A DNA stretch of 64,000 nt, taken from the NCBI GenBank assembly GCA_902771725.1, contig CACXXT010000001.1:124001-188000 (forward strand), written 5' to 3'. A program made the position numbers and the translations under genes. A model generated the notes under the pieces. The model was not told the origin of the DNA, did not search any database, and was given only the letters and a program-made list of their open reading frames with translations. The DNA is from an uncultured Bacteroidales bacterium. Lineage in GTDB: Bacteria; Bacteroidota; Bacteroidia; Bacteroidales; Bacteroidaceae. Positions 1-64,000 of the stretch are shown piece after piece (the first letter of the stretch is position 1; each line of letters starts with the position of its first letter).

Positions 1-1
1 C

Positions 2-961
2 GCCCTCGACGAACTCCCTTCATTTGCTGTAGGTCGTATTCGCTCTTTCTATCTGTATCCATTCTCCTTCGACGATTTTCTGTCTGCTCTAGGACTTGAT
101 TCATTGAAAGAGTTCAAAACACAGGCCACCAGAGAAGGAACACCATTGCCGGATCCCATACATAATCAGATGAAGGATTTGTTGCGCACGTTCTATCTGG
201 TTGGAGGTATGCCTGAAGCCGTCAGCACATGGGTCAGCAAACAGGATTTTTTGGCTTGCAGCCGGGTACACAACGACATTCTTGATGCCTACCAACAGGA
301 TTTCTCCAAATACAAAAAACGCGTATCGCCTGATTTGCTACGACAGGTGTTGCGCTCTGTGGCACTTCAAGCTGGAAAGAAATTCGTTTTTGCCGAAGCC
401 AGTCGTGATGTTGCTGCTGCATCTGTCAAGGAGTGTCTTCGCCTGTTGACACTGGCAGGACTCATCACCCCAGTTAAGCATACTGCCGCCAACGGCCTTC
501 CGCTTGGTGCAGAGGAGAACGAGAAGTATGTCAAGTTTCTCTTTCTCGACCTGGGCCTGATGCAGACCATGCTCTCGTTGCCAGCCAATGACATTCTTTT
601 GGCTTCCGATGTTGACTTTGTCAACAAAGGAGCAGCCTCTGAGATGTTTGCTGGCTTGGAGTTGCTTAAAGCCCATGATTGTTTTGTGAAAGCCGAGATG
701 TTCTATTGGCAGAACACAGACAAGGGGACGAGTGGCGAAATTGATTACCTCACAGCGATAAGCGGGAAGATAATCCCTATTGAAGTGAAGGCCAACACTC
801 AGGGTAAGATGCAGAGCCTGCATCATTTCATGCAGAAGCGTGCTTCTTCATATGGAATACGCACTTCGCTGGAGAATGTTGCTTCCTACAGTCATGATGG
901 TAGGTCCATAAAAGTCATTCCTTTGTATGCTATTGGTTCAGTCCTCAATATGTCTATTTGA
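2..961 (+). CDS. AAA+ ATPase with DUF4143-type C-terminus (3' part)
   Basis: The reading frame is open from base 2, so the gene starts upstream of the window and about 319 C-terminal residues are visible. The first residues, SFAVGRIRSFYLYPFSFDDF, match the sensor-2 side of the predicted ATP-binding proteins that carry a C-terminal DUF4143 nuclease-like domain. The rest (helical middle, then KGTSGEIDYLT...IIPIEVKA) contains the E-x-D...E-x-K arrangement of that PD-(D/E)XK-like domain. Such proteins are common, poorly characterised genes of accessory islands in Bacteroidales. The Walker motifs lie off the window. A TTG at 104 could be taken for a start, but the family match upstream of it argues against that. 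Confidence 0.85.
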   Translation, partial: ALDELPSFAVGRIRSFYLYPFSFDDFLSALGLDSLKEFKTQATREGTPLPDPIHNQMKDLLRTFYLVGGMPEAVSTWVSKQDFLACSRVHNDILDAYQQDFSKYKKRVSPDLLRQVLRSVALQAGKKFVFAEASRDVAAASVKECLRLLTLAGLITPVKHTAANGLPLGAEENEKYVKFLFLDLGLMQTMLSLPANDILLASDVDFVNKGAASEMFAGLELLKAHDCFVKAEMFYWQNTDKGTSGEIDYLTAISGKIIPIEVKANTQGKMQSLHHFMQKRASSYGIRTSLENVASYSHDGRSIKVIPLYAIGSVLNMSI

Positions 962-1187
962 TGACGATACTGATGTGATTGTCTATCCAGGTTTTTGCCT
1001 TGAATTCTTCTTTAAGAGGGAAAAGAATGCTTTGCTCCGTTACGCCAACAAAGCATATGCGGTCTGCCAGCTCGTAGATATAGCGGTTGCGGGCAAGGGC
1101 CAAAGCCACGAACATCATGGCTCTGGACTTATATAGCTGAAAATGGCTCAAAGCTGAGCCTCTTTATCATTTTTTTAGGGTTATTTC

Positions 1188-1219
1188 TTTGGCTAAGAAT
1201 GCTTTTGTGTTTATCTTTG
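1188..1219 (+). promoter_or_regulatory. Bacteroidetes-type promoter for the VapBC-like pair
   Basis: TTTG at 1188-1191 and TATCTTTG at 1212-1219 are separated by 20 bp, the standard -33/-7 layout of the Bacteroidetes primary sigma factor. The antitoxin-like ATG at 1247 lies 27 bp beyond the -7 element. Confidence 0.75.
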
Positions 1220-1246
1220 CAGTCAGAATAGTAAAAAGATGGAATC

Positions 1247-1507
1247 ATGACTGCATTTGCATTAAACAAAATATTGAATTATCTCCATGCCCTGTCACTC
1301 TCTCAGAGCGAGCGACAGTGGTTGGCCGAGCGGTTGATTATGCCGACAACCAAGAGTGAGGCACATACTGCCGACAAAGACACGGCTTGGCTTGATGATG
1401 CTTTGAGCAAGTTCCATGTCGATTGGGGTGGGGAAAAGGAACCAATGGAAATTGCCGAGGAACTTCGACAGGGGGCAGAATTGATTAGAGACGTTGAAAG
1501 TTGGTAG
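1247..1507 (+). CDS. VapB-like antitoxin (putative)
   Basis: 86 residues. I do not recognise a named domain. The protein is small and charged, with a helical N-terminus (LSLSQSERQWLAERL) and an acidic C-terminal tail. It ends 2 bp before the ATG of a PIN-domain gene, the usual position of the antitoxin in type II toxin-antitoxin pairs. The N-terminal helices could bind DNA and the tail could cover the PIN active site. A canonical Bacteroidetes promoter lies directly upstream. The antitoxin role is inferred from context. Confidence 0.6.
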   Translation: MTAFALNKILNYLHALSLSQSERQWLAERLIMPTTKSEAHTADKDTAWLDDALSKFHVDWGGEKEPMEIAEELRQGAELIRDVESW

Positions 1508-1509
1508 CC

Positions 1510-1914
1510 ATGCAGACATCCGGAAAGTAATTGCTTGACACATGCGTGTGCATTGCGCTTATCAAGAAGAATGCCTCTGTTATCCAACATCTGCGCGAAG
1601 TGAACAGAGACGAATGTAAAATCTCTGAGATAACCATTGCAGAGCTTTTTTATGGAGCCTATAATTCTGGAAAAGAAGAACATTTTGATGATGTGGCAGT
1701 AATTGCTGAGATGTTTGAGCAATGTCCTATTTCTGGTAGCCTGCGGAAGTATGCTAAAATCAGATGGTTGCTTAAGGAGAAGGGCAAACCTGTTGATCAT
1801 TTGGATATGTTTATCGCGGCGACATCATTGACAGAAGGGCTGACACTTATTACAGGAAACGTCAAGCATTTCGAGAGGATTCCAGGGTTGAAGATAGAGA
1901 ACTGGATGGAATAG
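1510..1914 (+). pseudogene. VapC-like PIN-domain ribonuclease with an in-frame stop at codon 7
   Basis: From the ATG at 1510 the frame reads MQTSGK, then TAA (1528-1530), then LLDTCVCIALIKK and on without a break to 1914. VapC proteins of this type usually begin M...KYLLDT, so the TAA sits where Tyr (TAC/TAT) is expected. The PIN acidic residues are present: the Asp of LLDT, the Glu of ITIAELFYGA, and the Asp pair in PVDHLDMFIAA. Translation might start at the TTG at 1531, giving a 127-residue protein that keeps the catalytic Asp at position 3, with GGAAAG a few bases upstream. Either the toxin is dead by a nonsense change or it uses TTG. A VapC toxin cuts RNA, often initiator tRNA or rRNA. 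Confidence 0.75.
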
Positions 1915-2010
1915 TCTTTCCTTCATCTCTCTTTCATAGTATCGTACAACTTCAGCAGCAGTTCCAGGCGTTCGTTCTCGTCTCGGAAGGATTGGTCGCG
2001 ATAGCTGCGG

Positions 2011-2056
2011 CATCAAATTTATCACTTTGGTCGAAAAAGTTTGCCAAGTTTACGGT
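2011..2056 (+). repeat. Dispersed repeat A, copy 1
   Basis: A unit of about 46 bp running from CATCAAATTTATCACTTTGG to the end of GTTTGCCAAGTTTACGGTG. It recurs at 2208-2253, at 12765-12810 (one change) and as a 3' part at 11499-11523. All copies lie between genes on the plus strand. The 437-bp stretch 1915-2351 contains only these repeats and shows no gene. Confidence 0.85.
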
Positions 2057-2058
2057 GT

Positions 2059-2115
2059 GGTTTTGCAAATCAGAATTTCAAAAACTATGCTAACCCTACT
2101 AACCTTGCTAATTTT
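2059..2115 (+). repeat. Dispersed repeat B, copy 1
   Basis: Begins GGTTTTGCAAATCAGAATTT at 2059 and continues CAAAAACTATGCTAACCCTA and on to AATTTT. It follows repeat A by 2 bp, and the same A-then-B order is seen at 11499-11577. The inverse complement of 2071-2115 is found nearly intact at 13135-13180. Confidence 0.85.
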
Positions 2116-2207
2116 CCGGATGCCGGTGCACCCTCTTTCCTCTTCGCATTCGAGAGCTGTGTAATCCGTCCCACATCCTCTCCCTCTCCTTCCTCTTCTA
2201 CCTCAAA

Positions 2208-2253
2208 CATCAAATTTATCACTTTGGTCGAAAAAGTTTGCCAAGTTTACGGT
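2208..2253 (+). repeat. Dispersed repeat A, copy 2
   Basis: Same sequence as 2011-2056 through ...GTTTACGGTG, but not followed by repeat B. Confidence 0.85.
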
Positions 2254-2351
2254 GACGGCAGTAATCATCGAGCATAGTTAAATGTCCAAATCGCCAGATG
2301 GTGATTGGCAATTTGGACATTATTATTAAGATGCATGCGGTGGAATCGGTG

Positions 2352-2888
2352 TTACCAAGTCCAGATGGAGATGTCAGCATCATCACTCCTCTGCTGGGTA
2401 GTGCGGTTGCCAAAACAATCTACGGAAGAGGTGGAGATTCCTTGTGTGTACCCATATTGATTACGATGGACACTCGTGGTATTCCCAAAGTAATCTGTAG
2501 TGGTATATGACGAACCTATGGATTGTCCAAAGGAATTGGAATATAATGTATTCGTATTGCCGAAATTGTCGGTGGTAGATATTGCCGTTCCAGCGGTGTT
2601 GCCGTATGAATCGCGATGCGTTGTTATCGTATTGCCGAAACAGTCTGTTGAAGATGTTGACGTTCCAATGGTGTGCCCATTGTTGTCTCTGTGCGTGGTG
2701 GTCGTCACACCGAAATAGTCAGTCGAAGATACGGAAGTGCCAGTTGTCTGCCCGTATTGATTTCGGTGGGTGGTGTTACGGTTGCCGAAGTAATCGGTTC
2801 TCGTGTTGGAAGTTCCAACGTTGTAGCTCTGTGCATTTGCGGAGATTGCAATGGCGATTGCCATGATGAATAATGATAACTTTTTCAT
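2352..2888 (-). CDS. Secreted protein of six 25-residue DYFGN repeats
   Basis: 178 residues. A signal peptide (MKKLSLFIMAIAIAISANAQ) is followed by five complete and one partial 25-residue repeat starting at residue 31. The repeat consensus is TDYFGNTTTTHRDNYGxTxG followed by TSxSS; it is rich in Thr, Ser, Asn and Gly. No catalytic motif is visible. Function unknown; the composition suggests an extended or beta-rich extracellular fibre, binding surface or protease substrate. It lies beside the membrane-anchored ExoVII-like gene on the same strand. Its upstream region carries the same unusual promoter motif found before that gene and before the acidic-protein operon, so I infer it belongs to the local ECF sigma regulon. 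Confidence 0.8.
   Translation of the reverse strand: MKKLSLFIMAIAIAISANAQSYNVGTSNTRTDYFGNRNTTHRNQYGQTTGTSVSSTDYFGVTTTTHRDNNGHTIGTSTSSTDCFGNTITTHRDSYGNTAGTAISTTDNFGNTNTLYSNSFGQSIGSSYTTTDYFGNTTSVHRNQYGYTQGISTSSVDCFGNRTTQQRSDDADISIWTW
2424..2798 (-). repeat. Five complete 75-bp tandem repeats within the secreted repeat gene
   Basis: Each 75-bp unit encodes 25 residues beginning T-D-(Y/C/N)-F-G. The units have diverged, so the array is old or under diversifying change, but the period is exact. A sixth, 23-codon unit ends the gene. Confidence 0.85.
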
Positions 2889-2941
2889 AATCGTTTGGTT
2901 TTTAGTGGTTAATAAAAATACCTTTTTCTTATTTTCTGCCT

Positions 2942-2971
2942 TTTATACCCAATCATATATGAAAGGTAACC
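2942..2971 (-). promoter_or_regulatory. ECF-type promoter motif copy (repeat-protein gene)
   Basis: On the minus strand, GGTTACC (2965-2971) then TATAAA (2942-2947) with 17 bp between them, about 54 bp before the start codon at 2888. The block AATCCCGGTTACCTTT is identical to one upstream of the acidic-protein gene (around 9968). It differs from the housekeeping TAnnTTTG type. Confidence 0.6.
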
Positions 2972-2988
2972 GGGATTATAGAATATTT

Positions 2989-4260
2989 TTATAGGACAAT
3001 ATGTGTTTGGGTGAAAATGTATATTGCAATAGCTGCTGAAAGAGCAGAGAATATCATGACTATAAACCAATTAGGCCTTGATTTTAGTTCACCCTCTAAT
3101 TCTTCTATTCGGGAGGATGCTTTGGCAACTTGTTTGGCGTATTCCGCATTCTTTTTTGTTAATTCCGTAATGGAGTTATTAATCTTATCGAGACTTTTCT
3201 GCAGTTCCGTATTCTGCTCATTCGCTTTTCTCAATTGTTCATCGTGCAGTTTTTGGCCATCTTCCTGCGCTTTTGTCAATGCTTTCATTTGATTGGTCAA
3301 TGTGGCGTTTTGTTTGCGGGCTTGTGTGAGTTCCTCTTCGTATTGTTTCTTCACTTCGTTGACCAATGCAGCCTTAGACTTTGTGCGTTGCTCAATCACT
3401 TCATTCACCATATTACTGAAGTAGCTTCCTAATGCGAATGGAACTTCAAGTACCTTGTCAACAAGGTTTTTAATGAAGGCTTTTTCATCTGGATGGCCCA
3501 CTGCGGAAATAATAGGTGTCTTCATTTGGACTATCGTTTGCAACACGTCCAGATTGTCCAGCGCTCCCCAGTCCTTCTCGTTGCCGCCTCCTCGCACAAG
3601 AGCTATAGCATGGAAACCTTTAGCGTCCATCTGCCTGAGCACATTCATCAACTCTGCGGGTCGGGCAAAGCTACACCTGTGCCTGACGAATTGGATTTTC
3701 TCTCTTGCTGCCGCATTTAGTCCCCTATTGAAATCGGTCTCAGTGATGGCAGTCTCTGCAATAATAACACCTATCACAGGTTTCTTGTCTTCATAAAGAA
3801 TACTTTCAAGTAACATATCTACGTTCTTGCGGGTGCTACGGTTCTTTTGTAATAGCAATTCGTTCCTTTTGATATCTTCTTGCGAAACCGCATTTACTTG
3901 CACTGTTTCAGCCAAAGTAACTTCTAAGATAAGCTGGATGGAACTATAGGCATTCTGAACGTTGTATTCAAGAATGCCAGCCACATTAATAAGGCTGTTT
4001 GCTTTCAATTGTGTCCTCAAGCAGATAGGCACTTTTATGTTCAAATAGCTATTGCTTGACGTATCTTTCAGCCAGTCGAAGTAGTAGCCCTGATACATTT
4101 GTCCTTTACCCGGTACGAATACTCCTTGCATGTAGACCCGAAGCTGCCCCTGCCTACTTGCATAGTAATCAGCGTTCAGTTTACCTTTAAAGATGTTTAG
4201 AATCTCAGACGGCGCATAATAACGCGCCAAAGTTGTTTGTTGTACGTTTGAATTTGCCAT
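2989..4260 (-). CDS. Membrane-anchored exonuclease VII large-subunit-like protein
   Basis: 423 residues. Residues ~35-120 look like an OB-type nucleic-acid-binding domain. Residues ~160-290 match the XseA catalytic domain, including ALVRGGGNEKD (222-230) and PIISAVGHPDEKAF (249-262), the counterparts of XseA RGGG and SAVGHETD. The acidic residue after the His is shifted or replaced (HPDE instead of HETD). Residues ~290-395 are a long coiled coil, as in ExoVII, but they lead into a hydrophobic segment (WFIVMIFSALSAAIAIYIF, 398-416) that should anchor the C-terminus in the inner membrane. ExoVII degrades single-stranded DNA with the small subunit XseB; no xseB is nearby. I infer a cytoplasm-facing, membrane-tethered nuclease or DNA-binding effector. 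It is divergent from the CHAT gene and carries the shared unusual promoter. Confidence 0.8.
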   Translation of the reverse strand: MANSNVQQTTLARYYAPSEILNIFKGKLNADYYASRQGQLRVYMQGVFVPGKGQMYQGYYFDWLKDTSSNSYLNIKVPICLRTQLKANSLINVAGILEYNVQNAYSSIQLILEVTLAETVQVNAVSQEDIKRNELLLQKNRSTRKNVDMLLESILYEDKKPVIGVIIAETAITETDFNRGLNAAAREKIQFVRHRCSFARPAELMNVLRQMDAKGFHAIALVRGGGNEKDWGALDNLDVLQTIVQMKTPIISAVGHPDEKAFIKNLVDKVLEVPFALGSYFSNMVNEVIEQRTKSKAALVNEVKKQYEEELTQARKQNATLTNQMKALTKAQEDGQKLHDEQLRKANEQNTELQKSLDKINNSITELTKKNAEYAKQVAKASSRIEELEGELKSRPNWFIVMIFSALSAAIAIYIFTQTHIVL

Positions 4261-4280
4261 AATATGTAGTTATTTGTCTT

Positions 4281-4310
4281 TTAATACAGGAGATGACGAA
4301 GAAAGTAACC
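4281..4310 (-). promoter_or_regulatory. ECF-type promoter motif copy (ExoVII-like gene)
   Basis: On the minus strand, GGTTACTTTC (GGTTAC is the complement of 4305-4310) then TATTAAAAG (4281-4286 core), with 17 bp between the 7-mer and the -10. It lies 21 bp before the start codon at 4260 and matches the layout at 2942-2971 and 9973-10001. Confidence 0.55.
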
Positions 4311-4372
4311 AGAAAATAAACCAAATTTCCATTTTGATTATTGATTAGCCTCAAATAATAAAATAAAGTAAT

Positions 4373-4380
4373 TACCTTTG
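4373..4380 (+). promoter_or_regulatory. -7 element of the CHAT protease gene
   Basis: TACCTTTG fits TAnnTTTG. It ends only 9 bp before the ATG at 4390, so the transcript would have almost no leader. No clear -33 TTTG lies 19-21 bp upstream. Confidence 0.55.
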
Positions 4381-4389
4381 CAAAAAAAA

Positions 4390-7300
4390 ATGAAAAAGAT
4401 TACTCTTCTCCTTCTTACTCTATTTCCTATCTGTTACATCTATTCACAGAAATACGTACGTCCTGTGTTTGACAAGACGGACAATTATCAGTTTCATCTT
4501 GACAGCGTAGAAGTCACGAAGGATTCAACATTCCTCTATTTTACATATTATTCAGAAGGAGGCTCGTGGGCGAACATTTCAGACAACACACATATCATAG
4601 ATAATGAATCTGGAAAAGAATACAGAGCGATATCAGTTGCAGGCCTTCCTTTTCAGCCAGCGAAGCGACACTTCTCATATAGCACTAAAATCCCTGTAAA
4701 ACTAGGTTTCAAAGCGATCGGCAAAACAATCCACCTTGATTTTATTGAAAATGTGCAAGATAGCACGGCATTTAATATATACGGGATAGATTTGTCTGTA
4801 AAATTTCCCAAGTCTTATTCTATAGATGAAGCGAGACGGTTTTCCAATCAAGCGGATTTCTATTCAACTATCAATGATTCCAATGCTCTCCAATATAAAG
4901 AATACGAATTAGAAGCAAGACGTTATTTGTATGGAAACAAATCAGAGGCAACAACTTTATCTGTTTATCAACTAGCTATTCTATATAATCGACTAGGCAA
5001 CCATATAAAAGCATTAGAAATGGGGCATCAGGCATTGGAATATGATTCAATACTTTATGGAATAAACAATAAAGAGATTCCTGCATACGCTATGACTTTA
5101 AGTACCATAGCAAGCTTCTATTCCGATGCTGGAGATTTAGCAAATGCCATTAAATATTTTGAGGAATCAGCTTGTTTATACAAAAATCTATTTGGGATAA
5201 ATGATAACAATTATGCAGAGATTAGACATTTGTTAGCAACTTCTTATATGCAATCTGATAGTATTGAAAGGGCTGTTTCTATCATGCAAGAAGTTGTTGA
5301 AATCCAAAAAAATAATTTAGGAGAGAGACACGTTAACACATTAATGTCAATGAATAACCTCGCAGGGTATTTAGCTCGGGCAGGAAAATATGTAGAAGCA
5401 ATAGAGGTCGGAGAACACTTAGTTAATCTTATCAAAGATGAATTAGGAAAGGAGGAAGATTATGCTTTATATCTTAATAATCTAGCTGGTTATTATGCAA
5501 ATCTTTATGATTTTAATAATGCCATCAAATATGCAACAGAATCGTCTGAAATACGAAAGAAAGTATATGGGGCAAAGTCTTTAGAATATGCAAGATCATT
5601 GAGCAATCTCGCTGGATTTTATGCTGATTCATATACGAACGAAAGTAAAGCTATTGACCTTTGTACTCAATCACTCATAATTAAACAGAGCATATTGGGT
5701 GATGATATCCAACTCACACCAACGCTGTCGATCTTGGCTTCACTATATGAACACCAAGGAAACATTTTAAAAGCAATATCCACAACGCAACAAGCAATGC
5801 ATTTTGTAGAGATGTACAACGGGAAAGAGAATCTTGAGTATGCAAATCTAGCAAGCAATCTTTCCATGTATTACGAAGAAAATGGTAATTATCAAGAAGC
5901 TATAGATTTAGGAGAAATGGCTTGCAGTATTATCAAGAACTTATTTGGGGATAAACACATCATTTATGGTGAATACCTTGCATATTTAGCAGAAACATAC
6001 TCCAAAACAAATAACTATCATACAGCAACACTTTATATGAGTGAGGCTATTGAGATCTTTAAAAAGAATTGTTTCATATCTTTGAACAACATGGATGAAC
6101 AATGGAAATCTCTATATTGGAACAAATATAACTCATTCTTGAATAACTATTACCCTTATTATGTGGCCCATGACATGACTGGAGATAATATTGCTCTATT
6201 GTATGACAATCTTCTCTTTTCAAAAGGGATACTATCTCAGGCCTCTTTGTGCCCAAAAATGTCATGGAAAAAAATACAATCGTCTCTTAAGGATGATGAC
6301 ATTGCAATTGAATTTATCACACCTAGTTCTACAACAACTAAGGGTGATAGTCTAATCGTATGTTTATATGCTTTGACTCTTAAAAAGAGCCACGCTCCCC
6401 TCATGCATAAAGTGTTGGAGATAAAGTCTAATATAAATGGGTATCCAAATCCCGATACTATAAGAAAATATAAAGAATCCATAAACTCTATTTGGATTAA
6501 TTTGACGAAAGAATTAGAAGGGGTAAGAAACATATACTTCTCATCATCAAATATATTGAATAGCATAGGCGTTGAATATCTGCCGTCTGCCCAAGTGGAT
6601 AACATCTCGGAACAATATAATGTGTATCGACTTTCTTCCACAAAAGAGATTCTAAGCAAAAAGCATGATAATACTAGTAGAAATGCAATCTTGTATGGAG
6701 GACTTGATTATTCAGAAATGAAAGACAATAATGAAAAGAGCACCACAAGAGCGGGGTTTGATTATTTGCCATATTCTCTTGATGAAGTATATGAGATAGC
6801 CGCTGTATTAAAAGAAGGGAAATACGCAATAATTGAACATACTGGTAAGGATGGAACAGAAATGTCTTTTAAGAGTATATCTGGCAATCAACAATCGATT
6901 ATACATCTGGCCACTCATAGTGCTTATATAGCCCGCTCGGAGGTTTCGGAACAACGTGCAAATAATAATATGAAGTTCATTCGACAGGAATACAACAAGT
7001 TACCTATATATGAAGACAAAGCACTATCACGCTCTTTCCTTGTACTTTCTGGAGGTAATCGACTAAGCCAAAGAAAAGAGGCGACCGATGATTCTGATGG
7101 CATTTTAACGGCAAAAGAGATTGCAGCACTGGACCTACATAATACAGATTTAGTAGTTTTGTCATCATGTGAATCCGGATTAGGTGAGTTGGGAGGTGAT
7201 GATGCAACGATTGGATTGCAACGAGGTTTCAAAAAAGCCGGTGTAAACACAATATTAATGAGCTTACACAAAATTGATGATGAAGCCACGAAAATACTAA

Positions 7301-7449
7301 TGGTGGAATTCTACAGGAATCTGATGAGTGGCAAGTCAAAGTTACAGTCGCTCAAAGATGCCCAAAAGTATCTTCGACAAGTGGAGGATGGCAAGTATGA
7401 TGATCCCCAATATTGGGCATCGTTTATTTTGCTTGACGGATTAAATTAA
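4390..7449 (+). CDS. Secreted TPR-CHAT family protease
   Basis: 1019 residues from the ATG at 4390; the in-frame TTG at 4378 lies inside the promoter and is rejected. A signal peptide (MKKITLLLLTLFPICYIYSQ) is followed by a beta-rich N-terminal domain to ~150. Then come about ten 42-residue kinesin-light-chain-type TPR units (~170-570) of the form ANLAGYYAxxGxYxxAIxxxE, and a C-terminal CHAT domain (~600-1019). The CHAT His/Cys pair is present: His843 in IIHLATHSAY and Cys927 in VVLSSCESGLGEL. CHAT proteases are clan CD relatives of caspases; TPR arrays usually sense a ligand or hold a substrate. The signal peptide puts it outside the cytoplasm. It is divergent from the ExoVII-like gene and faces the caspase-sigma operon. 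Confidence 0.9.
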   Translation: MKKITLLLLTLFPICYIYSQKYVRPVFDKTDNYQFHLDSVEVTKDSTFLYFTYYSEGGSWANISDNTHIIDNESGKEYRAISVAGLPFQPAKRHFSYSTKIPVKLGFKAIGKTIHLDFIENVQDSTAFNIYGIDLSVKFPKSYSIDEARRFSNQADFYSTINDSNALQYKEYELEARRYLYGNKSEATTLSVYQLAILYNRLGNHIKALEMGHQALEYDSILYGINNKEIPAYAMTLSTIASFYSDAGDLANAIKYFEESACLYKNLFGINDNNYAEIRHLLATSYMQSDSIERAVSIMQEVVEIQKNNLGERHVNTLMSMNNLAGYLARAGKYVEAIEVGEHLVNLIKDELGKEEDYALYLNNLAGYYANLYDFNNAIKYATESSEIRKKVYGAKSLEYARSLSNLAGFYADSYTNESKAIDLCTQSLIIKQSILGDDIQLTPTLSILASLYEHQGNILKAISTTQQAMHFVEMYNGKENLEYANLASNLSMYYEENGNYQEAIDLGEMACSIIKNLFGDKHIIYGEYLAYLAETYSKTNNYHTATLYMSEAIEIFKKNCFISLNNMDEQWKSLYWNKYNSFLNNYYPYYVAHDMTGDNIALLYDNLLFSKGILSQASLCPKMSWKKIQSSLKDDDIAIEFITPSSTTTKGDSLIVCLYALTLKKSHAPLMHKVLEIKSNINGYPNPDTIRKYKESINSIWINLTKELEGVRNIYFSSSNILNSIGVEYLPSAQVDNISEQYNVYRLSSTKEILSKKHDNTSRNAILYGGLDYSEMKDNNEKSTTRAGFDYLPYSLDEVYEIAAVLKEGKYAIIEHTGKDGTEMSFKSISGNQQSIIHLATHSAYIARSEVSEQRANNNMKFIRQEYNKLPIYEDKALSRSFLVLSGGNRLSQRKEATDDSDGILTAKEIAALDLHNTDLVVLSSCESGLGELGGDDATIGLQRGFKKAGVNTILMSLHKIDDEATKILMVEFYRNLMSGKSKLQSLKDAQKYLRQVEDGKYDDPQYWASFILLDGLN

Positions 7450-7450
7450 G

Positions 7451-7471
7451 ATGGGGAGACATGCTCCCCAT
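7451..7471 (+). terminator. Hairpin after the CHAT gene
   Basis: ATGGGGAG, loop ACATG, CTCCCCAT, starting just after the CHAT stop codon at 7449. The stem is strong but lacks a T-tract, so it may only protect the 3' end. Confidence 0.5.
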
Positions 7472-7478
7472 CAGACAA

Positions 7479-7601
7479 TCATTCGTCTATCGGTCTATCA
7501 AGGATCTCCGAGTTGCCGCACTTCGGATTTGTACAAGTCAGTTCTGTGAGAACACGAACTTTCCCGTCTCGAATCTCTGTCCTAGACCCGATTACAACCA
7601 T
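7479..7601 (-). CDS. Possible 40-residue zinc-knuckle small protein
   Basis: A short minus-strand frame from ATG (7599-7601) to TGA (7479-7481). It begins MVVIGSRTEIRDGKVRV and contains ELTCTNPKCGNSEILDRPID. The RDGKVRVLTE...C-x4-C pattern resembles tiny zinc-ribbon proteins common in phages and mobile islands. It fills most of the otherwise empty 7450-7789 gap and is transcribed toward the 3' end of the CHAT gene. Only one Cys pair is present, so zinc binding would need dimerisation. It may be a remnant. Confidence 0.35.
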   Translation of the reverse strand: MVVIGSRTEIRDGKVRVLTELTCTNPKCGNSEILDRPIDE

Positions 7602-7789
7602 AGGATGATTGCAAAAAAAACAATAATTTGCCATATTGCTAGGATTTATGGTAGCTGTCTCAAGCCACCGTTAAACATTTCAGTTTACATGGCTTGTAGC
7701 TCTTAGTAAAAAGGAGAATGAGTTTTTCTCGCTGCAAAGGTCAAGATACATTTTTCCCTGACCAAAAAAAGGAGATATTTTATGAATCT

Positions 7790-8476
7790 TTAACGATTAA
7801 GGAGTGTTTCTAATAGATTTTGTGCCTTTCCATTTATCGTAGCTGCTCCATTCGTACGAATCAAATCTTCAAGTAACGACTTTGCCTTCTCTTCTTCTCC
7901 CGCCTTCACAAACGCCAACGCCAAATTCCAAGCTATATCATTGGCGTAAGGATAATAGGTATAGTCCGAGTTAAGAGATTCGTAGATGGGTTCGAGCTCC
8001 GCAATGATTTCGGTCATGTCTTTTTCCTCTGGAATACGATTGAAGAGGGTGTAGAGGTGAGAGATTGTGACTGAATCGGTTTCGCCACGAGATAGTGCAT
8101 CTAAATCATAATGGACATAATATGGCGTAAGCATTTCATTAACCCTTTCGTACCGGACGTTTTCAGCATGATAATTATAGCCGAAGTAGAGTGCAACGAC
8201 AGCTGCAGCAGATAGTGTCCACAAAACGAAGCGACGAACGTTATTACGAGGCTTCTTCATAGTAACTTCGTTGATAATCTCATGGTCGTGCTGACGTCCT
8301 TTTTCCTGTATGCCTTTGAGTAATGCGGAAATGGCGCGTGCATGTTCACGAAGATCTGCGTCTGTTTTCAGTTCTTCGCGAAAACGTATTTCTTCCTCTG
8401 TGGACATCTCACCACGAAGAAAACGCTCTATGCGTTCATCCATTTCGTTGAACTTTATCTCTTCGGAATTACTCAT
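7790..8476 (-). CDS. Single-pass anti-sigma-like protein with TPR-like periplasmic tail
   Basis: 228 residues. The N-terminal ~60 (MDERIERFLRGEMSTEEEIR, then FREELKTDADLREHARA) match the short helical anti-sigma-type domain common next to Bacteroidetes ECF genes. No zinc HxxxCxxC motif is present. A basic stretch (KKPRNNVRR, 74-82) precedes one membrane segment (~83-100), which gives N-in/C-out topology. The C-terminal 128 residues are helical, with a TPR-like unit near the end (NDIAWNLALAFVKAGEEEKA). The gene overlaps the sigma gene by 8 bp. I infer that it holds the sigma factor at the membrane and is released by a periplasmic signal, possibly the caspase or CHAT protease encoded beside it. 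Confidence 0.75.
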   Translation of the reverse strand: MSNSEEIKFNEMDERIERFLRGEMSTEEEIRFREELKTDADLREHARAISALLKGIQEKGRQHDHEIINEVTMKKPRNNVRRFVLWTLSAAAVVALYFGYNYHAENVRYERVNEMLTPYYVHYDLDALSRGETDSVTISHLYTLFNRIPEEKDMTEIIAELEPIYESLNSDYTYYPYANDIAWNLALAFVKAGEEEKAKSLLEDLIRTNGAATINGKAQNLLETLLNR

Positions 8477-9053
8477 AGTGCTTGCGAATTAATTCTTGGT
8501 ACTTTTGTTTGAACTTGCTGACACATTTGTACTTCTGCGTTTTCACAGAGTTTGCATTTGCGAAGCCGTAGGTGTCGGCAATCGTGTTGTTATCGAAGTT
8601 ATTCCAATAATAGCCCAGGAAGATAATGCGACAGGTCTCAGGCAAAGCATCCAATACTGCCTTTACAATCCTCTCGGAATAGGATTGTTCTTCTTGGGAA
8701 ATATCGTCTGTTGACAGCTGATAGAGTTCATCGATCTTATCGGCCATAAACTCTTGTTTGGTTGTGAACGTGATCTGTTCGAGCAAGGGAACGGTGGGTT
8801 TCTTTTTGCTCAGGAACTTTAACGTTTGGTTGATACAAACCCGAAGGAAGTAGGTGGAGAGCGAACTGGTCAGAGAAGACAGTTTGCCTTCTTTTATATT
8901 AAGGTATAGGGCGATGGACGAATCTTGATAGATGTCGTCAAGGTCTGCATCTTCCATATTGAATGACTTGTGGAGATAGGCAAAGACCTTGCTACGCTCC
9001 TCGGATAAGAAGCGGTTCAGAGCCTGATAGTCTTTGAGTATCTCAACTTTCAT
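8469..9053 (-). CDS. ECF-type RNA polymerase sigma factor
   Basis: 194 residues. Region 2 covers ~20-100 (DADLDDIYQDSSIALYLNIK, then STYFLRVCINQTLKFL). Region 4 covers ~130-190 (VLDALPETCRIIFLGYYWNN...IADTYGFANANSVKTQKYKC) with a helix-turn-helix. There is no region 3, as in ECF factors. The gene overlaps the caspase gene by 4 bp (ATGA) and the anti-sigma-like gene by 8 bp, so the three are translationally coupled. Three nearby units carry a shared non-housekeeping promoter, GGTTAC(C/T)-N16-17-TATAAA, which is the best candidate for its target. Confidence 0.9.
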   Translation of the reverse strand: MKVEILKDYQALNRFLSEERSKVFAYLHKSFNMEDADLDDIYQDSSIALYLNIKEGKLSSLTSSLSTYFLRVCINQTLKFLSKKKPTVPLLEQITFTTKQEFMADKIDELYQLSTDDISQEEQSYSERIVKAVLDALPETCRIIFLGYYWNNFDNNTIADTYGFANANSVKTQKYKCVSKFKQKYQELIRKHYE

Positions 9054-9925
9054 TGTAGTATGCTTGTTTCGATGACGAGGTTCTGGTTATTAGGCCACAT
9101 GCTTTGTTGAAGAATCTCTGAGTGAAGGGCATTCAGCAGGTTTAAGGGGTTCTTACTGAATTGCTCTTTCTGAATAGTCTTTGCAAGATGGTAGGAGAGA
9201 GCTCCATATCTCTTCCCGTCTATCTTAATCTCGGTATTGACCTGATCGGCACGACACGCTTCAAAGAATACCACATCAGCCATCTTGTTAGAATGTTGAA
9301 TTTGGTAATGAGAACGTTTGTCTTTATTAGGCTTGAATACCTTGTCTTTGGAAGTGAATCCTACGCGCGTACCTCTTATAATAACATCATTGCCTCGGGA
9401 ACTTGTTCCGGCATGGCAGGCATCAATGGTGACATACAGGATACCTTTGGTTCCCAACCTTGAACGTAGTTGCTTGATGTAAATGTTGAGTTGGTCATCC
9501 AGCAGATGACACTCGCCTTCATATTGACCTTTGCTATATTGCTTGTAAGCGTCTATTGGCACAATCGCCTCATCCCATCCATCAGTCTCATCACCATCTA
9601 AGTCTTCTACGGGTTGTCCGTGCGTGGAGAAATGCAGATAGACGATATCACCTGCCTTACTCTTTTTAACGAATAGAGAAAGCTGCTTAGTGATAGCTTT
9701 ATATGTCGCCTCTTCATCTAATAGTCTCACTATTTGGAATCCTTGTTTGAAGAGGATTGGCGATAGCAGTTCAACGTCATTGATTCCGTTAATGTTGTTC
9801 CATTGATAGCCTGTGAGGGCTGTGTCGTAATGAGATATGCCTACGAGGAATGCCCTTTTTCGCTGGGAATAAGCGAAAGAGGATATGGCGATTAATATGC
9901 ACAATATCAGGCCGTGGAATCTCAT
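9050..9925 (-). CDS. Secreted caspase family (peptidase C14) protein
   Basis: 291 residues from the ATG at 9925. That start gives a signal peptide (MRFHGLILCILIAISSFAYS) and lies 19 bp after a TACCTTTG promoter element. The longer in-frame start at 10018 lies upstream of that promoter and is rejected. The p20-like domain has His102 in IVYLHFSTHGQ, an acidic loop DLDGDETDGWDEAIVPID, and Cys170 in YVTIDACHAGTSSRG, all in the expected order. The acidic loop resembles metacaspases and orthocaspases, which cut after Arg/Lys; the actual specificity is not known. It is the first gene of the caspase-sigma-anti-sigma operon and is predicted to act in the periplasm or at the envelope. Confidence 0.9.
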   Translation of the reverse strand: MRFHGLILCILIAISSFAYSQRKRAFLVGISHYDTALTGYQWNNINGINDVELLSPILFKQGFQIVRLLDEEATYKAITKQLSLFVKKSKAGDIVYLHFSTHGQPVEDLDGDETDGWDEAIVPIDAYKQYSKGQYEGECHLLDDQLNIYIKQLRSRLGTKGILYVTIDACHAGTSSRGNDVIIRGTRVGFTSKDKVFKPNKDKRSHYQIQHSNKMADVVFFEACRADQVNTEIKIDGKRYGALSYHLAKTIQKEQFSKNPLNLLNALHSEILQQSMWPNNQNLVIETSILQ

Positions 9926-9944
9926 GACGTTTTCTTTTGCGCCA

Positions 9945-9952
9945 CAAAGGTA
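9945..9952 (-). promoter_or_regulatory. -7 element of the caspase-sigma operon
   Basis: TACCTTTG on the minus strand, 19 bp before the ATG at 9925. It supports the shorter caspase start and indicates housekeeping transcription of the regulators. No clear -33 is visible. Confidence 0.6.
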
Positions 9953-9972
9953 CAGAAATAATTCCGAATCCC

Positions 9973-10001
9973 GGTTACCTTTTGGATTATTCTGGTATAA
10001 A
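9973..10001 (+). promoter_or_regulatory. ECF-type promoter motif copy (acidic-protein operon)
   Basis: GGTTACC (9973-9979) then TATAAA (9996-10001), 16 bp apart, 44 bp before the ATG at 10046. The flanking AATCCCGGTTACCTTT is the same as upstream of the secreted repeat gene. The promoter is back to back with the caspase promoter. Confidence 0.6.
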
Positions 10002-10045
10002 CGGGCAAAGAAACTCATATTATTAACATTTCAAACAAAAAAGCA

Positions 10046-10417
10046 ATGACACAGAATTTAGATTTTACAATGGAACTCTTCATGATGGAGGAAGCAGAAA
10101 TGCAGATAATCATGGAAGATTGTGAGTCGTTGGATCAGTTAGAGGACTGCGACGAACCTATTATCGAAGATTACGATGACAGGGATGACCTGGAAATCTA
10201 TGACGATGACGAATTGAATGATTTCCTTGCTCGAAGGAATCGACAGAATGGTGAGGAGGAGGATGAATGGGATGATGAATATGAATACTATAGCGATGAT
10301 TCTTCGTCCGAGTGGACTGAAGAAGATGCTTGGTGGGCTCTCACGGATGGTATGTATGGTGAAATGCCTCGGAATCCGATAGCTTATGACGCCGCAATGG
10401 ACGCAATGGGATTTTAA
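10046..10417 (+). CDS. Extremely acidic unknown protein
   Basis: 123 residues with 23 Asp and 21 Glu against 5 Arg and no Lys, so net charge is about -39. It includes runs such as EEEDEWDDEYEYYSDD and is rich in Trp/Tyr near the C-terminus. There is no signal peptide, membrane segment or known domain. Such composition is seen in DNA-mimic proteins and in acidic chaperones, but nothing here proves either. It is the first gene of a three-gene operon (27 bp to the next) under the same unusual promoter as the ExoVII-like gene. A DNA-mimic role toward that nuclease or its substrate is a speculation worth testing. Confidence 0.7.
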   Translation: MTQNLDFTMELFMMEEAEMQIIMEDCESLDQLEDCDEPIIEDYDDRDDLEIYDDDELNDFLARRNRQNGEEEDEWDDEYEYYSDDSSSEWTEEDAWWALTDGMYGEMPRNPIAYDAAMDAMGF

Positions 10418-10444
10418 TTATTTCTAACTCAAAAACTTTATATT

Positions 10445-10900
10445 ATGGATCGTTGGCCAAGTTTTCAAACATTTACATTCAGGGAGTTCTCCTTTTCAGC
10501 GGATCGTTATGAAGAATACATTGGTGGTTGCTTAGTGAACTCAGGTTATATTAAGTGTGATATTTCTTTTAAGCAGGAGAATAATGGGGACTACTTCAAA
10601 GGTGGTCTTATTAGGGTCCGGATTGGAAATAACCCTTTGGCGGATAAAATCCTGTCTTCTTTTGAATTCGACACTTGTGTGACGATGGGCGACAGACTTA
10701 TGATGTACATCGCAGCAAGGCAGTGCAACGTGAATGAGACTTCATTGTACATGATGGCATCATTATTAGGTGTCACTCGGGAGCGAAAAGAATACGTTGA
10801 AAATGAACCGACCGTTTGCAATGTGTTTACGACCAACCAGCAAATATGCAAGGTCGCCTTTAAGTTTGCAAACCCAGATCGGTTAATTGAATTCTATTAA
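10445..10900 (+). CDS. Unknown protein, acidic-protein operon gene 2
   Basis: 151 residues, soluble, no signal peptide or membrane segment, mixed alpha/beta by eye. I recognise no family. Motifs that might help a search are SADRYEEYIGGCLVNSGYI and ASLLGVTRERKEYVENEP. The stop codon overlaps the next start by one base (TAATG), so the two are probably translated together. Confidence 0.7.
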   Translation: MDRWPSFQTFTFREFSFSADRYEEYIGGCLVNSGYIKCDISFKQENNGDYFKGGLIRVRIGNNPLADKILSSFEFDTCVTMGDRLMMYIAARQCNVNETSLYMMASLLGVTRERKEYVENEPTVCNVFTTNQQICKVAFKFANPDRLIEFY

Positions 10901-11385
10901 TGTCAGATGATATCATGATGACAAACTACGAATACATTTTAAGTGAGTGTAAGCAAGCACATTATGGGACTTGGAGTGAGAAGGCTGTGAATGCATGTAT
11001 CGGCAGGCTGAATGGATTGACGCGCAACGAACTTCTGAGGCTGTTGACTTCCAGATGGCTGTCTCCAAAGGATGAAGTTAGGAAGGCTGTCTTCGGACTA
11101 TTGTTTCAAAAGCAATTGGAACAAAGAGATGCTAAAGTGAAAGAAGCGGCAATAGTCGAACTAGGGGTAATGCTCTTGGAGAAGAATGGTAACCACGTGA
11201 AACTGGCGCGCGATGAGTTGAAGAAACGGTACCAAGTGTCGGACAAGAATACACAGTTGACGATTATTGGCTTCTTCTTGCGTGCTTCATCCCGACAGGA
11301 TAGGAAGTGGGGAGAAGTTCGAGATAAATGGCAGAAGCGCGGCTTTGCCAATCCTCCTAATATCTTTGATTCATGGGGACTGTAG
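10900..11385 (+). CDS. Unknown helical protein, acidic-protein operon gene 3
   Basis: 161 residues. Almost wholly helical and basic, with HEAT-like phrases (LLRLLTSRWLSPKDEVRKAV, then DAKVKEAAIVELGVMLLEK), so it may be a small alpha-solenoid. I do not recognise a family. A start at the ATG at 10915 is also possible. Its basic character next to the very acidic first protein of the operon could allow a complex, which is inference only. Confidence 0.65.
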   Translation: MSDDIMMTNYEYILSECKQAHYGTWSEKAVNACIGRLNGLTRNELLRLLTSRWLSPKDEVRKAVFGLLFQKQLEQRDAKVKEAAIVELGVMLLEKNGNHVKLARDELKKRYQVSDKNTQLTIIGFFLRASSRQDRKWGEVRDKWQKRGFANPPNIFDSWGL

Positions 11386-11498
11386 GTGTACGTATTCCGA
11401 TTTTGTAATCCAGATGATATCCACTCACCCCAAACGGTGATGTCCGTTCACTTTTCTGCTCTTTCGCCCAGCTCTTTTGTTAATTTCTCATTTTACTC

Positions 11499-11577
11499 AG
11501 AAAAGTTTGCCAAGTTTACGGTGTAGTTTTGCAAATCAGAATTTCAAAAACTATGCTAACTATGCTAACCCTACTAA
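11499..11577 (+). repeat. Dispersed repeats A (3' part) and B, copy 3
   Basis: AGAAAAGTTTGCCAAGTTTA through CGGTGTAG is followed directly by TTTTGCAAATCAGAATTTCA and the rest of repeat B, here with a doubled CTATGCTAAC. The A-then-B order matches 2011-2115. The gap 11386-11620 holds nothing else I can identify. Confidence 0.85.
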
Positions 11578-11620
11578 GCTAAATACGTCATAGACGGTTC
11601 CGTTCTGCTTGGAACCATTT

Positions 11621-12652
11621 TTAGTCGCTGTCACTATCTGCATTTTGTTCGTAGATATCACGCAGTTTTTGTTGCAATAGTGCTTTGTCGGGTAGGCATA
11701 ACTGATATTCTGCAACCATTGTTGGCGAGAGGCTGCGGCTTAGGGCATACTCGACGACCTCGTTGTCTTTGTCCTTGCACAAGAGTACACCGATGCTGGG
11801 GTTCTCTTTGGGCTTCTTGACATCGCGATCGAGGGCTTCCAAATAGAAGTTCAGCTGTCCAAGATGCTCTGGCTTGAACTTTCCTGTTTTCAGTTCGAAG
11901 GCAACGAGACATTGTAGCTCTCGGTGGTAGAATAGCAGATCTATGCGGAAATCGCTGTTGCCGACTTGCAGACGGAACTCTTCATCGATAAAGATGAAGT
12001 CTTTTCCAAGCTCTAAGATGAACTGCTTCATCTGCTTGATGAGAGCAGTCTTCATGGAATTCTCGTTCTCATAATCCTTACCACCCAGGAACTCCAGAAC
12101 ATATTGGTCACGAAAGACATGTTCTGCCTTTGGCGCAATTTCTCTCAGCACTGGTGAGAGTTTTATGTTATTAGCAATGCTCCTTTCATAAAGAGCGCTG
12201 TCTATCTGGCGCTCCAGTTGACGTGAAGAAAGCCTGTCATGAATACATAGATTTACATAGAAGCGCCTCTCTTCCATAGACTTGGCGCGACTCAAAATAG
12301 TAAGATTATTCGTCCAGCTAATTTGTCTCAGCAGTGCTGAGAGTTTTTCGTCTGCGCCTTTATAGGTCTCATAGAACTGCTTCATTCGCCAGAGGTTCTT
12401 GTCGGAGAAGCCCTTTGCTTCAGGGGCATTCTTGGTAATGTAGTCCGCCAACTGTTTGACAACGCCATCGCCCCAGTCGGAAGCCTCGATCTTTTCAGAG
12501 ATGTATTGGCCGATATTCCAATACAGGTCTATCAAAGCGGTATTGGCTAAACGAATGACATGAGTTCGCGTCTGCTGAATCAACGAAACGACTTCTGCGA
12601 ACTGTCCCGTTCTGTCTTCTGTGATTTCAACGTTGTTAGTCAGATTTATCAT
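11621..12652 (-). CDS. YhcG/DUF1016-type PD-(D/E)XK nuclease
   Basis: 343 residues. The N-terminal helical domain (VSLIQQTRTHVIRLANTAL, then DLYWNIGQYISEKIE and FSDKNLWRMKQFYETYK) is typical of DUF1016/YhcG proteins. The C-terminal nuclease core has GNSDFRIDLLFYHRELQCLV followed by AFELKTGKFKPEH, giving the D...E-x-K signature near residues 225-255. Related proteins accompany restriction and other defence genes; their DNA target is not established. It stands alone, flanked by dispersed repeats A and B on both sides. Confidence 0.9.
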   Translation of the reverse strand: MINLTNNVEITEDRTGQFAEVVSLIQQTRTHVIRLANTALIDLYWNIGQYISEKIEASDWGDGVVKQLADYITKNAPEAKGFSDKNLWRMKQFYETYKGADEKLSALLRQISWTNNLTILSRAKSMEERRFYVNLCIHDRLSSRQLERQIDSALYERSIANNIKLSPVLREIAPKAEHVFRDQYVLEFLGGKDYENENSMKTALIKQMKQFILELGKDFIFIDEEFRLQVGNSDFRIDLLFYHRELQCLVAFELKTGKFKPEHLGQLNFYLEALDRDVKKPKENPSIGVLLCKDKDNEVVEYALSRSLSPTMVAEYQLCLPDKALLQQKLRDIYEQNADSDSD

Positions 12653-12693
12653 ATATCTATGCTATGAAGGGTCATTTTTTAGTTTTCAGGGGG

Positions 12694-12701
12694 CAAAGAT
12701 A
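12694..12701 (-). promoter_or_regulatory. -7 element of the YhcG-like gene
   Basis: TATCTTTG on the minus strand, 41 bp before the start codon at 12652. No convincing -33 element is seen. Confidence 0.5.
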
Positions 12702-12764
12702 GTATTTTTTTTGCTCTCAGAGATGAAAACGGAGAAAAAAAAGTGGATGGCTGGTGGAATCAAA

Positions 12765-12810
12765 CATCAAATTTATCACTTTGGTTGAAAAAGTTTGCCA
12801 AGTTTACGGT
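12765..12810 (+). repeat. Dispersed repeat A, copy 4
   Basis: Matches copies 1 and 2 except GGTT for GGTC in the middle. It opens a noncoding stretch of about 1 kb (12653-13648) that contains only repeats and one terminator-like hairpin. Confidence 0.85.
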
Positions 12811-13050
12811 TGATGCGGATGAGGGGGGGGATTTCGAGGTTATGGGGAGGTGGAAATCATGGATGAAAGGGGAAAAAAGCTGATTTGAGGGATAGTGGAA
12901 GTAAATGATTGGGTGTTTTGGGTGATTTCCGCGTGCAAAAGGACATCGTGATAGGTCCGAGGTCGTAAAGCGGTGTGGGCAACGTGGCTTTGCTGACCGG
13001 GCTGATTGTGTTGCTCTCAATGCCATGGCGGAGGAGATTTGCAGGTGGTT

Positions 13051-13190
13051 TTTTGCAAATTAGAATTTCAAAAACTATGCTAACTATGCTAACCCTACGA
13101 ATGAAAAGGGTTAAAACTGGCCTTTTCGGCACAAAAATTAGCAAGGTTAGTAGGGTTAGCATAGTTTTTGAAATTCTGTTTTGCATGCAA
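13051..13190. repeat. Inverted pair of repeat B (long hairpin)
   Basis: Repeat B runs forward at 13051-13099 (TTTTGCAAATTAGAATTTCA and on to GCTAACCCTAC) and inverted at 13135-13190 (AATTAGCAAGGTTAGTAGGG on to TTTGCATGCAA). About 45 bases can pair around a ~35-base centre. The inverted arm is closest to the 2059 copy, the forward arm to the 11527 copy. It could be a small non-autonomous mobile element or a structured RNA. Confidence 0.8.
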
Positions 13191-13228
13191 GATGGGGGAG
13201 GGTGGGGGCAAAAATTACCACTCGATGG

Positions 13229-13316
13229 ATGCAGCAGGCTGTGCGGAGGGATGGAGCAGGGTGTATGGAGAGATGTAGCAAGCTGTGTGGGCAGATACAG
13301 CAGGCTGTGTGGGGTT
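13229..13316 (+). repeat. 22-bp tandem array I (four units)
   Basis: Four head-to-tail 22-bp units at 13229, 13251, 13273 and 13295, with consensus ATGCAGCAGGCTGTGTGG followed by four variable bases. There are no spacers, so this is not CRISPR. The exact 22-bp period is close to two helical turns. Confidence 0.75.
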
Positions 13317-13338
13317 TTATCACGGGTGGGAAAACCGC

Positions 13339-13426
13339 ATACATTAGGATGTATTGGCAATAAGATTAGGATCTTCCGGCGGTAAGATTAGGATGTCTTT
13401 GCAATAAGATTAGGACGTGTTGATCT
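13339..13426 (+). repeat. 22-bp tandem array II (four units)
   Basis: Units begin at 13339, 13361, 13383 and 13405. The first 12 bases, TAAGATTAGGAT, are conserved (the first unit is weaker) and the last 10 vary. A conserved half-unit on one helical face resembles iterons or phased protein-binding sites. It shares the period, but not the sequence, of array I 22 bp upstream. Confidence 0.75.
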
Positions 13427-13462
13427 AAAGATTTGTAGGTGTTGGTGAAGTCATAAAATAAA

Positions 13463-13491
13463 GACACGGATTCCATCGCGGAGTCCGTGTC
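13463..13491 (-). terminator. Hairpin terminator downstream of the six-hairpin gene
   Basis: GACACGGATTCC, loop ATCGC, GGAGTCCGTGTC: a 12-bp stem with one G-T pair. On the minus strand it is followed by TTTATTTTATG, which suits a terminator for the minus-strand gene ending at 13649, though it lies about 160 bp downstream. Confidence 0.5.
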
Positions 13492-13648
13492 CTTGGTTCA
13501 TGGCATTTCGGATTACTGACGAGATTAGGCGTCTGTGTTCTAAAGGTTAATCTCTGAGTTTGTGGTTCCTTGGTTTCTCTTGTTGAAGGCAACCGATAAC
13601 ATTATTACTAACTAACTAAAACAACTTATGAAATGTGGTTCTGTGTGG

Positions 13649-15655
13649 TTATTTCATTTCCAGGAAGTCGGCGGTGCGGCGCGGGGAGTAGAGTTCCCAG
13701 AGCGATGCGATGGTCCATCCTGGAGCGAAGATGTCGTTGTAGAATCCCTTGCCGTTGCGCCCGTAGTCCCAGGTGGTGTGCTGAACGACTTCGGGGTAGA
13801 ATCCGGGTACTCCGATGCCGCAGAGTCGCTGGGGCGTGGGCAGCAGCTGGTTCATGCTGGATTCGGCGAGTTCGGCGAGGAGTGCGAAGCGCTGTTCTCC
13901 TGTCTGTGCGGACAGCCAGCGTGCGATGTGTGCGAGTTCGAAGATGAAGACGTCGACGTGGTTGTTCTCCACACTGACGTTGCCCCATCCGCGGCTCTGG
14001 AATCCGAGGTCGCCGAGCATCTGTCCCTGTGCGAAGGGGACGTCCCAGAGGTAGTACCAGGTGCATGCGAAGTAGGTGGCTCGCCGGCAAAGGTCTATGT
14101 AGTGCTGTCGCTCGGCTTTCTTGGTGACCATGGCCAGGTAGTAGGTGGCCGTGACGGCGCTGATGGCTGCTTCCTTGTCCTCGCAGTTGGCGTCGAGGGT
14201 GCTGGAGAAGTAGTCCGAGGGCGCGATGATGTGGGTCTCGAGGTAGTCCACGGTGCGCTTGGCAGCCTCGAGGTAGCGTTTGTCCTTGAAGTACTTATAG
14301 GCCATCACGAGTGTGGATGTGGCGCTGGGTGTGCTGCCTCCAGAGGCATCGACGTCGGTGTGGTCGTCGCGGTACTTGCGGGGGAAGCTGCCGTCGGGTT
14401 TCTGCAGTTGGAGCATGCGGTCCAGGAGTCGGCGCAGGGCCTGTTCCCAGTCGCGGTGCTGGCGTCCGTGGCGTCGTTCGTAGTTGAGGTAGTGGAACAC
14501 GGCGTAGACGCCTTCGCTCTGCTGGCGTATGCTGTGGACGATGTCGCGGTCGGCGGGCAGGGGCTGATCCAGTCGCAGTTCGTCCTTGAAGTATCCGCCT
14601 TCGGTGAGTCCGTGTGCGAGGTAGCTGGCGAGGATGGCGTGTGCCTGGTCCACGAAGAGCTTTTCGCCGGTCTGCTCGCCCCATTCGAGGGCGTTGAAGG
14701 CATTGAGGATAGTGCGTCCGCAGAATCCCAGCTGTGCCGAGGGGAAGGGTTTGCAGTCGTCGCAGCGGAGGGTGTGGCCGGAGTGGTATTTGATGTCGTA
14801 GCGGTCCACGTAGGCCATGCGGAAGTAGTTGGCGAGCTGCTCTTTCACCTGGTTGGGGGTGTAGCGGGGCTTCAGGGGCTTGGGGGCCAGGCGGTCCACG
14901 CAGTGCTGCCAGGTGGAGCTGACGAAGGTTCCGAAGTCCTCTGCCTCGCAGGTGCGAACGAGCCAGCTGAGGATCTGTGTCTCGCCGTCATCCATACGTG
15001 CGAAGGCGGTGATGGCGGGTGCGAGGGTGAGTTTGCGGATGTATCGGCGGGGCGTCTCCTCGTAGGGGAAGCCGAAGGTCAGCTTGGCCTTGCCGCTCTC
15101 GCCGTCGAAGCCCACAAATCCCACGGTGGTGCGTCCGGCGAGGATGACTTCGCCCTCGCTGTGGGTGGTCAGGCAGTCCCCGCCCTGGGCCGGCAGCTGT
15201 CGGAGCACGCTGATGCCTCGCTTGGTGGTGGCGTCGTAAACGGCGGTCAGTGGCGAGCTCAGTCGGTCCTCACGGACGTTCCAGCTGCGCGAGGTGTGGA
15301 AGGAGGGTGCCTCGCGGGGCGAACGCAGGTTCTTGTGGTACCAGAAGCCCGGGAGGTAGAAGTCGCAGTCGTCCGTGCGGAACTCCGTGGGGAGTGTGAC
15401 ACCTATATTATAGTAAGCGCGCTCGCGGGCGTGGATGGTCAGCGTCAGCTGGCTGGATCCGCCTTGCAGCACCGTGCGCGCTACGGTGATGTCCAGTGGC
15501 AGCTTCTGTCCGTCGGCAGCCACGAGGTGCTGTCCGTCGGCCTTGAGGTCGATGGTGCGGGCGTCGTTGCCGGGTTGTTTCAGGCTCAGACGGAAGGTCT
15601 GTGCGCTGGCAGCCAGCGTGCACATCGTGCATAGGAGGAAGAGCAACTTTTTCAT
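13649..15655 (-). CDS. Secreted six-hairpin glycosidase-like protein
   Basis: 668 residues from the ATG at 15655, giving the signal peptide MKKLLFLLCTMCTLAASAQ; the longer frame to 15850 crosses the promoter and is rejected. The N-terminal ~190 residues are beta-rich. From ~200 on the protein is an (alpha/alpha)6-type toroid with repeated helix pairs and conserved-looking aromatic/acidic segments (EGVYAVFHYLNYERRHG, GSFPRKYRDDHTDVDASGG, WGNVSVENNHVDVFIFELA). I cannot assign a GH family with certainty. It is divergent from a carbohydrate-active operon, so a role in glycan side-chain removal in the periplasm or at the surface is likely. Confidence 0.75.
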   Translation of the reverse strand: MKKLLFLLCTMCTLAASAQTFRLSLKQPGNDARTIDLKADGQHLVAADGQKLPLDITVARTVLQGGSSQLTLTIHARERAYYNIGVTLPTEFRTDDCDFYLPGFWYHKNLRSPREAPSFHTSRSWNVREDRLSSPLTAVYDATTKRGISVLRQLPAQGGDCLTTHSEGEVILAGRTTVGFVGFDGESGKAKLTFGFPYEETPRRYIRKLTLAPAITAFARMDDGETQILSWLVRTCEAEDFGTFVSSTWQHCVDRLAPKPLKPRYTPNQVKEQLANYFRMAYVDRYDIKYHSGHTLRCDDCKPFPSAQLGFCGRTILNAFNALEWGEQTGEKLFVDQAHAILASYLAHGLTEGGYFKDELRLDQPLPADRDIVHSIRQQSEGVYAVFHYLNYERRHGRQHRDWEQALRRLLDRMLQLQKPDGSFPRKYRDDHTDVDASGGSTPSATSTLVMAYKYFKDKRYLEAAKRTVDYLETHIIAPSDYFSSTLDANCEDKEAAISAVTATYYLAMVTKKAERQHYIDLCRRATYFACTWYYLWDVPFAQGQMLGDLGFQSRGWGNVSVENNHVDVFIFELAHIARWLSAQTGEQRFALLAELAESSMNQLLPTPQRLCGIGVPGFYPEVVQHTTWDYGRNGKGFYNDIFAPGWTIASLWELYSPRRTADFLEMK

Positions 15656-15687
15656 AGTTCTGGTTCGTTCTTGTTTGAAATTCGCCG

Positions 15688-15719
15688 CAAAGGTACGGCA
15701 TTTTTCTGACCTGTGCAAG
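15688..15719 (-). promoter_or_regulatory. Promoter of the six-hairpin gene
   Basis: Minus strand: CTTG (15716-15719), 20 bp, TACCTTTG (15688-15695), then 32 bp to the ATG at 15655. Confidence 0.65.
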
Positions 15720-15790
15720 ACCTTGGGCGCTAAAATCTGTTCAAAAAGAGGCGCAAAACTCGTCAAAAACACAATTTGACCTAGAATGGC

Positions 15791-15821
15791 TTGCCCGTGT
15801 ACATATATTGTTGTACTTTTG
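15791..15821 (+). promoter_or_regulatory. Promoter of the CotH/GH43/GH2 operon
   Basis: TTG (15791-15793), 20 bp, TACTTTTG (15814-15821), then 43 bp to the ATG at 15865. It is divergent from the six-hairpin gene promoter. Confidence 0.65.
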
Positions 15822-15864
15822 TGGTGTGAAAGCCGCCATCCGGTGTGCAAAACGTTATCAGAAA

Positions 15865-18800
15865 ATGAAAAGAAGCAAAATAAACCTCCGCCTCCTGCTC
15901 AGCGTGCTCGCTGCCCTGTCTGTGGCCTGCAGCGTGCAGGCCGAGACCCGCTGGGTGGATGTCACCAGCCAGTATTTCAAGAATCCGTCGTTCCAGACTG
16001 GCGACAAGTCCGACTGGACTATTGACGGCGAAGCCGGTAGCTTTGCCCTGATCCGTGTGGGGTGCATCGAGATGTGGCAGGGCTGGATGCATATGTCGCG
16101 CCAGCTGCAGCTGCCCAACGGGCGCTACCGCGTGAGCCTGCAGTCGCTGTTCCGCTTCCGTCGCCACCAGTGGGCGTACCCCGCCTTTGTCGAAGGGACG
16201 GACGAGCGCAGCGCATTCTTCTACGCGGGCGACATGGACGTGGAGGTGCCCAGTGAGTACACCTACAGCTTTGACTACAACCCTGGTGTTCCCTGCTACA
16301 CCCCCGACGATGAGCGCTGGTTCCCCAACTCCATGGAGGCTGCTGAGCTGGCTTTCTCGGAGGGCGCCTACCAGCTGTCCATAGAGACAGATGTGCGCGA
16401 CGGGGTGCTCGATATCGGTATCTACAACGACAGCCAGCTCATCCACACGGACAACTGGCTGGTGGTGGACAACATCAAGGTAGAATACCTCACGGAGTTC
16501 AACGAGCCGGGCGAGGGCGACCTCTGCGTGAACGAAGTCATGGCGGCCAACACGGACGTGGAGATGAGCACAGCCTACAACTTCGACAGCTGGGTGGAGC
16601 TCTACAATAACTCAGACAAGCTGCTGACCCTGGGCGGCTGCTACCTGAGCGACGATGCCGCACGCCCGCTGAAATGGGCGCTGCCCGCCGGCTTCGGCAC
16701 CATTCCAGCCCACGGCTGCCGCCGCATCTGGTGCGGGAGCAATGAGATCAACTCCATGCACGCCCCATTCAGCCTGGACTGCGAGGGCGGTGAGCTCTAC
16801 TTCTCGGACACCGCGGGCAAGCTGCTCTTTGCGTTCCACTATCCCGAGGCCATCAGCCGCACAGCCTACGCCCGCACCAACGACGGCGGCAGCGAGTGGG
16901 GATGGACGGCACAGCCGACGCCCAATGCCACGAACGCCACTTCCCCCTTCTGCACCGAGCGAGCTGAGGCTCCCACGGTCAGCGACGGAGGACTCTTCGA
17001 TGACGAACGCCGCGTGGTGGTGCGTGCCGGTCAGGGAGCCGACATCTATTTCACCACGGACGGCACCACGCCCACTCCGCAGCATGGCGAACTCCTGCGC
17101 ACCCACATGCTGCACGTCACGGAGACCACCACCTACCGCTTCCGCGCCTTCGAGGAGGGCAAGCTGCCCTCGGCGGTCGTCGCGCGTACCTATTTAAAAC
17201 GCGAACGCGAGCACCTGCTCCCCATCGTCTACGTCTCCTGTCCGGATGAATACCTCTACGACGACAGCATCGGCGTCTACGTCCGTGGCGTGAACGGCCG
17301 CACAGGCAATGGGCAGTCCTCGCCCGTCAACTGGAACATGGACTGGAACCGCCCCGTCAACTTCCAGTATATGCTGCCCGACCGGGACGACATGGTCTTC
17401 AACCAGGATGTGGACTTCCGCATCAGCGGCGGCTGGACGCGCAGCAACAACCCCAAGTCCTTCAAGCTCAAGGCAGACCGGGTCTATGAGGGTAAGAACA
17501 CCATGGACTACCCCTTCTTCGCGAACAAACCCTACATCCGCAACAAGGCACTGCAGGTGCGCCGCGGCGGCAACGACAGCGGTGCCCGCATCAAGGATGC
17601 CGCCCTCCACGAGATCATCCGCCGTTCCGGCATCGACCTCGACGTGATGTCCTACCAGCCTGTGGTCCACTACATCAACGGCCGCTACATGGGACTCATC
17701 AACCTGCGCGAGCCGAACAACAAGGACTTCGGCTTCGCAAACTTCGGCATCTCCAAGGAGGATATGGAAATCTACGAGCAGAGTCCCGACTCCGGTGCCT
17801 ACATGATGCTGGGCTCCAGCGAGACGCTGCTGCACCTCTACGACCTCTCGGCCGACTGCGCCGACGCTGCCGTGTACGACGAGATCTGCTCGCTGGTGGA
17901 CATGGACGAGTTCATGAACTACATGGCGGCAGAGCTGTACCTCGGCTCGTGGGACTGGCCGGACAACAACCTGAAAGCCTACCGCAAGGCTCCCAACGGA
18001 CGTTTCCGCATCACCTTCTTTGACCTCGATGCTGCCTTCGGCACCGACGGCCGCGGCATGGACGAGGAAGGGGAGGTGGCCGTGAACGGCAACACCTTCC
18101 GCTGGATCGACGGCATGCAGTGGCACCGCTACGACTACATCTACGACACCGCCGAGCGGCGCTACGGCGAGATCAAGTTCTGCACCTTCTTCATGAACCT
18201 GATGCAGAATGCCGACTTCCGCCGCAAGTTCGCCGCCACCTTCTGCCTGATGGGCAGCGTCTTCGACCCCGTGCGCGCCAACGCCATCCTCGATGAGCTG
18301 GGAGCCCGCGTGCGTCCCACCATGGCTCAGGAGTGGTCCAGCCCCGACGGCTCGCTGGATGAGATACGCAGCAAACTCAAGAACCGCGGAGCCTCCATGA
18401 CCAAGCAGATGAAGCAGTACGAGCGTATGCAGCTGACCGATGTGACGCCCCAGAAGGTGCACCTCCGCAGCGACACCGAGGGCTGCAACATCTACGTGAA
18501 CGACGTCCTCGTGCCCTACGGTGAGTACACGGGCGAGCTCTTTGCTCCCGTGCGCCTGAAGGCCGAACCCCGTGGCGGCAACCGCTTCATCGGATGGCGC
18601 TACGTGGGCGACACACAGTACATCACCGGCAACCTGGAAGTCGACCTGCCGGCGGGCACGGATCTCGACATCGAAGCCTGCTTCGGGAGGATGACCCGGA
18701 GCGAGCGCCGCCGCAAGGGCATCACCGACGTATGTATCAACGAGGTCATGACGACCAACGACATTTATCAGAACGACTACTTCAAGCGCAGCGACTGGCT

Positions 18801-19455
18801 GGAACTCTACAACACTACGGCGGACACCATCGACCTCGAAGGATGGTACCTCAGCGACGACCCCGCGCAGCCGCAGAAGTACCAGATTACCGCCGCCGGT
18901 TCGCAGGCCACCACGCGCATAGTTCCCAATGGCTATCTGATTGTCTGGTGCGACAAGCGTGCGCCCCTGACCGAGCTCCATGCCGACTTCAAGCTGGCAG
19001 CCGAGGGCGGTATGGTCTCGCTGACCTCCCCCGACGCTGCAGTCTACAGCGTGCTCTACTATCCGTCCCACAAGGGAATGGAGAGCGTAGCCCGCTTCCC
19101 CGACGGCGCCACGGAAATCAGCGTCACCAACATCCCCACCATCGGCTACACCAACCGCCGCACCAGCTATCTCGTCCAGACGGATCAGAAGGCACTGGGC
19201 GTGGAGGATGCCATCGACCTCGCCGGCGACCTGACGCTGCAGCGCCAGAACCGCGACCTCGTCATCGCATCGACCTCCGCCACGGACGTGCGGGTAGAGC
19301 TCTTCAGCGTGGACGGACGTGCCGTACGCACGGCACAGCTCCACCTCCAGGGCGGACGCGCCACGCTCTCCCTGGCCACACTCCCCGCCGGTGTCTATGT
19401 CGCCCGCGCCACAGCCGCCGACGGCAGCACCGCCACATTAAAGTTAAAGCTCTAA
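15865..19455 (+). CDS. Surface CotH-kinase-like protein with lamin-tail domains and T9SS tail
   Basis: 1196 residues; the ATG at 15865 gives a signal peptide ending ACSVQA. Order: a carbohydrate-binding-like domain (~30-205), a first lamin-tail domain (~210-370, VNEVMAANTD...SWVELYNNS), a chitobiase-C-like segment (IYFTTDGTTPTP), a CotH domain (~430-820, with NPKSFKLKA, NKALQVRRGGNDS and LGSWDWPDNNLKAYR), a second lamin-tail domain (~950-1090, INEVMTTND...SDWLELYN), and a C-terminal type A-like sorting domain ending AGVYVARATAADGSTATLKL. CotH proteins are atypical secreted kinases. It is the first gene of an operon with GH43 and GtaA-GH2 genes. Role on the surface unknown. Confidence 0.85.
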   Translation: MKRSKINLRLLLSVLAALSVACSVQAETRWVDVTSQYFKNPSFQTGDKSDWTIDGEAGSFALIRVGCIEMWQGWMHMSRQLQLPNGRYRVSLQSLFRFRRHQWAYPAFVEGTDERSAFFYAGDMDVEVPSEYTYSFDYNPGVPCYTPDDERWFPNSMEAAELAFSEGAYQLSIETDVRDGVLDIGIYNDSQLIHTDNWLVVDNIKVEYLTEFNEPGEGDLCVNEVMAANTDVEMSTAYNFDSWVELYNNSDKLLTLGGCYLSDDAARPLKWALPAGFGTIPAHGCRRIWCGSNEINSMHAPFSLDCEGGELYFSDTAGKLLFAFHYPEAISRTAYARTNDGGSEWGWTAQPTPNATNATSPFCTERAEAPTVSDGGLFDDERRVVVRAGQGADIYFTTDGTTPTPQHGELLRTHMLHVTETTTYRFRAFEEGKLPSAVVARTYLKREREHLLPIVYVSCPDEYLYDDSIGVYVRGVNGRTGNGQSSPVNWNMDWNRPVNFQYMLPDRDDMVFNQDVDFRISGGWTRSNNPKSFKLKADRVYEGKNTMDYPFFANKPYIRNKALQVRRGGNDSGARIKDAALHEIIRRSGIDLDVMSYQPVVHYINGRYMGLINLREPNNKDFGFANFGISKEDMEIYEQSPDSGAYMMLGSSETLLHLYDLSADCADAAVYDEICSLVDMDEFMNYMAAELYLGSWDWPDNNLKAYRKAPNGRFRITFFDLDAAFGTDGRGMDEEGEVAVNGNTFRWIDGMQWHRYDYIYDTAERRYGEIKFCTFFMNLMQNADFRRKFAATFCLMGSVFDPVRANAILDELGARVRPTMAQEWSSPDGSLDEIRSKLKNRGASMTKQMKQYERMQLTDVTPQKVHLRSDTEGCNIYVNDVLVPYGEYTGELFAPVRLKAEPRGGNRFIGWRYVGDTQYITGNLEVDLPAGTDLDIEACFGRMTRSERRRKGITDVCINEVMTTNDIYQNDYFKRSDWLELYNTTADTIDLEGWYLSDDPAQPQKYQITAAGSQATTRIVPNGYLIVWCDKRAPLTELHADFKLAAEGGMVSLTSPDAAVYSVLYYPSHKGMESVARFPDGATEISVTNIPTIGYTNRRTSYLVQTDQKALGVEDAIDLAGDLTLQRQNRDLVIASTSATDVRVELFSVDGRAVRTAQLHLQGGRATLSLATLPAGVYVARATAADGSTATLKLKL

Positions 19456-19505
19456 GTCGAAAAGTCGAAATAACGAAATAACGTAATCCCAAAATCCCGA
19501 AAACT

Positions 19506-20555
19506 ATGCCTCTCAAGAAACTCCTCCTCTTCTGCACCTTCGCCCTCACCGGGCTGGTGACCAGCGCCCAACTGCCCGTCAGTCAGGTTCCTCTGGCCGA
19601 CCCCTATATCCTGCTCGACGGTGACACCTATTACGCCTATGGCACCAACAATGCCAATGGTATAGAGTACTGGCGCTCGCGCGACCTGCAGCACTGGGTC
19701 TATGGCGGACTCGCCCTGAGCAAGAACAGCACCTCGGAGAAACAGTGGTTCTGGGCTCCCGAGGTCTATTTCAAGAACGGGCAGTACTATATGTACTTCT
19801 CTGCCAACGAGCACCTCTTCGTCGCCACGGCCTCCTCGCCGCGCGGTCCCTTCAAGCAGGTGGGCAGCTACATGATGGAGAATCTCATCGGCAATGAGAA
19901 ATGCATCGACTCCAGTGTCTTCTTCGACGACGACGGCAAGGCCTACTGCTTCTTCGTCCGCTTCACCGACGGCAACTGCATCTGGCGCTGCGAACTGGAC
20001 AGCGACTACGTCACGCCCGTTCCCGGCACCCTCAAGCACTGCATCAGCGTCAGTCTCGACTGGGAGAAAAAGCTCGGCCGCGTCTGCGAGGGACCCTTCG
20101 TCGTCAAGCATGGCCGCGTTTACCTCTTCACCTATTCCGCCAATGACTACCGCAGCCAGGACTACGGCGTGGGCTGCGCACGTGCCACACGTGCCGACGG
20201 CACCTGGAACAAGACGTCCAGACCCATCCTCCAGCGTGCTCAGGGGCTGGTGGGCACCGGCCACCATTCCTTCTTCACCGACAAGGAAGGCCGGCTGCGC
20301 ATCGTTTTCCACGCCCACAACTCCACGGAGGAGGTGGCACCCCGACTGATGTACATCGGCAGTGCCGAAGCCACCTCGTCCACCATCAAGATCTCCGACG
20401 AACCCTTCATCTCGCCGCAGAAGGTGTCCTCCGCTGTGGAGGCCCCCACGGCGCAGAACCACATACCCTGCTACTATGACCTCACCGGACGCCGAACCCT
20501 CCCACTGAAGGGCGGGCTCTACATTGCCGACGGCCGCAAGGTTGCCCTTCACTGA
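19506..20555 (+). CDS. Glycoside hydrolase family 43 protein
   Basis: 349 residues with signal peptide (MPLKKLLLFCTFALTGLVTSA). It is a five-bladed beta-propeller type: the three expected acids are Asp32 in PLADPYILLDG (base), Asp135 in CIDSSVFFDDDGKAY (pKa modulator) and Glu195 in CEGPFVVKHGRVYLF (acid). GH43 enzymes are mostly arabinofuranosidases, xylosidases or galactanases; the substrate cannot be told here. It ends with the short tail YDLTGRRTLPLKGGLYIADG, seen in several exported proteins of this window. It follows the CotH gene by 50 bp and precedes the GtaA-GH2 gene by 31 bp. Confidence 0.9.
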   Translation: MPLKKLLLFCTFALTGLVTSAQLPVSQVPLADPYILLDGDTYYAYGTNNANGIEYWRSRDLQHWVYGGLALSKNSTSEKQWFWAPEVYFKNGQYYMYFSANEHLFVATASSPRGPFKQVGSYMMENLIGNEKCIDSSVFFDDDGKAYCFFVRFTDGNCIWRCELDSDYVTPVPGTLKHCISVSLDWEKKLGRVCEGPFVVKHGRVYLFTYSANDYRSQDYGVGCARATRADGTWNKTSRPILQRAQGLVGTGHHSFFTDKEGRLRIVFHAHNSTEEVAPRLMYIGSAEATSSTIKISDEPFISPQKVSSAVEAPTAQNHIPCYYDLTGRRTLPLKGGLYIADGRKVALH

Positions 20556-20586
20556 GAAACTGATAACACACAAATAAGACCTTTAT

Positions 20587-23500
20587 ATGAGAAGACTGCA
20601 ACAAATCCTCTTCGCCGTGGCACTCCTCCTGGCCGCCGCCACCACCGTCCACGCACAGACGGCAGAGATCTTTGAACCCTACAAGCAGACGGAACTGCGC
20701 CTACCCTCCGTTCCCCTGCTGCTGAACGACCCCTATTTCTCCCTCTGGTCGCCCCACGACAAACTCACCGACGGCACCACACGCCATTGGGCAGATATCG
20801 AGAAACCCATGGACGGACTGCTGCGCGTGGATGGCGTCAGCTACCGCTTCATGGGCTCCGGACGCGGCTTCCTGCTCAGTTCCATTGCTCCCATGGCCAA
20901 CGAACAGGCCTGGGAAGGACGTGTCAGCTACGACGGACAGGGCGGCACCGCATGGACCACTAGCAGCTTCGACGACAGCAGTTGGGAGACCCAGCAGGCT
21001 GCATGGGGAACGCCCAATGAGTATCCCAACGTGCGCAACCCCTGGACCGCCACCAACTCCGACATCTACATCCGCCGCACCGTCAACCTCACCGCCGAGG
21101 ACCTGAAGAAGGACCTCTGGATTCAGTTCTCCCACGACGATGTGTTCGAACTATATATTAATGGTACGCGCGTAGTAGCCACGGGTGAGACCTGGATACA
21201 GGGCGAGACCCACCAGCTCACCACCGACGAGAAGCGCAAGCTCCACACCGGCGAGAACATCATCGCAGCCCACTGCCACAACACCAACGGTGGTGCCTAC
21301 GTCGACTTCGGTCTCTTCGAGAACACCTACACGGTGCCCGAGGGTGTCAAGATTGCCACGCAGAAGTCCGTGGACGTCCTCGCCACCAACACCTACTACA
21401 CCTTCGCCTGCGGACCTGTGGAACTCGACCTCGTGTTCACGGCACCGATGATCATCACCGACCTGGACCTCGTTTCCACACCTGTCAACTTCATTTCCTA
21501 CCAGGTGCGCTCCACCGATGGTGCCAAGCACGACGTGCAGTTCTACTTTGCCACCACGCCCATCCTGACCATCAACGAACCCATGCAGCCCGTGGACATC
21601 GAGCGCATCACGGAGAACGGGGTGCAGTACCTCAAGGCAGGCTCCACCGCTCAGCGGGTGCTGGGACGTGCGGGTGACCTCATCTCCATCGACTGGGGTT
21701 ACCTCTATATCCCCAACGTGAACGGCGACATCAGCTTTGCCGGCACGGGCATCATGGAGAGCACCTTCGCCGCCACGGGCAAACTGCCGGAGTGCGAGAG
21801 CAAGATCACCGGACAGGCTCCCGCCAACCTGACCACGCTGGCCTACAGCCATGACTTCGGCAGCGTCCAGCAGGGGGCCAGCTATATGATGATTGGCTAC
21901 GATGAAGTCTATGACATCCGATACTTCGGCAAGGACTACAAGGGATACTGGGCTCGCAACGGCAAGACCATCACCCAGGCCTTCGACGACTTCCATGCCC
22001 GCTACGACGAACTCATGCAGCTCTCCCGCCAGCAGGATAAGGTCATCTACGACGATGCCCTGGCTGCCGGCAACGTGAAGTATGCCGAGCTCCTCTCCGG
22101 CTCCTACCGTCAGGTGCTCGCCGCCCACAAGCTCTTTGAGGACGACGGCGGCCGACTGCTCTATTTCTCCAAGGAGAACAACTCCAACGGATGTGTCAAC
22201 ACCGTGGACCTCACCTATCCCTCCGCACCCCTCTTCCTCATGTACAACACCGAACTCCAGAAGGGTATGATGACCTCCATCTTCGAGTACAGCCGCACCG
22301 GCCGCTGGACCAAGCCCTTCGCCGCCCACGACCTCGGTACCTATCCTCATGCCAACGGACAGGTCTACGGAGGCGACATGCCGCTCGAGGAATCGGGCAA
22401 TATGCTCACGCTGGCTGCCATGATCTGCATGATTGACGGCAACACGGAGTGGATCGACAAGTACTGGAGCATCTGCACCACGTGGGTGGGTTACCTCGTC
22501 AAGAACGGACAGGATCCCGCCGAGCAGCTCTGCACCGATGACTTCGCTGGCCACTGGGCACACAACGCCAACCTCTCCATCAAGGCCATCATGGCCGTCG
22601 CTGCCTACGCTCAGATGGCACGCATGCGTGGCAGCGAGAGCACCTACCAGCGCTACATGGACACCGCCACCAAGATGGCTCAGATCTGGGAGCAGGATGC
22701 CTGCGAGGGCGACCACTACCGCCTCGCCTACGACCGTGCGAACACTTGGGGTCAGAAGTACAACCTCGTCTGGGACAAGCTCTGGGGTATCTACATCTTC
22801 CCCAACGGAGTCATCGACCGCGAAATCGCCTACTACCTCACCAAGCAGAATGCCTGGGGCTTGCCCCTCGACAGCCGCGAGAAGTATTCCAAGAACGACT
22901 GGATCATGTGGACCGCTTCCATGGCCGATGACACAGAGACCTTCCTGAAGTTTGCCGATCCCATCTGGAAGTGGGTCAACGAGACCACCGACCGTATCCC
23001 CCTCAGCGACTGGTATTACACCGACAGCAAGCGCTTCCGCGGCTTCCGTGCACGTTCCGTCATCGGTGGCTTCTGGATGAAGATTCTCATGGACAAGTAT
23101 GCTCCCGGCAAACCCGACCAGAGCACCTGGGCTCCGCGCGGACATCAGCTCCAGACGCGCTGGGCTGCAAAGGTCGATCCGGCAGCTCCCCTGCCTGAGT
23201 ACCCCCGTCCGCAGCTCGTGCGCTCGCAGTGGCAGAACCTCAATGGCCTCTGGAACTATGCCGTCAACACCAACGGTAAGCTGCCCACAGAGTTCGACGG
23301 CCAGATCCTCGTGCCTTTCCCCATTGAGAGCAGCCTGTCCGGCGTCAACCGTCCCCTGGATGCTAATCAGTTCCTTTTGTACTCGCGCGAGTTCACCATC
23401 CCCGCCGACTGGCAGGGCAAGGACATCATCCTGAACTTCGGTGCTGTGGACTACAACGCCACCGTCACCGTCAACGGCCGTCAGGCTGGTTCCCACGTCG

Positions 23501-25059
23501 GAGGCTTCGGCTCCTTCTCCATCAACATCACCGACCTGCTGGTCGAGGGCACCAACACCCTCGCCGTGAAGGTCGTCGACAAGACTGACCCGGCATACCA
23601 GCCCGTGGGCAAACAGCGCCTGGCACCTGGTGCAGACGCCGCCTCTGCCTGGAACAACGCCGTCTCCGGCATCTGGCAGACCGTGTGGATGGAGCCCGTG
23701 GAGCATCAGCACATCACCCGCCTGCGCATCACCCCCGATGTGGACCAGCGTCAGTTCAGCATCCTCGCCGAGGTCGCCAACTCCGACGAGGCTTCCCAGG
23801 TTGCCGTATCCCTCAGCTTCGGCGGACAGCCCGTGGCGCAGGGTACCGCTGCCGTGGGTCAGCCTGTAGTCCTCACCGTGGCTTCGCCCAAACTCTGGTC
23901 TCCTTCCAATCCGGCTCTCTATGACCTCGATGTCACCCTTCTGTCCGGTGGCAAGGACATAGACCATGTCCGCAGCTATGCCGCTCTGCGCAAGATCTCC
24001 ACGGCTCAGGGTGCCGATGGCATCCATCGGATCCAGCTGAACAACAGTGACCTCTTCCAGATTGGTGTCCTCGACCAGGGCTACTGGCCCGACGGCCTCT
24101 ACACCGCTCCCACGGATTCCGCCATGCTCTTCGACCTGCAGACCGCCAAGGACCTCGGTTTCAACCTCATCCGCAAGCACCAGAAGGTGGAACCCGACCG
24201 CTGGTACTACTATGCCGACAGCCTCGGTCTCCTCGTCTGGCAAGACATGCCTGCCCTCGGACGCACCGACGAGCCTTGGGTGCCAACCTCCTGGAGTACC
24301 ACCAATGCACGTCCCAGCACCTCTGTCCGCACTGTCTACCAGCGCGAGTGGGGAGAGATCATTGCCCAGCTCTATTCCCATCCTTCCATCATCGTATGGA
24401 CACCTTTTGACGAGGCCATAGGTCAGTTCCAGACCTCTGCCAATGTGGACTTCACCCGTAATGCCGATGCCACCCGTCTGATTGATGCTGCCAGTGGCGG
24501 CAACCACAAGCAGGGTCTCGGTGACTTCCTCGATCTCCACGACTACACCACCAAGCCCGCCATCCTCCTCTACGATCCCGAGCGTCCCGTCGTGCTGGGT
24601 GCCTTCGGTGCCTTGGATCGCAACATCGAGGATCATCGTTGGTACGACTCCAGCGCCAATATCTCCACGGCCTACAGCACCGAATTGCGTCTGACCAACG
24701 GCTACGCCAACACGGCAGCCGCAGTCCTCGCGCTGGCCACTGCCACCACGTCTTCCGACGACCAGCCCGCCGCCTTCTCCGCTGCCGTCTACAAGCAGCT
24801 CTACGACGTAGGCAAGGAGGTCAACGGTCTTCTCACCTACGACCGTGAAGTCTTGAAGGTCGCTGCCGACCGCGTGCGTGAGTCCAACGATGCCCTGCGC
24901 CAGCTCTTCGGAGGCGAGGATGGCATCATCACCCCCTCCGTCGCTCCCGGCACCACGGCTATCTACGACCTCTCCGGTCGCCCGCAGACCGCCCTCCGCC
25001 ACGGAGTGAATATCGTCCGGCTGCCCAACGGCACCGTCACCAAGCTCCTCGTGAAGTAA
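20587..25059 (+). CDS. Fusion of GtaA-type six-hairpin domain and degenerate GH2 module
   Basis: 1490 residues with signal peptide (LLLAAATTVHAQ). N-terminal half: the DUF4964/DUF5127/DUF4965/DUF1793 layout of glutaminase A-like proteins (LRLPSVPLLLNDPYFSLWSP; VYGGDMPLEESGNMLTLA), with a jelly-roll insert at ~115-235. From ~875 to 1350 a GH2 module follows (WQNLNGLWNYAV; SGIWQTVWMEPV; NLIRKHQKVEPDRWYYYADS). In the usual acid/base motif FNE the Asn is Asp (FDEA, Glu1276). The usual nucleophile motif LGEFGG reads LGAFGA, with Ala1339 (GCC at 24601) in place of Glu. The GH2 part therefore probably does not hydrolyse by the normal mechanism. The tail has YDLSGRPQTALRHGVNIVRL. Last gene of the operon. 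Confidence 0.85.
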   Translation: MRRLQQILFAVALLLAAATTVHAQTAEIFEPYKQTELRLPSVPLLLNDPYFSLWSPHDKLTDGTTRHWADIEKPMDGLLRVDGVSYRFMGSGRGFLLSSIAPMANEQAWEGRVSYDGQGGTAWTTSSFDDSSWETQQAAWGTPNEYPNVRNPWTATNSDIYIRRTVNLTAEDLKKDLWIQFSHDDVFELYINGTRVVATGETWIQGETHQLTTDEKRKLHTGENIIAAHCHNTNGGAYVDFGLFENTYTVPEGVKIATQKSVDVLATNTYYTFACGPVELDLVFTAPMIITDLDLVSTPVNFISYQVRSTDGAKHDVQFYFATTPILTINEPMQPVDIERITENGVQYLKAGSTAQRVLGRAGDLISIDWGYLYIPNVNGDISFAGTGIMESTFAATGKLPECESKITGQAPANLTTLAYSHDFGSVQQGASYMMIGYDEVYDIRYFGKDYKGYWARNGKTITQAFDDFHARYDELMQLSRQQDKVIYDDALAAGNVKYAELLSGSYRQVLAAHKLFEDDGGRLLYFSKENNSNGCVNTVDLTYPSAPLFLMYNTELQKGMMTSIFEYSRTGRWTKPFAAHDLGTYPHANGQVYGGDMPLEESGNMLTLAAMICMIDGNTEWIDKYWSICTTWVGYLVKNGQDPAEQLCTDDFAGHWAHNANLSIKAIMAVAAYAQMARMRGSESTYQRYMDTATKMAQIWEQDACEGDHYRLAYDRANTWGQKYNLVWDKLWGIYIFPNGVIDREIAYYLTKQNAWGLPLDSREKYSKNDWIMWTASMADDTETFLKFADPIWKWVNETTDRIPLSDWYYTDSKRFRGFRARSVIGGFWMKILMDKYAPGKPDQSTWAPRGHQLQTRWAAKVDPAAPLPEYPRPQLVRSQWQNLNGLWNYAVNTNGKLPTEFDGQILVPFPIESSLSGVNRPLDANQFLLYSREFTIPADWQGKDIILNFGAVDYNATVTVNGRQAGSHVGGFGSFSINITDLLVEGTNTLAVKVVDKTDPAYQPVGKQRLAPGADAASAWNNAVSGIWQTVWMEPVEHQHITRLRITPDVDQRQFSILAEVANSDEASQVAVSLSFGGQPVAQGTAAVGQPVVLTVASPKLWSPSNPALYDLDVTLLSGGKDIDHVRSYAALRKISTAQGADGIHRIQLNNSDLFQIGVLDQGYWPDGLYTAPTDSAMLFDLQTAKDLGFNLIRKHQKVEPDRWYYYADSLGLLVWQDMPALGRTDEPWVPTSWSTTNARPSTSVRTVYQREWGEIIAQLYSHPSIIVWTPFDEAIGQFQTSANVDFTRNADATRLIDAASGGNHKQGLGDFLDLHDYTTKPAILLYDPERPVVLGAFGALDRNIEDHRWYDSSANISTAYSTELRLTNGYANTAAAVLALATATTSSDDQPAAFSAAVYKQLYDVGKEVNGLLTYDREVLKVAADRVRESNDALRQLFGGEDGIITPSVAPGTTAIYDLSGRPQTALRHGVNIVRLPNGTVTKLLVK

Positions 25060-25067
25060 GAAGATAG

Positions 25068-25107
25068 GCCACGGATTAAATGTTGGTAATCAGCATAATC
25101 CGTGGCC
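25068..25107 (+). terminator. Terminator-like hairpin after the GtaA-GH2 gene
   Basis: GGCCACGGATTA at 25068-25079 pairs with TAATCCGTGGCC at 25096-25107, just after the stop codon. A related half, TAATCCGTGGTC followed by seven T residues, occurs at 25188-25205. Confidence 0.6.
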
Positions 25108-25218
25108 CTCTATTTATGATCGCGGATTACGCGGATTAACACGGTTTATTCTTAACGTTTCTCGCAAGAAGATTATTAAACTGTGTAATCCGTGGTCTTT
25201 TTTTATGATTGCGGTCTC

Positions 25219-25860
25219 CTATACGATGGTGAGCAAATCCTCCCACGTCTCCACGATGTACTCCGCTCCGTACTGCTCCATTTCCTCGCGTGTGCCGTAT
25301 CCACCCCATAGGATACCAGCTGCGGGCAGCCCTACGGCGTGCGCTCCTTCGATGTCGTGGTAGCGGTCACCGATCATCAGCGTCCGCTCGCGCTCCAGCC
25401 CGAATGTCTCGATGGCGTGGCGTAGTACGTCCGCCTTGCTGTGCAGCGTACCTGCCTCGTCGCGTGCAGCTAAGAAGTCGAAGAATCGGGCGAGGTCGAA
25501 GTAGCGCAGTACCTCCCGCACCATCGGCATGTTCTTGCTCGACCCGATGCCCATGCGGTAGCCCCGTAGCTGCAGCTCCGTCAGCGCCTCCACCGTGCCT
25601 GGGTACACCTCGTTCTCATACACCCCCGTGGTGAAGTACCGTTCGCGGTACACCCTCACCGCCTCCTCCGCCTGCTCTGGCGAAAAGCCGTAGAAGTCGA
25701 TGAACGAATCCTCCAGAGGAGGACCCACGAAGCAGCGCAGCGTAGAGGCGTCGTCCACATGAATGCCAAAATGATCCAGCGCGTACTGTGCACAGCGCAT
25801 GATGCCCAGTCCGCTGTCGGTCAGCGTGCCGTCGAGGTCGAAGAGGAGGGTTGTGTACAT
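25219..25860 (-). CDS. HAD-superfamily phosphatase (Gph/PpaX-like)
   Basis: 213 residues. Motif I is LLFDLDGTLTDSG (Asp8 nucleophile), motif II GIGSSKNMP (Ser), motif III a Lys in the RKP/LHSKADV region, and motif IV MIGDRYHDIEGA. A helical cap lies between motifs I and II. This is the subfamily IA layout of phosphoglycolate phosphatase-like enzymes that remove phosphate from small metabolites. The gene stands alone, with a TATTTTTG element about 57 bp upstream at 25917-25924 (minus strand) and a TTTAGAG repeat in the leader. Confidence 0.9.
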   Translation of the reverse strand: MYTTLLFDLDGTLTDSGLGIMRCAQYALDHFGIHVDDASTLRCFVGPPLEDSFIDFYGFSPEQAEEAVRVYRERYFTTGVYENEVYPGTVEALTELQLRGYRMGIGSSKNMPMVREVLRYFDLARFFDFLAARDEAGTLHSKADVLRHAIETFGLERERTLMIGDRYHDIEGAHAVGLPAAGILWGGYGTREEMEQYGAEYIVETWEDLLTIV

Positions 25861-25998
25861 TATAGAGTTTAGAGTTTAGAGTGGCTTCGCTTTCGTTGTT
25901 TATAGAATTTCGAGTGCAAAAATAGGTAAAATAGAGGCAAAAAGAGCCTTGAAGGCAAAAAACTTTCAAAATTCAGCACTATTCACCTAACTTTTTTA

Positions 25999-26006
25999 TA
26001 CTTTTG
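25999..26006 (+). promoter_or_regulatory. -7 element of the tRNA-Ser gene
   Basis: TACTTTTG, 15 bp before the first base of the tRNA. Confidence 0.55.
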
Positions 26007-26021
26007 CACCGCAAAACCATT

Positions 26022-26106
26022 GGAAGGATGGTAGAGTGGTCGATTACACCGGTCTTGAAAACCGGCGCACGGAGACGTGCCGGGGGTTCGAATCCCTCTC
26101 CTTCCG
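26022..26106 (+). tRNA. tRNA-Ser (anticodon UGA)
   Basis: 85 bases. Acceptor GGAAGGA pairs with TCCTTCC, discriminator G. Anticodon arm CCGGT-CTTGAAA-ACCGG has anticodon TGA. The long variable arm (CGCACGGAGACGTGCC) is typical of class II tRNA-Ser. T-arm GGGGG-TTCGAAT-CCCTC. The CCA end is not encoded. Confidence 0.95.
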
Positions 26107-26296
26107 CTGCAAAAGGGAAGCCATTGGCTTCCTTTCTCCGTTTCAGGAGAGAGGTTCGAACCCCTTGCACTTCTCACGCGCTTTCCGACGGCTGCTACGA
26201 CTAAGTAAACTTGTCTTGCACCCTTCGAGCGCTGAGAAGTCAACTTCAGAAACAACATTCAGTTGTTCCTCTTGTTGCCACCCTCTCCTTCCGCAA

Positions 26297-26334
26297 AAAG
26301 CGCCAATCTCTGGATAAGAGGTTGGCGCTTTCTT
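26297..26334. terminator. Bidirectional terminator between tRNA-Ser and the FMN-binding gene
   Basis: AAAGCGCCAA at 26297-26306 pairs with TTGGCGCTTT at 26322-26331, with A-rich and T-rich flanks. It serves the plus-strand tRNA transcript and the minus-strand operon ending at 26356. Confidence 0.75.
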
Positions 26335-26355
26335 AGGGGTGCATAAAGCAGAAAA

Positions 26356-26754
26356 CTATTTCTTCTTGTTGTAGTATTCCAGTCCGCGCTTGACGTTCTC
26401 GATGACGGATTCGGAGGAGTAGGTGGCACCGGTGATGACATCGACTTCCTGTGCGGCAGCTTTCTTCACGACGAGTCCGTTCCACTTGTTGAGGAGGTCG
26501 CGCTTGATGAGGGCGAAGTACTTGGGCGTCTCGAGGTTCTTCAGGGCCTCGATGTGGTCGATCTTGTTGCCTTTGATGTAAATCTTCAGGGGCGTGGTGC
26601 CGGCATAGCCTTCGACATCTTCGGCGAGGGACGTGGTGTTGACAACGGCCATGCCGTTCTCCTTGGTGATAATGTCCTCGGCGGGGCGAAGGCTCATCAG
26701 CGTGACGCCCGTAAGTGCTGCTGCAAGCAGCATGGTAATACCTTTAAATTTCAT
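26356..26754 (-). CDS. FMN-binding domain protein
   Basis: 132 residues with an N-terminal signal or membrane segment (ITMLLAAALTGVTLMSLRP). The body is one FMN-binding domain like the covalent-flavin part of Rnf/Nqr subunits: PLKIYIKGNKIDHIEAL and DVITGATYSSESVIENVK. The Thr/Ser of ITGATYSS is the usual phosphoester attachment site of FMN. It follows the Tat aldo/keto reductase by 48 bp, and together they suggest an exported electron-transfer pair. Covalent attachment would need an ApbE transferase encoded elsewhere. Confidence 0.9.
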   Translation of the reverse strand: MKFKGITMLLAAALTGVTLMSLRPAEDIITKENGMAVVNTTSLAEDVEGYAGTTPLKIYIKGNKIDHIEALKNLETPKYFALIKRDLLNKWNGLVVKKAAAQEVDVITGATYSSESVIENVKRGLEYYNKKK

Positions 26755-26802
26755 TGTTCTTGTTCTTGGTTCGATACTTAGACCCGCACGGCGGCAAAAG
26801 GT

Positions 26803-28158
26803 TTAACGGCGGCGCTTGCGGGTGAGTTCCACGAGACGGGTCATCTGGTTGGGGATGCGGATCTGCTGGGGGCACTTGCTGAGGCACTCGCCGCAGTCCT
26901 GACAGGCGGTGGCACGCTTGAGTTCCGGAATGGCCTGACGATAGGCTTCGGTGTAGGCACGCTGGCGCTCGGCGAAGTCGGGTGAGGTGCTCTCCGGCAG
27001 GGGCAGTATCCCCTTGGTGACTGCATCGTTGTAGAAGGCGAAGTTGCCGGGGATGTCGACACCATAGGGGCAGGGCATGCAATAGCCGCAGGTGGTGCAA
27101 CCGATGGTGGGGAAACCGGCCATCTGGTCGGCAATGCGAGCGAGCAGTTCGTCCTCGGCGGGGGAGCAGGGCTGCAGGGGAGAGAATGTCTGGACGTTCT
27201 CCTCGAGGTGCTCCATGCGGTTCATGCCACTGAGAGCCGTGAGCACGTTGGGACGGGAGCCCACCCAGCGGAATGCCCAGCGGGCAGGGCTGTCGTCGGG
27301 ATGTACGGCGGCCAGCTGTGCCTTGATTTCCTCGTTGACGTTGGCCAGTCCTCCACCACGGATGGGTTCCATGATGACGCATTGGATGCCGAGTTTCTCC
27401 AGACGGCCGTAGAGGTATTCGGCATCGGCATCGCCACCGCGGCGTCCGCGACGGCCGGCGTGGCGCCAGTCGAGGTAGTTCATCTGGATCTGTACGAAGT
27501 CCCAGTGGTACTCGTCGTTGTGGTCGAGGAGGTAGTCGAAGGCGGCAACGTTGCCGTGGTAGCTGAAGCCGAGGTGGCGGATGCGTCCGGCCTCGCGCTC
27601 CTTGAGCAGGAAGTCCAGCATGCCATTGTCGAGGAAACGTCCCTTGAGGTTCTCCACGCCTCCGCCTCCGATGGAGTGGAGCAGGTAGTAATCGATGTAG
27701 TCCACGCGGAGCTTGCGGAAACTGTTCTCATACATCTCCTTGGATTTCTCGAAAGACCAGAGGGCCTGGTTCTGATTGGACAGCTTGGTGGCGATGTAGT
27801 ATTTGTCGCGGGGATAGCGGCTGAGGGTGAGACCCGTGACTTCCTCGTTGCGGCCTCCGCCATACATGGGTGCGGTGTCGAAGTAGTTGACGCCGTGGGC
27901 AATGGCATAGTCCACGAGGCGGTCGACATCCTCCTGCTCGCGAGGCAGGCGCATCATGCCGAAGCCCAGCAGGGAGATGGCCTCGCCACTACCGTTCTGC
28001 ACGCGGTAGGTCATCTTGGAATTGGGGTCGGGAGCAGAGAAGGGACGGGGAGTCTCGGCAAAAGTACTCAGGGGGCTCATGGCCATCAGGGCAGAGCCGA
28101 AGCCGAGGCGGCGCAGGAACTGGCGTCGGCTGATTTCTTGAATTTCTTTCTTTGACAT
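26803..28158 (-). CDS. Tat-exported aldo/keto reductase with C-terminal 4Fe-4S domain
   Basis: 451 residues. The twin-arginine signal is SRRQFLRRLGFGSALMAMSP. The aldo/keto reductase barrel spans ~45-330, with the catalytic Asp-Tyr-Lys set suggested by NYFDTAPMYGGGRNEEV and ATKLSNQN. The C-terminus carries two Cys clusters, CTTCGYCMPCPYGVDIP (~350) and CQDCGECLSKCPQQIRIP (~425), like ferredoxin-type 4Fe-4S sites. Substrate unknown. It sits in an operon between a GH109/Gfo-Idh-MocA-like gene (13 bp) and the FMN-binding gene (48 bp). Confidence 0.9.
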   Translation of the reverse strand: MSKKEIQEISRRQFLRRLGFGSALMAMSPLSTFAETPRPFSAPDPNSKMTYRVQNGSGEAISLLGFGMMRLPREQEDVDRLVDYAIAHGVNYFDTAPMYGGGRNEEVTGLTLSRYPRDKYYIATKLSNQNQALWSFEKSKEMYENSFRKLRVDYIDYYLLHSIGGGGVENLKGRFLDNGMLDFLLKEREAGRIRHLGFSYHGNVAAFDYLLDHNDEYHWDFVQIQMNYLDWRHAGRRGRRGGDADAEYLYGRLEKLGIQCVIMEPIRGGGLANVNEEIKAQLAAVHPDDSPARWAFRWVGSRPNVLTALSGMNRMEHLEENVQTFSPLQPCSPAEDELLARIADQMAGFPTIGCTTCGYCMPCPYGVDIPGNFAFYNDAVTKGILPLPESTSPDFAERQRAYTEAYRQAIPELKRATACQDCGECLSKCPQQIRIPNQMTRLVELTRKRRR

Positions 28159-28171
28159 ATTTGGTCGGTTT

Positions 28172-29272
28172 CTAAAGAGTTTGTGTAGATGATAAAGGTT
28201 CTATTCCGTAGAAATCCGGGAAGCGTACGGGAGCAAATCCCCGGGCGATGCTCTCCTCGGAAAGGGGGATGACGGCGCACCAGGTGGCGAGGTCATTGAT
28301 GTCAATCCCGAAAGGCCTGCCCCCGGTAAGGGCTGCTATCAAGCGCCGGTTCATGGCGAGCGTCATCTCCTGATGCGACGGGCGTCCCGTGTCGTGGAGT
28401 TCAATGCGTTCGCGGGTGCCGATGAAGAGCAGCCGGCGGTCGTAGGGCTGGGAGGTCATGACATCGTGGCGCAAGAGTATGGTATGCCCCCGGCGTGTGC
28501 GTAGGAGGGTGGTGGTGTGGTCACCATTCTGGAAGTCCTGGGCCTCCGCACCCGTGTGGTTCTTATATTGTTGGGGACCGGAAAAGGCACCGGTGTCCAT
28601 GCAGACGAGGGTCTCCAGTGTGTCGGTCTTTCCAATTCCCATGGCCTGACAGATAGGGCCCAGCTCGTGGGTGGGGTATAGGTCTCCGCGCCGCTGGCGG
28701 TTCATCTCCAGCCTCCATGTGGTCCAACGGTCGTCCAGGCAGTGGTAGTAGTTCCCTTCGGCATGCACGACCTCCCCGATGTCGCCCCGGTGTATGGCCT
28801 CGATGGCCTCCATCGTCTGCTGTTCGAAGCAGGCGTTCTCCAGCAGGAAACAGTGGCGGCGGGTTTCCCGGGCGGTGCTCAGGAGCAAGTGCACTTCTTC
28901 CAGCGTCGTGGCTGCGGGAACCTCAATGGCCACATCCTTTCCCTGACGCATGGCCTCCACGGCGATGTGGGGATGGGAAGTCCAGTCCGTGCAGATATAG
29001 ACCAACTCGACGGCCTCCATCCGGCATACCTTCTTGTAGGCATCTGCACCATGAACGCACTCTGGAGCAGAGCCATCGGGCAGCAAGAGCCGGGCCTGCG
29101 CCACATTGGATTCGCTGAGGTCACAGAGGGCTACAATCCCCGCAGATTCCACGGGGAGCATCAGCTGGAGAGTGGTACGCCCACGCTCGCCCAAGCCTAC
29201 AAAAGCGACCCCGATGCGGCGCGAAGGCGCTGACGGCGGCAGAGAGCCCGAAAGATGGTGAGTTGTTGTCAT
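28172..29272 (-). CDS. Gfo/Idh/MocA oxidoreductase, GH109-like
   Basis: 366 residues. N-terminal Rossmann fold with GLGERG (26-31) for NAD(H), then ALCDLSESN and YICTDWTSHPHIAVEAMRQG. The middle segment RGDLYPTHELGPICQAMGI resembles the YPTHGLGP signature of GH109 enzymes, which cleave alpha-N-acetylgalactosaminides by an NAD-dependent mechanism. Here the Gly after the His is Glu, so activity may differ. No clear signal peptide is present, although the first 17 residues are Ser/Pro-rich. First gene of a three-gene operon; a TATTTTTG element lies at 29303-29310. Confidence 0.85.
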   Translation of the reverse strand: MTTTHHLSGSLPPSAPSRRIGVAFVGLGERGRTTLQLMLPVESAGIVALCDLSESNVAQARLLLPDGSAPECVHGADAYKKVCRMEAVELVYICTDWTSHPHIAVEAMRQGKDVAIEVPAATTLEEVHLLLSTARETRRHCFLLENACFEQQTMEAIEAIHRGDIGEVVHAEGNYYHCLDDRWTTWRLEMNRQRRGDLYPTHELGPICQAMGIGKTDTLETLVCMDTGAFSGPQQYKNHTGAEAQDFQNGDHTTTLLRTRRGHTILLRHDVMTSQPYDRRLLFIGTRERIELHDTGRPSHQEMTLAMNRRLIAALTGGRPFGIDINDLATWCAVIPLSEESIARGFAPVRFPDFYGIEPLSSTQTL

Positions 29273-29302
29273 TAAGGAAGTCTAATTGGGAGATTAACGC
29301 TG

Positions 29303-29310
29303 CAAAAATA
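29303..29310 (-). promoter_or_regulatory. -7 element of the oxidoreductase operon
   Basis: TATTTTTG on the minus strand, 30 bp before the start codon at 29272. Confidence 0.5.
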
Positions 29311-29384
29311 CGGTTTTTTAGAGGAATAATCTCGCTCCGGTGGAGAAAAAAAAGATAAATAGGTGGAAAAAGAATTATTTTTTG

Positions 29385-29392
29385 TATTTTTG
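29385..29392 (+). promoter_or_regulatory. -7 element of the DUF5020/M18 unit
   Basis: TATTTTTG, 63 bp before the ATG at 29456. No clear -33 element. Confidence 0.5.
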
Positions 29393-29455
29393 TCACATCT
29401 TTAGAGAATAATAGACGTATTACACATTATTAAATATCATAAACAACGACAATTT

Positions 29456-30187
29456 ATGAAGAAATTCCTTACTCTGACTCTGCTGAGCGTGCTCAGTATG
29501 GCTGCGGGTGCACAAAACATCCAGTTCCACTATGACTTCGGTCGTAACCTGTATCCCAATGATGAGGCCGGACGCCCGAAAGTAACAATCACCCTGGAGC
29601 AGTACAAGGCCGACCGGCTGGGGTCGTGGTTCTACTTCTGCGACCTGGACCTGAGCCGCAAATTCTTCCAAGGTGCCTATGCCGAGATTTCGCGTGAATT
29701 CAATCTGGGCAAGAACTCCCCCTTCGCAGCCCACCTGGAGTACAATGGAGGTATGAACCGCGTTGGAAGTTTCCAGCACGCTGCCCTCGTGGGTGCTGCC
29801 TGGAACGGACACAACAGCGACTACACCACCACCTATTCCGTGCAACTGATGTATAAGCAATTCTTCGAAAGCTATGCAGGAACCCGCTCCTATGCCAGTG
29901 CACAGTTGACAGGCGTATGGAGCACGATGTTCTGCAACAAGGCTTTCACCTTCTGCGGATACATTGATTTCTGGCGCGGCGAGAAGGCCAACCACCACGG
30001 GAAACTGGTCATGTTGGCCGAGCCTCAGTTGTGGTACAACCTGAACACGCTGCCCCGTATGCATGGCATCAACCTCAGCATCGGAACAGAGTGGGAGATC
30101 AGTAACGACTTCATCTTCAACCAGGATCCGCTCAGCAGCACCACTTTCTTCTTCAATCCTACACTCGCCCTGAAGTGGGCCTTCTGA
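29456..30187 (+). CDS. DUF5020-type outer-membrane beta-barrel protein
   Basis: 243 residues with signal peptide (MKKFLTLTLLSVLSMAAGAQ). The rest alternates amphipathic strands with aromatic girdles (IQFHYDFGRNLY; WFYFCDLDLSRKFFQGAYAE; LWYNLNTLPRMHGINLSIG) and ends in Phe (TLALKWAF), as expected for a small porin-like barrel. It resembles DUF5020 proteins, which look like the nucleoside channel Tsx. Substrate unknown. The M18 aminopeptidase gene starts 14 bp downstream and is probably cotranscribed. Confidence 0.8.
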   Translation: MKKFLTLTLLSVLSMAAGAQNIQFHYDFGRNLYPNDEAGRPKVTITLEQYKADRLGSWFYFCDLDLSRKFFQGAYAEISREFNLGKNSPFAAHLEYNGGMNRVGSFQHAALVGAAWNGHNSDYTTTYSVQLMYKQFFESYAGTRSYASAQLTGVWSTMFCNKAFTFCGYIDFWRGEKANHHGKLVMLAEPQLWYNLNTLPRMHGINLSIGTEWEISNDFIFNQDPLSSTTFFFNPTLALKWAF

Positions 30188-30201
30188 AAAGTTATGGCAT
30201 C

Positions 30202-31509
30202 ATGATACAACGTCTTCTGAACTTCCTCGACGCATCGCCTGTGAACTTCCTGGCGGTGAGCAATATCTGTACGGAACTGGAACGCGCGGGCTACCGCCGC
30301 ATGGATCCGACCCAGTCACTGGGCGCACTCTCTGCCGGTGACCGTCTATACGTCACCAAGAACGATTCGTCGGTTTATGCCTTCGAGGTGGGGCTCCAGC
30401 CGCTGGCCGAAGCCGGTTTCCACATGATCTGTGCCCATTGCGACTCGCCCACCTTCCGCATCAAACCCAATGCCGAGATGACGTGTGAGGGTGGCATCGT
30501 GAAGCTGAACACCGAGGTCTACGGCGGTCCTATCATGTCCACGTGGTTTGACCGCCCGCTGACGCTGGCAGGACGTGTCATCCTACGTGGAGAGGATGCC
30601 TTGCATCCGCAGACCCGCCTGCTGCACATCCGACGCCCGCTGCTGCAGATCAGCAACCTGGCCATTCACTTCAACCGTCAGGTCAACGACGGTGTGAAAC
30701 TGAGCAAGCAGAAGGATATGCTGCCCCTGCTGGGAATCGTCACGAACGAACTGGAGCGCGGTAATATGTTGCTAAACCTCATCTGTCAGGAACTCAGCAG
30801 TGAAAGCCCCGTGGCAGCGGAGGACATCTTGGACTTTGACCTCTATCTGGCTGATGCAACACCCGCCTGCACCTTCGGCCTCAAGAACGAACTGATCTCT
30901 TCCGGTCGGCTGGATGACCTCTCGATGTGCTTTGCGGGGCTGGAAGCTCTGCTGGCAGCGTCAGCGCAGCCGGAAGTGACCCGTGTGCTGGCCATCTTCG
31001 ACAACGAGGAGACGGGTTCGCAGACGAAGCAGGGGGCAGGCAGTCCCTTCCTGGCTTCTATCCTGCAGCGTATGGCACTCGCACAAAGCGGTACCGTGGA
31101 GGCATTCTACCAGGCCGTGGAGCGGGCATTCATGGTATCTGCTGACAATGCCCACGCCTGGCATCCGAACTACAGTGAGAAGTACGACCCCACGAATCAT
31201 CCAGTGCTGGGCGGAGGACCCGTCATCAAGTTCAACGCCGCACAGAAATATGCCAGCGATGCCGCTTCGGCAGCCGTCTTTGCAGAAGTGTGCCGGATGG
31301 CGGGGGTGCCCTGTCAGCGTTTTGTGAACCACAGCGACGTTGCCGGCGGCAGTACCCTGGGCAACATCCTCGCATCGTCTATCCCCCTACGGGGTGTGGA
31401 CATGGGAAATCCCATCCTGGCCATGCACAGCTGCCGGGAGACAGGCAGCGTGGCTGACCACGAATACGCCGTGCGGGCTTTCACGCAGTTCTATGAGTGC
31501 GGAGGTTGA
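30202..31509 (+). CDS. M18 family aspartyl aminopeptidase
   Basis: 435 residues from the ATG at 30202; the frame extends to 30175 but would overlap the upstream gene. Metal-binding and catalytic residues are in place: His79 and Asp81 in ICAHCDSPTFRIKP, the Glu pair in FDNEETGSQTKQGAGSPF, Asp in VSADNAHAWHPNYSEKYDP, and the late His in FVNHSDVAGGSTLGNI. M18 enzymes are di-zinc, tetrahedral, cytoplasmic peptidases preferring N-terminal acidic residues. No signal peptide. Confidence 0.95.
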   Translation: MIQRLLNFLDASPVNFLAVSNICTELERAGYRRMDPTQSLGALSAGDRLYVTKNDSSVYAFEVGLQPLAEAGFHMICAHCDSPTFRIKPNAEMTCEGGIVKLNTEVYGGPIMSTWFDRPLTLAGRVILRGEDALHPQTRLLHIRRPLLQISNLAIHFNRQVNDGVKLSKQKDMLPLLGIVTNELERGNMLLNLICQELSSESPVAAEDILDFDLYLADATPACTFGLKNELISSGRLDDLSMCFAGLEALLAASAQPEVTRVLAIFDNEETGSQTKQGAGSPFLASILQRMALAQSGTVEAFYQAVERAFMVSADNAHAWHPNYSEKYDPTNHPVLGGGPVIKFNAAQKYASDAASAAVFAEVCRMAGVPCQRFVNHSDVAGGSTLGNILASSIPLRGVDMGNPILAMHSCRETGSVADHEYAVRAFTQFYECGG

Positions 31510-31511
31510 AG

Positions 31512-31575
31512 GGTAAGGACTTAAAGCTTTAAAGTTTAAGGGTTCAAGGTTTAAGAGTTTAAGGGTTCAAAGCTT
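31512..31575 (+). repeat. TTTAAGG/TTTAGAG-type heptamer repeat tract
   Basis: A degenerate tract of TTTAAAG, TTTAAGG and TTTAAGAG heptamers between the convergent M18 and btuC genes. The same family recurs at 25861, 47544, 54826, 59336 and 63692. Confidence 0.7.
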
Positions 31576-31593
31576 ATTGCTCGTAGCGCGAGT

Positions 31594-32607
31594 TCAATTA
31601 TCTACTTTGTTCTTGAGAATGACCCAGATGACAACGGGGGCACCCATAACGGGGGTGATGACGTTGATGGGTATCAGACTTTCGGAGGGCAGGGTGGACA
31701 ACCAGTTGCAGAGCAGTGCCAGACAGCCGCCCGTCAGGAGTGTGGCCGGTAGCAGTGTGCGGTGGTCTGAGGTACCCAGCAGGAGGCGGGCAATGTGGGG
31801 TACGGCCAATCCGACGAAGGCGATGGGACCGCAGAAGGCAGTGCTGGTGGCGGTGAGTAACCCCGTGCAGCAGAGTAATAAGGTACGTGTGCGCCGGACA
31901 TGAATACCGAGGTTGGCGGCGTAGTTCTCGCCCAGCAAAAGGGCGTTGAGAGGTTTGATGAGCAACAGGGAGCCGAGGATGCCCACGCCCATGGTCAGAC
32001 TGAAGGCGGGCAGGCGGTCGACGGTGACGTTGGCGAAGCTGCCCAGTCCCCATACCATCAGCGAACGCACGCCCTCCTCCGTGGCACCGTAGTTCAGAAG
32101 CGAGATGAACGAGGAGGTGAGGTAGCCTATCATCACACCCGTGATGAGCAGCATGGTGTTGGAGCGCAGTAGGTGGGAGAAAGCAATGAGGAGCATCATG
32201 ACCGTCCAGGCACCGGCCATGGCTGCCACAATCACAAGTACGAAACCGCTGAGAGAGAAAGCGCCTGCCATGAACGTGCCGCCCAGCAGGAGCATGGCCA
32301 CGGCAACACCCAGGTTGGCACCGCCATCGATGCCCAGAATGCTGGGACCTGCCAGCGGGTTGCGAAACACCGTCTGCAGGAGCAGACCCGAAGCAGCGAG
32401 GCCTGCACCGGAGAGGGTGGCAGTGATGGCTTGCGGTATACGGTTCTCCCAAAGGATGAATCCCCACGAGGCTCGTTCCGCCTGTCCGCCAAGGAGCAGA
32501 TGTGTCACGGTTCGGGCGGGGATGTGGACGGCACCGAAATAGAGGTTGACCATGAAGAGGATCAACAGGGCCAGAAACAGGAGAAGGAGATTCAGACGGG
32601 ATTTCAT
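31594..32607 (-). CDS. btuC: BtuC-type (FecCD) ABC transporter permease
   Basis: 337 residues with about ten membrane helices. Family signatures include RIPQAITATLSGAGLAASGL, NPLAGPSILGIDGGANLGVA and the C-terminal IAFVGLAVPHIARLLLG. It moves vitamin B12 across the inner membrane with BtuF and an ATPase. The ATPase BtuD is not downstream: the operon ends here, facing the M18 gene. The start is 12 bp after the btuF stop. B12 rather than haem or siderophore specificity is inferred from the riboswitch and the btuG/btuH genes of the operon. Confidence 0.85.
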   Translation of the reverse strand: MKSRLNLLLLFLALLILFMVNLYFGAVHIPARTVTHLLLGGQAERASWGFILWENRIPQAITATLSGAGLAASGLLLQTVFRNPLAGPSILGIDGGANLGVAVAMLLLGGTFMAGAFSLSGFVLVIVAAMAGAWTVMMLLIAFSHLLRSNTMLLITGVMIGYLTSSFISLLNYGATEEGVRSLMVWGLGSFANVTVDRLPAFSLTMGVGILGSLLLIKPLNALLLGENYAANLGIHVRRTRTLLLCCTGLLTATSTAFCGPIAFVGLAVPHIARLLLGTSDHRTLLPATLLTGGCLALLCNWLSTLPSESLIPINVITPVMGAPVVIWVILKNKVDN

Positions 32608-32619
32608 TGGAGCAGACGG

Positions 32620-33825
32620 TTATTCGGCTAAGGGTTTGTAGTAGACGGATTCTTCGCCGGGCAGGAGGTCCGGGTGAAGAAGAATGATGAAGTCGCGGAG
32701 GAGACGATCCGGATGGAAGGGCGTCTCCTCGTAGAAGTGGTTGTGGGCAAGGTCGCAGCCGTAGATGTGTCGCTCGCGGTAAGCACGGAAGCGGGTGTAG
32801 GGCTGGTAGTCGGCAGCGAGCTGGCGGTAGGTGAGCGGTTGTTGGCTGTTGAATTTCAAGAGCCAGATGTCAGCGTCCTGTGCTTCGTCCAGTACGGTCT
32901 CGAAGGAGAGGGCTGTGCTGCCGCTGCCGGAACGGCTGCGAAAGAGGTAGTCGGCACCGGCATCAGCGAACATGATCCCCATGGTGCTCTGTCCGCAGGG
33001 CACGAACCACTGGCCACCGTAGAGTTGCTCGGTCAGAAGGGTGGGAGGACGATGATGGCCCTCGGCGGAGGATGAGGAGTCGTTGACGGCAGATGCGGCG
33101 GCTGCCTTGAGGGCGAGGTAGTTCTGCTCCACAGCGCAGAAGATGCTGTCGGCACGCTCCTCGGAACCAAAGAGCTCGGAGTAGAAGCGAATCCATTCGG
33201 CACGTGCCAGAGGTGAGACTTCCATGTATTCCGCACACTCGATGATAGGGATTCCCAGTCGCTCCACGCGGCCATAGCCTCCGCTGTGCTCGAAGGGAGT
33301 CAGCAGCAGCACCTCGGGAGCCACGTCCATGATGCGCTCGATGTTGGGGTTCATGCCATTGCCGAAGTCGGCGATGCGGCCTGCTGCCAATCCATCGGTG
33401 ACTGCTGGCAGGTCGATGTACTCTTTTTCGCAGACGCCTGAAATGCAGTCTGCAACACCCAGTTCATCCAACAGCCCGCAATGGACTGCCGTGGCAACGC
33501 CAGCAGAGCGGACAGGGGTCTTTATGATTGAATAATCAACATGGAGCTTGGAGAGGTCGGGCTGTGCGCTGTCTGCGATTAAGAGGTAGCGATGGAGCAC
33601 AGCGGTGGTATCCCAGGGGTTGCGCAGCGTCCAGAGGCTGTAGCCCTCGCCGCGCTCACAGGTGAGGTTGGTGGCATAGTGCAGGGAGACCGGTTGGAGG
33701 TCAGAAACGGGGGGACGGCTCCCGCTGCAGGAGGCGAGGAGACAGAGGAGGAGGGAGAGGAAGAGCGGGAGTTGGTGTTGCAATAGAATTGCAACAGAAA
33801 AGACGGGACGGAGTGGGGTGGTCAT
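32620..33825 (-). CDS. btuF: BtuF-type B12-binding lipoprotein
   Basis: 401 residues. Lipoprotein signal with lipobox LLASCSGS. The class III periplasmic binding fold is seen in VRSAGVATAVHCGLLDELGV, NIERIMDVAPEVLLLTPFEH and the C-terminal lobe ADAGADYLFRSRSGSGSTAL. It delivers cobalamin from the periplasm to BtuC. It lies 84 bp after btuB; that gap contains GGGGC-rich imperfect repeats but no clear promoter. Confidence 0.85.
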   Translation of the reverse strand: MTTPLRPVFSVAILLQHQLPLFLSLLLCLLASCSGSRPPVSDLQPVSLHYATNLTCERGEGYSLWTLRNPWDTTAVLHRYLLIADSAQPDLSKLHVDYSIIKTPVRSAGVATAVHCGLLDELGVADCISGVCEKEYIDLPAVTDGLAAGRIADFGNGMNPNIERIMDVAPEVLLLTPFEHSGGYGRVERLGIPIIECAEYMEVSPLARAEWIRFYSELFGSEERADSIFCAVEQNYLALKAAAASAVNDSSSSAEGHHRPPTLLTEQLYGGQWFVPCGQSTMGIMFADAGADYLFRSRSGSGSTALSFETVLDEAQDADIWLLKFNSQQPLTYRQLAADYQPYTRFRAYRERHIYGCDLAHNHFYEETPFHPDRLLRDFIILLHPDLLPGEESVYYKPLAE

Positions 33826-33909
33826 ATTTCGGTGGGGCTTATCTTTATTAGGACGGGGCTAATTTATAATAATGGCAGGGCTTATTCATAATTTGGGGCG
33901 GGGGCTATT

Positions 33910-36123
33910 TCAATATTGGACCTCCAGGAAAAACTCGAAGTGGCGTCCGGCCATTGGGCGGGAGAGCACGGTGACGTACTCTGAGTCGAGGAGGTTGTAG
34001 ATGGCAGCTTTGAGGGATGCCTGCAGACGGCGCCACCGGAACTGCTTCTCGATGGTGAGGTCGCTCATGTAGTAGGGCTTGAGGCGTCCGGTGATGTAAC
34101 TCACCTCATTGCTGGTGGTGGTGAAGCGTTCGCTATAGGAATACCATTGATAGGTCAGAGCCCAGGTGCGCCAACGGAGACGGGCACAAAGGTTGGCGGA
34201 GTGTAGGGGGACGTAGACGAGTTGCTTGCCGTAGGAAGCATCGGCGGCATCGAGGTCCTCGCTATGGTTGAGCGAGGGCGTGTAGGCGTAGTTACCGGTG
34301 AGAGTGAAGTGCCAGTCGAATGGGAGGTGCAGCTCAGCGGTGAGGGTGAACTCTGTGCCGTAGTTATGTACCTTCTTCAGGTTGGAGGGCTGCCAGTAGC
34401 CTTTGGCATTGGGTGTCCAAAGAATCCAGTCGGTGATGTAGGAGTCGAAAGCCGAGAGGTTGCCCTTGAAGGAGAGAAAGGCACCCTGCAGGCCGAGGGG
34501 AAACTGCACGTTGCCCTCCAGACCGCCATCGTAGGTAAATCCTCGCTCTGGACGAAGGTCGGGATTGCCACCGGGTTTGAAGTAGAGGTCGTCCATGGTC
34601 GGGTAGCGGTAGTTGCGGGCGACGGATGCCTTGAGATAGAGTCCTGCAGTGCGGTTGCCGTGGACTGAGGAAGAGAGCAGGGTGTACTCTCCGAAGAGGG
34701 CTGGAATCAGGGGCACGAGGTCACGACGATACAATTCTTCCCGCAGGACTGCCGAGAGAGTCAGGCGTTTGGTGGGGCGGTATTTAGCCGAGAGGCTGAG
34801 TGATGATTCCAGGCGACCTTTGTTGTAGTTGTCGCCGATGTGGAAGGGACTCTGATCGCGGCTACGGACGTGGTTGTAGGTGACATCGAGGTTGGCGGTG
34901 AGGAGCCAGTCGGCAGCGGGGGAGTAGTCGGCCTTGGCTTGGAGGTAGGCTTGATGGCTGTAGCTGTGGGAGTCGGTGATGGTCGTGAAAGCGGAGGTGG
35001 AAGAGGAAGAGGGGGAGGCGACGGCGGACGAACCGCCGTCCACGGAACCTGAGGAGGAAGAGGGGGAGGAAGTGGAAGGGGAAGAGGGGGAGGCGACGGC
35101 GGACGAACCGCCGTCCACAGGACCTGAGAAGGAAGAGGAGGAGGAAGTGGGAGAGGAGGTGGTGTGGGATTTGGTGGCGTAGTCGTAGGCGAGGGATTGA
35201 TAGGAGTAGCCGGCACGGGCTTCGAGGGAACTCTGGCTGCCGAGGGGCTGCTGCCAGGAGATGACACTGCGAACGGCATCCTGCAGTTGTTCGTTGCGGA
35301 AGTCGTTGTCGTCACGGTAGTCTACACTCAGAAAAGGTAAACCCCGCAGGCTGTGGGTGAACCACACGGCAGCGGTGGCGAGTGCTCCGGGAACACTTGA
35401 AGGGCGGAGGGAGAACTCCTGGAGGGCGTGGAGGTCGTGGAAGTAGCCGCTGCGATTCAGTTCCGTAGGATGGTAGGAACGGATAATATTGCCCGTGGCA
35501 TCGCGCTCATCCACTTTCTTGTCGTAGTTCGTATAGTGGAATCTGTTGTTGCTGGTGGCGTAAACCACGCGTGTGCTGCTGGTCCAGCGCTGACCGCCAT
35601 AGGTGAGGCGCAGGAACTGGTCGTAGGTGTCGTAGGAACCGATGCCCTGAACGTACTGAACGCCTACCCCACGTTTGCGAACTGGACGTGTGCAGAGGTC
35701 CACGGCTCCTCCCAAACCGCCACCGGTCAGCGTCAGTGACGATGCCCCATGCAGCAGATTGGCTTCGTCTACAAAATAGGCGGGAATGGTGCTGAAATCA
35801 ACCGTTCCAAGCATCGGAGAATTGATTTCCAGCCCGTTCCAAAGGACCTGGGTATGGCTGGGTGAGGTGCCTCGGAATTCTGCTGTGGACTCAGTGGCAC
35901 GACCATAGCTCTTGATGAAAAGCGAAGAGTGCTGGGTGAGGATATCGGACATAGAGAGCGCGACGTTCTGATGCAGGATGGCGGTGTCGAGGGTGGTGCG
36001 CTGGATGCCAGCCTCGCTGAGGCGGCGCTGGGCTGTGACGCGCACTTCGTGCAACAAGCTGTCCGTCTGTGCACAAAGTGCACAGCTACACAGAAAGGCT
36101 ATAAGGGCGATACGTCCTCTCAT
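33910..36123 (-). CDS. btuB: TonB-dependent cobalamin receptor, BtuB-like
   Basis: 737 residues with signal peptide (LCSCALCAQ). TonB-box-like HEVRVTAQ follows, then the plug (SDILTQHSSLFIKSYGRATE; GGGLGGAVDLCTRP) and a 22-strand barrel ending FEFFLEVQY with a terminal aromatic. Residues ~317-380 are an unusual Ser/Pro-rich insertion (SSPTSSSSS and two copies of GGSSAVASPSS), coded by a 75-bp tandem duplication. It probably sits in an extracellular loop between two strands. It imports B12 from surface proteins such as BtuG. The start overlaps the upstream gene by 4 bp. Confidence 0.9.
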   Translation of the reverse strand: MRGRIALIAFLCSCALCAQTDSLLHEVRVTAQRRLSEAGIQRTTLDTAILHQNVALSMSDILTQHSSLFIKSYGRATESTAEFRGTSPSHTQVLWNGLEINSPMLGTVDFSTIPAYFVDEANLLHGASSLTLTGGGLGGAVDLCTRPVRKRGVGVQYVQGIGSYDTYDQFLRLTYGGQRWTSSTRVVYATSNNRFHYTNYDKKVDERDATGNIIRSYHPTELNRSGYFHDLHALQEFSLRPSSVPGALATAAVWFTHSLRGLPFLSVDYRDDNDFRNEQLQDAVRSVISWQQPLGSQSSLEARAGYSYQSLAYDYATKSHTTSSPTSSSSSFSGPVDGGSSAVASPSSPSTSSPSSSSGSVDGGSSAVASPSSSSTSAFTTITDSHSYSHQAYLQAKADYSPAADWLLTANLDVTYNHVRSRDQSPFHIGDNYNKGRLESSLSLSAKYRPTKRLTLSAVLREELYRRDLVPLIPALFGEYTLLSSSVHGNRTAGLYLKASVARNYRYPTMDDLYFKPGGNPDLRPERGFTYDGGLEGNVQFPLGLQGAFLSFKGNLSAFDSYITDWILWTPNAKGYWQPSNLKKVHNYGTEFTLTAELHLPFDWHFTLTGNYAYTPSLNHSEDLDAADASYGKQLVYVPLHSANLCARLRWRTWALTYQWYSYSERFTTTSNEVSYITGRLKPYYMSDLTIEKQFRWRRLQASLKAAIYNLLDSEYVTVLSRPMAGRHFEFFLEVQY
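35016..35165 (-). repeat. 75-bp tandem duplication within btuB
   Basis: The block AGGCGACGGCGGACGAACCG (continuing CCGTCCAC) occurs at 35016 and 35091, exactly 75 bp apart, within a purine-rich tract of GAGGAAGAGGGG type. It encodes two copies of VDGGSSAVASPSS separated by Ser/Pro residues. The length keeps the frame. Confidence 0.85.
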
Positions 36124-37670
36124 TGCTCCATGTGGTAGTCACTGATGTAATACACTTCTGTGCTGATGTCGCCCAGGTTGGGGGTGCTGCCTATCTGTGC
36201 CGTCTGGATGCGGATGAAATCGATGTACTCGAGGTTGGCGGGTTGTCCGTCCCAGGTGCGGGCGTTGCTGAGACGGAAATAGTTCATCTTGCCGGCAGGA
36301 CCATTGATGAAATCGCTGCCGAGGTTGTCCACGTAACCCCAGTCATAAGGCGGGATGTCTGAGATGCCACTCTCGTAGGTGCTGCGGTCTTCCAGACGCG
36401 AGCCGAAGTAGGTGTGCTCTGTGCCTTGCATCCACGGCTGCCAATAGTAGTCGTGAGGATTCCAGTAGCTGAGGTAAGGCACGTAGCCCGTGGCACCGAG
36501 GCAATCGCGCCAAGCGGTGGCGGACTTGCGTGCTTCGGGGCGGTAGTAGGTGATTGCATATTCGGTGAGATGGCGACTGCCGCCATACTCCGACCCTGCC
36601 AGCTCGAACCACTGGTCGTTGGGCAGCCCGTCGCCATTGTCGTCCTGACTGACCCATATGATTCCGGGCTCAGACTGGTAGCTGAAGGGATTGCCGCGTA
36701 CGCAGAGGTCGTAGCCGCCGCCAGAGTTGCGCACGCTGTGGTCGAAGCCTGCGATGAGATAACCTCCTTGGGAACCGAGGCTGATGGACCAGTGCCGCTG
36801 GAAGTGGGCAAGCACGCTGTCGCAGGCTTGTTCGTGGGTGCAGTCTTCAGGATAGGAGTCGCCAACGATGATGTAGCCATTGACCTGATGGCCTGGAGCC
36901 GGCTGAAAAGCATAGACCTTGTTGACCATAGCCTGCCCGTCGAAAGAGCGGCGGAAAGTGCCGGCTGGCGGGCAGACATGCAGAAGGAAGGGTTGTTCCA
37001 TCGTCATGGAACCATCTGTGAACTTAAGTGTGAGGAGGTGTTCACCTTGCTCCTTGGCCTCGAACACGTAGGCGACTTCGTCCTCGAGGCCTGCTACAGG
37101 AGCACCATCGAGCAGCCATGTGGTGCCAGGCGAGGTGATGCTGCCGAAGAGATAGGCTTTCACTTTGATGGAGCGTCCTTGAGCGATGTTGATGTCCGTC
37201 CAGGGAACACGAAAACACAAGCCTTCAATTGCCGGCAGTTCCGGCAGGCTGACGACTTCATGTTCGAGAACGGTGATCTTGACCTCGTCCTGTGCACTGC
37301 CAAAGTGGTTGGTGACTACCAGTTGGACAAAGAATTCTCCTGGAGTGGAGGAAACGAAGGAGTAGTGGGATTCGGTGCTTACCACTTCTCCATCCATGGT
37401 CCAGCGGTAGGTGGAGGCAGAATCCGTGCCAGTCAGGACAGGCACCAGGGTCAGTGTCTCGTCCGTGTAGATGCGAAATCGTGCCGAGGGCTCGTCCCAT
37501 GCTATCGTGGGCGGTGCTCCTAAAGTGTCGGCGCCTTCGTCCGGCGTGGGTTGGGGGGGCTCGGGCGTTCCTTCAGAACAGGAAAACGCACAAAACAAAG
37601 CCATCATCAGGCAGCATAGCACGCTTCTTGTCCGGAACAGCTTGGTAAACACAAATCCTTTTACGTTCAT
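36120..37670 (-). CDS. PKD-domain surface lipoprotein of the B12 operon, unassigned
   Basis: 516 residues with lipobox CAFSCSEG. Two Ig/PKD-like domains (~50-140, e.g. STYRWTMDGEVVSTESHYSF, and ~145-235) precede a ~275-residue C-terminal domain (YDLCVRGNPFSYQSEPGI; DDNGDGLPNDQWFELAGSEY; then many Trp/Tyr). The C-terminal domain contains an EF-hand-like DNNGDGLPND loop. It lies between btuG and btuB with 4-bp overlaps on both sides, so it is tightly coupled to B12 uptake. Function unknown; by position it could be another B12-binding or BtuB-associated surface protein. Confidence 0.8.
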   Translation of the reverse strand: MNVKGFVFTKLFRTRSVLCCLMMALFCAFSCSEGTPEPPQPTPDEGADTLGAPPTIAWDEPSARFRIYTDETLTLVPVLTGTDSASTYRWTMDGEVVSTESHYSFVSSTPGEFFVQLVVTNHFGSAQDEVKITVLEHEVVSLPELPAIEGLCFRVPWTDINIAQGRSIKVKAYLFGSITSPGTTWLLDGAPVAGLEDEVAYVFEAKEQGEHLLTLKFTDGSMTMEQPFLLHVCPPAGTFRRSFDGQAMVNKVYAFQPAPGHQVNGYIIVGDSYPEDCTHEQACDSVLAHFQRHWSISLGSQGGYLIAGFDHSVRNSGGGYDLCVRGNPFSYQSEPGIIWVSQDDNGDGLPNDQWFELAGSEYGGSRHLTEYAITYYRPEARKSATAWRDCLGATGYVPYLSYWNPHDYYWQPWMQGTEHTYFGSRLEDRSTYESGISDIPPYDWGYVDNLGSDFINGPAGKMNYFRLSNARTWDGQPANLEYIDFIRIQTAQIGSTPNLGDISTEVYYISDYHMEQ

Positions 37671-38788
37671 TTGAATGCAAATCCATTAGGGTTGATACCC
37701 ACTCGGAACTGATCTATCAGGACGCCTTCAGCGGTGTAGCGACGTACCACGCCGGACTGGCTGAAGTCCACGGCGTCTGCCACGTATATTTCGCCAGTGT
37801 GAGGATCCACTCCGATTCCGTAGAGCTTGTGGCGGAGGCCGCGTTCGTTGCGTTCGGCAGAGATAAAGGGGCGCACGGGCAGGTGTGTGTCCTCGATGCC
37901 CATCCTGTAGACGTCATTATTAATAAGGTATAGCACGGTGCCTTCGGGGTTCGTTGCCAGCTGCACGCTGCTCTCGTCGGTATCCAGTGTCTGGTCGAGC
38001 TCGATGCGGTGGCTGGCAGCATCTATGCGATAGAGGTGCGGAATGTTGTCGCCAAAGCTATCTTCGTCTGTTGCATAGCCCCCATCGGTGACCACCCATA
38101 GCTTGCCTCGTGCATCGAGTGCCATGCTCTTCGGTTGCCAGCTGGATAGGGTGATGCTATCTGCAAGTACGTCGTGCTCGCTGTCGAGGATAAGGAGCTT
38201 GTTGCTGTAGCTCCAGCAGTTGGTAAACACTTCATGACCGTACTGCACCATCTGCTCGGTGGAGCTATAGCCAAAGGCTTCGGGCTGTTTTGTGCTGATG
38301 CTGGCGATGAAAGTCATCGACTGCGGATTGAAGACGGTGACATAAGGCGCATAGAGGTCTGTCACATAGGCTTTGTGGTCGGAGAGGAAATGGATGTAGC
38401 GGGGGTTGGTCATGTGTTCCGTCTGGCCAGTGGTCATCTGTCCTCGGACCCGGAAGGTGGAGGCGTCTATTGCCCAGATAATGCCGCTGTTCTCCACGGC
38501 AATGTAAGCAGTGCCGCCTCGGAGACTGATACTCTGCCCCGTGTCGCCCAGGCGTCTGTCGTTGGCACGCTGGAAGACGGCGTTCTGTACCTCCCGTGTC
38601 TCGGGGTCGTAGTAGGAGAGTGTGGCATTGCCAGCGTTGAAGTTGCCCTCGCAGAGCACGAACACACCCCGCTCCGAGGTGTTGAAAGCCTCCTCCTCGG
38701 TTCCGGGGTCTGAATTGGAGCAAGCTGCCAGCAGCACCACGGCTGCCAGCAGCTTGTTCGTCCATTGTAGTTTTCGTGCGAGTTGCAT
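37667..38788 (-). CDS. btuG: BtuG-like surface B12-binding beta-propeller lipoprotein
   Basis: 373 residues with lipobox LLAACSNS. The body is a YncE/DUF5074-like seven-bladed propeller with repeated phrases such as GVFVLCEGNFNAGNATLSYY, ALDARGKLWVVTDGG and GEIYVADAVDFSQSGVV. BtuG of Bacteroides is a surface lipoprotein that binds B12 very tightly and hands it to BtuB. The operon position behind a cobalamin riboswitch supports the same role. The start lies immediately after the btuH stop; the end overlaps the next gene by 4 bp. Confidence 0.85.
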   Translation of the reverse strand: MQLARKLQWTNKLLAAVVLLAACSNSDPGTEEEAFNTSERGVFVLCEGNFNAGNATLSYYDPETREVQNAVFQRANDRRLGDTGQSISLRGGTAYIAVENSGIIWAIDASTFRVRGQMTTGQTEHMTNPRYIHFLSDHKAYVTDLYAPYVTVFNPQSMTFIASISTKQPEAFGYSSTEQMVQYGHEVFTNCWSYSNKLLILDSEHDVLADSITLSSWQPKSMALDARGKLWVVTDGGYATDEDSFGDNIPHLYRIDAASHRIELDQTLDTDESSVQLATNPEGTVLYLINNDVYRMGIEDTHLPVRPFISAERNERGLRHKLYGIGVDPHTGEIYVADAVDFSQSGVVRRYTAEGVLIDQFRVGINPNGFAFK

Positions 38789-39787
38789 TTAGAATTTCAC
38801 AACGACGTTGTCGAAGGCAAAGTAGGCGGGAGTGTTCAGGTAGGTGACGCCTTCCCATTCGGAAGAGTCGCTGCCTGTCATACTGAAACTGAGGCTGTTG
38901 ACGGCACCCAGAATGCTGAGGTCTACCTTTGTCCAATTGGGTAGGATTTTGCCGTCCCGCACCATGTCAACGTTCACAGCTTTTCCGTTGTCGGCTGTGA
39001 TAGTAAGTGTGAGGAATCCTTTTTCTTTCAGGGATTTAGCATAATCATTGCCATTGGCTACGACACCGAGTTCGTACGTTGTGTGGCTGATGTCCATGGA
39101 CTTGATGATGTGGCTGACGCCCTCGGGGAACTTGATGGTAGCATTGCAGTAAACCACGGCGAAGTTCTTGCTGCCGTTGGTCTCGGGCACTGCCAGCTGA
39201 TATTCGTATGTGGCGTGCTCTTCGACGTCGCTGTCGATGTAGTTGGAAATGGCCGTTCCGCCTTCACTAAATCCTCCGTTGCCGCCCCAAGCTAGAGTCA
39301 TACCTCCGGAGAGCTGTGTAGTCTCGTCCGTCCAGGCATACTCCTTTGCCTTGTCGCCGTAGAGCAGGCTGCCGTTGTACTGCTCGCTGTCGATCAGTTT
39401 GCTCCAGTAGCCGCCTTCGAAGTCCACGATCTGCAGGTTCTCCTTCACCGTAACCTTGAATTCCTTGCGGGAGGTGCCGGCGGTGCTGGTCACACGCAGC
39501 ACGATGGTGTATTCGCCATCGCCTTCGGGCTTATAGTTTCTCAGCGCGGGTTCTGTGCCGATGACCTTGCCGTTGATGCTCCACTCGTAGGTGGTCTTCT
39601 CGTCGACAAAGTTGTAGGTAGGTGTAATGGTGATGCTCTCTCCATCGATGATGGTGACGTTCTCCAGCGCAGCTTCGGCAAAGATGGCAGGCAGCTCGGG
39701 CTCGGCTTCTTCCTTATCTTTGCTGCATGAGTTGAACATTGCCATGCTCATAGCGAGCACGGCAAAAGACAAAAGATACTTTTTCAT
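38789..39787 (-). CDS. btuH: BtuH-like lipoprotein (PKD plus DUF4465)
   Basis: 332 residues from the ATG at 39787, giving lipobox MFNSCSKD; the longer frame to 39838 lacks this. An Ig/PKD-like domain (~35-115, TYEWSINGKVIGTEPALRNY) is followed by a DUF4465 domain (VDFEGGYWSKLIDSEQYNGS; FAVVYCNATIKFPEGVSHII; AYFAFDNVVVKF). DUF4465 proteins of Bacteroidetes B12 loci (BtuH) bind cobalamin at the cell surface. It is the first gene of the operon, ~100 bp after the riboswitch. Confidence 0.85.
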   Translation of the reverse strand: MKKYLLSFAVLAMSMAMFNSCSKDKEEAEPELPAIFAEAALENVTIIDGESITITPTYNFVDEKTTYEWSINGKVIGTEPALRNYKPEGDGEYTIVLRVTSTAGTSRKEFKVTVKENLQIVDFEGGYWSKLIDSEQYNGSLLYGDKAKEYAWTDETTQLSGGMTLAWGGNGGFSEGGTAISNYIDSDVEEHATYEYQLAVPETNGSKNFAVVYCNATIKFPEGVSHIIKSMDISHTTYELGVVANGNDYAKSLKEKGFLTLTITADNGKAVNVDMVRDGKILPNWTKVDLSILGAVNSLSFSMTGSDSSEWEGVTYLNTPAYFAFDNVVVKF

Positions 39788-39884
39788 TTTGCTTAGATTT
39801 TGTTTTGAATTATACATTAAGTTTAGAACTGTTTCCAACTGTCCTCGCAGTTATCTGAGAGTATCTATACAGCTAATCGTGCGG

Positions 39885-40080
39885 CAGGTCTTCTGACTCG
39901 CTTCCGGATGTCGGCACCTTCCCAGTCGCCTGCCTCGCAGGCGTCCAGTGGTTTTCTAAGGCCAATCCGATGATGAAGCTCACAGCAGCGGGACTGTGCA
40001 GGATTCGCACCTGCTTCCCTCTTGGTCCGTCTTCCTCTTCAGGAGGAAAGGACGGACACACCACACGCGTGTACCTTATT
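39885..40080 (-). promoter_or_regulatory. Cobalamin (B12) riboswitch
   Basis: On the minus strand the core GGGAAGCAGGTGCGAATCCT, then GCACAGTCCCGCTGCTGTGA (around 39981-40018), matches the conserved cobalamin aptamer. Downstream GTCAGAAGACCTGCCGC (39890-39899 region) matches the B12 box. An upstream stem, GTCCGTCC/GGACGGAC, closes the element. B12 should turn off the btuH-btuG-btuB-btuF-btuC operon. The expression platform lies in the ~100 bp before btuH. Confidence 0.95.
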
Positions 40081-40098
40081 ATTATGCATTTGATGGTG

Positions 40099-40106
40099 CA
40101 AAGGTA
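40099..40106 (-). promoter_or_regulatory. -7 element of the B12 operon
   Basis: TACCTTTG on the minus strand, about 20-30 bp before the riboswitch aptamer. Confidence 0.6.
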
Positions 40107-40275
40107 CGTAATCTTCCCGAATCAGCCAAATTTTTCGAGCAAAACCCTTCCTTCGGCAGTCAGGATACAATAAATATTGGTCAAAAGGGAAAGCAGAAAT
40201 GGCAGAAAAAGGATCTTTTCATGTCTTCATACAATTTTGTCCGCGGTTGATGCAGCATCTCTGTGTTTATTTTCT

Positions 40276-40283
40276 TATCTTTG
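40276..40283 (+). promoter_or_regulatory. -7 element of the GH97 gene
   Basis: TATCTTTG, 65 bp before the ATG at 40349; it argues against the longer frame starting at 40199. Confidence 0.55.
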
Positions 40284-40348
40284 CCGCCGTAAATATATCA
40301 AGCGAAGAAATAATTGTTTCATTCAACACTTTAAAACTTATCAGACAC

Positions 40349-42298
40349 ATGAAAAGATTCAGAAGTATGCTAATGGCAGTCGTGGCGCTCATGGCTGCGT
40401 GTCCTACGGCCTTTGCAGCCAAGGCGGTGCAGGTCAAATCTCCTAACGGACAGATTGTCGTGGACCTGAGCACCCAGAAAGGACAGCTCGGGTGGACCGT
40501 AAGCCGTGCTGGCCAGGTGCTTTACACGATGGAGAATGTCGGCATGAAGATGGGAGGACAGACAGTAGGTGTCAGTGCCGGCAGCGTCAAACAGCGTCCC
40601 GTCCGCGAGACCATCCGTCCCGTGGTGCCCCTGAAGTTCTCCTCCATCGAGAGCGCCTACACGGAGGCCACCGTGGCTGTGCAGAACGGCACATTGCAGC
40701 TGCGTGTGATGGACAATGCCGTCGCCTACCGCTTCCAGACGAAGGTGAAAGGCGAAGTTGAGGTTACTGAAGACCGCTTCGTGCTCCGTCCTAAAATCCG
40801 GGTGATGACCCACGTCCAGTTGCCTAATAGCTGGCGAACCTCCTGCGAGGAAAGCTATACCCATCAGAACATTGCAGAATGGAAGACTGGCGGCAAATTC
40901 GGACTGACTCCCGCTCTGCTCTCCGGACCTGATGACCTGCAGATGCTCATCGCCGAGACCGACCTGCGCGACTATCCCCACCTCTGTCTGCGTCCCGTTG
41001 ATGACAATGCCATCGAGAGCACTTTCCCGCCTGCCCCTGCGAAGTATGAATGGCAGGGCGACCGAGGCTTCAATGTCACCGAGGAAGCACCTTATCTCGC
41101 CAAGACCCAGGGCACACGCAGCTTCTCCTGGCGCTACGTCGTCATTACAGACTCCAAGGGCCTGCTCACTCAGACCATCCCCACTCAGCTCGCTCCGAAG
41201 AACGAAATCGCCGACGTCAGCTGGATCAAGCCCGGAAAGGTCATCTGGGAGTGGTGGAACGGTGCTACGCCCTTCGGTCCTGATGTGACCTTCAAGGCAG
41301 GCTGCAACTATGATACCTACTGCTACTTCGCCGACTTCGCTGCCAAGTACGGCATCGAGTACATCCTGCTGGATGAAGGCTGGGCCAAGAATACGCGCGA
41401 TCCCTTCGTGGGCAACGATGACCTTCGGCTGCACGACCTCATTGCCTACTGCAAGCAGAAGGGAGTCGGTGTCATCCTCTGGCTGCCTTGGCTGACCGCC
41501 GAGCTCCACATGGATCTCTTCCAGAAATACGCCGAATGGGGCGTGGCCGGTGTGAAGATCGACTTCATGGACCACTTCGACCAGTGGATGGTGAACTTCT
41601 ACGAGCGCATCGTCAAGGCTGCCGCCGACAACCACCTCCTCATCGACCTTCATGGCGCCTACACTCCCGCAGGTCTCGAATACCGCTATCCGAACTTCAT
41701 CAGCTATGAGGGTGTGAAGGGCTTGGAGCAGATGGGCGGTTGTCCTCCGGACAACACCATTTATATTCCCTTCATCCGCAATGCCGTGGGTGCCGCCGAC
41801 TTCACTCCAGGCGGAATGTTCAATGCCCAGCCGGGAATCTACGCTTCACGTCGCCCGAATTCTGCCGCCATGGGTACGCGCTGCTTCCAGATGGCACTCT
41901 ACGTGGTGCTCGAAAGCGGTGTGCAGATGCTGGCAGACAACCCCACGCGCTATTATCAGAATGAAGACTGCGCCCGCTTCATCGCCAGTGTGCCTGTTGT
42001 CTGGGATGAGACACGTTGTCTCGATGCCCAAGTAGGCAGCTATGAGGTGATTGCTCGCCGTACGGGTCAGAAGTGGTTCGTGGGTGCCATTCAGGGTACC
42101 AACGAAGAGAAGACCGTCCGCGTGAAGTTCGACTTCCTCCCCGCAGGTCGCACGTTCAAGATGAAAGCGTTCCGGGATGGTGCCAATGCCGATTATCAGG
42201 CCATGCACTACAATGTGATGGAAGCTGAAGTCACCAATGCCACAGAGATAAATATCCCGATGTCGCGCAACGGCGGCTTCGCGGCTGTCATCGAATAG
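40349..42298 (+). CDS. Glycoside hydrolase family 97 protein (SusB-like)
   Basis: 649 residues from the ATG at 40349 (signal peptide ending CPTAFA). Layout: N-terminal beta-super-sandwich (VKSPNGQIVVDL; VAYRFQTKVKGEVEV), central barrel (~260-530: KPGKVIWEWWNGATPFGPD; EYILLDEGWAKN with Glu343; GVKIDFMDHFDQWMV with Asp405; LIDLHGAYTPAGLEYRYPN), C-terminal domain. In GH97, inverting SusB-type alpha-glucosidases and retaining alpha-galactosidases differ in the catalytic acid. The Asp in the KIDFMD strand suggests the retaining, alpha-galactosidase-like type, but this is inference. The gene stands alone. Confidence 0.9.
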   Translation: MKRFRSMLMAVVALMAACPTAFAAKAVQVKSPNGQIVVDLSTQKGQLGWTVSRAGQVLYTMENVGMKMGGQTVGVSAGSVKQRPVRETIRPVVPLKFSSIESAYTEATVAVQNGTLQLRVMDNAVAYRFQTKVKGEVEVTEDRFVLRPKIRVMTHVQLPNSWRTSCEESYTHQNIAEWKTGGKFGLTPALLSGPDDLQMLIAETDLRDYPHLCLRPVDDNAIESTFPPAPAKYEWQGDRGFNVTEEAPYLAKTQGTRSFSWRYVVITDSKGLLTQTIPTQLAPKNEIADVSWIKPGKVIWEWWNGATPFGPDVTFKAGCNYDTYCYFADFAAKYGIEYILLDEGWAKNTRDPFVGNDDLRLHDLIAYCKQKGVGVILWLPWLTAELHMDLFQKYAEWGVAGVKIDFMDHFDQWMVNFYERIVKAAADNHLLIDLHGAYTPAGLEYRYPNFISYEGVKGLEQMGGCPPDNTIYIPFIRNAVGAADFTPGGMFNAQPGIYASRRPNSAAMGTRCFQMALYVVLESGVQMLADNPTRYYQNEDCARFIASVPVVWDETRCLDAQVGSYEVIARRTGQKWFVGAIQGTNEEKTVRVKFDFLPAGRTFKMKAFRDGANADYQAMHYNVMEAEVTNATEINIPMSRNGGFAAVIE

Positions 42299-42312
42299 GA
42301 CTTAGGAAAACA

Positions 42313-43464
42313 CTATTTCAGCAGGACTTTTCGTCCTTGAATAATGTAGATACCAGTGGTCGTTGGAATTGTCCGGCGACCACTGGTGTCATAAATAGTG
42401 GGGACTGAAGCCCTGTCGGATGCTGTCTTTTCCACAGTCGCAAAGACGCTGAAGTTGTTCTCGATGAGCGCCTTGGTCAGCGCCAATCCCTGCACGTCGT
42501 AGTTGCCAGAGCGGTCTACGGCGGCATAGTCCATCATGATGATGCCTGTGGTACCGTGATGCTCTTTCAGGAAGTCAATGACAGCCTGGTTCTGCGTGGC
42601 GGCGTTGTCGCGGTGGCCGTCGCTGGTAGATAGTGTGCTGCCGAAGAAAGACGTGGTCAGGGAATATCCGGAGGTGTGGTTGATGCACCAGATTCTGGTG
42701 TTGTTGGACAGTCCTGTGGTGCGTTCCAGGAGGGTGAGTATGCTCTGGCGCTTCACTTCCTTGGCACCGTCGGCAGAGAGATCGTAGAAGTCCTGGATGA
42801 AGCATGTTGCCTGTGCACTGCGTCCCACGATGCGCCCGTTCTTCTGATCGGCGTATTTGGAACTATGGGTCCAATTACGAATGAAACCTCCCGTGGGTGT
42901 GGTTGCATACTCATCGCGGCTGAGGATGAGCAGCTTGCCACGTATCTGATGCATCTTCAAGGAGGGCGAGAAATTGATGGCATGTGCCTTCACTTCATCG
43001 CGTGCCAACAGCGCTTTCATCAAGCTGTTCCAGTCGTTGGAGCCGTCGTCGCCGTCCGTCTCGTGGCGGATAATCACGATGGCAGCTTCTGTGGGATGCT
43101 TGTCCAGCAGTTCGCACAATGTTCCCAGCGCTTCTTCCAGCGTCAGCTTTGTCTGGATGATGCCGTGGTTGATGCGTAGAGTGGTGCCGTTGACGCAAGG
43201 ACGAAGGTCGAAGGCACGTATACCACTTTCCCATTGTTCGCTGATGTCCTTGTCCTGGGTGCGGGCATATTCATCACCCAGTGATTCCAGGAAGCCGTCG
43301 AATCCATGTCCAGTGCCACTGTCGTGGGTGCCGGGGATGGAGAGTTGACAGACATAAGCATCGTCAGGCAGACGTCCCATCCAGTCGTCGGCGCTGGCGG
43401 AAAGAAGATTTCCGAATATCAGCAGAGTTGAGGCGAACAGACGAGAGATAGCTTTCGTATTCAT
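42313..43464 (-). CDS. Secreted PI-PLC-X domain protein
   Basis: 383 residues with signal peptide (LLSASA). The phosphatidylinositol-specific phospholipase C X domain holds both catalytic His residues: His47 in SIPGTHDSGTG and His100 in TLRINHGIIQT, with the Asp/Arg set GIRAFDLRPC and VIIRHETDGDD. Bacterial enzymes of this type cleave phosphatidylinositol or its glycan anchor without calcium. It ends with the tail YDTSGRRTIPTTTGIYIIQG. It lies 27 bp after the GH43-LamG gene and is probably cotranscribed. Confidence 0.9.
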   Translation of the reverse strand: MNTKAISRLFASTLLIFGNLLSASADDWMGRLPDDAYVCQLSIPGTHDSGTGHGFDGFLESLGDEYARTQDKDISEQWESGIRAFDLRPCVNGTTLRINHGIIQTKLTLEEALGTLCELLDKHPTEAAIVIIRHETDGDDGSNDWNSLMKALLARDEVKAHAINFSPSLKMHQIRGKLLILSRDEYATTPTGGFIRNWTHSSKYADQKNGRIVGRSAQATCFIQDFYDLSADGAKEVKRQSILTLLERTTGLSNNTRIWCINHTSGYSLTTSFFGSTLSTSDGHRDNAATQNQAVIDFLKEHHGTTGIIMMDYAAVDRSGNYDVQGLALTKALIENNFSVFATVEKTASDRASVPTIYDTSGRRTIPTTTGIYIIQGRKVLLK

Positions 43465-43491
43465 AGGCAGGCAACAACTATTTCAGGATTC

Positions 43492-46461
43492 TTATTTCAC
43501 CAGCACCTTGCGTCCGTTGATGATGTACAATCCGGGCTTACCGACAGAGGTGCGGCGCCCGCTGAGGTCGAGGATGATGGGTGACTGACTTGCGAGGTGC
43601 GCCTTATCTGTCAATATGTCATCGATTCCATTGCCTCCGGTGGGACCGAAGTCGGTGACGCGATTGGCCATCGTTGAAAGTGCTTTGACGTCTGTGCCGC
43701 TGAGTGCGCGGTCGTAGACAAGGAGGTCATCAATGAGCACATCGGGAGTGCCCCATGGCGAACCTGCACCCAGGTTGAGGAACTGTGCCTCGCGGATGAA
43801 AGCGAGTACGTGGTTGTAGTCAAAGAGTTTAGCGGAAGCGGTGGCTGTAGCTCCTTTGCCTGCTGTGGAGGTGAAGGTTTTGTGAGCCTTCTTGGTACCA
43901 TCAACATAGATGGTGACACCGTTGGCGGCATCCAAGGTCAGAGTGACCAATGCCCACTGTCCAACGGGGATGTACTGTGTGGCGTTGCTGCCAGCGTCGT
44001 TCGGCTGGTTGGCTTCGAACGTGTTGGTGCCATCGTCGAACCCCACGAAGGCGTTGCCCGTGAGATAGAGGCGCTGTTTGATGAGCGATGCTTGGGTGAC
44101 AGTCTTGTCCGTGAAGGACCAGACGGCATTCCTGAGGTCTTCGTCGTAGCGATAGATCCACGCGGAGATGGTGAATCCCTCCAGCTGCTCGTGACCCAGC
44201 AGGGGATTAGGCATGCGGGCATAGGAGTTGGCGGACTGGGCTCCGGGGTAGAGGCGCACGACCTTGCCGCTGCGATCAGGATTCTCTTCCAGAGCAGGCA
44301 CGGTACCCTGCCCAGTTCTGCTGTAGAAGATGGTCTGCGAGTCGTCGTAGAGATTGGCGGTAGGCTTGACGTTGAAGTCGTAGTAGGCAACGATTCCGGA
44401 ACGGTAGTCTCCAGCCGGTTCTGTGGCTTTCTGTGCATAAACCTTGAATGAACGCTCGTAGACATAGTTCTCGGCCTTGATGCGGCAGGTAAGAGTCACT
44501 GCCGCAGCGGTGTCGGCAGGACTGAACTGGCCTACGTTGGAGATGATGGAAGGCTCGGAAGACTCCCATTCGATGGTGGCTCCGAATGCGCCTTCGCCAT
44601 GCAGGGAGAGGTGGCTGTTGATGGTTTGTCCGTTCTTCACGGGAATGGTGTACTGCTTGGCGGTGTAGGCGATGGCATATTGCGGCAGTGCCTTGTAGCC
44701 CCAGATGCTGACTCCGTTTTTGGCGGTGGCGGTGAAGGCGATGGCCTGCATGGTGGTGCCGTCGATCTGCTGGGGGATGACCACGCCGTTGTACGTAGTT
44801 CCTCCGGCAGTCAGCTTGATATACCCCGTGCCTTCTGTCATAGACCACGAACCTGTTAGGTCTCCAGTGATGCGTCCGTTAGGGGTCAGCGTGATGTGGA
44901 TGGGGGTAACTTCCTCATACTCGGCGTAGTTCATCTTGTACTTATGGATGAGCACATCAAAGTTGCCAGCGATCTGTTCTTTGGTGAAGAGGCTGCGGTG
45001 AGCGATGCTGTCGTCGTTCTCCGTCTCGCCGTCGAACTGGAAGGGAGCGGCGCAGAGCCAGCCGTCCTGATTGAGGAAGAGCTGGTGGGTGCGCACCTGA
45101 TGTCCGGCAGTGCCGTCGTTGAACTTGGTGTGGTAGACCACGAAGGCTCGACCTTGGTCGTCGAGTGTGGCGCTGTTGTGCCCTTGTGCGCATTCGCCCA
45201 CGGTCTGGAATCCCCATTTATTGTAGGACCCCATCAGCTTCATGCCGCCGTTGGTCTGAGCATTGGGACCATAGTTCAGCCAGTATCGATCGTGATAGCA
45301 GGCATCGTGGTCGGTGGCATCGAGGTAGAGACCGTCCGGAGTCTTGCTGCGGAAGGTGCGCATCTCATAGCCTCCCTGGGGAATCTTGTTCCCATTATGG
45401 TCGAGCTTGTAGGTGCCGTCCACATTCTTCTCGTAGCCACCAGGTGCAAATCCACCGTAGCTCATGAAGAGGTAGTAGTGCTCGCCGATGTGCTGGATGT
45501 AGGAGCCTTCGCCGCTGCTGTAGTAGCCTCCTGCAATGCGCTTGCCGAAGTAGGGGTCTGTGAGTGCGCGTCCGGCTCCGTCTGTCGTCAGTTCGTAGGT
45601 ATAGGTGTAGTCGCGCAGTCCTGTCTCTTTATCCAACTTGATGATGAAGATGCCTCCGCTCCAGGAGCCGTAGGTCATCCACAGCTCCCCGCCCTCGTCG
45701 AAGAAGGTGCATGGATCGATGTCGTTTGTCCACCAAGTACCCCAGTCGTTGCCTTTATTGTAGCGTGAGGGTAGGGTGGACTGCTTTCCGATGACGATTT
45801 CGAGATCCGTCTTCTTCCACGAAATCTCAGGCGTGGTAGTGTTGATGAATCCGGAGTAGTGTACGGGTCCCTGATAGACGTATGGCCCCGTGATTTTGTC
45901 TGCTGTGAGGAGGACGATGACGGAGTGCCAGTAGTCACCGTTGATGCTCATGTACATCATCCACTTTCCGGAGTTGGGATTATAGATGAGGTCTGGCGCC
46001 CACATGTTTCCTGTGATGTCCCAATCCGCCTGGTTCCCGTGTCCCCAGGCTTTGGCGTCGAAGTTGCCGAAGGCTACTTCCTGCACCTTGCCTCCCACCA
46101 GTGCGCGCACGGTCTTTGTCTCGTTGGTGCTGAAGGCATCGGCGAATCCGCAGACGGTGACTTTCCCGTTGGCACCTGTCTTGCCGAAGAGGTTGCTGTT
46201 GTTCACTCCCTGCCAGCTGACCATGTTGTCTTGGCTGCGTGCCCATCCGCGGTGAGAACCTATGATATAATAGGTGTCGCCTGTGGAGCGGACTACAGAG
46301 GGGTCGTGGACGCTGACCCAGTCCCGGCCTACGTTTTTGTAGAGTGAATTGATTTCAGTCTGGCTGAGGTTGATGACTTCCTGAGCATGAAGTGGAAGGA
46401 TGGCGGTGCAGATGGCTGTGATCACCACTGCAGAAGCGAATAATTTTTTGTGTATAAACAT
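43492..46461 (-). CDS. GH43 family protein with C-terminal LamG-like domain
   Basis: 989 residues with signal peptide (AILPLHAQ). The GH43 propeller spans ~40-490: Asp53 in SVHDPSVVRSTGDTYYIIGS, Asp in DIDPCTFFDEGGELWMTYGS, Glu in GEGSYIQHIGEHYYLFMSYG. A beta-sandwich C-terminal domain and a BIG-type linker follow, then a LamG/concanavalin-like domain (~690-930: YDFNVKPTANLYDDSQ; GFTISAWIYRYDEDL; GQWALVTLTLDAANGVTIYV). Tail: LDLSGRRTSVGKPGLYIING. Arabinanase-like GH43 enzymes have such layouts; the substrate is not proven. A TACCTTTG element is at 46484-46491 (minus strand). Confidence 0.9.
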   Translation of the reverse strand: MFIHKKLFASAVVITAICTAILPLHAQEVINLSQTEINSLYKNVGRDWVSVHDPSVVRSTGDTYYIIGSHRGWARSQDNMVSWQGVNNSNLFGKTGANGKVTVCGFADAFSTNETKTVRALVGGKVQEVAFGNFDAKAWGHGNQADWDITGNMWAPDLIYNPNSGKWMMYMSINGDYWHSVIVLLTADKITGPYVYQGPVHYSGFINTTTPEISWKKTDLEIVIGKQSTLPSRYNKGNDWGTWWTNDIDPCTFFDEGGELWMTYGSWSGGIFIIKLDKETGLRDYTYTYELTTDGAGRALTDPYFGKRIAGGYYSSGEGSYIQHIGEHYYLFMSYGGFAPGGYEKNVDGTYKLDHNGNKIPQGGYEMRTFRSKTPDGLYLDATDHDACYHDRYWLNYGPNAQTNGGMKLMGSYNKWGFQTVGECAQGHNSATLDDQGRAFVVYHTKFNDGTAGHQVRTHQLFLNQDGWLCAAPFQFDGETENDDSIAHRSLFTKEQIAGNFDVLIHKYKMNYAEYEEVTPIHITLTPNGRITGDLTGSWSMTEGTGYIKLTAGGTTYNGVVIPQQIDGTTMQAIAFTATAKNGVSIWGYKALPQYAIAYTAKQYTIPVKNGQTINSHLSLHGEGAFGATIEWESSEPSIISNVGQFSPADTAAAVTLTCRIKAENYVYERSFKVYAQKATEPAGDYRSGIVAYYDFNVKPTANLYDDSQTIFYSRTGQGTVPALEENPDRSGKVVRLYPGAQSANSYARMPNPLLGHEQLEGFTISAWIYRYDEDLRNAVWSFTDKTVTQASLIKQRLYLTGNAFVGFDDGTNTFEANQPNDAGSNATQYIPVGQWALVTLTLDAANGVTIYVDGTKKAHKTFTSTAGKGATATASAKLFDYNHVLAFIREAQFLNLGAGSPWGTPDVLIDDLLVYDRALSGTDVKALSTMANRVTDFGPTGGNGIDDILTDKAHLASQSPIILDLSGRRTSVGKPGLYIINGRKVLVK

Positions 46462-46483
46462 CGTTAGAAAGCTTATTTTGGCG

Positions 46484-46491
46484 TCAAAGGT
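46484..46491 (-). promoter_or_regulatory. -7 element of the GH43-LamG/PI-PLC unit
   Basis: TACCTTTG on the minus strand, 22 bp before the ATG at 46461. Confidence 0.55.
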
Positions 46492-46667
46492 AGTGAAAAT
46501 AGGTGAAAAGCGTTAACACTTTCGCCTCATTTAACGTCATTTAATATAAATAAGGTAGAAAAGTTTGGTAGCTTGGTCAAAAAAGTATTCCTTTGCACAG
46601 GATTTCAAATCCAAAAGGACGTAATATTGAAAAAACGCAGATTGTAAATTCGAAAAAATCATTCATT

Positions 46668-47543
46668 ATGAAGAAACTATTTATCATCCTCGCCGCAGGA
46701 TTCCTGCTCACCTCCTGCGCCAGCAAGAAGAAGTACAACGAGCTGCAGAACAACTACGCCGCCCTGCAAGACCAGCATCGTCAGGTGCAGGATGACCTGC
46801 AGGCAGCCAAGGTTACTCTGGCAGAGAACCGTGCCACCATCAAGAGTTTGGAAGACCGCCTGAAGGAAGCCAAGTCCAACAACGAGCAGCTGAAGGCCAG
46901 CTATGCCGCCCTGCAAGGCTCCCTCGACAAGAGCCTCCAGCAGAGCGCCGAAGGCAACATCAGCATCTCCAAACTCGTGGACGAAATCAACGCCTCGAAC
47001 AAGTTCATCAAGCAACTCGTGGAAGCCAAGGACAAGAGCGACAGCCTGAACATCACCCTGACGAACAATCTGACGCGCTCCCTCTCGAAGGAAGAGCTGA
47101 AGGAGGTAGACGTGCAGGTGCTGAAGGGTGTCGTCTACATCTCCCTGGCAGACAACATGCTCTACAAGAGCGGCGACTATCAGATCAACGAGCGTGCTGC
47201 TGAGACGCTGTCGAAGATTGCGAAGATCATCAACGACTACAAGGACTACGAAGTGCTCATCGAGGGTAACACCGACAACGTGCCCATCTCGAAGACCAAC
47301 ATCCGCAACAACTGGGACCTCGCTGCTCTGCGTGCATCCAGCGTCGTGCAGGAACTGCAGAACAAGTATGGCGTGGATCCGAAGCGTCTGACAGCAGGCA
47401 GCCGTGGTGAGTACAATCCCATTGCCACCAACGACACCGCCCTGGGCCGTCAGCGCAACCGTCGCACCCAGATCATCATTACTCCGAAACTCGATGAGTT
47501 CATGGAACTGATTGAGCAGGCTCCCGAGAAAGAGGGGGAGTGA
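46668..47543 (+). CDS. OmpA-family lipoprotein with coiled coil
   Basis: 291 residues from the ATG at 46668 (the frame extends to 46593 without a signal). Lipobox FLLTSCAS, then a coiled coil of ~110 residues (YNELQNNYAALQDQHRQVQD and on), then an OmpA C-terminal peptidoglycan-binding domain (~165-275: YKSGDYQINERAAETLSKIA; VLIEGNTDNVPISKTNIRNN; LTAGSRGEYNPIATNDT; RQRNRRTQIII). It tethers the outer membrane to peptidoglycan. The gene stands alone. Confidence 0.9.
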   Translation: MKKLFIILAAGFLLTSCASKKKYNELQNNYAALQDQHRQVQDDLQAAKVTLAENRATIKSLEDRLKEAKSNNEQLKASYAALQGSLDKSLQQSAEGNISISKLVDEINASNKFIKQLVEAKDKSDSLNITLTNNLTRSLSKEELKEVDVQVLKGVVYISLADNMLYKSGDYQINERAAETLSKIAKIINDYKDYEVLIEGNTDNVPISKTNIRNNWDLAALRASSVVQELQNKYGVDPKRLTAGSRGEYNPIATNDTALGRQRNRRTQIIITPKLDEFMELIEQAPEKEGE

Positions 47544-47620
47544 GTTGAAGGGTTAAAGGTTAAAGATTAAGACTTAAATTTGATAGATTAAGGTTTAAAG
47601 TTTAGCCCTTAAACTTTAAG
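47544..47620 (+). repeat. TTTAAGG-type heptamer repeat tract
   Basis: A degenerate run of GGTTAAAG, ATTAAGA, GTTTAAAG and CTTAAACTTTAAG units after the OmpA gene, of the same family as 31512-31575. Confidence 0.65.
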
Positions 47621-47637
47621 ACAATACAGATTCAACG

Positions 47638-47673
47638 GCCTCCGGTAGTGCAGACTATCGGAGGCTTTTCTTT
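47638..47673. terminator. Terminator between the convergent OmpA and FAD genes
   Basis: GCCTCCGGTAGT, loop, ACTATCGGAGGC (47638-47665), followed by TTTTCTTT on the plus strand. It overlaps the 3' end of the minus-strand FAD gene. Confidence 0.75.
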
Positions 47674-49316
47674 ATCTCGGCAGCCGCCGCCTCTGCACAT
47701 CGTTCGCCATCGATGGCAGCGCTGACGATGCCGCCGGCGTAGCCTGCTCCTTCACCGCAGGGATAGAGTCCCTGGAGGCGGATGTGGTGGAGTGTCTCGC
47801 CGTCTCGGATGATGCGCACAGGAGCTGAAGTGCGTGTCTCGATGCCGATGACGGTGGCTTCGTTGGTGAGGAATCCGTGGCTCTTGCGCCCGAAGATGCG
47901 GAATCCTTCCTGCAGTCGTTCACCGATGGGTTTCGGCAGCCAGAAATGCAATGGCGAGGAGATGAGTCCTGGTGCATAGCTGGATGGAGGCAGGTCGTAG
48001 CTGAGGCGGCCGTTCACGAAGTCTGCCATGCGCTGGGCGGGAGCTGTCTGACGGCGTCCGCCCTGTAGCCACGCCAGTCGTTCCAGATGTTCCTGGAATG
48101 CCATCATCTTTAGAGCTGGGGGTTGGCCGCAACATTGTTGCGGCATAGCCGACGCCGGTGCCAGTTCGCCAGCTGCCAGTTCGGCGGCAGCCAGTTCGTT
48201 CATGGCTAATTGCTCCACGTCCTCAGGCCGCACCTCGACTACCATTCCGGAGTTGCTCCATCGCCCGGCGCGATTGCTGGGACTCATGCCGTTGACGACC
48301 ACCTGCTCCGCAGCTGTGGCCGCAGGCACCACGAATCCGCCGGGACACATGCAGAAGGAGTAGACTCCGCGGTCCTGCACTTGCTGGACAAAGGCATACT
48401 CGGCAGCCGGGAGCCAACGTCCGCGTCCGTTGCGATTGTGGTATTGGATTTGGTCTATGAGCTGTGAGGGGTGTTCCAGGCGTACGCCCACGGCAATGCC
48501 CTTGGCTTCGATTTCGATGTTGCGCGAGGCGAGCAGGCGGTAGACGTCGCGTGCGGAGTGGCCTGTGGCGAGAATGACAGGTCCTCGCAACTCGATTTCT
48601 GTTGCTGCTACGCTGTCGTAGCAAAGGCAGCCGGTTACGCTGTCGCCTTCAATCAGCAGATCCGTCATCCGCGTCTGGAAATGCACTTCGCCGCCGCAGT
48701 TGAGGATGGTGGTGCGTATGTTTTCGATGACGCGCGGCAGACGGTCTGTTCCGATGTGCGGATGGGCGTCGGCGAGGATTGCCGTCTGCGCTCCGTGCTG
48801 GCAGAAGACGTTCAGTATTTTGTCCACGGAACCGCGTTTCTTGGATCGTGTGTAGAGCTTTCCGTCGGAGTATGCACCTGCGCCTCCCTCGCCGAAGGAG
48901 TAATTGCTCTCGGAGTCTACGATGTGCTCCCGGGAGATGCGTGCGATGTCTTTCTTGCGTTCGTGCACGTCCTTGCCGCGTTCCACCACGATGGGGCGCA
49001 GCCCGAGTTCTATCAGTCGCAGCGCAGCGAAGAGTCCGCCTGGTCCGGCACCTACAACGATGACCTGCGGCTTGCCTTCCACATTGGGATATTCCACGCG
49101 CTGGAAGGCCTCCTCAGCCATCGGCTCGTCCACCCAGCATCGCACAGTCAGGTTCACCATGACTTGCCGCTGCCGGGCATCGATGCTCCGGCGGATGATG
49201 CGAGTGCCGCAGATGCGCTTTAGATTCAGTCCTGCATGGGTGGCAACGACTTCTGTCAGCTTATGTTCCGTGGCAGCCACCTCGGGCACCACGCGCAGTT
49301 GTACGTCTTGTATCAT
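47655..49316 (-). CDS. FAD-dependent dehydrogenase (COG2509-like)
   Basis: 553 residues. An N-terminal ~80-residue domain comes before the FAD-binding GxGxxG, VIVVGAGPGGLFAALRLIEL (85-104). Then RGKDVHERKKDIARISRE, YSFGEGGAGAYSDGKLYTR and, near the C-terminus, LYPCGEGAGYAGGIVSAAID, the second FAD contact. This is a widely conserved bacterial family of unknown substrate. The segment ~370-405 (Ala/Glu-rich, ELAAAELAAGELAPASAMP) looks like a low-complexity insertion. It lies 19 bp after the cyclophilin gene. Confidence 0.9.
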   Translation of the reverse strand: MIQDVQLRVVPEVAATEHKLTEVVATHAGLNLKRICGTRIIRRSIDARQRQVMVNLTVRCWVDEPMAEEAFQRVEYPNVEGKPQVIVVGAGPGGLFAALRLIELGLRPIVVERGKDVHERKKDIARISREHIVDSESNYSFGEGGAGAYSDGKLYTRSKKRGSVDKILNVFCQHGAQTAILADAHPHIGTDRLPRVIENIRTTILNCGGEVHFQTRMTDLLIEGDSVTGCLCYDSVAATEIELRGPVILATGHSARDVYRLLASRNIEIEAKGIAVGVRLEHPSQLIDQIQYHNRNGRGRWLPAAEYAFVQQVQDRGVYSFCMCPGGFVVPAATAAEQVVVNGMSPSNRAGRWSNSGMVVEVRPEDVEQLAMNELAAAELAAGELAPASAMPQQCCGQPPALKMMAFQEHLERLAWLQGGRRQTAPAQRMADFVNGRLSYDLPPSSYAPGLISSPLHFWLPKPIGERLQEGFRIFGRKSHGFLTNEATVIGIETRTSAPVRIIRDGETLHHIRLQGLYPCGEGAGYAGGIVSAAIDGERCAEAAAAEIKKSLR

Positions 49317-49335
49317 ACGTTGGTCTTGTGTCGGT

Positions 49336-50220
49336 TTATCTGACGATGATTCGCTTGATGCCTACGGCGCGTCGTGGCCGTTCGCGAGCGTCCACGGGCG
49401 TGCGTCCAATTCTTAGCGCGATGGGCATCCCGTCCACGACTTCGCCGAAGACGGTGTATTCGTTGTCCAGATGCGGCGCTCCGCCGATGCGGCTGTATGC
49501 TTGTTTCTGAACGTCGTTGAAAGGTGGCGGCGGAGCGGCTGCCAGCTCTTGCTCGGCTTGCACCTGCAGGTCGTTGAGGAGCTGCTGGTGAGCGGCGTAG
49601 TCCGTGGCTTTGAGCTGAGTGAGTTCCTCTGCGTGCTGTCGCTGCAGGAGTTCGAACCTCGCAGCCACCTTGGCATCGTAGAGCGTTGCCTGCAGCTCCG
49701 CCAGTTCGCCGGATGTATATTTCTTTCCTGTGACGATGTACCATTGCAGCGCGCTGGACTGTCTTCCAGGATTGATGCTGTCCGGCTCGCGCGCAGCCGC
49801 CAGCGCTCCCTGCTTATGGAAATGGCGGGGATAGACGATCTCAGCCGTCAGCAGCGCAGGAGCGCTCGCGCTTTCTGCCTTCTGCATCTCGTTCCCGTCT
49901 GCTTGTTTCCCGCTTCCAGCTTCGCGTTTCCCGCCTCCTGCTTTCTGTGTCTCGTTCCCCAATTTCAGCGTTGTATCTCCCGCCTGGATGACCATGTCCG
50001 GCACGATGCGGTTAAAGAGAATGCCGTCGTAGACTCCTTCCCTGACGTTGCGGATGAAGTTATCGCGGTGGATGGGTGTGTCGTCGTAGAGGCGCACGAC
50101 GATGTCTCCTTCTGTGGTTTCGATGAGGACTTCCGTCTGCCCAATGGCATCGCGCCTGCTGTCGTGGCAGGCGGTGAGCGCCAGAATCAGCGCAAAGCAA
50201 GCTGGAAAAAGATGTTTCAT
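49336..50220 (-). CDS. Lipoprotein cyclophilin-type peptidyl-prolyl isomerase
   Basis: 294 residues with lipobox LALTACHD. Cyclophilin strands: VLIETTEGDIVVRLYDDTP, HRDNFIRNVREGVYDGILFN and FNRIVPDMVIQAGD (normally Q-x-GD). Further on are FHKQGALAAAREPDSINPG, LQWYIVTGKKY and the C-terminal YTVFGEVVDGMPIALRIG. Residues ~86-120 are a Gly/Lys/Glu-rich insertion (KAGGGKREAGSGKQADGNE) where relatives have a short loop; its DNA contains direct repeats of TCTCGTTCCC. It catalyses prolyl cis-trans change in the periplasm. TAACTTTG at 50245-50252 serves as -7. Confidence 0.9.
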   Translation of the reverse strand: MKHLFPACFALILALTACHDSRRDAIGQTEVLIETTEGDIVVRLYDDTPIHRDNFIRNVREGVYDGILFNRIVPDMVIQAGDTTLKLGNETQKAGGGKREAGSGKQADGNEMQKAESASAPALLTAEIVYPRHFHKQGALAAAREPDSINPGRQSSALQWYIVTGKKYTSGELAELQATLYDAKVAARFELLQRQHAEELTQLKATDYAAHQQLLNDLQVQAEQELAAAPPPPFNDVQKQAYSRIGGAPHLDNEYTVFGEVVDGMPIALRIGRTPVDARERPRRAVGIKRIIVR

Positions 50221-50244
50221 TGTTTAAATAACGTTATTTTGGCG

Positions 50245-50252
50245 CAAAGTTA
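50245..50252 (-). promoter_or_regulatory. -7 element of the cyclophilin/FAD unit
   Basis: TAACTTTG on the minus strand, 24 bp before the ATG at 50220. Confidence 0.55.
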
Positions 50253-50328
50253 CGGAAAAAGATTAAAGTTTCGGGTCTCGTGCGGTTAGTTTTTCCATTT
50301 GGAAAAGCGGGGAATGGTCTTTTTTGCC

Positions 50329-50336
50329 TATCTTTG
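50329..50336 (+). promoter_or_regulatory. -7 element of the tamB-tamL unit
   Basis: TATCTTTG, 25 bp before the ATG at 50362; it rules out the longer frame starting at 50299. Confidence 0.6.
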
Positions 50337-50361
50337 TGCCGAAAAACGTTCGCCTTCGCCT

Positions 50362-53300
50362 ATGAAACGTCTTCTGAAGTGGCTCGGAATCGCCTTGGCT
50401 GTGTCCTTGCTGCTGATTCTCGTCGCAGGCATGCTGCTGTATGTGCCTCCCGTGCAGGATTTTGCTGTGCGGAAGGTGGCTGCGTATGTTTCCGAGCAGA
50501 CGGGAACCGACGTCTCCGTGGGGCGGCTCCGGCTGAGCTTCCCGCTGGATCTGGATGTTCAGCAGTTGACGATGCTCGATGCCGGCGGCGACACGCTCGT
50601 GGCTGCCGATCATGCGCTGGTGGACCTTGACCTTAGTAGTATTTTGCGCGGGCGCGTGGGACTGGATGCCGTGACGCTGCAGCGTGCGCAGGTGGACACC
50701 CGGGAGTGGATAGCCTCCACGCTGATTCGCGGACGCCTGGACGAGCTCACGCTGCACGACGACGTGGACTTGAAGGCGCAGCACGTGGCACTCAGCAGCG
50801 TGGAGGCTCGCGGACTGGATCTCGACATCGCGCTGCGCGACACCACCGTGGAGGAGGACACCACGGAGAGTGCTCCGCTGGCATGGATCATCGACGTGGA
50901 GCGCGCCTCCATCGAGGATGCCCGGGTGCGATTCGCCATGGACGGCGACTCTGCGCTGGAGGTGCAGACGGGCGTACGCTCGCTGGTGGCTGCCGACGGG
51001 CATGTGGATCTCGGACGCCAGCTCTACGAGGCGCGGCATGCCGAGCTGCAGGCAGACAGCGTGCGCTTCTGGCCTTCAGGGACCTCTGCGGAGCTGCTGG
51101 CGCTGGACTCGCTCGCGCTGGCGGCAGACAGCATCGCCTTCGACGGCGAGCGCAGTCATTTGTCGCTGCCCTCGTTGGCGCTGCACACGCCGCACTCCGA
51201 CCTCCGAGGCGGCGTGGACATGGACTTCCGCGCGCTGGCGGCAGGGCAGGGTGGGGGACTGGATCTCCGTCTGGACACCCGCTGGAGCCGCGACGACCTG
51301 CTGCGTCTGCTGCGTCCGTGGCTGCCTGCTGATTTCCTCGAAGGCTTCTTCCGCCACTATCCAGACCGTCCGCTGGACGTGCGCCTGAATGCCGAAGGAA
51401 ACATAGACCGCCTGTCGCTGAGCAGCATCAGCGCCACCCTTCCCGGCAGCTTCCATCTCGACGCCGGCGGCGACATCACCTCGCTCCTGGACTCCGCGGC
51501 GCAGGGTGGGCGGCTGAACTACGACGTGCAGACTCAGGACTTGCGCTGGGTGACCGCCTGGCTGGATGTCCCCGGGCTGCGTCTGCCTCCGATGACGCTG
51601 CAAGGCAGCGCCACCGCCTCCGGCACCCGCTACGACGTCGATGCGCAGCTGCGCGAAGGCTCCGGCGCGCTGAACCTGCAAGGCGGCGTGGACACGCGCG
51701 GCGCGCTGAGCTACGATGCCCGTCTGCGCGGGAGCAACGTGAATCTGAATCATTTCCTGCCTGCCGACAGCCTCGGCACCGTCAGCTTCAGCGCCACGGC
51801 CAGAGGCAGCGGCACCGACTTCCTGGCGCCTGCCACGAGGCTGGATGCCCAGATGCAGCTGGCGCGCTTCCATTACAGGCACATCGACCTGAGCGGACTC
51901 CAGCTGGAGGCACGTGTGGCTGGCGGACGTGGGCGCGCACGGCTGCACAGCGACACGGAGCTGCTGGCAGCCACGGCGGAAGTCGACGCGCTGCTGGCAC
52001 GCCAGCTGACGGAGCTGACCTTCGGACTGGATCTCAGCCACGCCGACCTCCATGCGCTGGGACTGACGGAGGAACCCCTGCGCACCTCCATGTGCATGCA
52101 CCTCGACGGCTCCACGAACCTCAGCGACCGTCACAGCCTGCGCGGCACCGTGGCGGACATCATCCTCCAGCCCGGCGACACCCTGTTCCGCCCCGAGGAC
52201 ATCGAGCTGGAAGCCGAGCTGACGCCGGACACCACACACCTCTATCTCACCAGCGGCGACCTGCTGCTGACGGCCAACGGACGCACGGGCTACAACCGTC
52301 TGCTGGACCAGCTGTCGCACTTCACCGACGAGTTCAGCCGCCAGATGAAGGAGCGCCGAGTGGACACCGGCGAGCTGGCTTCGCGCCTGCCGCAGATAGA
52401 CCTACACCTGCGCTCCGGAGAGCACAATCCCGTCCACGACATCCTGAAGTCCATGGGCTACGGATTCGAGCGCGCACACCTGGATCTGAACCTCGACCCC
52501 ACCGTGGGCATCAACGGAGGAGGACACATCTACAGCCTCACTCCCGGCGCCATCCAGCTGGACACCGTCGGCTGGCACATGTACCAGGACAGCACCGGAG
52601 TGAAGATGGACGCCCGCGTGCGCAACAGCAAGCGCAATCCCCAGATCACCTTCGACGCGCGGATGAACGCCTACCTGCTGCCCACCGGCGCCGGAGCCAC
52701 CCTGACGTACTTCGACGAACGCGGACGCAAGGGAGTGGACCTCGGACTGCTGGCGACCATCGAGGAAGAGGGCTTCCGCCTGCACATGGATCCCCTGGAT
52801 CCCATCCTCGCCTATCGCACCTTCCACCTCAACGACAGCAACTACGTCATGCTCGGACGCGGCAACCGCGTCTCGGCGAATCTGGATCTGCTGGCCGACG
52901 ACGGCACGGGTCTGAAGCTCTATTCCTCTCCCAACGAGGATGCGCTGCAGGATCTCTCGCTGGCGCTCAACCGCTTCAACCTCGGCGAGCTGATGACGGT
53001 GCTGCCCTATGCTCCCCGACTGACGGGTTATCTCCACGGCGACGCCCACCTCATCCAGACGGCCGAGAATCTCAGCGTGTCCACGGACCTGACCGTGAAC
53101 AACATGACCTTCGAGGGTGCCCCCCTGGGACAGATAGGCCTGCAGGCTGTTTACCTCCCAGAGTCTGACGGTAGCCACTTCATCAATGGCACACTGATGC
53201 AGACGGGCGTTCCCGTGGCCACCTTCTCCGGCACCTACACCCCGCGCGAGAGCGACGGCCTGCTGGACGTGGCAGCCACGCTGGACCGCCTCCCCTTCTC

Positions 53301-54816
53301 CATGCTCAACGGATTCTTCCCCGATGCCCTAGCGCGCCTGGAAGGTGTGGCCATCGGCGACGTACACGTCGGAGGAACCACCGACAAGCCCGTCGTCGAC
53401 GGACAGATGAGCACCAGCGGACTGCGCCTGCTCTCGGATCCCTACAGCCTGAACCTCCGCTTCGCCGACGACACCATCCGCGTGGAGCGCAGCAACCTGA
53501 AGTTCGACCACATGAAGGTGTTCTCCGCCGGCAGCAATCCCTTCACCTTTGACGGAGGCATCGATTTCGCAGACCTCAGCCGCATCGGCGTCAACGCCAA
53601 CCTGACTGCCAACAACTTCGAGCTCATCAATGCGAAGAAGACCAAGAACTCCGTCGTCTACGGAAAGGTGTTCGTGGATTTCAGCGCCATGCTCCGCGGC
53701 ACGCTGGACAACCTGCGAATGTTCGGACGCCTGAACGTGCTCGGCGCCACGGATCTGACCTACGTGCTCTCCGACTCGCCTCTCACCGTGGAGGATGAGC
53801 TGGCAGACCTCGTGGAGTTCGTGGACTTCGAGGACAGTACACGGGTGCTCAACGAGGAGCGCAGCCAGCCCATGAACATCAACATGACCATGAGCGTCAG
53901 CATCAACGATGCTGCGCAGATACATTGCCTCCTCAGCCCCGACGCCACCAGCTACGTGGACCTCGAAGGCGGAGGCGACCTCACGATGACCTATTCGCCC
54001 GAAAAGAACCTCCAGCTCAACGGGCGCTACACCATCAACAGCGGCACCCTGAAGTACACCATGATGGTCATTCCCCTGAAGGAGTTCACCATCAAGAACG
54101 GCAGCTACGTGGAGTTCCGCGGACCGCTGATGAATCCCACCCTGAATCTCTCGGCCACCGAGCGCCTGCGCACGACGATCACCGAGAACGACCACCCGCG
54201 CAGCGTGAACTTCGATGTCGGGATGAATATCACGCAGACGCTGGAGAACCTCGGACTGGAGTTCACCCTCGACGCTCCCGACGACTTGTCGCTGCAGACC
54301 GAGCTCATGACGATGTCTGCCGAGCAGCGCGGACGCGTGGCGGTGACGATGCTCGCCACGGGAATGTACTTCAACGAGAACGGCAGCAACGGAATGACCG
54401 GGCAGAACGCGCTCAACGCCTTCCTCCAGAGCCAGATATCCAACATCACCGGCAAGGCGCTGAAGAGCGTGGACCTCAGCATAGGAGTGGAGCAGGGTAC
54501 ATCCGCCACGGGGTCCACACAGACGGACTACAGCTTCCGCTTCGCCAAGCGATTCTGGGGCAACCGAGTCAGCGTCATCGTTGGCGGAAGGGTGAGCTCC
54601 GGAGCCAACGTGGAGAACACCGGCGAGACGCTCATCGACAACCTCAGCGTGGAGTACCGACTCGACAAGAGCGCCACGCGCTACGTCAAGCTCTTCTACG
54701 ACAAGAACAACGAGTCGCTGCTCGACGGAGAAGTCATCGAGATGGGCGGAGGCCTGGTGCTCCGCCGAAAGACCAACAAGCTCGGAGAACTCTTCCTCTT
54801 CCGGAATCCGAAGTGA
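50362..54816 (+). CDS. tamB: TamB-like inner-membrane translocation/assembly or lipid-transport protein
   Basis: 1484 residues. One N-terminal membrane anchor (KWLGIALAVSLLLILVAGML), then a very long beta-helical AsmA/TamB-type body of repeated amphipathic strands with phrases such as LDVQQLTMLDAGGDTLVAAD, VSVGRLRLSFPLDLDV and YGKVFVDFSAMLRGTLDNLR. A C-terminal TamB domain (DUF490) follows (~1130-1480: YTINSGTLKYTMMVIPLKEF; GRVAVTMLATGMYFNENGSN; SFRFAKRFWGNRVSVIVGGR). It spans the periplasm, partners a BamA-type barrel (TamA/TamL) and probably moves lipids or helps outer-membrane assembly. tamL follows 80 bp downstream. Confidence 0.95.
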   Translation: MKRLLKWLGIALAVSLLLILVAGMLLYVPPVQDFAVRKVAAYVSEQTGTDVSVGRLRLSFPLDLDVQQLTMLDAGGDTLVAADHALVDLDLSSILRGRVGLDAVTLQRAQVDTREWIASTLIRGRLDELTLHDDVDLKAQHVALSSVEARGLDLDIALRDTTVEEDTTESAPLAWIIDVERASIEDARVRFAMDGDSALEVQTGVRSLVAADGHVDLGRQLYEARHAELQADSVRFWPSGTSAELLALDSLALAADSIAFDGERSHLSLPSLALHTPHSDLRGGVDMDFRALAAGQGGGLDLRLDTRWSRDDLLRLLRPWLPADFLEGFFRHYPDRPLDVRLNAEGNIDRLSLSSISATLPGSFHLDAGGDITSLLDSAAQGGRLNYDVQTQDLRWVTAWLDVPGLRLPPMTLQGSATASGTRYDVDAQLREGSGALNLQGGVDTRGALSYDARLRGSNVNLNHFLPADSLGTVSFSATARGSGTDFLAPATRLDAQMQLARFHYRHIDLSGLQLEARVAGGRGRARLHSDTELLAATAEVDALLARQLTELTFGLDLSHADLHALGLTEEPLRTSMCMHLDGSTNLSDRHSLRGTVADIILQPGDTLFRPEDIELEAELTPDTTHLYLTSGDLLLTANGRTGYNRLLDQLSHFTDEFSRQMKERRVDTGELASRLPQIDLHLRSGEHNPVHDILKSMGYGFERAHLDLNLDPTVGINGGGHIYSLTPGAIQLDTVGWHMYQDSTGVKMDARVRNSKRNPQITFDARMNAYLLPTGAGATLTYFDERGRKGVDLGLLATIEEEGFRLHMDPLDPILAYRTFHLNDSNYVMLGRGNRVSANLDLLADDGTGLKLYSSPNEDALQDLSLALNRFNLGELMTVLPYAPRLTGYLHGDAHLIQTAENLSVSTDLTVNNMTFEGAPLGQIGLQAVYLPESDGSHFINGTLMQTGVPVATFSGTYTPRESDGLLDVAATLDRLPFSMLNGFFPDALARLEGVAIGDVHVGGTTDKPVVDGQMSTSGLRLLSDPYSLNLRFADDTIRVERSNLKFDHMKVFSAGSNPFTFDGGIDFADLSRIGVNANLTANNFELINAKKTKNSVVYGKVFVDFSAMLRGTLDNLRMFGRLNVLGATDLTYVLSDSPLTVEDELADLVEFVDFEDSTRVLNEERSQPMNINMTMSVSINDAAQIHCLLSPDATSYVDLEGGGDLTMTYSPEKNLQLNGRYTINSGTLKYTMMVIPLKEFTIKNGSYVEFRGPLMNPTLNLSATERLRTTITENDHPRSVNFDVGMNITQTLENLGLEFTLDAPDDLSLQTELMTMSAEQRGRVAVTMLATGMYFNENGSNGMTGQNALNAFLQSQISNITGKALKSVDLSIGVEQGTSATGSTQTDYSFRFAKRFWGNRVSVIVGGRVSSGANVENTGETLIDNLSVEYRLDKSATRYVKLFYDKNNESLLDGEVIEMGGGLVLRRKTNKLGELFLFRNPK

Positions 54817-54825
54817 ACTTTTTTA

Positions 54826-54890
54826 GTTTAGAGTTTAGAGTTTAGAGTTTAGAGTAGTTTTTAAGTTTAGAGTTTAGAGTTTAAAGATAG
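54826..54890 (+). repeat. TTTAGAG heptamer repeat between tamB and tamL
   Basis: About seven units of TTTAGAG, the purest copy of this repeat family in the window, filling the tamB-tamL gap. Confidence 0.85.
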
Positions 54891-54896
54891 CGTGCA

Positions 54897-57524
54897 ATGA
54901 AGAAGATGCAGACATACAAGGAAGGTGCGAAGGCGGTGCAGAAGGCATCCGTCTGGCTCGCCCTGTGCCTCTCGCTTGCCGCGCCCCTCTGCTCGTTCCT
55001 CCTCGCCTCCTGCTCCACCACCGAGAACCTGCCGGAGGGCGAGGTGCTCTACACCGGCATCACCGAGATCGCCTACGGACGACGCGCGCGCCAATACGGA
55101 AAGAAAGCGCAGACGACGGCGGACAGCACAGGCGTCATCACCGCCATCGCCGACGCCTACACCGCCGTGGAGGACCTACTCACCGGCAACACCGACGCCA
55201 CCGCCATGATCAGCCGCATGAGCGAGCGAGCCAAGGACCACGAGCTCAGCCGAGAGGAGCGCGACAGCCTCCGCCGCGAGATCGACGTCTACCAGCAGGC
55301 CTTGCGCACCGCACAGGTAGAGGTCGACGCAGCGCTCGCCTACGCTCCGAACAACAGCGTCTTCGGCAGCACATCTGCCCGATGGCCCTTCCCCGTGGGA
55401 CTCTGGTTCTACAACGGATTCGTCAACGATACCACGCGCTTCGGACGCTGGGTCTTCGACTCCTTCGCTGCCACGCCGCGCACCATCTCCACCGCCAATC
55501 CCCGCCTGCGCACGCAGATTGCGCGCAACACGCTGCGCAACTACGGCTTCTTCCACGGCCGCGTGGACTACGAGGTGCAGCCCCAGCGGCGCGATTCCCT
55601 CAAGGCGCGACTCGCATACTCCGTCTTCCCGGGACCCCTCTACCGCCTCGGCAGCATCGAGTACCAGCGCTTCGGACACACCACAGACAGCCTTATCCGA
55701 GCCACCTCCGAGCTGACAAACCTCCACACCGGCGACCCCTTCACTGCCATCCAGCTCGATGCCGAGCGTCGACGCCTCTCCGACCTCTTCCGCAACAACG
55801 GATTCTACTTCTACCGCCCCGAGTACATCACCTTCCGAGCAGACACCCTCCAGAAACCCCTCACCGCTCACCTCCAGGTGCGCCCGGCTCCCGACATGAC
55901 GCCGCAGGCGCGCAACCGCTACTACATGGGGCGCACCAGCATCACCGTGCTCTCGCAAGGTGACTTCCGAGTCACCGACAGCCTGCTCACCCGCGACGGC
56001 AACATTCTCCGCTGGAACGGCAGCACACAGAAGCCGCCGCTGCGCTACGGAGCCATACGGCACTACCTCTTCTACGAGCGAGGATCGCTCTACCGCCAGC
56101 GCCTGCACGAACTCATCCAGTCCAAAGTCAACGGCATGGGCATCTTCTCCAACGTGCAGATGAACTATGTGCCGCGCGACACCTCAGCCACCTGCGACAC
56201 CCTCGACGTCAACATCTTCGCCATCCTCGACAAACCCTACGACAGCGAGCTCGAAGCCAAACTCACCAACAAGACCAACGGACTGCTGGGACCCGGAATA
56301 GGATGGGGAATGACCAAGCGAAACGTCTTCCGGGGAGCCGAGACGCTGAACTTCAAGGTCTACGGCTCCTACGAGTGGCAGACGGGCATTCCCTCAGAGG
56401 ACACAGACCGCAGCCTCCTCAACTCCTTCGAGCTCGGAACATCGCTCACGCTCACCTATCCCCGACTGAAGTTCTTCGGACTCACGCGCAAGCTCAACCG
56501 CCGCGCGCAGGCATCCACCGTCTACAAGGTGGACATCGACTGGATGAACCGGGCATCCTACTTCCAGCTCGTCAGCTTCGGAGCACGACTGACCTACACC
56601 TACCAGCGACGGCGCGACATCCGCCACGAGTTCGTCCCCCTCCGCCTGGACTACAACATGCTCACCCACCGCTCCGCACGCTTCGACTCCATCATGAACT
56701 CCAACCAGGCGCTCTACGTCAGCATGCGCAACCAGCTCGTGCCATCCATGGCCTATACCTTCACCTACGCTCCCCGAGCCGTCGGAGGACACTCACGGGC
56801 CCTCATCCTCAGCGCCAAGCAGGCGGGCAACATCACCAACACCATCTACAGCCTCTGCGGACGCCCCGTGCGCGAGCGCAACAAGCACCTCCTCGGAGTG
56901 CCCTACGCCCAGTTCCTCAAGCTCACCGCAGAGTGGCGCGAGACGTTCCCCCTGACACCCACCACAGCCATCGCCACCAGAGCCTTCCTCGGAGCCGTCT
57001 GGAGCTACGGCAACAGCACCATGGCACCCTACACAGACCTCTTCAACGTCGGCGGAGCCAACAGCATCCGAGCCTTCGGCGTCCGCACCATAGGCCCCGG
57101 ACGCTACCACCCCTCGGCATCCGGATGGAGCTACGTCGACCAGGTGGGCAACCTCAAGCTGGAGCTCAACGCCGAGTACCGCTTCCCCGTCGTAGGAGGA
57201 CTCTCAGGAGCCGTCTTCCTCGATGCTGGAAACGTCTGGCTCATGCAGCCCGACGCCGACCGTCCCGGCGCCGCCATCGACGCCCGCCACTTCTTCCGCG
57301 ACATTGCCCTCGGCACAGGAGTTGGACTGCGCTACGACCTCGACTTCCTCGTCCTCCGATTCGACATCGGCATCGGCATCCAACTGCTTCAGCCGTTCTT
57401 CCATGCAGGTAAGCATCTGCGATGTTCCCATCGTCATATCATAAACAGTCTTGGAAATGCCATCGCCCATAAATGCAGACTCATCGCCGGCCACAAGAAG
57501 GTCGCTCATCAGATAGATCCCTAA
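54897..57524 (+). CDS. tamL: TamL-like (BamA/Omp85) outer-membrane lipoprotein with a replaced C-terminus
   Basis: 875 residues. Lipobox FLLASCSTTENLPEGEVLY. POTRA-like domains occupy ~30-480, the Omp85 barrel ~480-840 (GGANSIRAFGVRTIGPGRYH; LELNAEYRFPVVGGLSGAVF; GVGLRYDLDFLVLRFDIGIG). Relatives end with one more loop and a last strand closing in an aromatic residue (GLHFAIGYPF type). Here the match stops at GIGI (~57378) and the final 47 residues (QLLQPFFHAGKHLRCSHRHI and on to AHQIDP) are unrelated. The missing strand carries the signal needed for membrane insertion. The tail DNA reads better on the minus strand as the start of another gene (57375-57509). Either a rearrangement or an assembly join. 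Confidence 0.85.
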   Translation: MKKMQTYKEGAKAVQKASVWLALCLSLAAPLCSFLLASCSTTENLPEGEVLYTGITEIAYGRRARQYGKKAQTTADSTGVITAIADAYTAVEDLLTGNTDATAMISRMSERAKDHELSREERDSLRREIDVYQQALRTAQVEVDAALAYAPNNSVFGSTSARWPFPVGLWFYNGFVNDTTRFGRWVFDSFAATPRTISTANPRLRTQIARNTLRNYGFFHGRVDYEVQPQRRDSLKARLAYSVFPGPLYRLGSIEYQRFGHTTDSLIRATSELTNLHTGDPFTAIQLDAERRRLSDLFRNNGFYFYRPEYITFRADTLQKPLTAHLQVRPAPDMTPQARNRYYMGRTSITVLSQGDFRVTDSLLTRDGNILRWNGSTQKPPLRYGAIRHYLFYERGSLYRQRLHELIQSKVNGMGIFSNVQMNYVPRDTSATCDTLDVNIFAILDKPYDSELEAKLTNKTNGLLGPGIGWGMTKRNVFRGAETLNFKVYGSYEWQTGIPSEDTDRSLLNSFELGTSLTLTYPRLKFFGLTRKLNRRAQASTVYKVDIDWMNRASYFQLVSFGARLTYTYQRRRDIRHEFVPLRLDYNMLTHRSARFDSIMNSNQALYVSMRNQLVPSMAYTFTYAPRAVGGHSRALILSAKQAGNITNTIYSLCGRPVRERNKHLLGVPYAQFLKLTAEWRETFPLTPTTAIATRAFLGAVWSYGNSTMAPYTDLFNVGGANSIRAFGVRTIGPGRYHPSASGWSYVDQVGNLKLELNAEYRFPVVGGLSGAVFLDAGNVWLMQPDADRPGAAIDARHFFRDIALGTGVGLRYDLDFLVLRFDIGIGIQLLQPFFHAGKHLRCSHRHIINSLGNAIAHKCRLIAGHKKVAHQIDP
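57375..57509 (-). pseudogene. Antisense gene fragment (N-terminal 45 codons) fused to tamL
   Basis: Minus-strand ATG at 57509 begins MSDLLVAGDESAFMGDGISK and continues TVYDMTMGTSQMLTCMEERL to KQLDA. After this the frame becomes the antisense of tamL (acidic nonsense). Codons of this piece are AT-richer than the surroundings. I do not recognise the protein. It looks like the 5' end of a real gene joined tail-to-tail to tamL at a shared GGCATC. Confidence 0.5.
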
Positions 57525-57575
57525 ATTCCCCTCCTAAATTCCCCCTCCGATAATTCACCCCCTAAATCCCCCCTC
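57521..57575 (+). repeat. Degenerate CCCCTCCTAAATT repeat
   Basis: Four imperfect units of CCTAAATTCCCC type between the tamL stop and the BNR gene. Its position next to the tamL break makes it a possible recombination site. Confidence 0.6.
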
Positions 57576-57577
57576 CT

Positions 57578-59485
57578 ATGTTTACCTTCCCCCTCTCCCT
57601 CCGTCCCGTTTCTTCCGCGGCATTTTTATTGCGGCACCTCTCCCTCGCTTTCCTCCTCCCCCTCCTCTCCTCTCCCCTGCGCGCCGCCTCCGTCGCGCCC
57701 TATCCCTATCCCCGCATCTTCTGGGACACCACCACGCGCCGCACCGTCTTCTCCAGCGGCGGCTACGCCCGCATCATCCAGCTGCAGGACGGCCGCCTGA
57801 TGGCCGTCTGCGAGCACAGCGGCATCGACATCGCCTTCAGCTCCAACATGGGCAAGACCTGGACCGCCGCCAAGCGCATCGTCACCAACACCAACAACAC
57901 CCCCAACTGCGTCCCAGACCTCATACAGCTCCACGACGGCACCATCGTCGTGGGCTACAACCCCCGTCCCTCCGAGCCCTACACCGAGGACCGCCGCTTC
58001 GGCATCCGCTGCAAGCGCAGCACCGACAACGGGCGCTCCTGGAGCGACGAGATCTTCGTCAACGACGCCAGCTACACCTTCCACGACGGCTGCTGGGAGC
58101 CAGCCTTCCTACAGCTCCCCTCCGGCGAACTCCACCTCTACTTCGCCGACGAAGGACCCTACACCACCAACGGCGACCAGCAGATCTCCCTCTGCCGCAG
58201 CTTCGACGGAGGACAGACATGGACCAAGGCACAGAAAATCTGCTACCGCCAAGGCTTCCGCGACGGCATGCCCGTGCCCATACTCCTCCAGCCTGCACAG
58301 GAAATCGTAGTCGCCATCGAGGACAACGGATGGGGCTACGGCGACTTCCTCCCCACCACCGTACGCACCACGCTCCAGAACAACTGGCAGAACTACTGGG
58401 TCAGCGCCACAGACAAGAACCGCGACTGCTCGCTCAACTTCGACTTCTGCCCCGTGGCAACAGGAGGAGCACCATACCTCCGCCAGCTGCCCTCCGGAGA
58501 GACCGTCATCAGCCACCAGTCGCCCTACGCCAACGACGGCAAGATACAGATGCGCGTGGCCGTGGGAAACAACCAGGCGCGCGACTTCCGAGCCGTCAGC
58601 ACACCCTTCGGCGAGGCGCAGCACAACCCCCAGGGACTCTGGAACTCACTCGCCGTCATCGACACAGGCGTCGTCGTCGCCGTGTCCGGCATCGGCGGAA
58701 AGATAGAGATGATCAAGGGATACCCCACACGCCAGCTCCAGGCCGCCTTCGGACATCCCCTCGTCGACGGACGCCTCACGCGCGACGAAGGCTACACCCG
58801 CCCCGACGCCACGCAGATACTCCTCGGAACAGACTGCGGAACGCGCGTCGCCGCAGACTTCGCCTACGACCTCGACTCGCTCTACTTCATCGCCAACGTC
58901 TTCGACAACACCCCCGCCACAGGCAACAACAACCCCGACCTCGTCACACTCCTCCTCGAAGTCGAAGGCTCCACGGAGACCGCCCCGCAGCCCACCAGCT
59001 ACAAGCTCCAGCTCCGCGCCGCAGGCTCCTTCCTCGCACAGCGCGGACAGAGCCGGGCATGGCGGCGCATCACCGGCGGAGAATTCACCATGAACCTCGT
59101 CGCTGCCACCTTCCGATCCAACTACGTCGTCGAGGCTGCCATCCCATGGAGCGCACTCGGATGCCAGCAGCCACCCATAGGAGCGCGCATGGCAGCCGCC
59201 ATCGAAGTCACAGACAACCGCGACGGAACCGTACTCCACGAGACCATCCCCGACGTAGACCAGCAGCGACCCTGGACATGGATGGAACTCCGCCTGCAAC
59301 CCCTCCCCGACGGCATACACGACATCCCCCAATCCAATTCCCAATCCTTAAATCCTCAAATCCTTAAATCCTTAAATCCCCTCGATCTCAGCGGCCGCCA
59401 CGTATCCTCCCTCCCCGCCGGCATCGTCATCACCCGCCGTCCCGACGGCACAATCCGCAAACTATGGAACAGCAGAAAACCCTGA
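57578..59485 (+). CDS. Secreted BNR/sialidase-like protein with CBM9-like domain
   Basis: 635 residues with an N-terminal signal (LLPLLSSPLRAAS). The propeller has Asp-box repeats: SSNMGKTWT, STDNGRSWS, SFDGGQTWT. It covers ~40-370 and resembles exo-alpha-sialidase-fold proteins; the full sialidase Arg triad is not obvious, so another glycosidase or lyase is possible. Residues ~385-590 resemble the family 9 carbohydrate-binding-like domain (GHPLVDGRLTRDEGYTRPDA; LDSLYFIANVFDNTPATG). The tail has LDLSGRHVSSLPAGIVITRR, preceded by a stretch coded by AAATCCTTA repeats (59336-59378). It overlaps the sulfatase gene by 22 bp. Confidence 0.85.
   Translation: MFTFPLSLRPVSSAAFLLRHLSLAFLLPLLSSPLRAASVAPYPYPRIFWDTTTRRTVFSSGGYARIIQLQDGRLMAVCEHSGIDIAFSSNMGKTWTAAKRIVTNTNNTPNCVPDLIQLHDGTIVVGYNPRPSEPYTEDRRFGIRCKRSTDNGRSWSDEIFVNDASYTFHDGCWEPAFLQLPSGELHLYFADEGPYTTNGDQQISLCRSFDGGQTWTKAQKICYRQGFRDGMPVPILLQPAQEIVVAIEDNGWGYGDFLPTTVRTTLQNNWQNYWVSATDKNRDCSLNFDFCPVATGGAPYLRQLPSGETVISHQSPYANDGKIQMRVAVGNNQARDFRAVSTPFGEAQHNPQGLWNSLAVIDTGVVVAVSGIGGKIEMIKGYPTRQLQAAFGHPLVDGRLTRDEGYTRPDATQILLGTDCGTRVAADFAYDLDSLYFIANVFDNTPATGNNNPDLVTLLLEVEGSTETAPQPTSYKLQLRAAGSFLAQRGQSRAWRRITGGEFTMNLVAATFRSNYVVEAAIPWSALGCQQPPIGARMAAAIEVTDNRDGTVLHETIPDVDQQRPWTWMELRLQPLPDGIHDIPQSNSQSLNPQILKSLNPLDLSGRHVSSLPAGIVITRRPDGTIRKLWNSRKP
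59336..59378 (+). repeat. AAATCCTTA repeat inside the BNR gene
   Basis: Units of TCCTTAAATCC, encoding SLNPQILKSLNP just before the C-terminal tail. Related to the intergenic TTTAAGG family (its complement). Confidence 0.7.
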
Positions 59486-61062
59486 CCCTCGCGGCACTCG
59501 CACTCGCCGCCGGCTGCCCCCTCTCACCTTCGGTTGGGTGTCGCGCATATTTGCGCGAAACTCCCTCCTCCCCCGCCGCAGCCGCTGCCGCGCAGGACTC
59601 CCAGCGCCCGAACGTAGTCCTCATCCTCGCCGACGACCTCGGCTATGGCGACGTCAGCGCCTACGGGCAGACCACCATCCAGACACCCAACATCGACCGC
59701 CTGGCCCACGGAGGCGTATGCTTCACCGACGGCCACGCCACCTCCGCCACCAGCACCCCCAGCCGCTACGGACTCTTCACGGGCATGTACCCCTGGAAGA
59801 ACGCCAACGCCCACATCCTACCCGGCGACGCACCACTCATCGTGGACACAGAACAGTACACCATGCCACGGATGTTCCAGCACGCTGGCTACGCCACAGC
59901 CGCCATCGGAAAGTGGCACCTCGGCATGGGACGAGGGAAAATCAACTGGAACGACGTCATCCGGCCCGGAGCGCGAGAGATAGGATTCGACTACTCATGC
60001 ATCATCGCAGCCACCGTGGACCGAGTGCCCACCGTATATGTCGAGAACGGACGCGTGGTGGGACTCGACCCCGCCGACCCCATTGAAGTCAGCTACGAAC
60101 ACAACTTCCCCGGAGAACCCACCCTGCGCGACAATCCCGAGCTCGTACGCATGCCCTCCTCCCACGGCCACGACAACACCGTCGTCCACGGCATCGGACG
60201 CATAGGATTCATGCGAGGAGGCCACGCCGCACGATGGCAGGACGACCGCATGGCGCAGTACTTCCTCGACCGCTGCTCCGCCTTCATCGACGCCAACAAG
60301 CACCAGCCCTTCTTCCTCTACTACGGACTCCACCAGCCCCACGTGCCCCGCGTGGCAGACCCGCGCTTCGCAGGCAGGACACAGCTCGGACCGCGCGGCG
60401 ACGTCATCGTGGAGGCCGACTGGTGCGTGGGACAGCTCATCGACAAACTCGAGCGAGAAGGACTCCTCGACAACACCATCATCATCTTCAGCTCCGACAA
60501 CGGACCCGTACTCGACGACGGCTACGACGACGGAGCCCGCGCCTCCGCTCCGCTCCACGACCCCATGGGAGGCCTCCGGGGAGGAAAGTACAGCCTCTTC
60601 GACGCCGGCACGCGCGTACCTTTCTTCGTCTACTGGCGCGGACACATACGACCACTCGTCTCCGACGCCCTCGTCTCCCAGCAGGATCTCCTCGCCTCCC
60701 TCGCCGCCATGCTCCGCCAGCCCGTGCCCGCAGGTCTCGACTCCGAGAACCTCCTCTCCACCTTCCTCGGCAAGAGCCGCCGTGCGCGCCGCGAGATGAT
60801 CGTCGAGGCCGCCGGACGACTCGCCTACCGATGCGGCCATTACGCCCTCATCCCGCCCTATCGAGGAGCCCAGCGCAACGCCACAGGCAACGAGCTCGGA
60901 GTAGTCCCCGACTACACCCTCTACGACCTCCAGGCAGACCCCTCCCAGCACCTCGACATCACCGCCTCCCATCCCCGTCTCCTCCGCAAATTCCGCCGCC
61001 GCTTCCTCCACCTCGTCGGAGACCACTACCAGGAGACCCGCCAGCAGGAATCCCTCAAATAA
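59464..61062 (+). CDS. Sulfatase with Ser-type formylglycine motif
   Basis: 532 residues. N-terminal signal-like segment (LAALALAAGC). Sulfatase signatures: PNVVLILADDLGYGDVSAYG (metal Asp pair), the modification motif STPSRYGLFTG with Ser97 to Arg101, and GKWHLGMG. Later come FFLYYGLHQPHVPR and IIIFSSDNGPV. Ser instead of Cys at the first position implies maturation by an anaerobic radical-SAM sulfatase-maturating enzyme. Residues ~21-45 contain a low-complexity insertion (PSVGCRAYLRETPSSPAAAA). It overlaps the BNR gene, so the two likely act on one sulfated glycan. Confidence 0.95.
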   Translation: MEQQKTLTLAALALAAGCPLSPSVGCRAYLRETPSSPAAAAAAQDSQRPNVVLILADDLGYGDVSAYGQTTIQTPNIDRLAHGGVCFTDGHATSATSTPSRYGLFTGMYPWKNANAHILPGDAPLIVDTEQYTMPRMFQHAGYATAAIGKWHLGMGRGKINWNDVIRPGAREIGFDYSCIIAATVDRVPTVYVENGRVVGLDPADPIEVSYEHNFPGEPTLRDNPELVRMPSSHGHDNTVVHGIGRIGFMRGGHAARWQDDRMAQYFLDRCSAFIDANKHQPFFLYYGLHQPHVPRVADPRFAGRTQLGPRGDVIVEADWCVGQLIDKLEREGLLDNTIIIFSSDNGPVLDDGYDDGARASAPLHDPMGGLRGGKYSLFDAGTRVPFFVYWRGHIRPLVSDALVSQQDLLASLAAMLRQPVPAGLDSENLLSTFLGKSRRARREMIVEAAGRLAYRCGHYALIPPYRGAQRNATGNELGVVPDYTLYDLQADPSQHLDITASHPRLLRKFRRRFLHLVGDHYQETRQQESLK

Positions 61063-61305
61063 TCCCCCGCCCGCCAGCTCCTTCCGTCCTCCCTGCCTGC
61101 CCGCCTCTTCTCCTCTTCTCCCTGCTCGCGCACACACTCGCCAATCTTACAATCTTACAATTGACATTTTCAGGAAGCAGGCGGGGGGAATGACGACCCC
61201 TGCCTGTTGGGCTTTTATGAGCGTAAAGGATGCCGAAATGTATGATTTTTCTGCACGGAAAGCGATTTTTTGTGCTTTTATGGTGCGCGTATGAAAAATA
61301 ATGTG

Positions 61306-61313
61306 TAACTTTG
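61306..61313 (+). promoter_or_regulatory. -7 element of the nucleotidyltransferase gene
   Basis: TAACTTTG, 37 bp before the ATG at 61351. Confidence 0.55.
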
Positions 61314-61350
61314 CGGCACGAAATGCTAAAACAGCTAAACGTTTAAACTT

Positions 61351-62262
61351 ATGAAACCTACTCTATTCCTCCTTGCTGCCGGTATGGGCAGCCGCTACGG
61401 TGGGCTGAAGCAGCTCGATGCGCTGGGCCCCAATGGTGAAACCATCATGGACTACTCCATCTACGATGCCATCCAGGCCGGCTTCGGCAAGATCGTATGG
61501 GTCATCCGCCGTGACTTCGAAGACCAGTTCCGCAATCAGATCCTGAAGAAGTACGAGGGTCACATCCCCTGCGAGCTCTGCTTCCAGGCGCTGGACGACC
61601 TGCCCGCAGGTTTCAGCGTGCCCGAAGGCCGCGTGAAGCCCTGGGGTACGAACCACGCCGTGCTGATGGGCAAGGACGTCATCAAGGAGCCCTTCTGCGT
61701 CATCAACTGCGACGACTTCTACAACCGCGACGCCTTCATGACCATCGGCAAGTTCCTCTCTGAACTGCCCGAGGGCAGCACTGGCAAGTATGCCATGGTG
61801 GGCTTCCGCGTGGGCAACACCCTCTCGGAGAACGGCAGCGTGGCGCGCGGCGTATGCGGCAAGGATGCCGAGGGCAACCTCACCGACGTCGTGGAGCGCA
61901 CCGAAATCGAGCGCATCGACGGCGAGATCTGCTACAAGGAAGACGGCGAATGGAAGCCCGTGGGAGGCGAGAACGTCCCCGTGAGCATGAACATGTGGGG
62001 CTTCACTCCCGACTACTTCCAGTACAGCGAGGAGTACTTCAAGGAGTTCCTCTCCAATCCCAAGAACATGGAGAACCTCAAGGCTGAGTTCTTCATCCCC
62101 CTGATGGTGGACAAGCTCATCAACGAGGGCACGGCCACCGTGAAGGTGCTGGACACCACCAGCAAGTGGTTCGGCGTGACCTACGCTGCCGACCGCCCCG
62201 GCACCGTGGAGCGCATCCAGCAGCTTGTGGACGAAGGCGTATACCCCTCCCCGTTATTCTAA
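61351..62262 (+). CDS. Sugar-phosphate nucleotidyltransferase-like protein
   Basis: 303 residues. The N-terminal NTP-binding loop LFLLAAGMGSRYGGLKQL and CVINCDDFYNRDAF (metal Asp pair) define the nucleotidyltransferase fold. VKPWGTNHAVLMGKDVI is the nucleotide-specific segment. Relatives make NDP-sugars, but this subgroup has no assigned sugar that I can name. Single-gene unit with its own promoter and a terminator downstream. Confidence 0.9.
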   Translation: MKPTLFLLAAGMGSRYGGLKQLDALGPNGETIMDYSIYDAIQAGFGKIVWVIRRDFEDQFRNQILKKYEGHIPCELCFQALDDLPAGFSVPEGRVKPWGTNHAVLMGKDVIKEPFCVINCDDFYNRDAFMTIGKFLSELPEGSTGKYAMVGFRVGNTLSENGSVARGVCGKDAEGNLTDVVERTEIERIDGEICYKEDGEWKPVGGENVPVSMNMWGFTPDYFQYSEEYFKEFLSNPKNMENLKAEFFIPLMVDKLINEGTATVKVLDTTSKWFGVTYAADRPGTVERIQQLVDEGVYPSPLF

Positions 62263-62380
62263 ATAAAAGAAACTGGCCGTGAGGCCGGACATTGTCCTTA
62301 TTAATTTTTAATTTGGAAAATAGTTAGTTTTGATTGTAGGTAATTTGTAGTTTCATTTCAATGAAACCTACATGTAATCG

Positions 62381-62417
62381 AAAGCCCGGTTCGCAGTGAT
62401 GTGCGCCGGGCTTTTCT
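62381..62417. terminator. Intrinsic terminator after the nucleotidyltransferase gene
   Basis: AAAGCCCGG at 62381-62389 pairs with CCGGGCTTT at 62406-62414, flanked by T-rich and A-rich ends; likely bidirectional for the convergent SGNH gene. A second small palindrome, GTTTCATTTCAATGAAAC, lies at 62350-62367. Confidence 0.8.
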
Positions 62418-62466
62418 GTGCGTGCAGTAATGGGGCGCCCTGAAATGGCGCTGTGTGGGAGGGGGC

Positions 62467-63363
62467 TCAGAGCTCAGCGGAGAGGCGGAGGGTGAAGCGC
62501 GCGGCGCCCTCGTGGGTGAGGTGGTCGGGGTCGAAGTAGTCGTCGTCCGTGAGGGGGAGGTCGCTCTCGTGGTCGAGGACGACGGCGCCTGCCTGCCGGG
62601 CAGCACGGCGCGTGGCATCGACGAAGCGGCGCTGGGCGACGGGGATGCAGGCGGCGTAGGCGGGATAGACGGGCGTGCCTACGAGCAGCAGGCGCAGGCG
62701 GTGCTCCCGGCAGTAGCGGACGATGCGCAGCAGCGTGGCGCGGTTGGCGGAGGCCTGCTGCCAGTCGCGGCACATGTGGCGCTGGATCACACGTGCTACT
62801 TGTGCCGTGTTCCACTCCTCGAGGTTCTTGGCGCCGAGGCTGTTGTCGGTGTCCCAGCCCAGGGCGGTGCAGTCCGGGTGCTGCTGGCTGCGCCACTTCT
62901 GGATTTTGCCGCGGGCGCTCTGGAAGTGGAAGAGCTCCAGCCAGTAGCGCGGACGGTGGTAGGCGCCGAGGTGCATGTAGCGACGGTAGTAGCCGCAGCG
63001 GAACCACTCGTCGGTATGCTGCATCGGCACGTCGAAGAGGTTGCTGTTGTCCAGCGGCAGGATGACGTCGTGCAGGCGCGGGCACAGCGGAGCGTAGTGC
63101 TCCAGCAGCAGCAGGTCGATGTCCAGCGTCTGCGAGACGTTGGCGAGGTTGACGGCGCAGCCGGGGAGCAGCTCCGGACGGATGCCGCTGTAGGCGTGGC
63201 TGTTGCCGAGCACCATCACCTCCACGCTGTCCTGCATCCGGAGCATCATCTCCCGCTTCATGCGGTAGCTGTTGGGCAGGCTGCGCACGTAGCACTCCGC
63301 GGCAGCGGCAAGCAGCAGCAGCGGCAGCAGGAAGAGGGATATGCGGCGCAGGAAAATTCTCAT
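62467..63363 (-). CDS. SGNH-hydrolase-like membrane-anchored protein
   Basis: 298 residues from the ATG at 63363; the longer frame to 63540 overlaps the upstream gene and is rejected. One N-terminal membrane segment (RRISLFLLPLLLLAAAAECY). SGNH-type blocks: VEVMVLGNSHAYSGIRPELL (GxS with following Asn/His) and the C-terminal DDDYFDPDHLTHEGAARF (Asp-x-x-His). It starts 1 bp after the MBOAT stop. Such pairs move acyl groups through the membrane onto extracellular polysaccharide, as in alginate or wall O-acetylation. Confidence 0.8.
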   Translation of the reverse strand: MRIFLRRISLFLLPLLLLAAAAECYVRSLPNSYRMKREMMLRMQDSVEVMVLGNSHAYSGIRPELLPGCAVNLANVSQTLDIDLLLLEHYAPLCPRLHDVILPLDNSNLFDVPMQHTDEWFRCGYYRRYMHLGAYHRPRYWLELFHFQSARGKIQKWRSQQHPDCTALGWDTDNSLGAKNLEEWNTAQVARVIQRHMCRDWQQASANRATLLRIVRYCREHRLRLLLVGTPVYPAYAACIPVAQRRFVDATRRAARQAGAVVLDHESDLPLTDDDYFDPDHLTHEGAARFTLRLSAEL

Positions 63364-63364
63364 A

Positions 63365-64000
63365 TCAGAACTGGAAATAGATGAACGCCTGTTCGTCGGC
63401 ATGGCAGAAGAGGATGAGGAGGATAAGTGCGTAGTAGACAGCCCAGCGGACAGCGCGATGGCGCAGGATGCCGCAGGCGGGGAGGTCGAGAGCATGGGCG
63501 CGCGAGCGCTGAAGCCACTCGATGAGCAGCAGGGCAGCACTCCAGAGCAGAGCGCTCTTGCCCATGGTCAGCGTGGAGAAGGCAAAGAGGGAGGACAGGT
63601 GGCAGAGACCGCGGCAGTAGGCGGCGAAGGCGGAGAGATCCGGAGCGCGGAAGAGAATCCAGCCGAAGCTGACGAGGAGGAAGGTGAGGAGTGTAGAGTT
63701 TAGAGTGTAGGGTTTAGAGGAGTTTAGAGTTCTCAAGACTCGCAAGCTCGAATGAGCGACTAGAAGTCGAGCGGAGAGTTTAGAGTTCTCAAGACTCACT
63801 TTGTTCGAATGAGCGAGCAAGCTCGAGCGGAGAGTAGTTGAGAGTTTAGGGGAGTTTAGAGTTTTTAGGGTTTTCTCGATGCAGACGAGCAGGCCGTGGT
63901 AGAGTCCCCAGAGGACATAGGTCCAGGCGGCGCCGTGCCAGAGTCCGCTTAGGAGGAAGGTGGTGAGGGTATTGGCGTACTGGCGCAGGCGCGAACAGCG
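63365..64000 (-). CDS. MBOAT-family O-acyltransferase (C-terminal part, cut by window edge)
   Basis: The frame is open to the right edge, giving ~211 C-terminal residues. TFLLSGLWHGAAWTYVLWGL carries the MBOAT active-site His. Two to three further membrane helices follow (LLTFLLVSFGWILFRAPDL; AVYYALILLILFCHADEQAF). Between them lies a ~55-residue hydrophilic stretch coded by the TTTAGAG-type repeat (63692-63870). MBOAT proteins pass acetyl groups across the inner membrane; the SGNH partner is next. Confidence 0.85.
   Translation of the reverse strand, partial: RCSRLRQYANTLTTFLLSGLWHGAAWTYVLWGLYHGLLVCIEKTLKTLNSPKLSTTLRSSLLAHSNKVSLENSKLSARLLVAHSSLRVLRTLNSSKPYTLNSTLLTFLLVSFGWILFRAPDLSAFAAYCRGLCHLSSLFAFSTLTMGKSALLWSAALLLIEWLQRSRAHALDLPACGILRHRAVRWAVYYALILLILFCHADEQAFIYFQF
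63692..63870. repeat. TTTAGAG repeat plus AGTCTTGAGAACTCT units inside the MBOAT gene
   Basis: TTTAGAG heptamers alternate with two ~50-bp imperfect copies of GAGTTCTCAAGACTC...CGAATGAGCGA...CGAGCGGAGAG. The insertion keeps the MBOAT frame open and lies between two membrane helices. Confidence 0.8.

Follow-up and report, generated by a model that had tools for sequence, protein, structure and literature searches.

Within the window, the 64,000-nucleotide stretch of DNA analysed here, the gene tamL, encoding an Omp85-type outer-membrane protein, lies between tamB and a BNR-repeat (sialidase-like) gene, and its last codons run into a foreign fragment in inverted orientation (Table 1). The locus belongs to contig C1 of a 3.72 Mb genome in 147 contigs (97.5% complete, 1.9% contaminated), which, judging by the contig number, the completeness values and the relatives, would be a metagenome assembly.

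Table 1. Features of the tamL region in the window (plus strand, +; minus strand, −; not stranded,.)
Feature	Coordinates	Strand	Description and basis
tamB	50299–54816		PF04357; directly upstream of tamL
Fused tamL ORF	54897–57524	+	Omp85 and POTRA domains; ORF list
tamL native part	54897–57382	+	828 residues to RFDIGIGI plus two shared bases; NF052279 and G121 alignment
Alien tail and stop of the fused tamL ORF	57383–57524	+	47 residues from the codon at 57381; ORF list
Shared 20-base word GACATCGGCATCGGCATCCA	57363–57382	.	Fits tamL (+) and hsdM (−); first breakpoint
Internal hsdM piece (type I RM methyltransferase)	57363–57518	−	52 codons, inverted relative to tamL; tblastn, nt/aa alignment
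Tandem array CCTAAATTCCCCT	57520–57578	.	Direct repeats, period 14, 4.3 copies; Tandem Repeats Finder; abuts the second breakpoint
BNR-repeat (sialidase-like) gene	57578–59485	+	PF13088; expected downstream gene, present there in G121 and G141 too

The tamL gene and its lost 3′-end

The fused product matches the profile NF052279 (NCBIfam lipo_TamL) at 672 bits (cut-off, 400 bits), with query residues 130–829 covering profile positions 32–717 of 747. Its N-terminal side carries the features of the TamL family, namely LASCSTT near the N-terminus, the domains PF07244 and PF01103, and an adjoining TamB, whereas a complete 16-strand barrel with an aromatic-ending final strand is not found, the profile match stopping at 717 and the GYPF end being gone. 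The preliminary description had placed the stop of the homology at GIGI near 57378 and a break at the last strand; both hold, as the tamL of the sister genome G121 can be aligned up to 57382 only, and the last 31 native residues (a hairpin and the final β-strand with GYPF) are replaced by 47 unrelated ones. In the relatives read, TamL ends in HAPY-TG--GYYN--F--SLGFH-AVGYPF-stop, while the fused product ends in QLLQPFFHAGKHLRCSHRHIINSLGNAIAHKCRLIAGHKKVAHQIDP. The loss amounts to nearly 100 coding bases, and tamL is the only gene in the window that loses so many relative to G121. A search of the rest of the genome for the missing end, as had been proposed, found no second location for it, and the other TamL match in the genome is a single 29% paralogue on contig C106, which is probably BamA.

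In a genome set with one genome per species, tamL, a single-copy gene, was found in 135 of 139 congeners and is near-universal. All 52 distinct same-genus genomes that were read have the intact tamL end, in one of them on another contig, on which a tamL cut by a contig end continues, and the alien tail occurs in none, so that the relatives with the same tail that would have marked a genuine variant did not appear. The TamL of G121 is 88% identical and has the same neighbours, with 86.7% nucleotide identity of the gene up to 57382. The last 100 codons of tamL show 24 synonymous to 4 nonsynonymous differences, so that strong constraint acts on the gene as far as the join.

The G121 DNA alignment is collinear from window position 13447 to the contig end, with a break at 57382 and resumption at 57595; the other breaks in the window are intergenic, near a gene end, one whole extra gene, or internal indels of at most 15 bases. 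As the flanks on either side follow the order of the sister genome, the foreign part is confined to the middle. In the MAG G005, tamL is spread over two contigs (C29 and C118, loci L025 and L060) with an exact 99-base overlap, and the contig ends 15 bases past the same tamL position. This indicates that assemblers do branch at the tamL 3′-end.

Downstream, the BNR-like gene has its counterpart next to tamL in G121 (89% identity), and in G141 the identity is 69%. The end of this gene contains the start codon of a sulfatase gene (59464–59485, a 22-base overlap), and in genome G003 the sulfatase directly follows tamL without the BNR gene. The BNR gene leader (57599–57668, CCGTCCCGTTT...TTGCGGCACCTC) recurs at two other places in its own genome as diverged copies (76%), and in G121 (L190) it is present as a tandem duplicate upstream of the BNR homologue.

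The inverted hsdM fragment and its breakpoints

The sequence joined to tamL had been described as the inverted start of a gene. The inverted, alien nature of the piece was borne out, but it is not a gene start. By tblastn against plasmids, it matched the class I DNA methyltransferase HsdM of the Selenomonas ruminantium plasmid pSRC6 (WP_014426060) with 86% amino acid identity over 44 residues, and more weakly other plasmid HsdM proteins adjoining hsdS/hsdR. The alignment begins at residue 196 of a 595-residue protein bearing the N6_Mtase and HsdM_N domains (PF02384, PF12161), and the piece is therefore internal and its ATG an internal methionine; the homology opens three codons upstream of MSDLL (I-Y-L-M-S-D) and continues through ...LDADADV. 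Pfam, NCBIfam and PHROGs models gave no match to the 43-residue fragment, the identification coming from the plasmid tblastn only.

Among the collected genomes, the nearest relative of the piece is in the uncultured Erysipelotrichaceae RUG087 (98% amino acid and 84.6% nucleotide identity), and further Bacillota relatives are found in a Clostridiales MAG, Blautia, Anaerobutyricum and others from rumen and gut sources. Compared with the Erysipelotrichaceae gene, 24 of the 52 codons differ, 23 of them synonymously and 1 nonsynonymously, which indicates that selection for hsdM function acted on the piece up to a very recent time. Its G+C content is 49%, against 64% in tamL. With about 85–98% amino acid identity over 52 in-frame codons, it resembles the HsdM of Bacillota, but differs in being an internal fragment lacking the surrounding hsdM as well as hsdS and hsdR; a complete type I RM system is not present at the locus, where only these internal codons stand between tamL and the BNR gene. 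The proposed search for an intact copy thus yielded the identity of the fragment, a Bacillota-type HsdM, but no intact copy in its own genome, where no second copy of the piece was found either. Among the other 138 genus genomes, only distant relatives (48–56%) occur, in 2 of them. The exact fragment was absent from the viral contigs searched, and the viral relatives were limited to three distant matches.

At the first breakpoint, hsdM homology running from 57518 down to 57363 meets tamL homology running up to 57382, giving an overlap of 20 bases. The earlier remark that GGCATC is common to both sides of the join is correct but understated, as the whole of GACATCGGCATCGGCATCCA is compatible with either gene. 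The G121 tamL reads GACGTCGGCATCGGCATCCA at this place, matching at 19 of 20 positions, and seven hsdM genes also match the 20-mer of the window at 19 of 20. In five or more hsdM genes, the longest reverse-complement word in common with the G121 tamL is an exact 13-mer that lies exactly at the first breakpoint; a common word of at least 11 bases at two random points of the genes has a probability of about 1e-5. Because the exact donor hsdM was not found, the full 20-base overlap is inferred, whereas 13 exact bases are directly visible between the G121 tamL and known hsdM genes.

The second breakpoint, 57518/57519, touches the 14-bp array, the CCTAAATTCCCC repeat that had been noticed after the join and is real. 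Patch plus overlap measure 156 bp, which would be about the length of one Illumina read. Searches at the junctions found no RNA families. A collapse of long repeats at the second breakpoint was considered and rejected, since the CCTAAATT array and the leader are each unique in the genome at up to 3 mismatches.

Origin of the tamL/hsdM join

The final barrel strand bears the signal recognised by the BAM complex (PMC10945584), and the last strands of the TamL barrel are the predicted docking site of TamB; TamL has been reported as essential in Flavobacterium johnsoniae and Capnocytophaga canimorsus (PMC12045153). The preliminary description had left both an assembly error and a real variant open, and the weight of the evidence favours the error. 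We consider that the tamL/hsdM join is a local misassembly rather than a real mutation, with a probability of roughly 0.7. An assembler or gap-filling step would have departed from tamL at a word of 13 bases or more, up to 20, that this gene has in common with the reverse complement of a conserved part of hsdM, run for about one read length through the hsdM of another, Bacillota, member of the community, and re-entered native intergenic sequence at the short tandem array; the true tamL of the organism would then be intact. Both the missing read support at the join and the step responsible are what we infer here.

Several observations are in line with such an error. The piece comes from another phylum, undecayed and without a source in its own genome; the breakpoint falls on the longest word common to tamL and several hsdM genes; the second end abuts a tandem array and the patch is probably about one read long; a contig of G005 breaks near the same position; and the gene is strongly constrained up to the join and reported essential elsewhere. 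Since the consensus genome has undecayed foreign DNA interrupting a gene reported as essential, an assembly error is an easier explanation than a real event. Local assembly errors are a recognised problem of MAGs (PMC7111523), and the join resembles the errors and chimeric joins described there in being a short wrong stretch in an otherwise correct contig, with an incorrect protein-coding sequence, formed at a short overlap beside a repeat. As expected of a local error, the feature is absent from relatives, which carry native sequence there, with all 52 intact and G121 collinear on both sides. Such errors are, however, defined by missing read support, while the tamL join is known here from the assembled sequence. 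Against a misassembly, contig C1 is long (200 kb), otherwise collinear with G121 and free of Ns, and no long repeat forces an error at the join, the array beside it occurring only once in the genome; moreover, the scar of a real event mediated by microhomology would look identical.

Such an event, a very recent double illegitimate recombination in which a Bacillota hsdM piece took the place of the tamL 3′-end together with some of the intergenic sequence, is distinctly less probable, though it deserves to be weighed. The hsdM DNA, brought in for example by a plasmid or conjugative element, would have annealed at the shared word and over a few bases at its opposite end, and the TamL of the cell, lacking the last strand, would probably be non-functional. 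Consistent with it, there are 13–20 bases of microhomology at one end, such HsdM genes do occur in gut bacteria on plasmids that are mobilizable or conjugative, and the patch is free of decay, as expected of a fresh event. The process itself, double illegitimate recombination without homology, is known (Hulter and Wackernagel 2008, cited in PMC4437187), and the likeness lies in a short run of foreign DNA taking the place of resident sequence with no extended homology and with microhomology at an end. Here the foreign patch has its 13–20 bases at the first end, and at the second at most a few bases are assessable for microhomology. The present case differs from the process so described in that a reportedly essential gene is broken, phyla are crossed and one assembled genome only is concerned. 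The recombination would also have to break a single-copy gene kept by nearly all congeners and yet be the population consensus, in a gene reported essential in other Bacteroidota and with no donor hsdM in the genome. That the join is real, with less than 200 bp of a Bacillota RM gene having replaced the tamL end via microhomology in a living Bacteroidales whose lineage survives without a closed TamL barrel, strikes us as unlikely.

Far more improbable is a natural functional variant of tamL or a switchable 3′-end that draws on a stored alternative through programmed inversion or cassette exchange. The inverted orientation of the piece and the short word common at the join could suggest it, but inverted repeats were sought at the junctions and not found, neither the native end nor a second copy of the piece is stored elsewhere in the genome, no relative has such an arrangement, and the piece consists of ordinary hsdM coding sequence in reverse, without a barrel-strand pattern. 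This reading is largely refuted.

If the join is an error, a 13- to 20-base coincidence between unrelated conserved genes has made a gene of a high-quality MAG look broken when it is not, and false genes of this kind find their way into databases; if the join is real, a short-patch DNA exchange between phyla, in the gut, is documented and the essentiality of TamL in Bacteroidales is put in question.

Other features of the window

Relative to G121, an extra whole gene interrupts otherwise collinear sequence at 28172–29281 on the minus strand; it encodes a 369-residue Gfo/Idh/MocA-type oxidoreductase, whose NCBIfam matches, to glycoside 3-dehydrogenase and related enzymes, are weak and fall below the cut-off. 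Short tandem arrays of 7–8 bp units (AGTTTAG, AATCCTTA) are found in many intergenic regions (54825–54883, 25863–25882 and 63689–63719), and one array of such units lies inside the 3′ part of the BNR gene (59343–59379). A 75-bp tandem repeat of 2.2 copies with 91% matching is located within a long ORF at 34993–35157.
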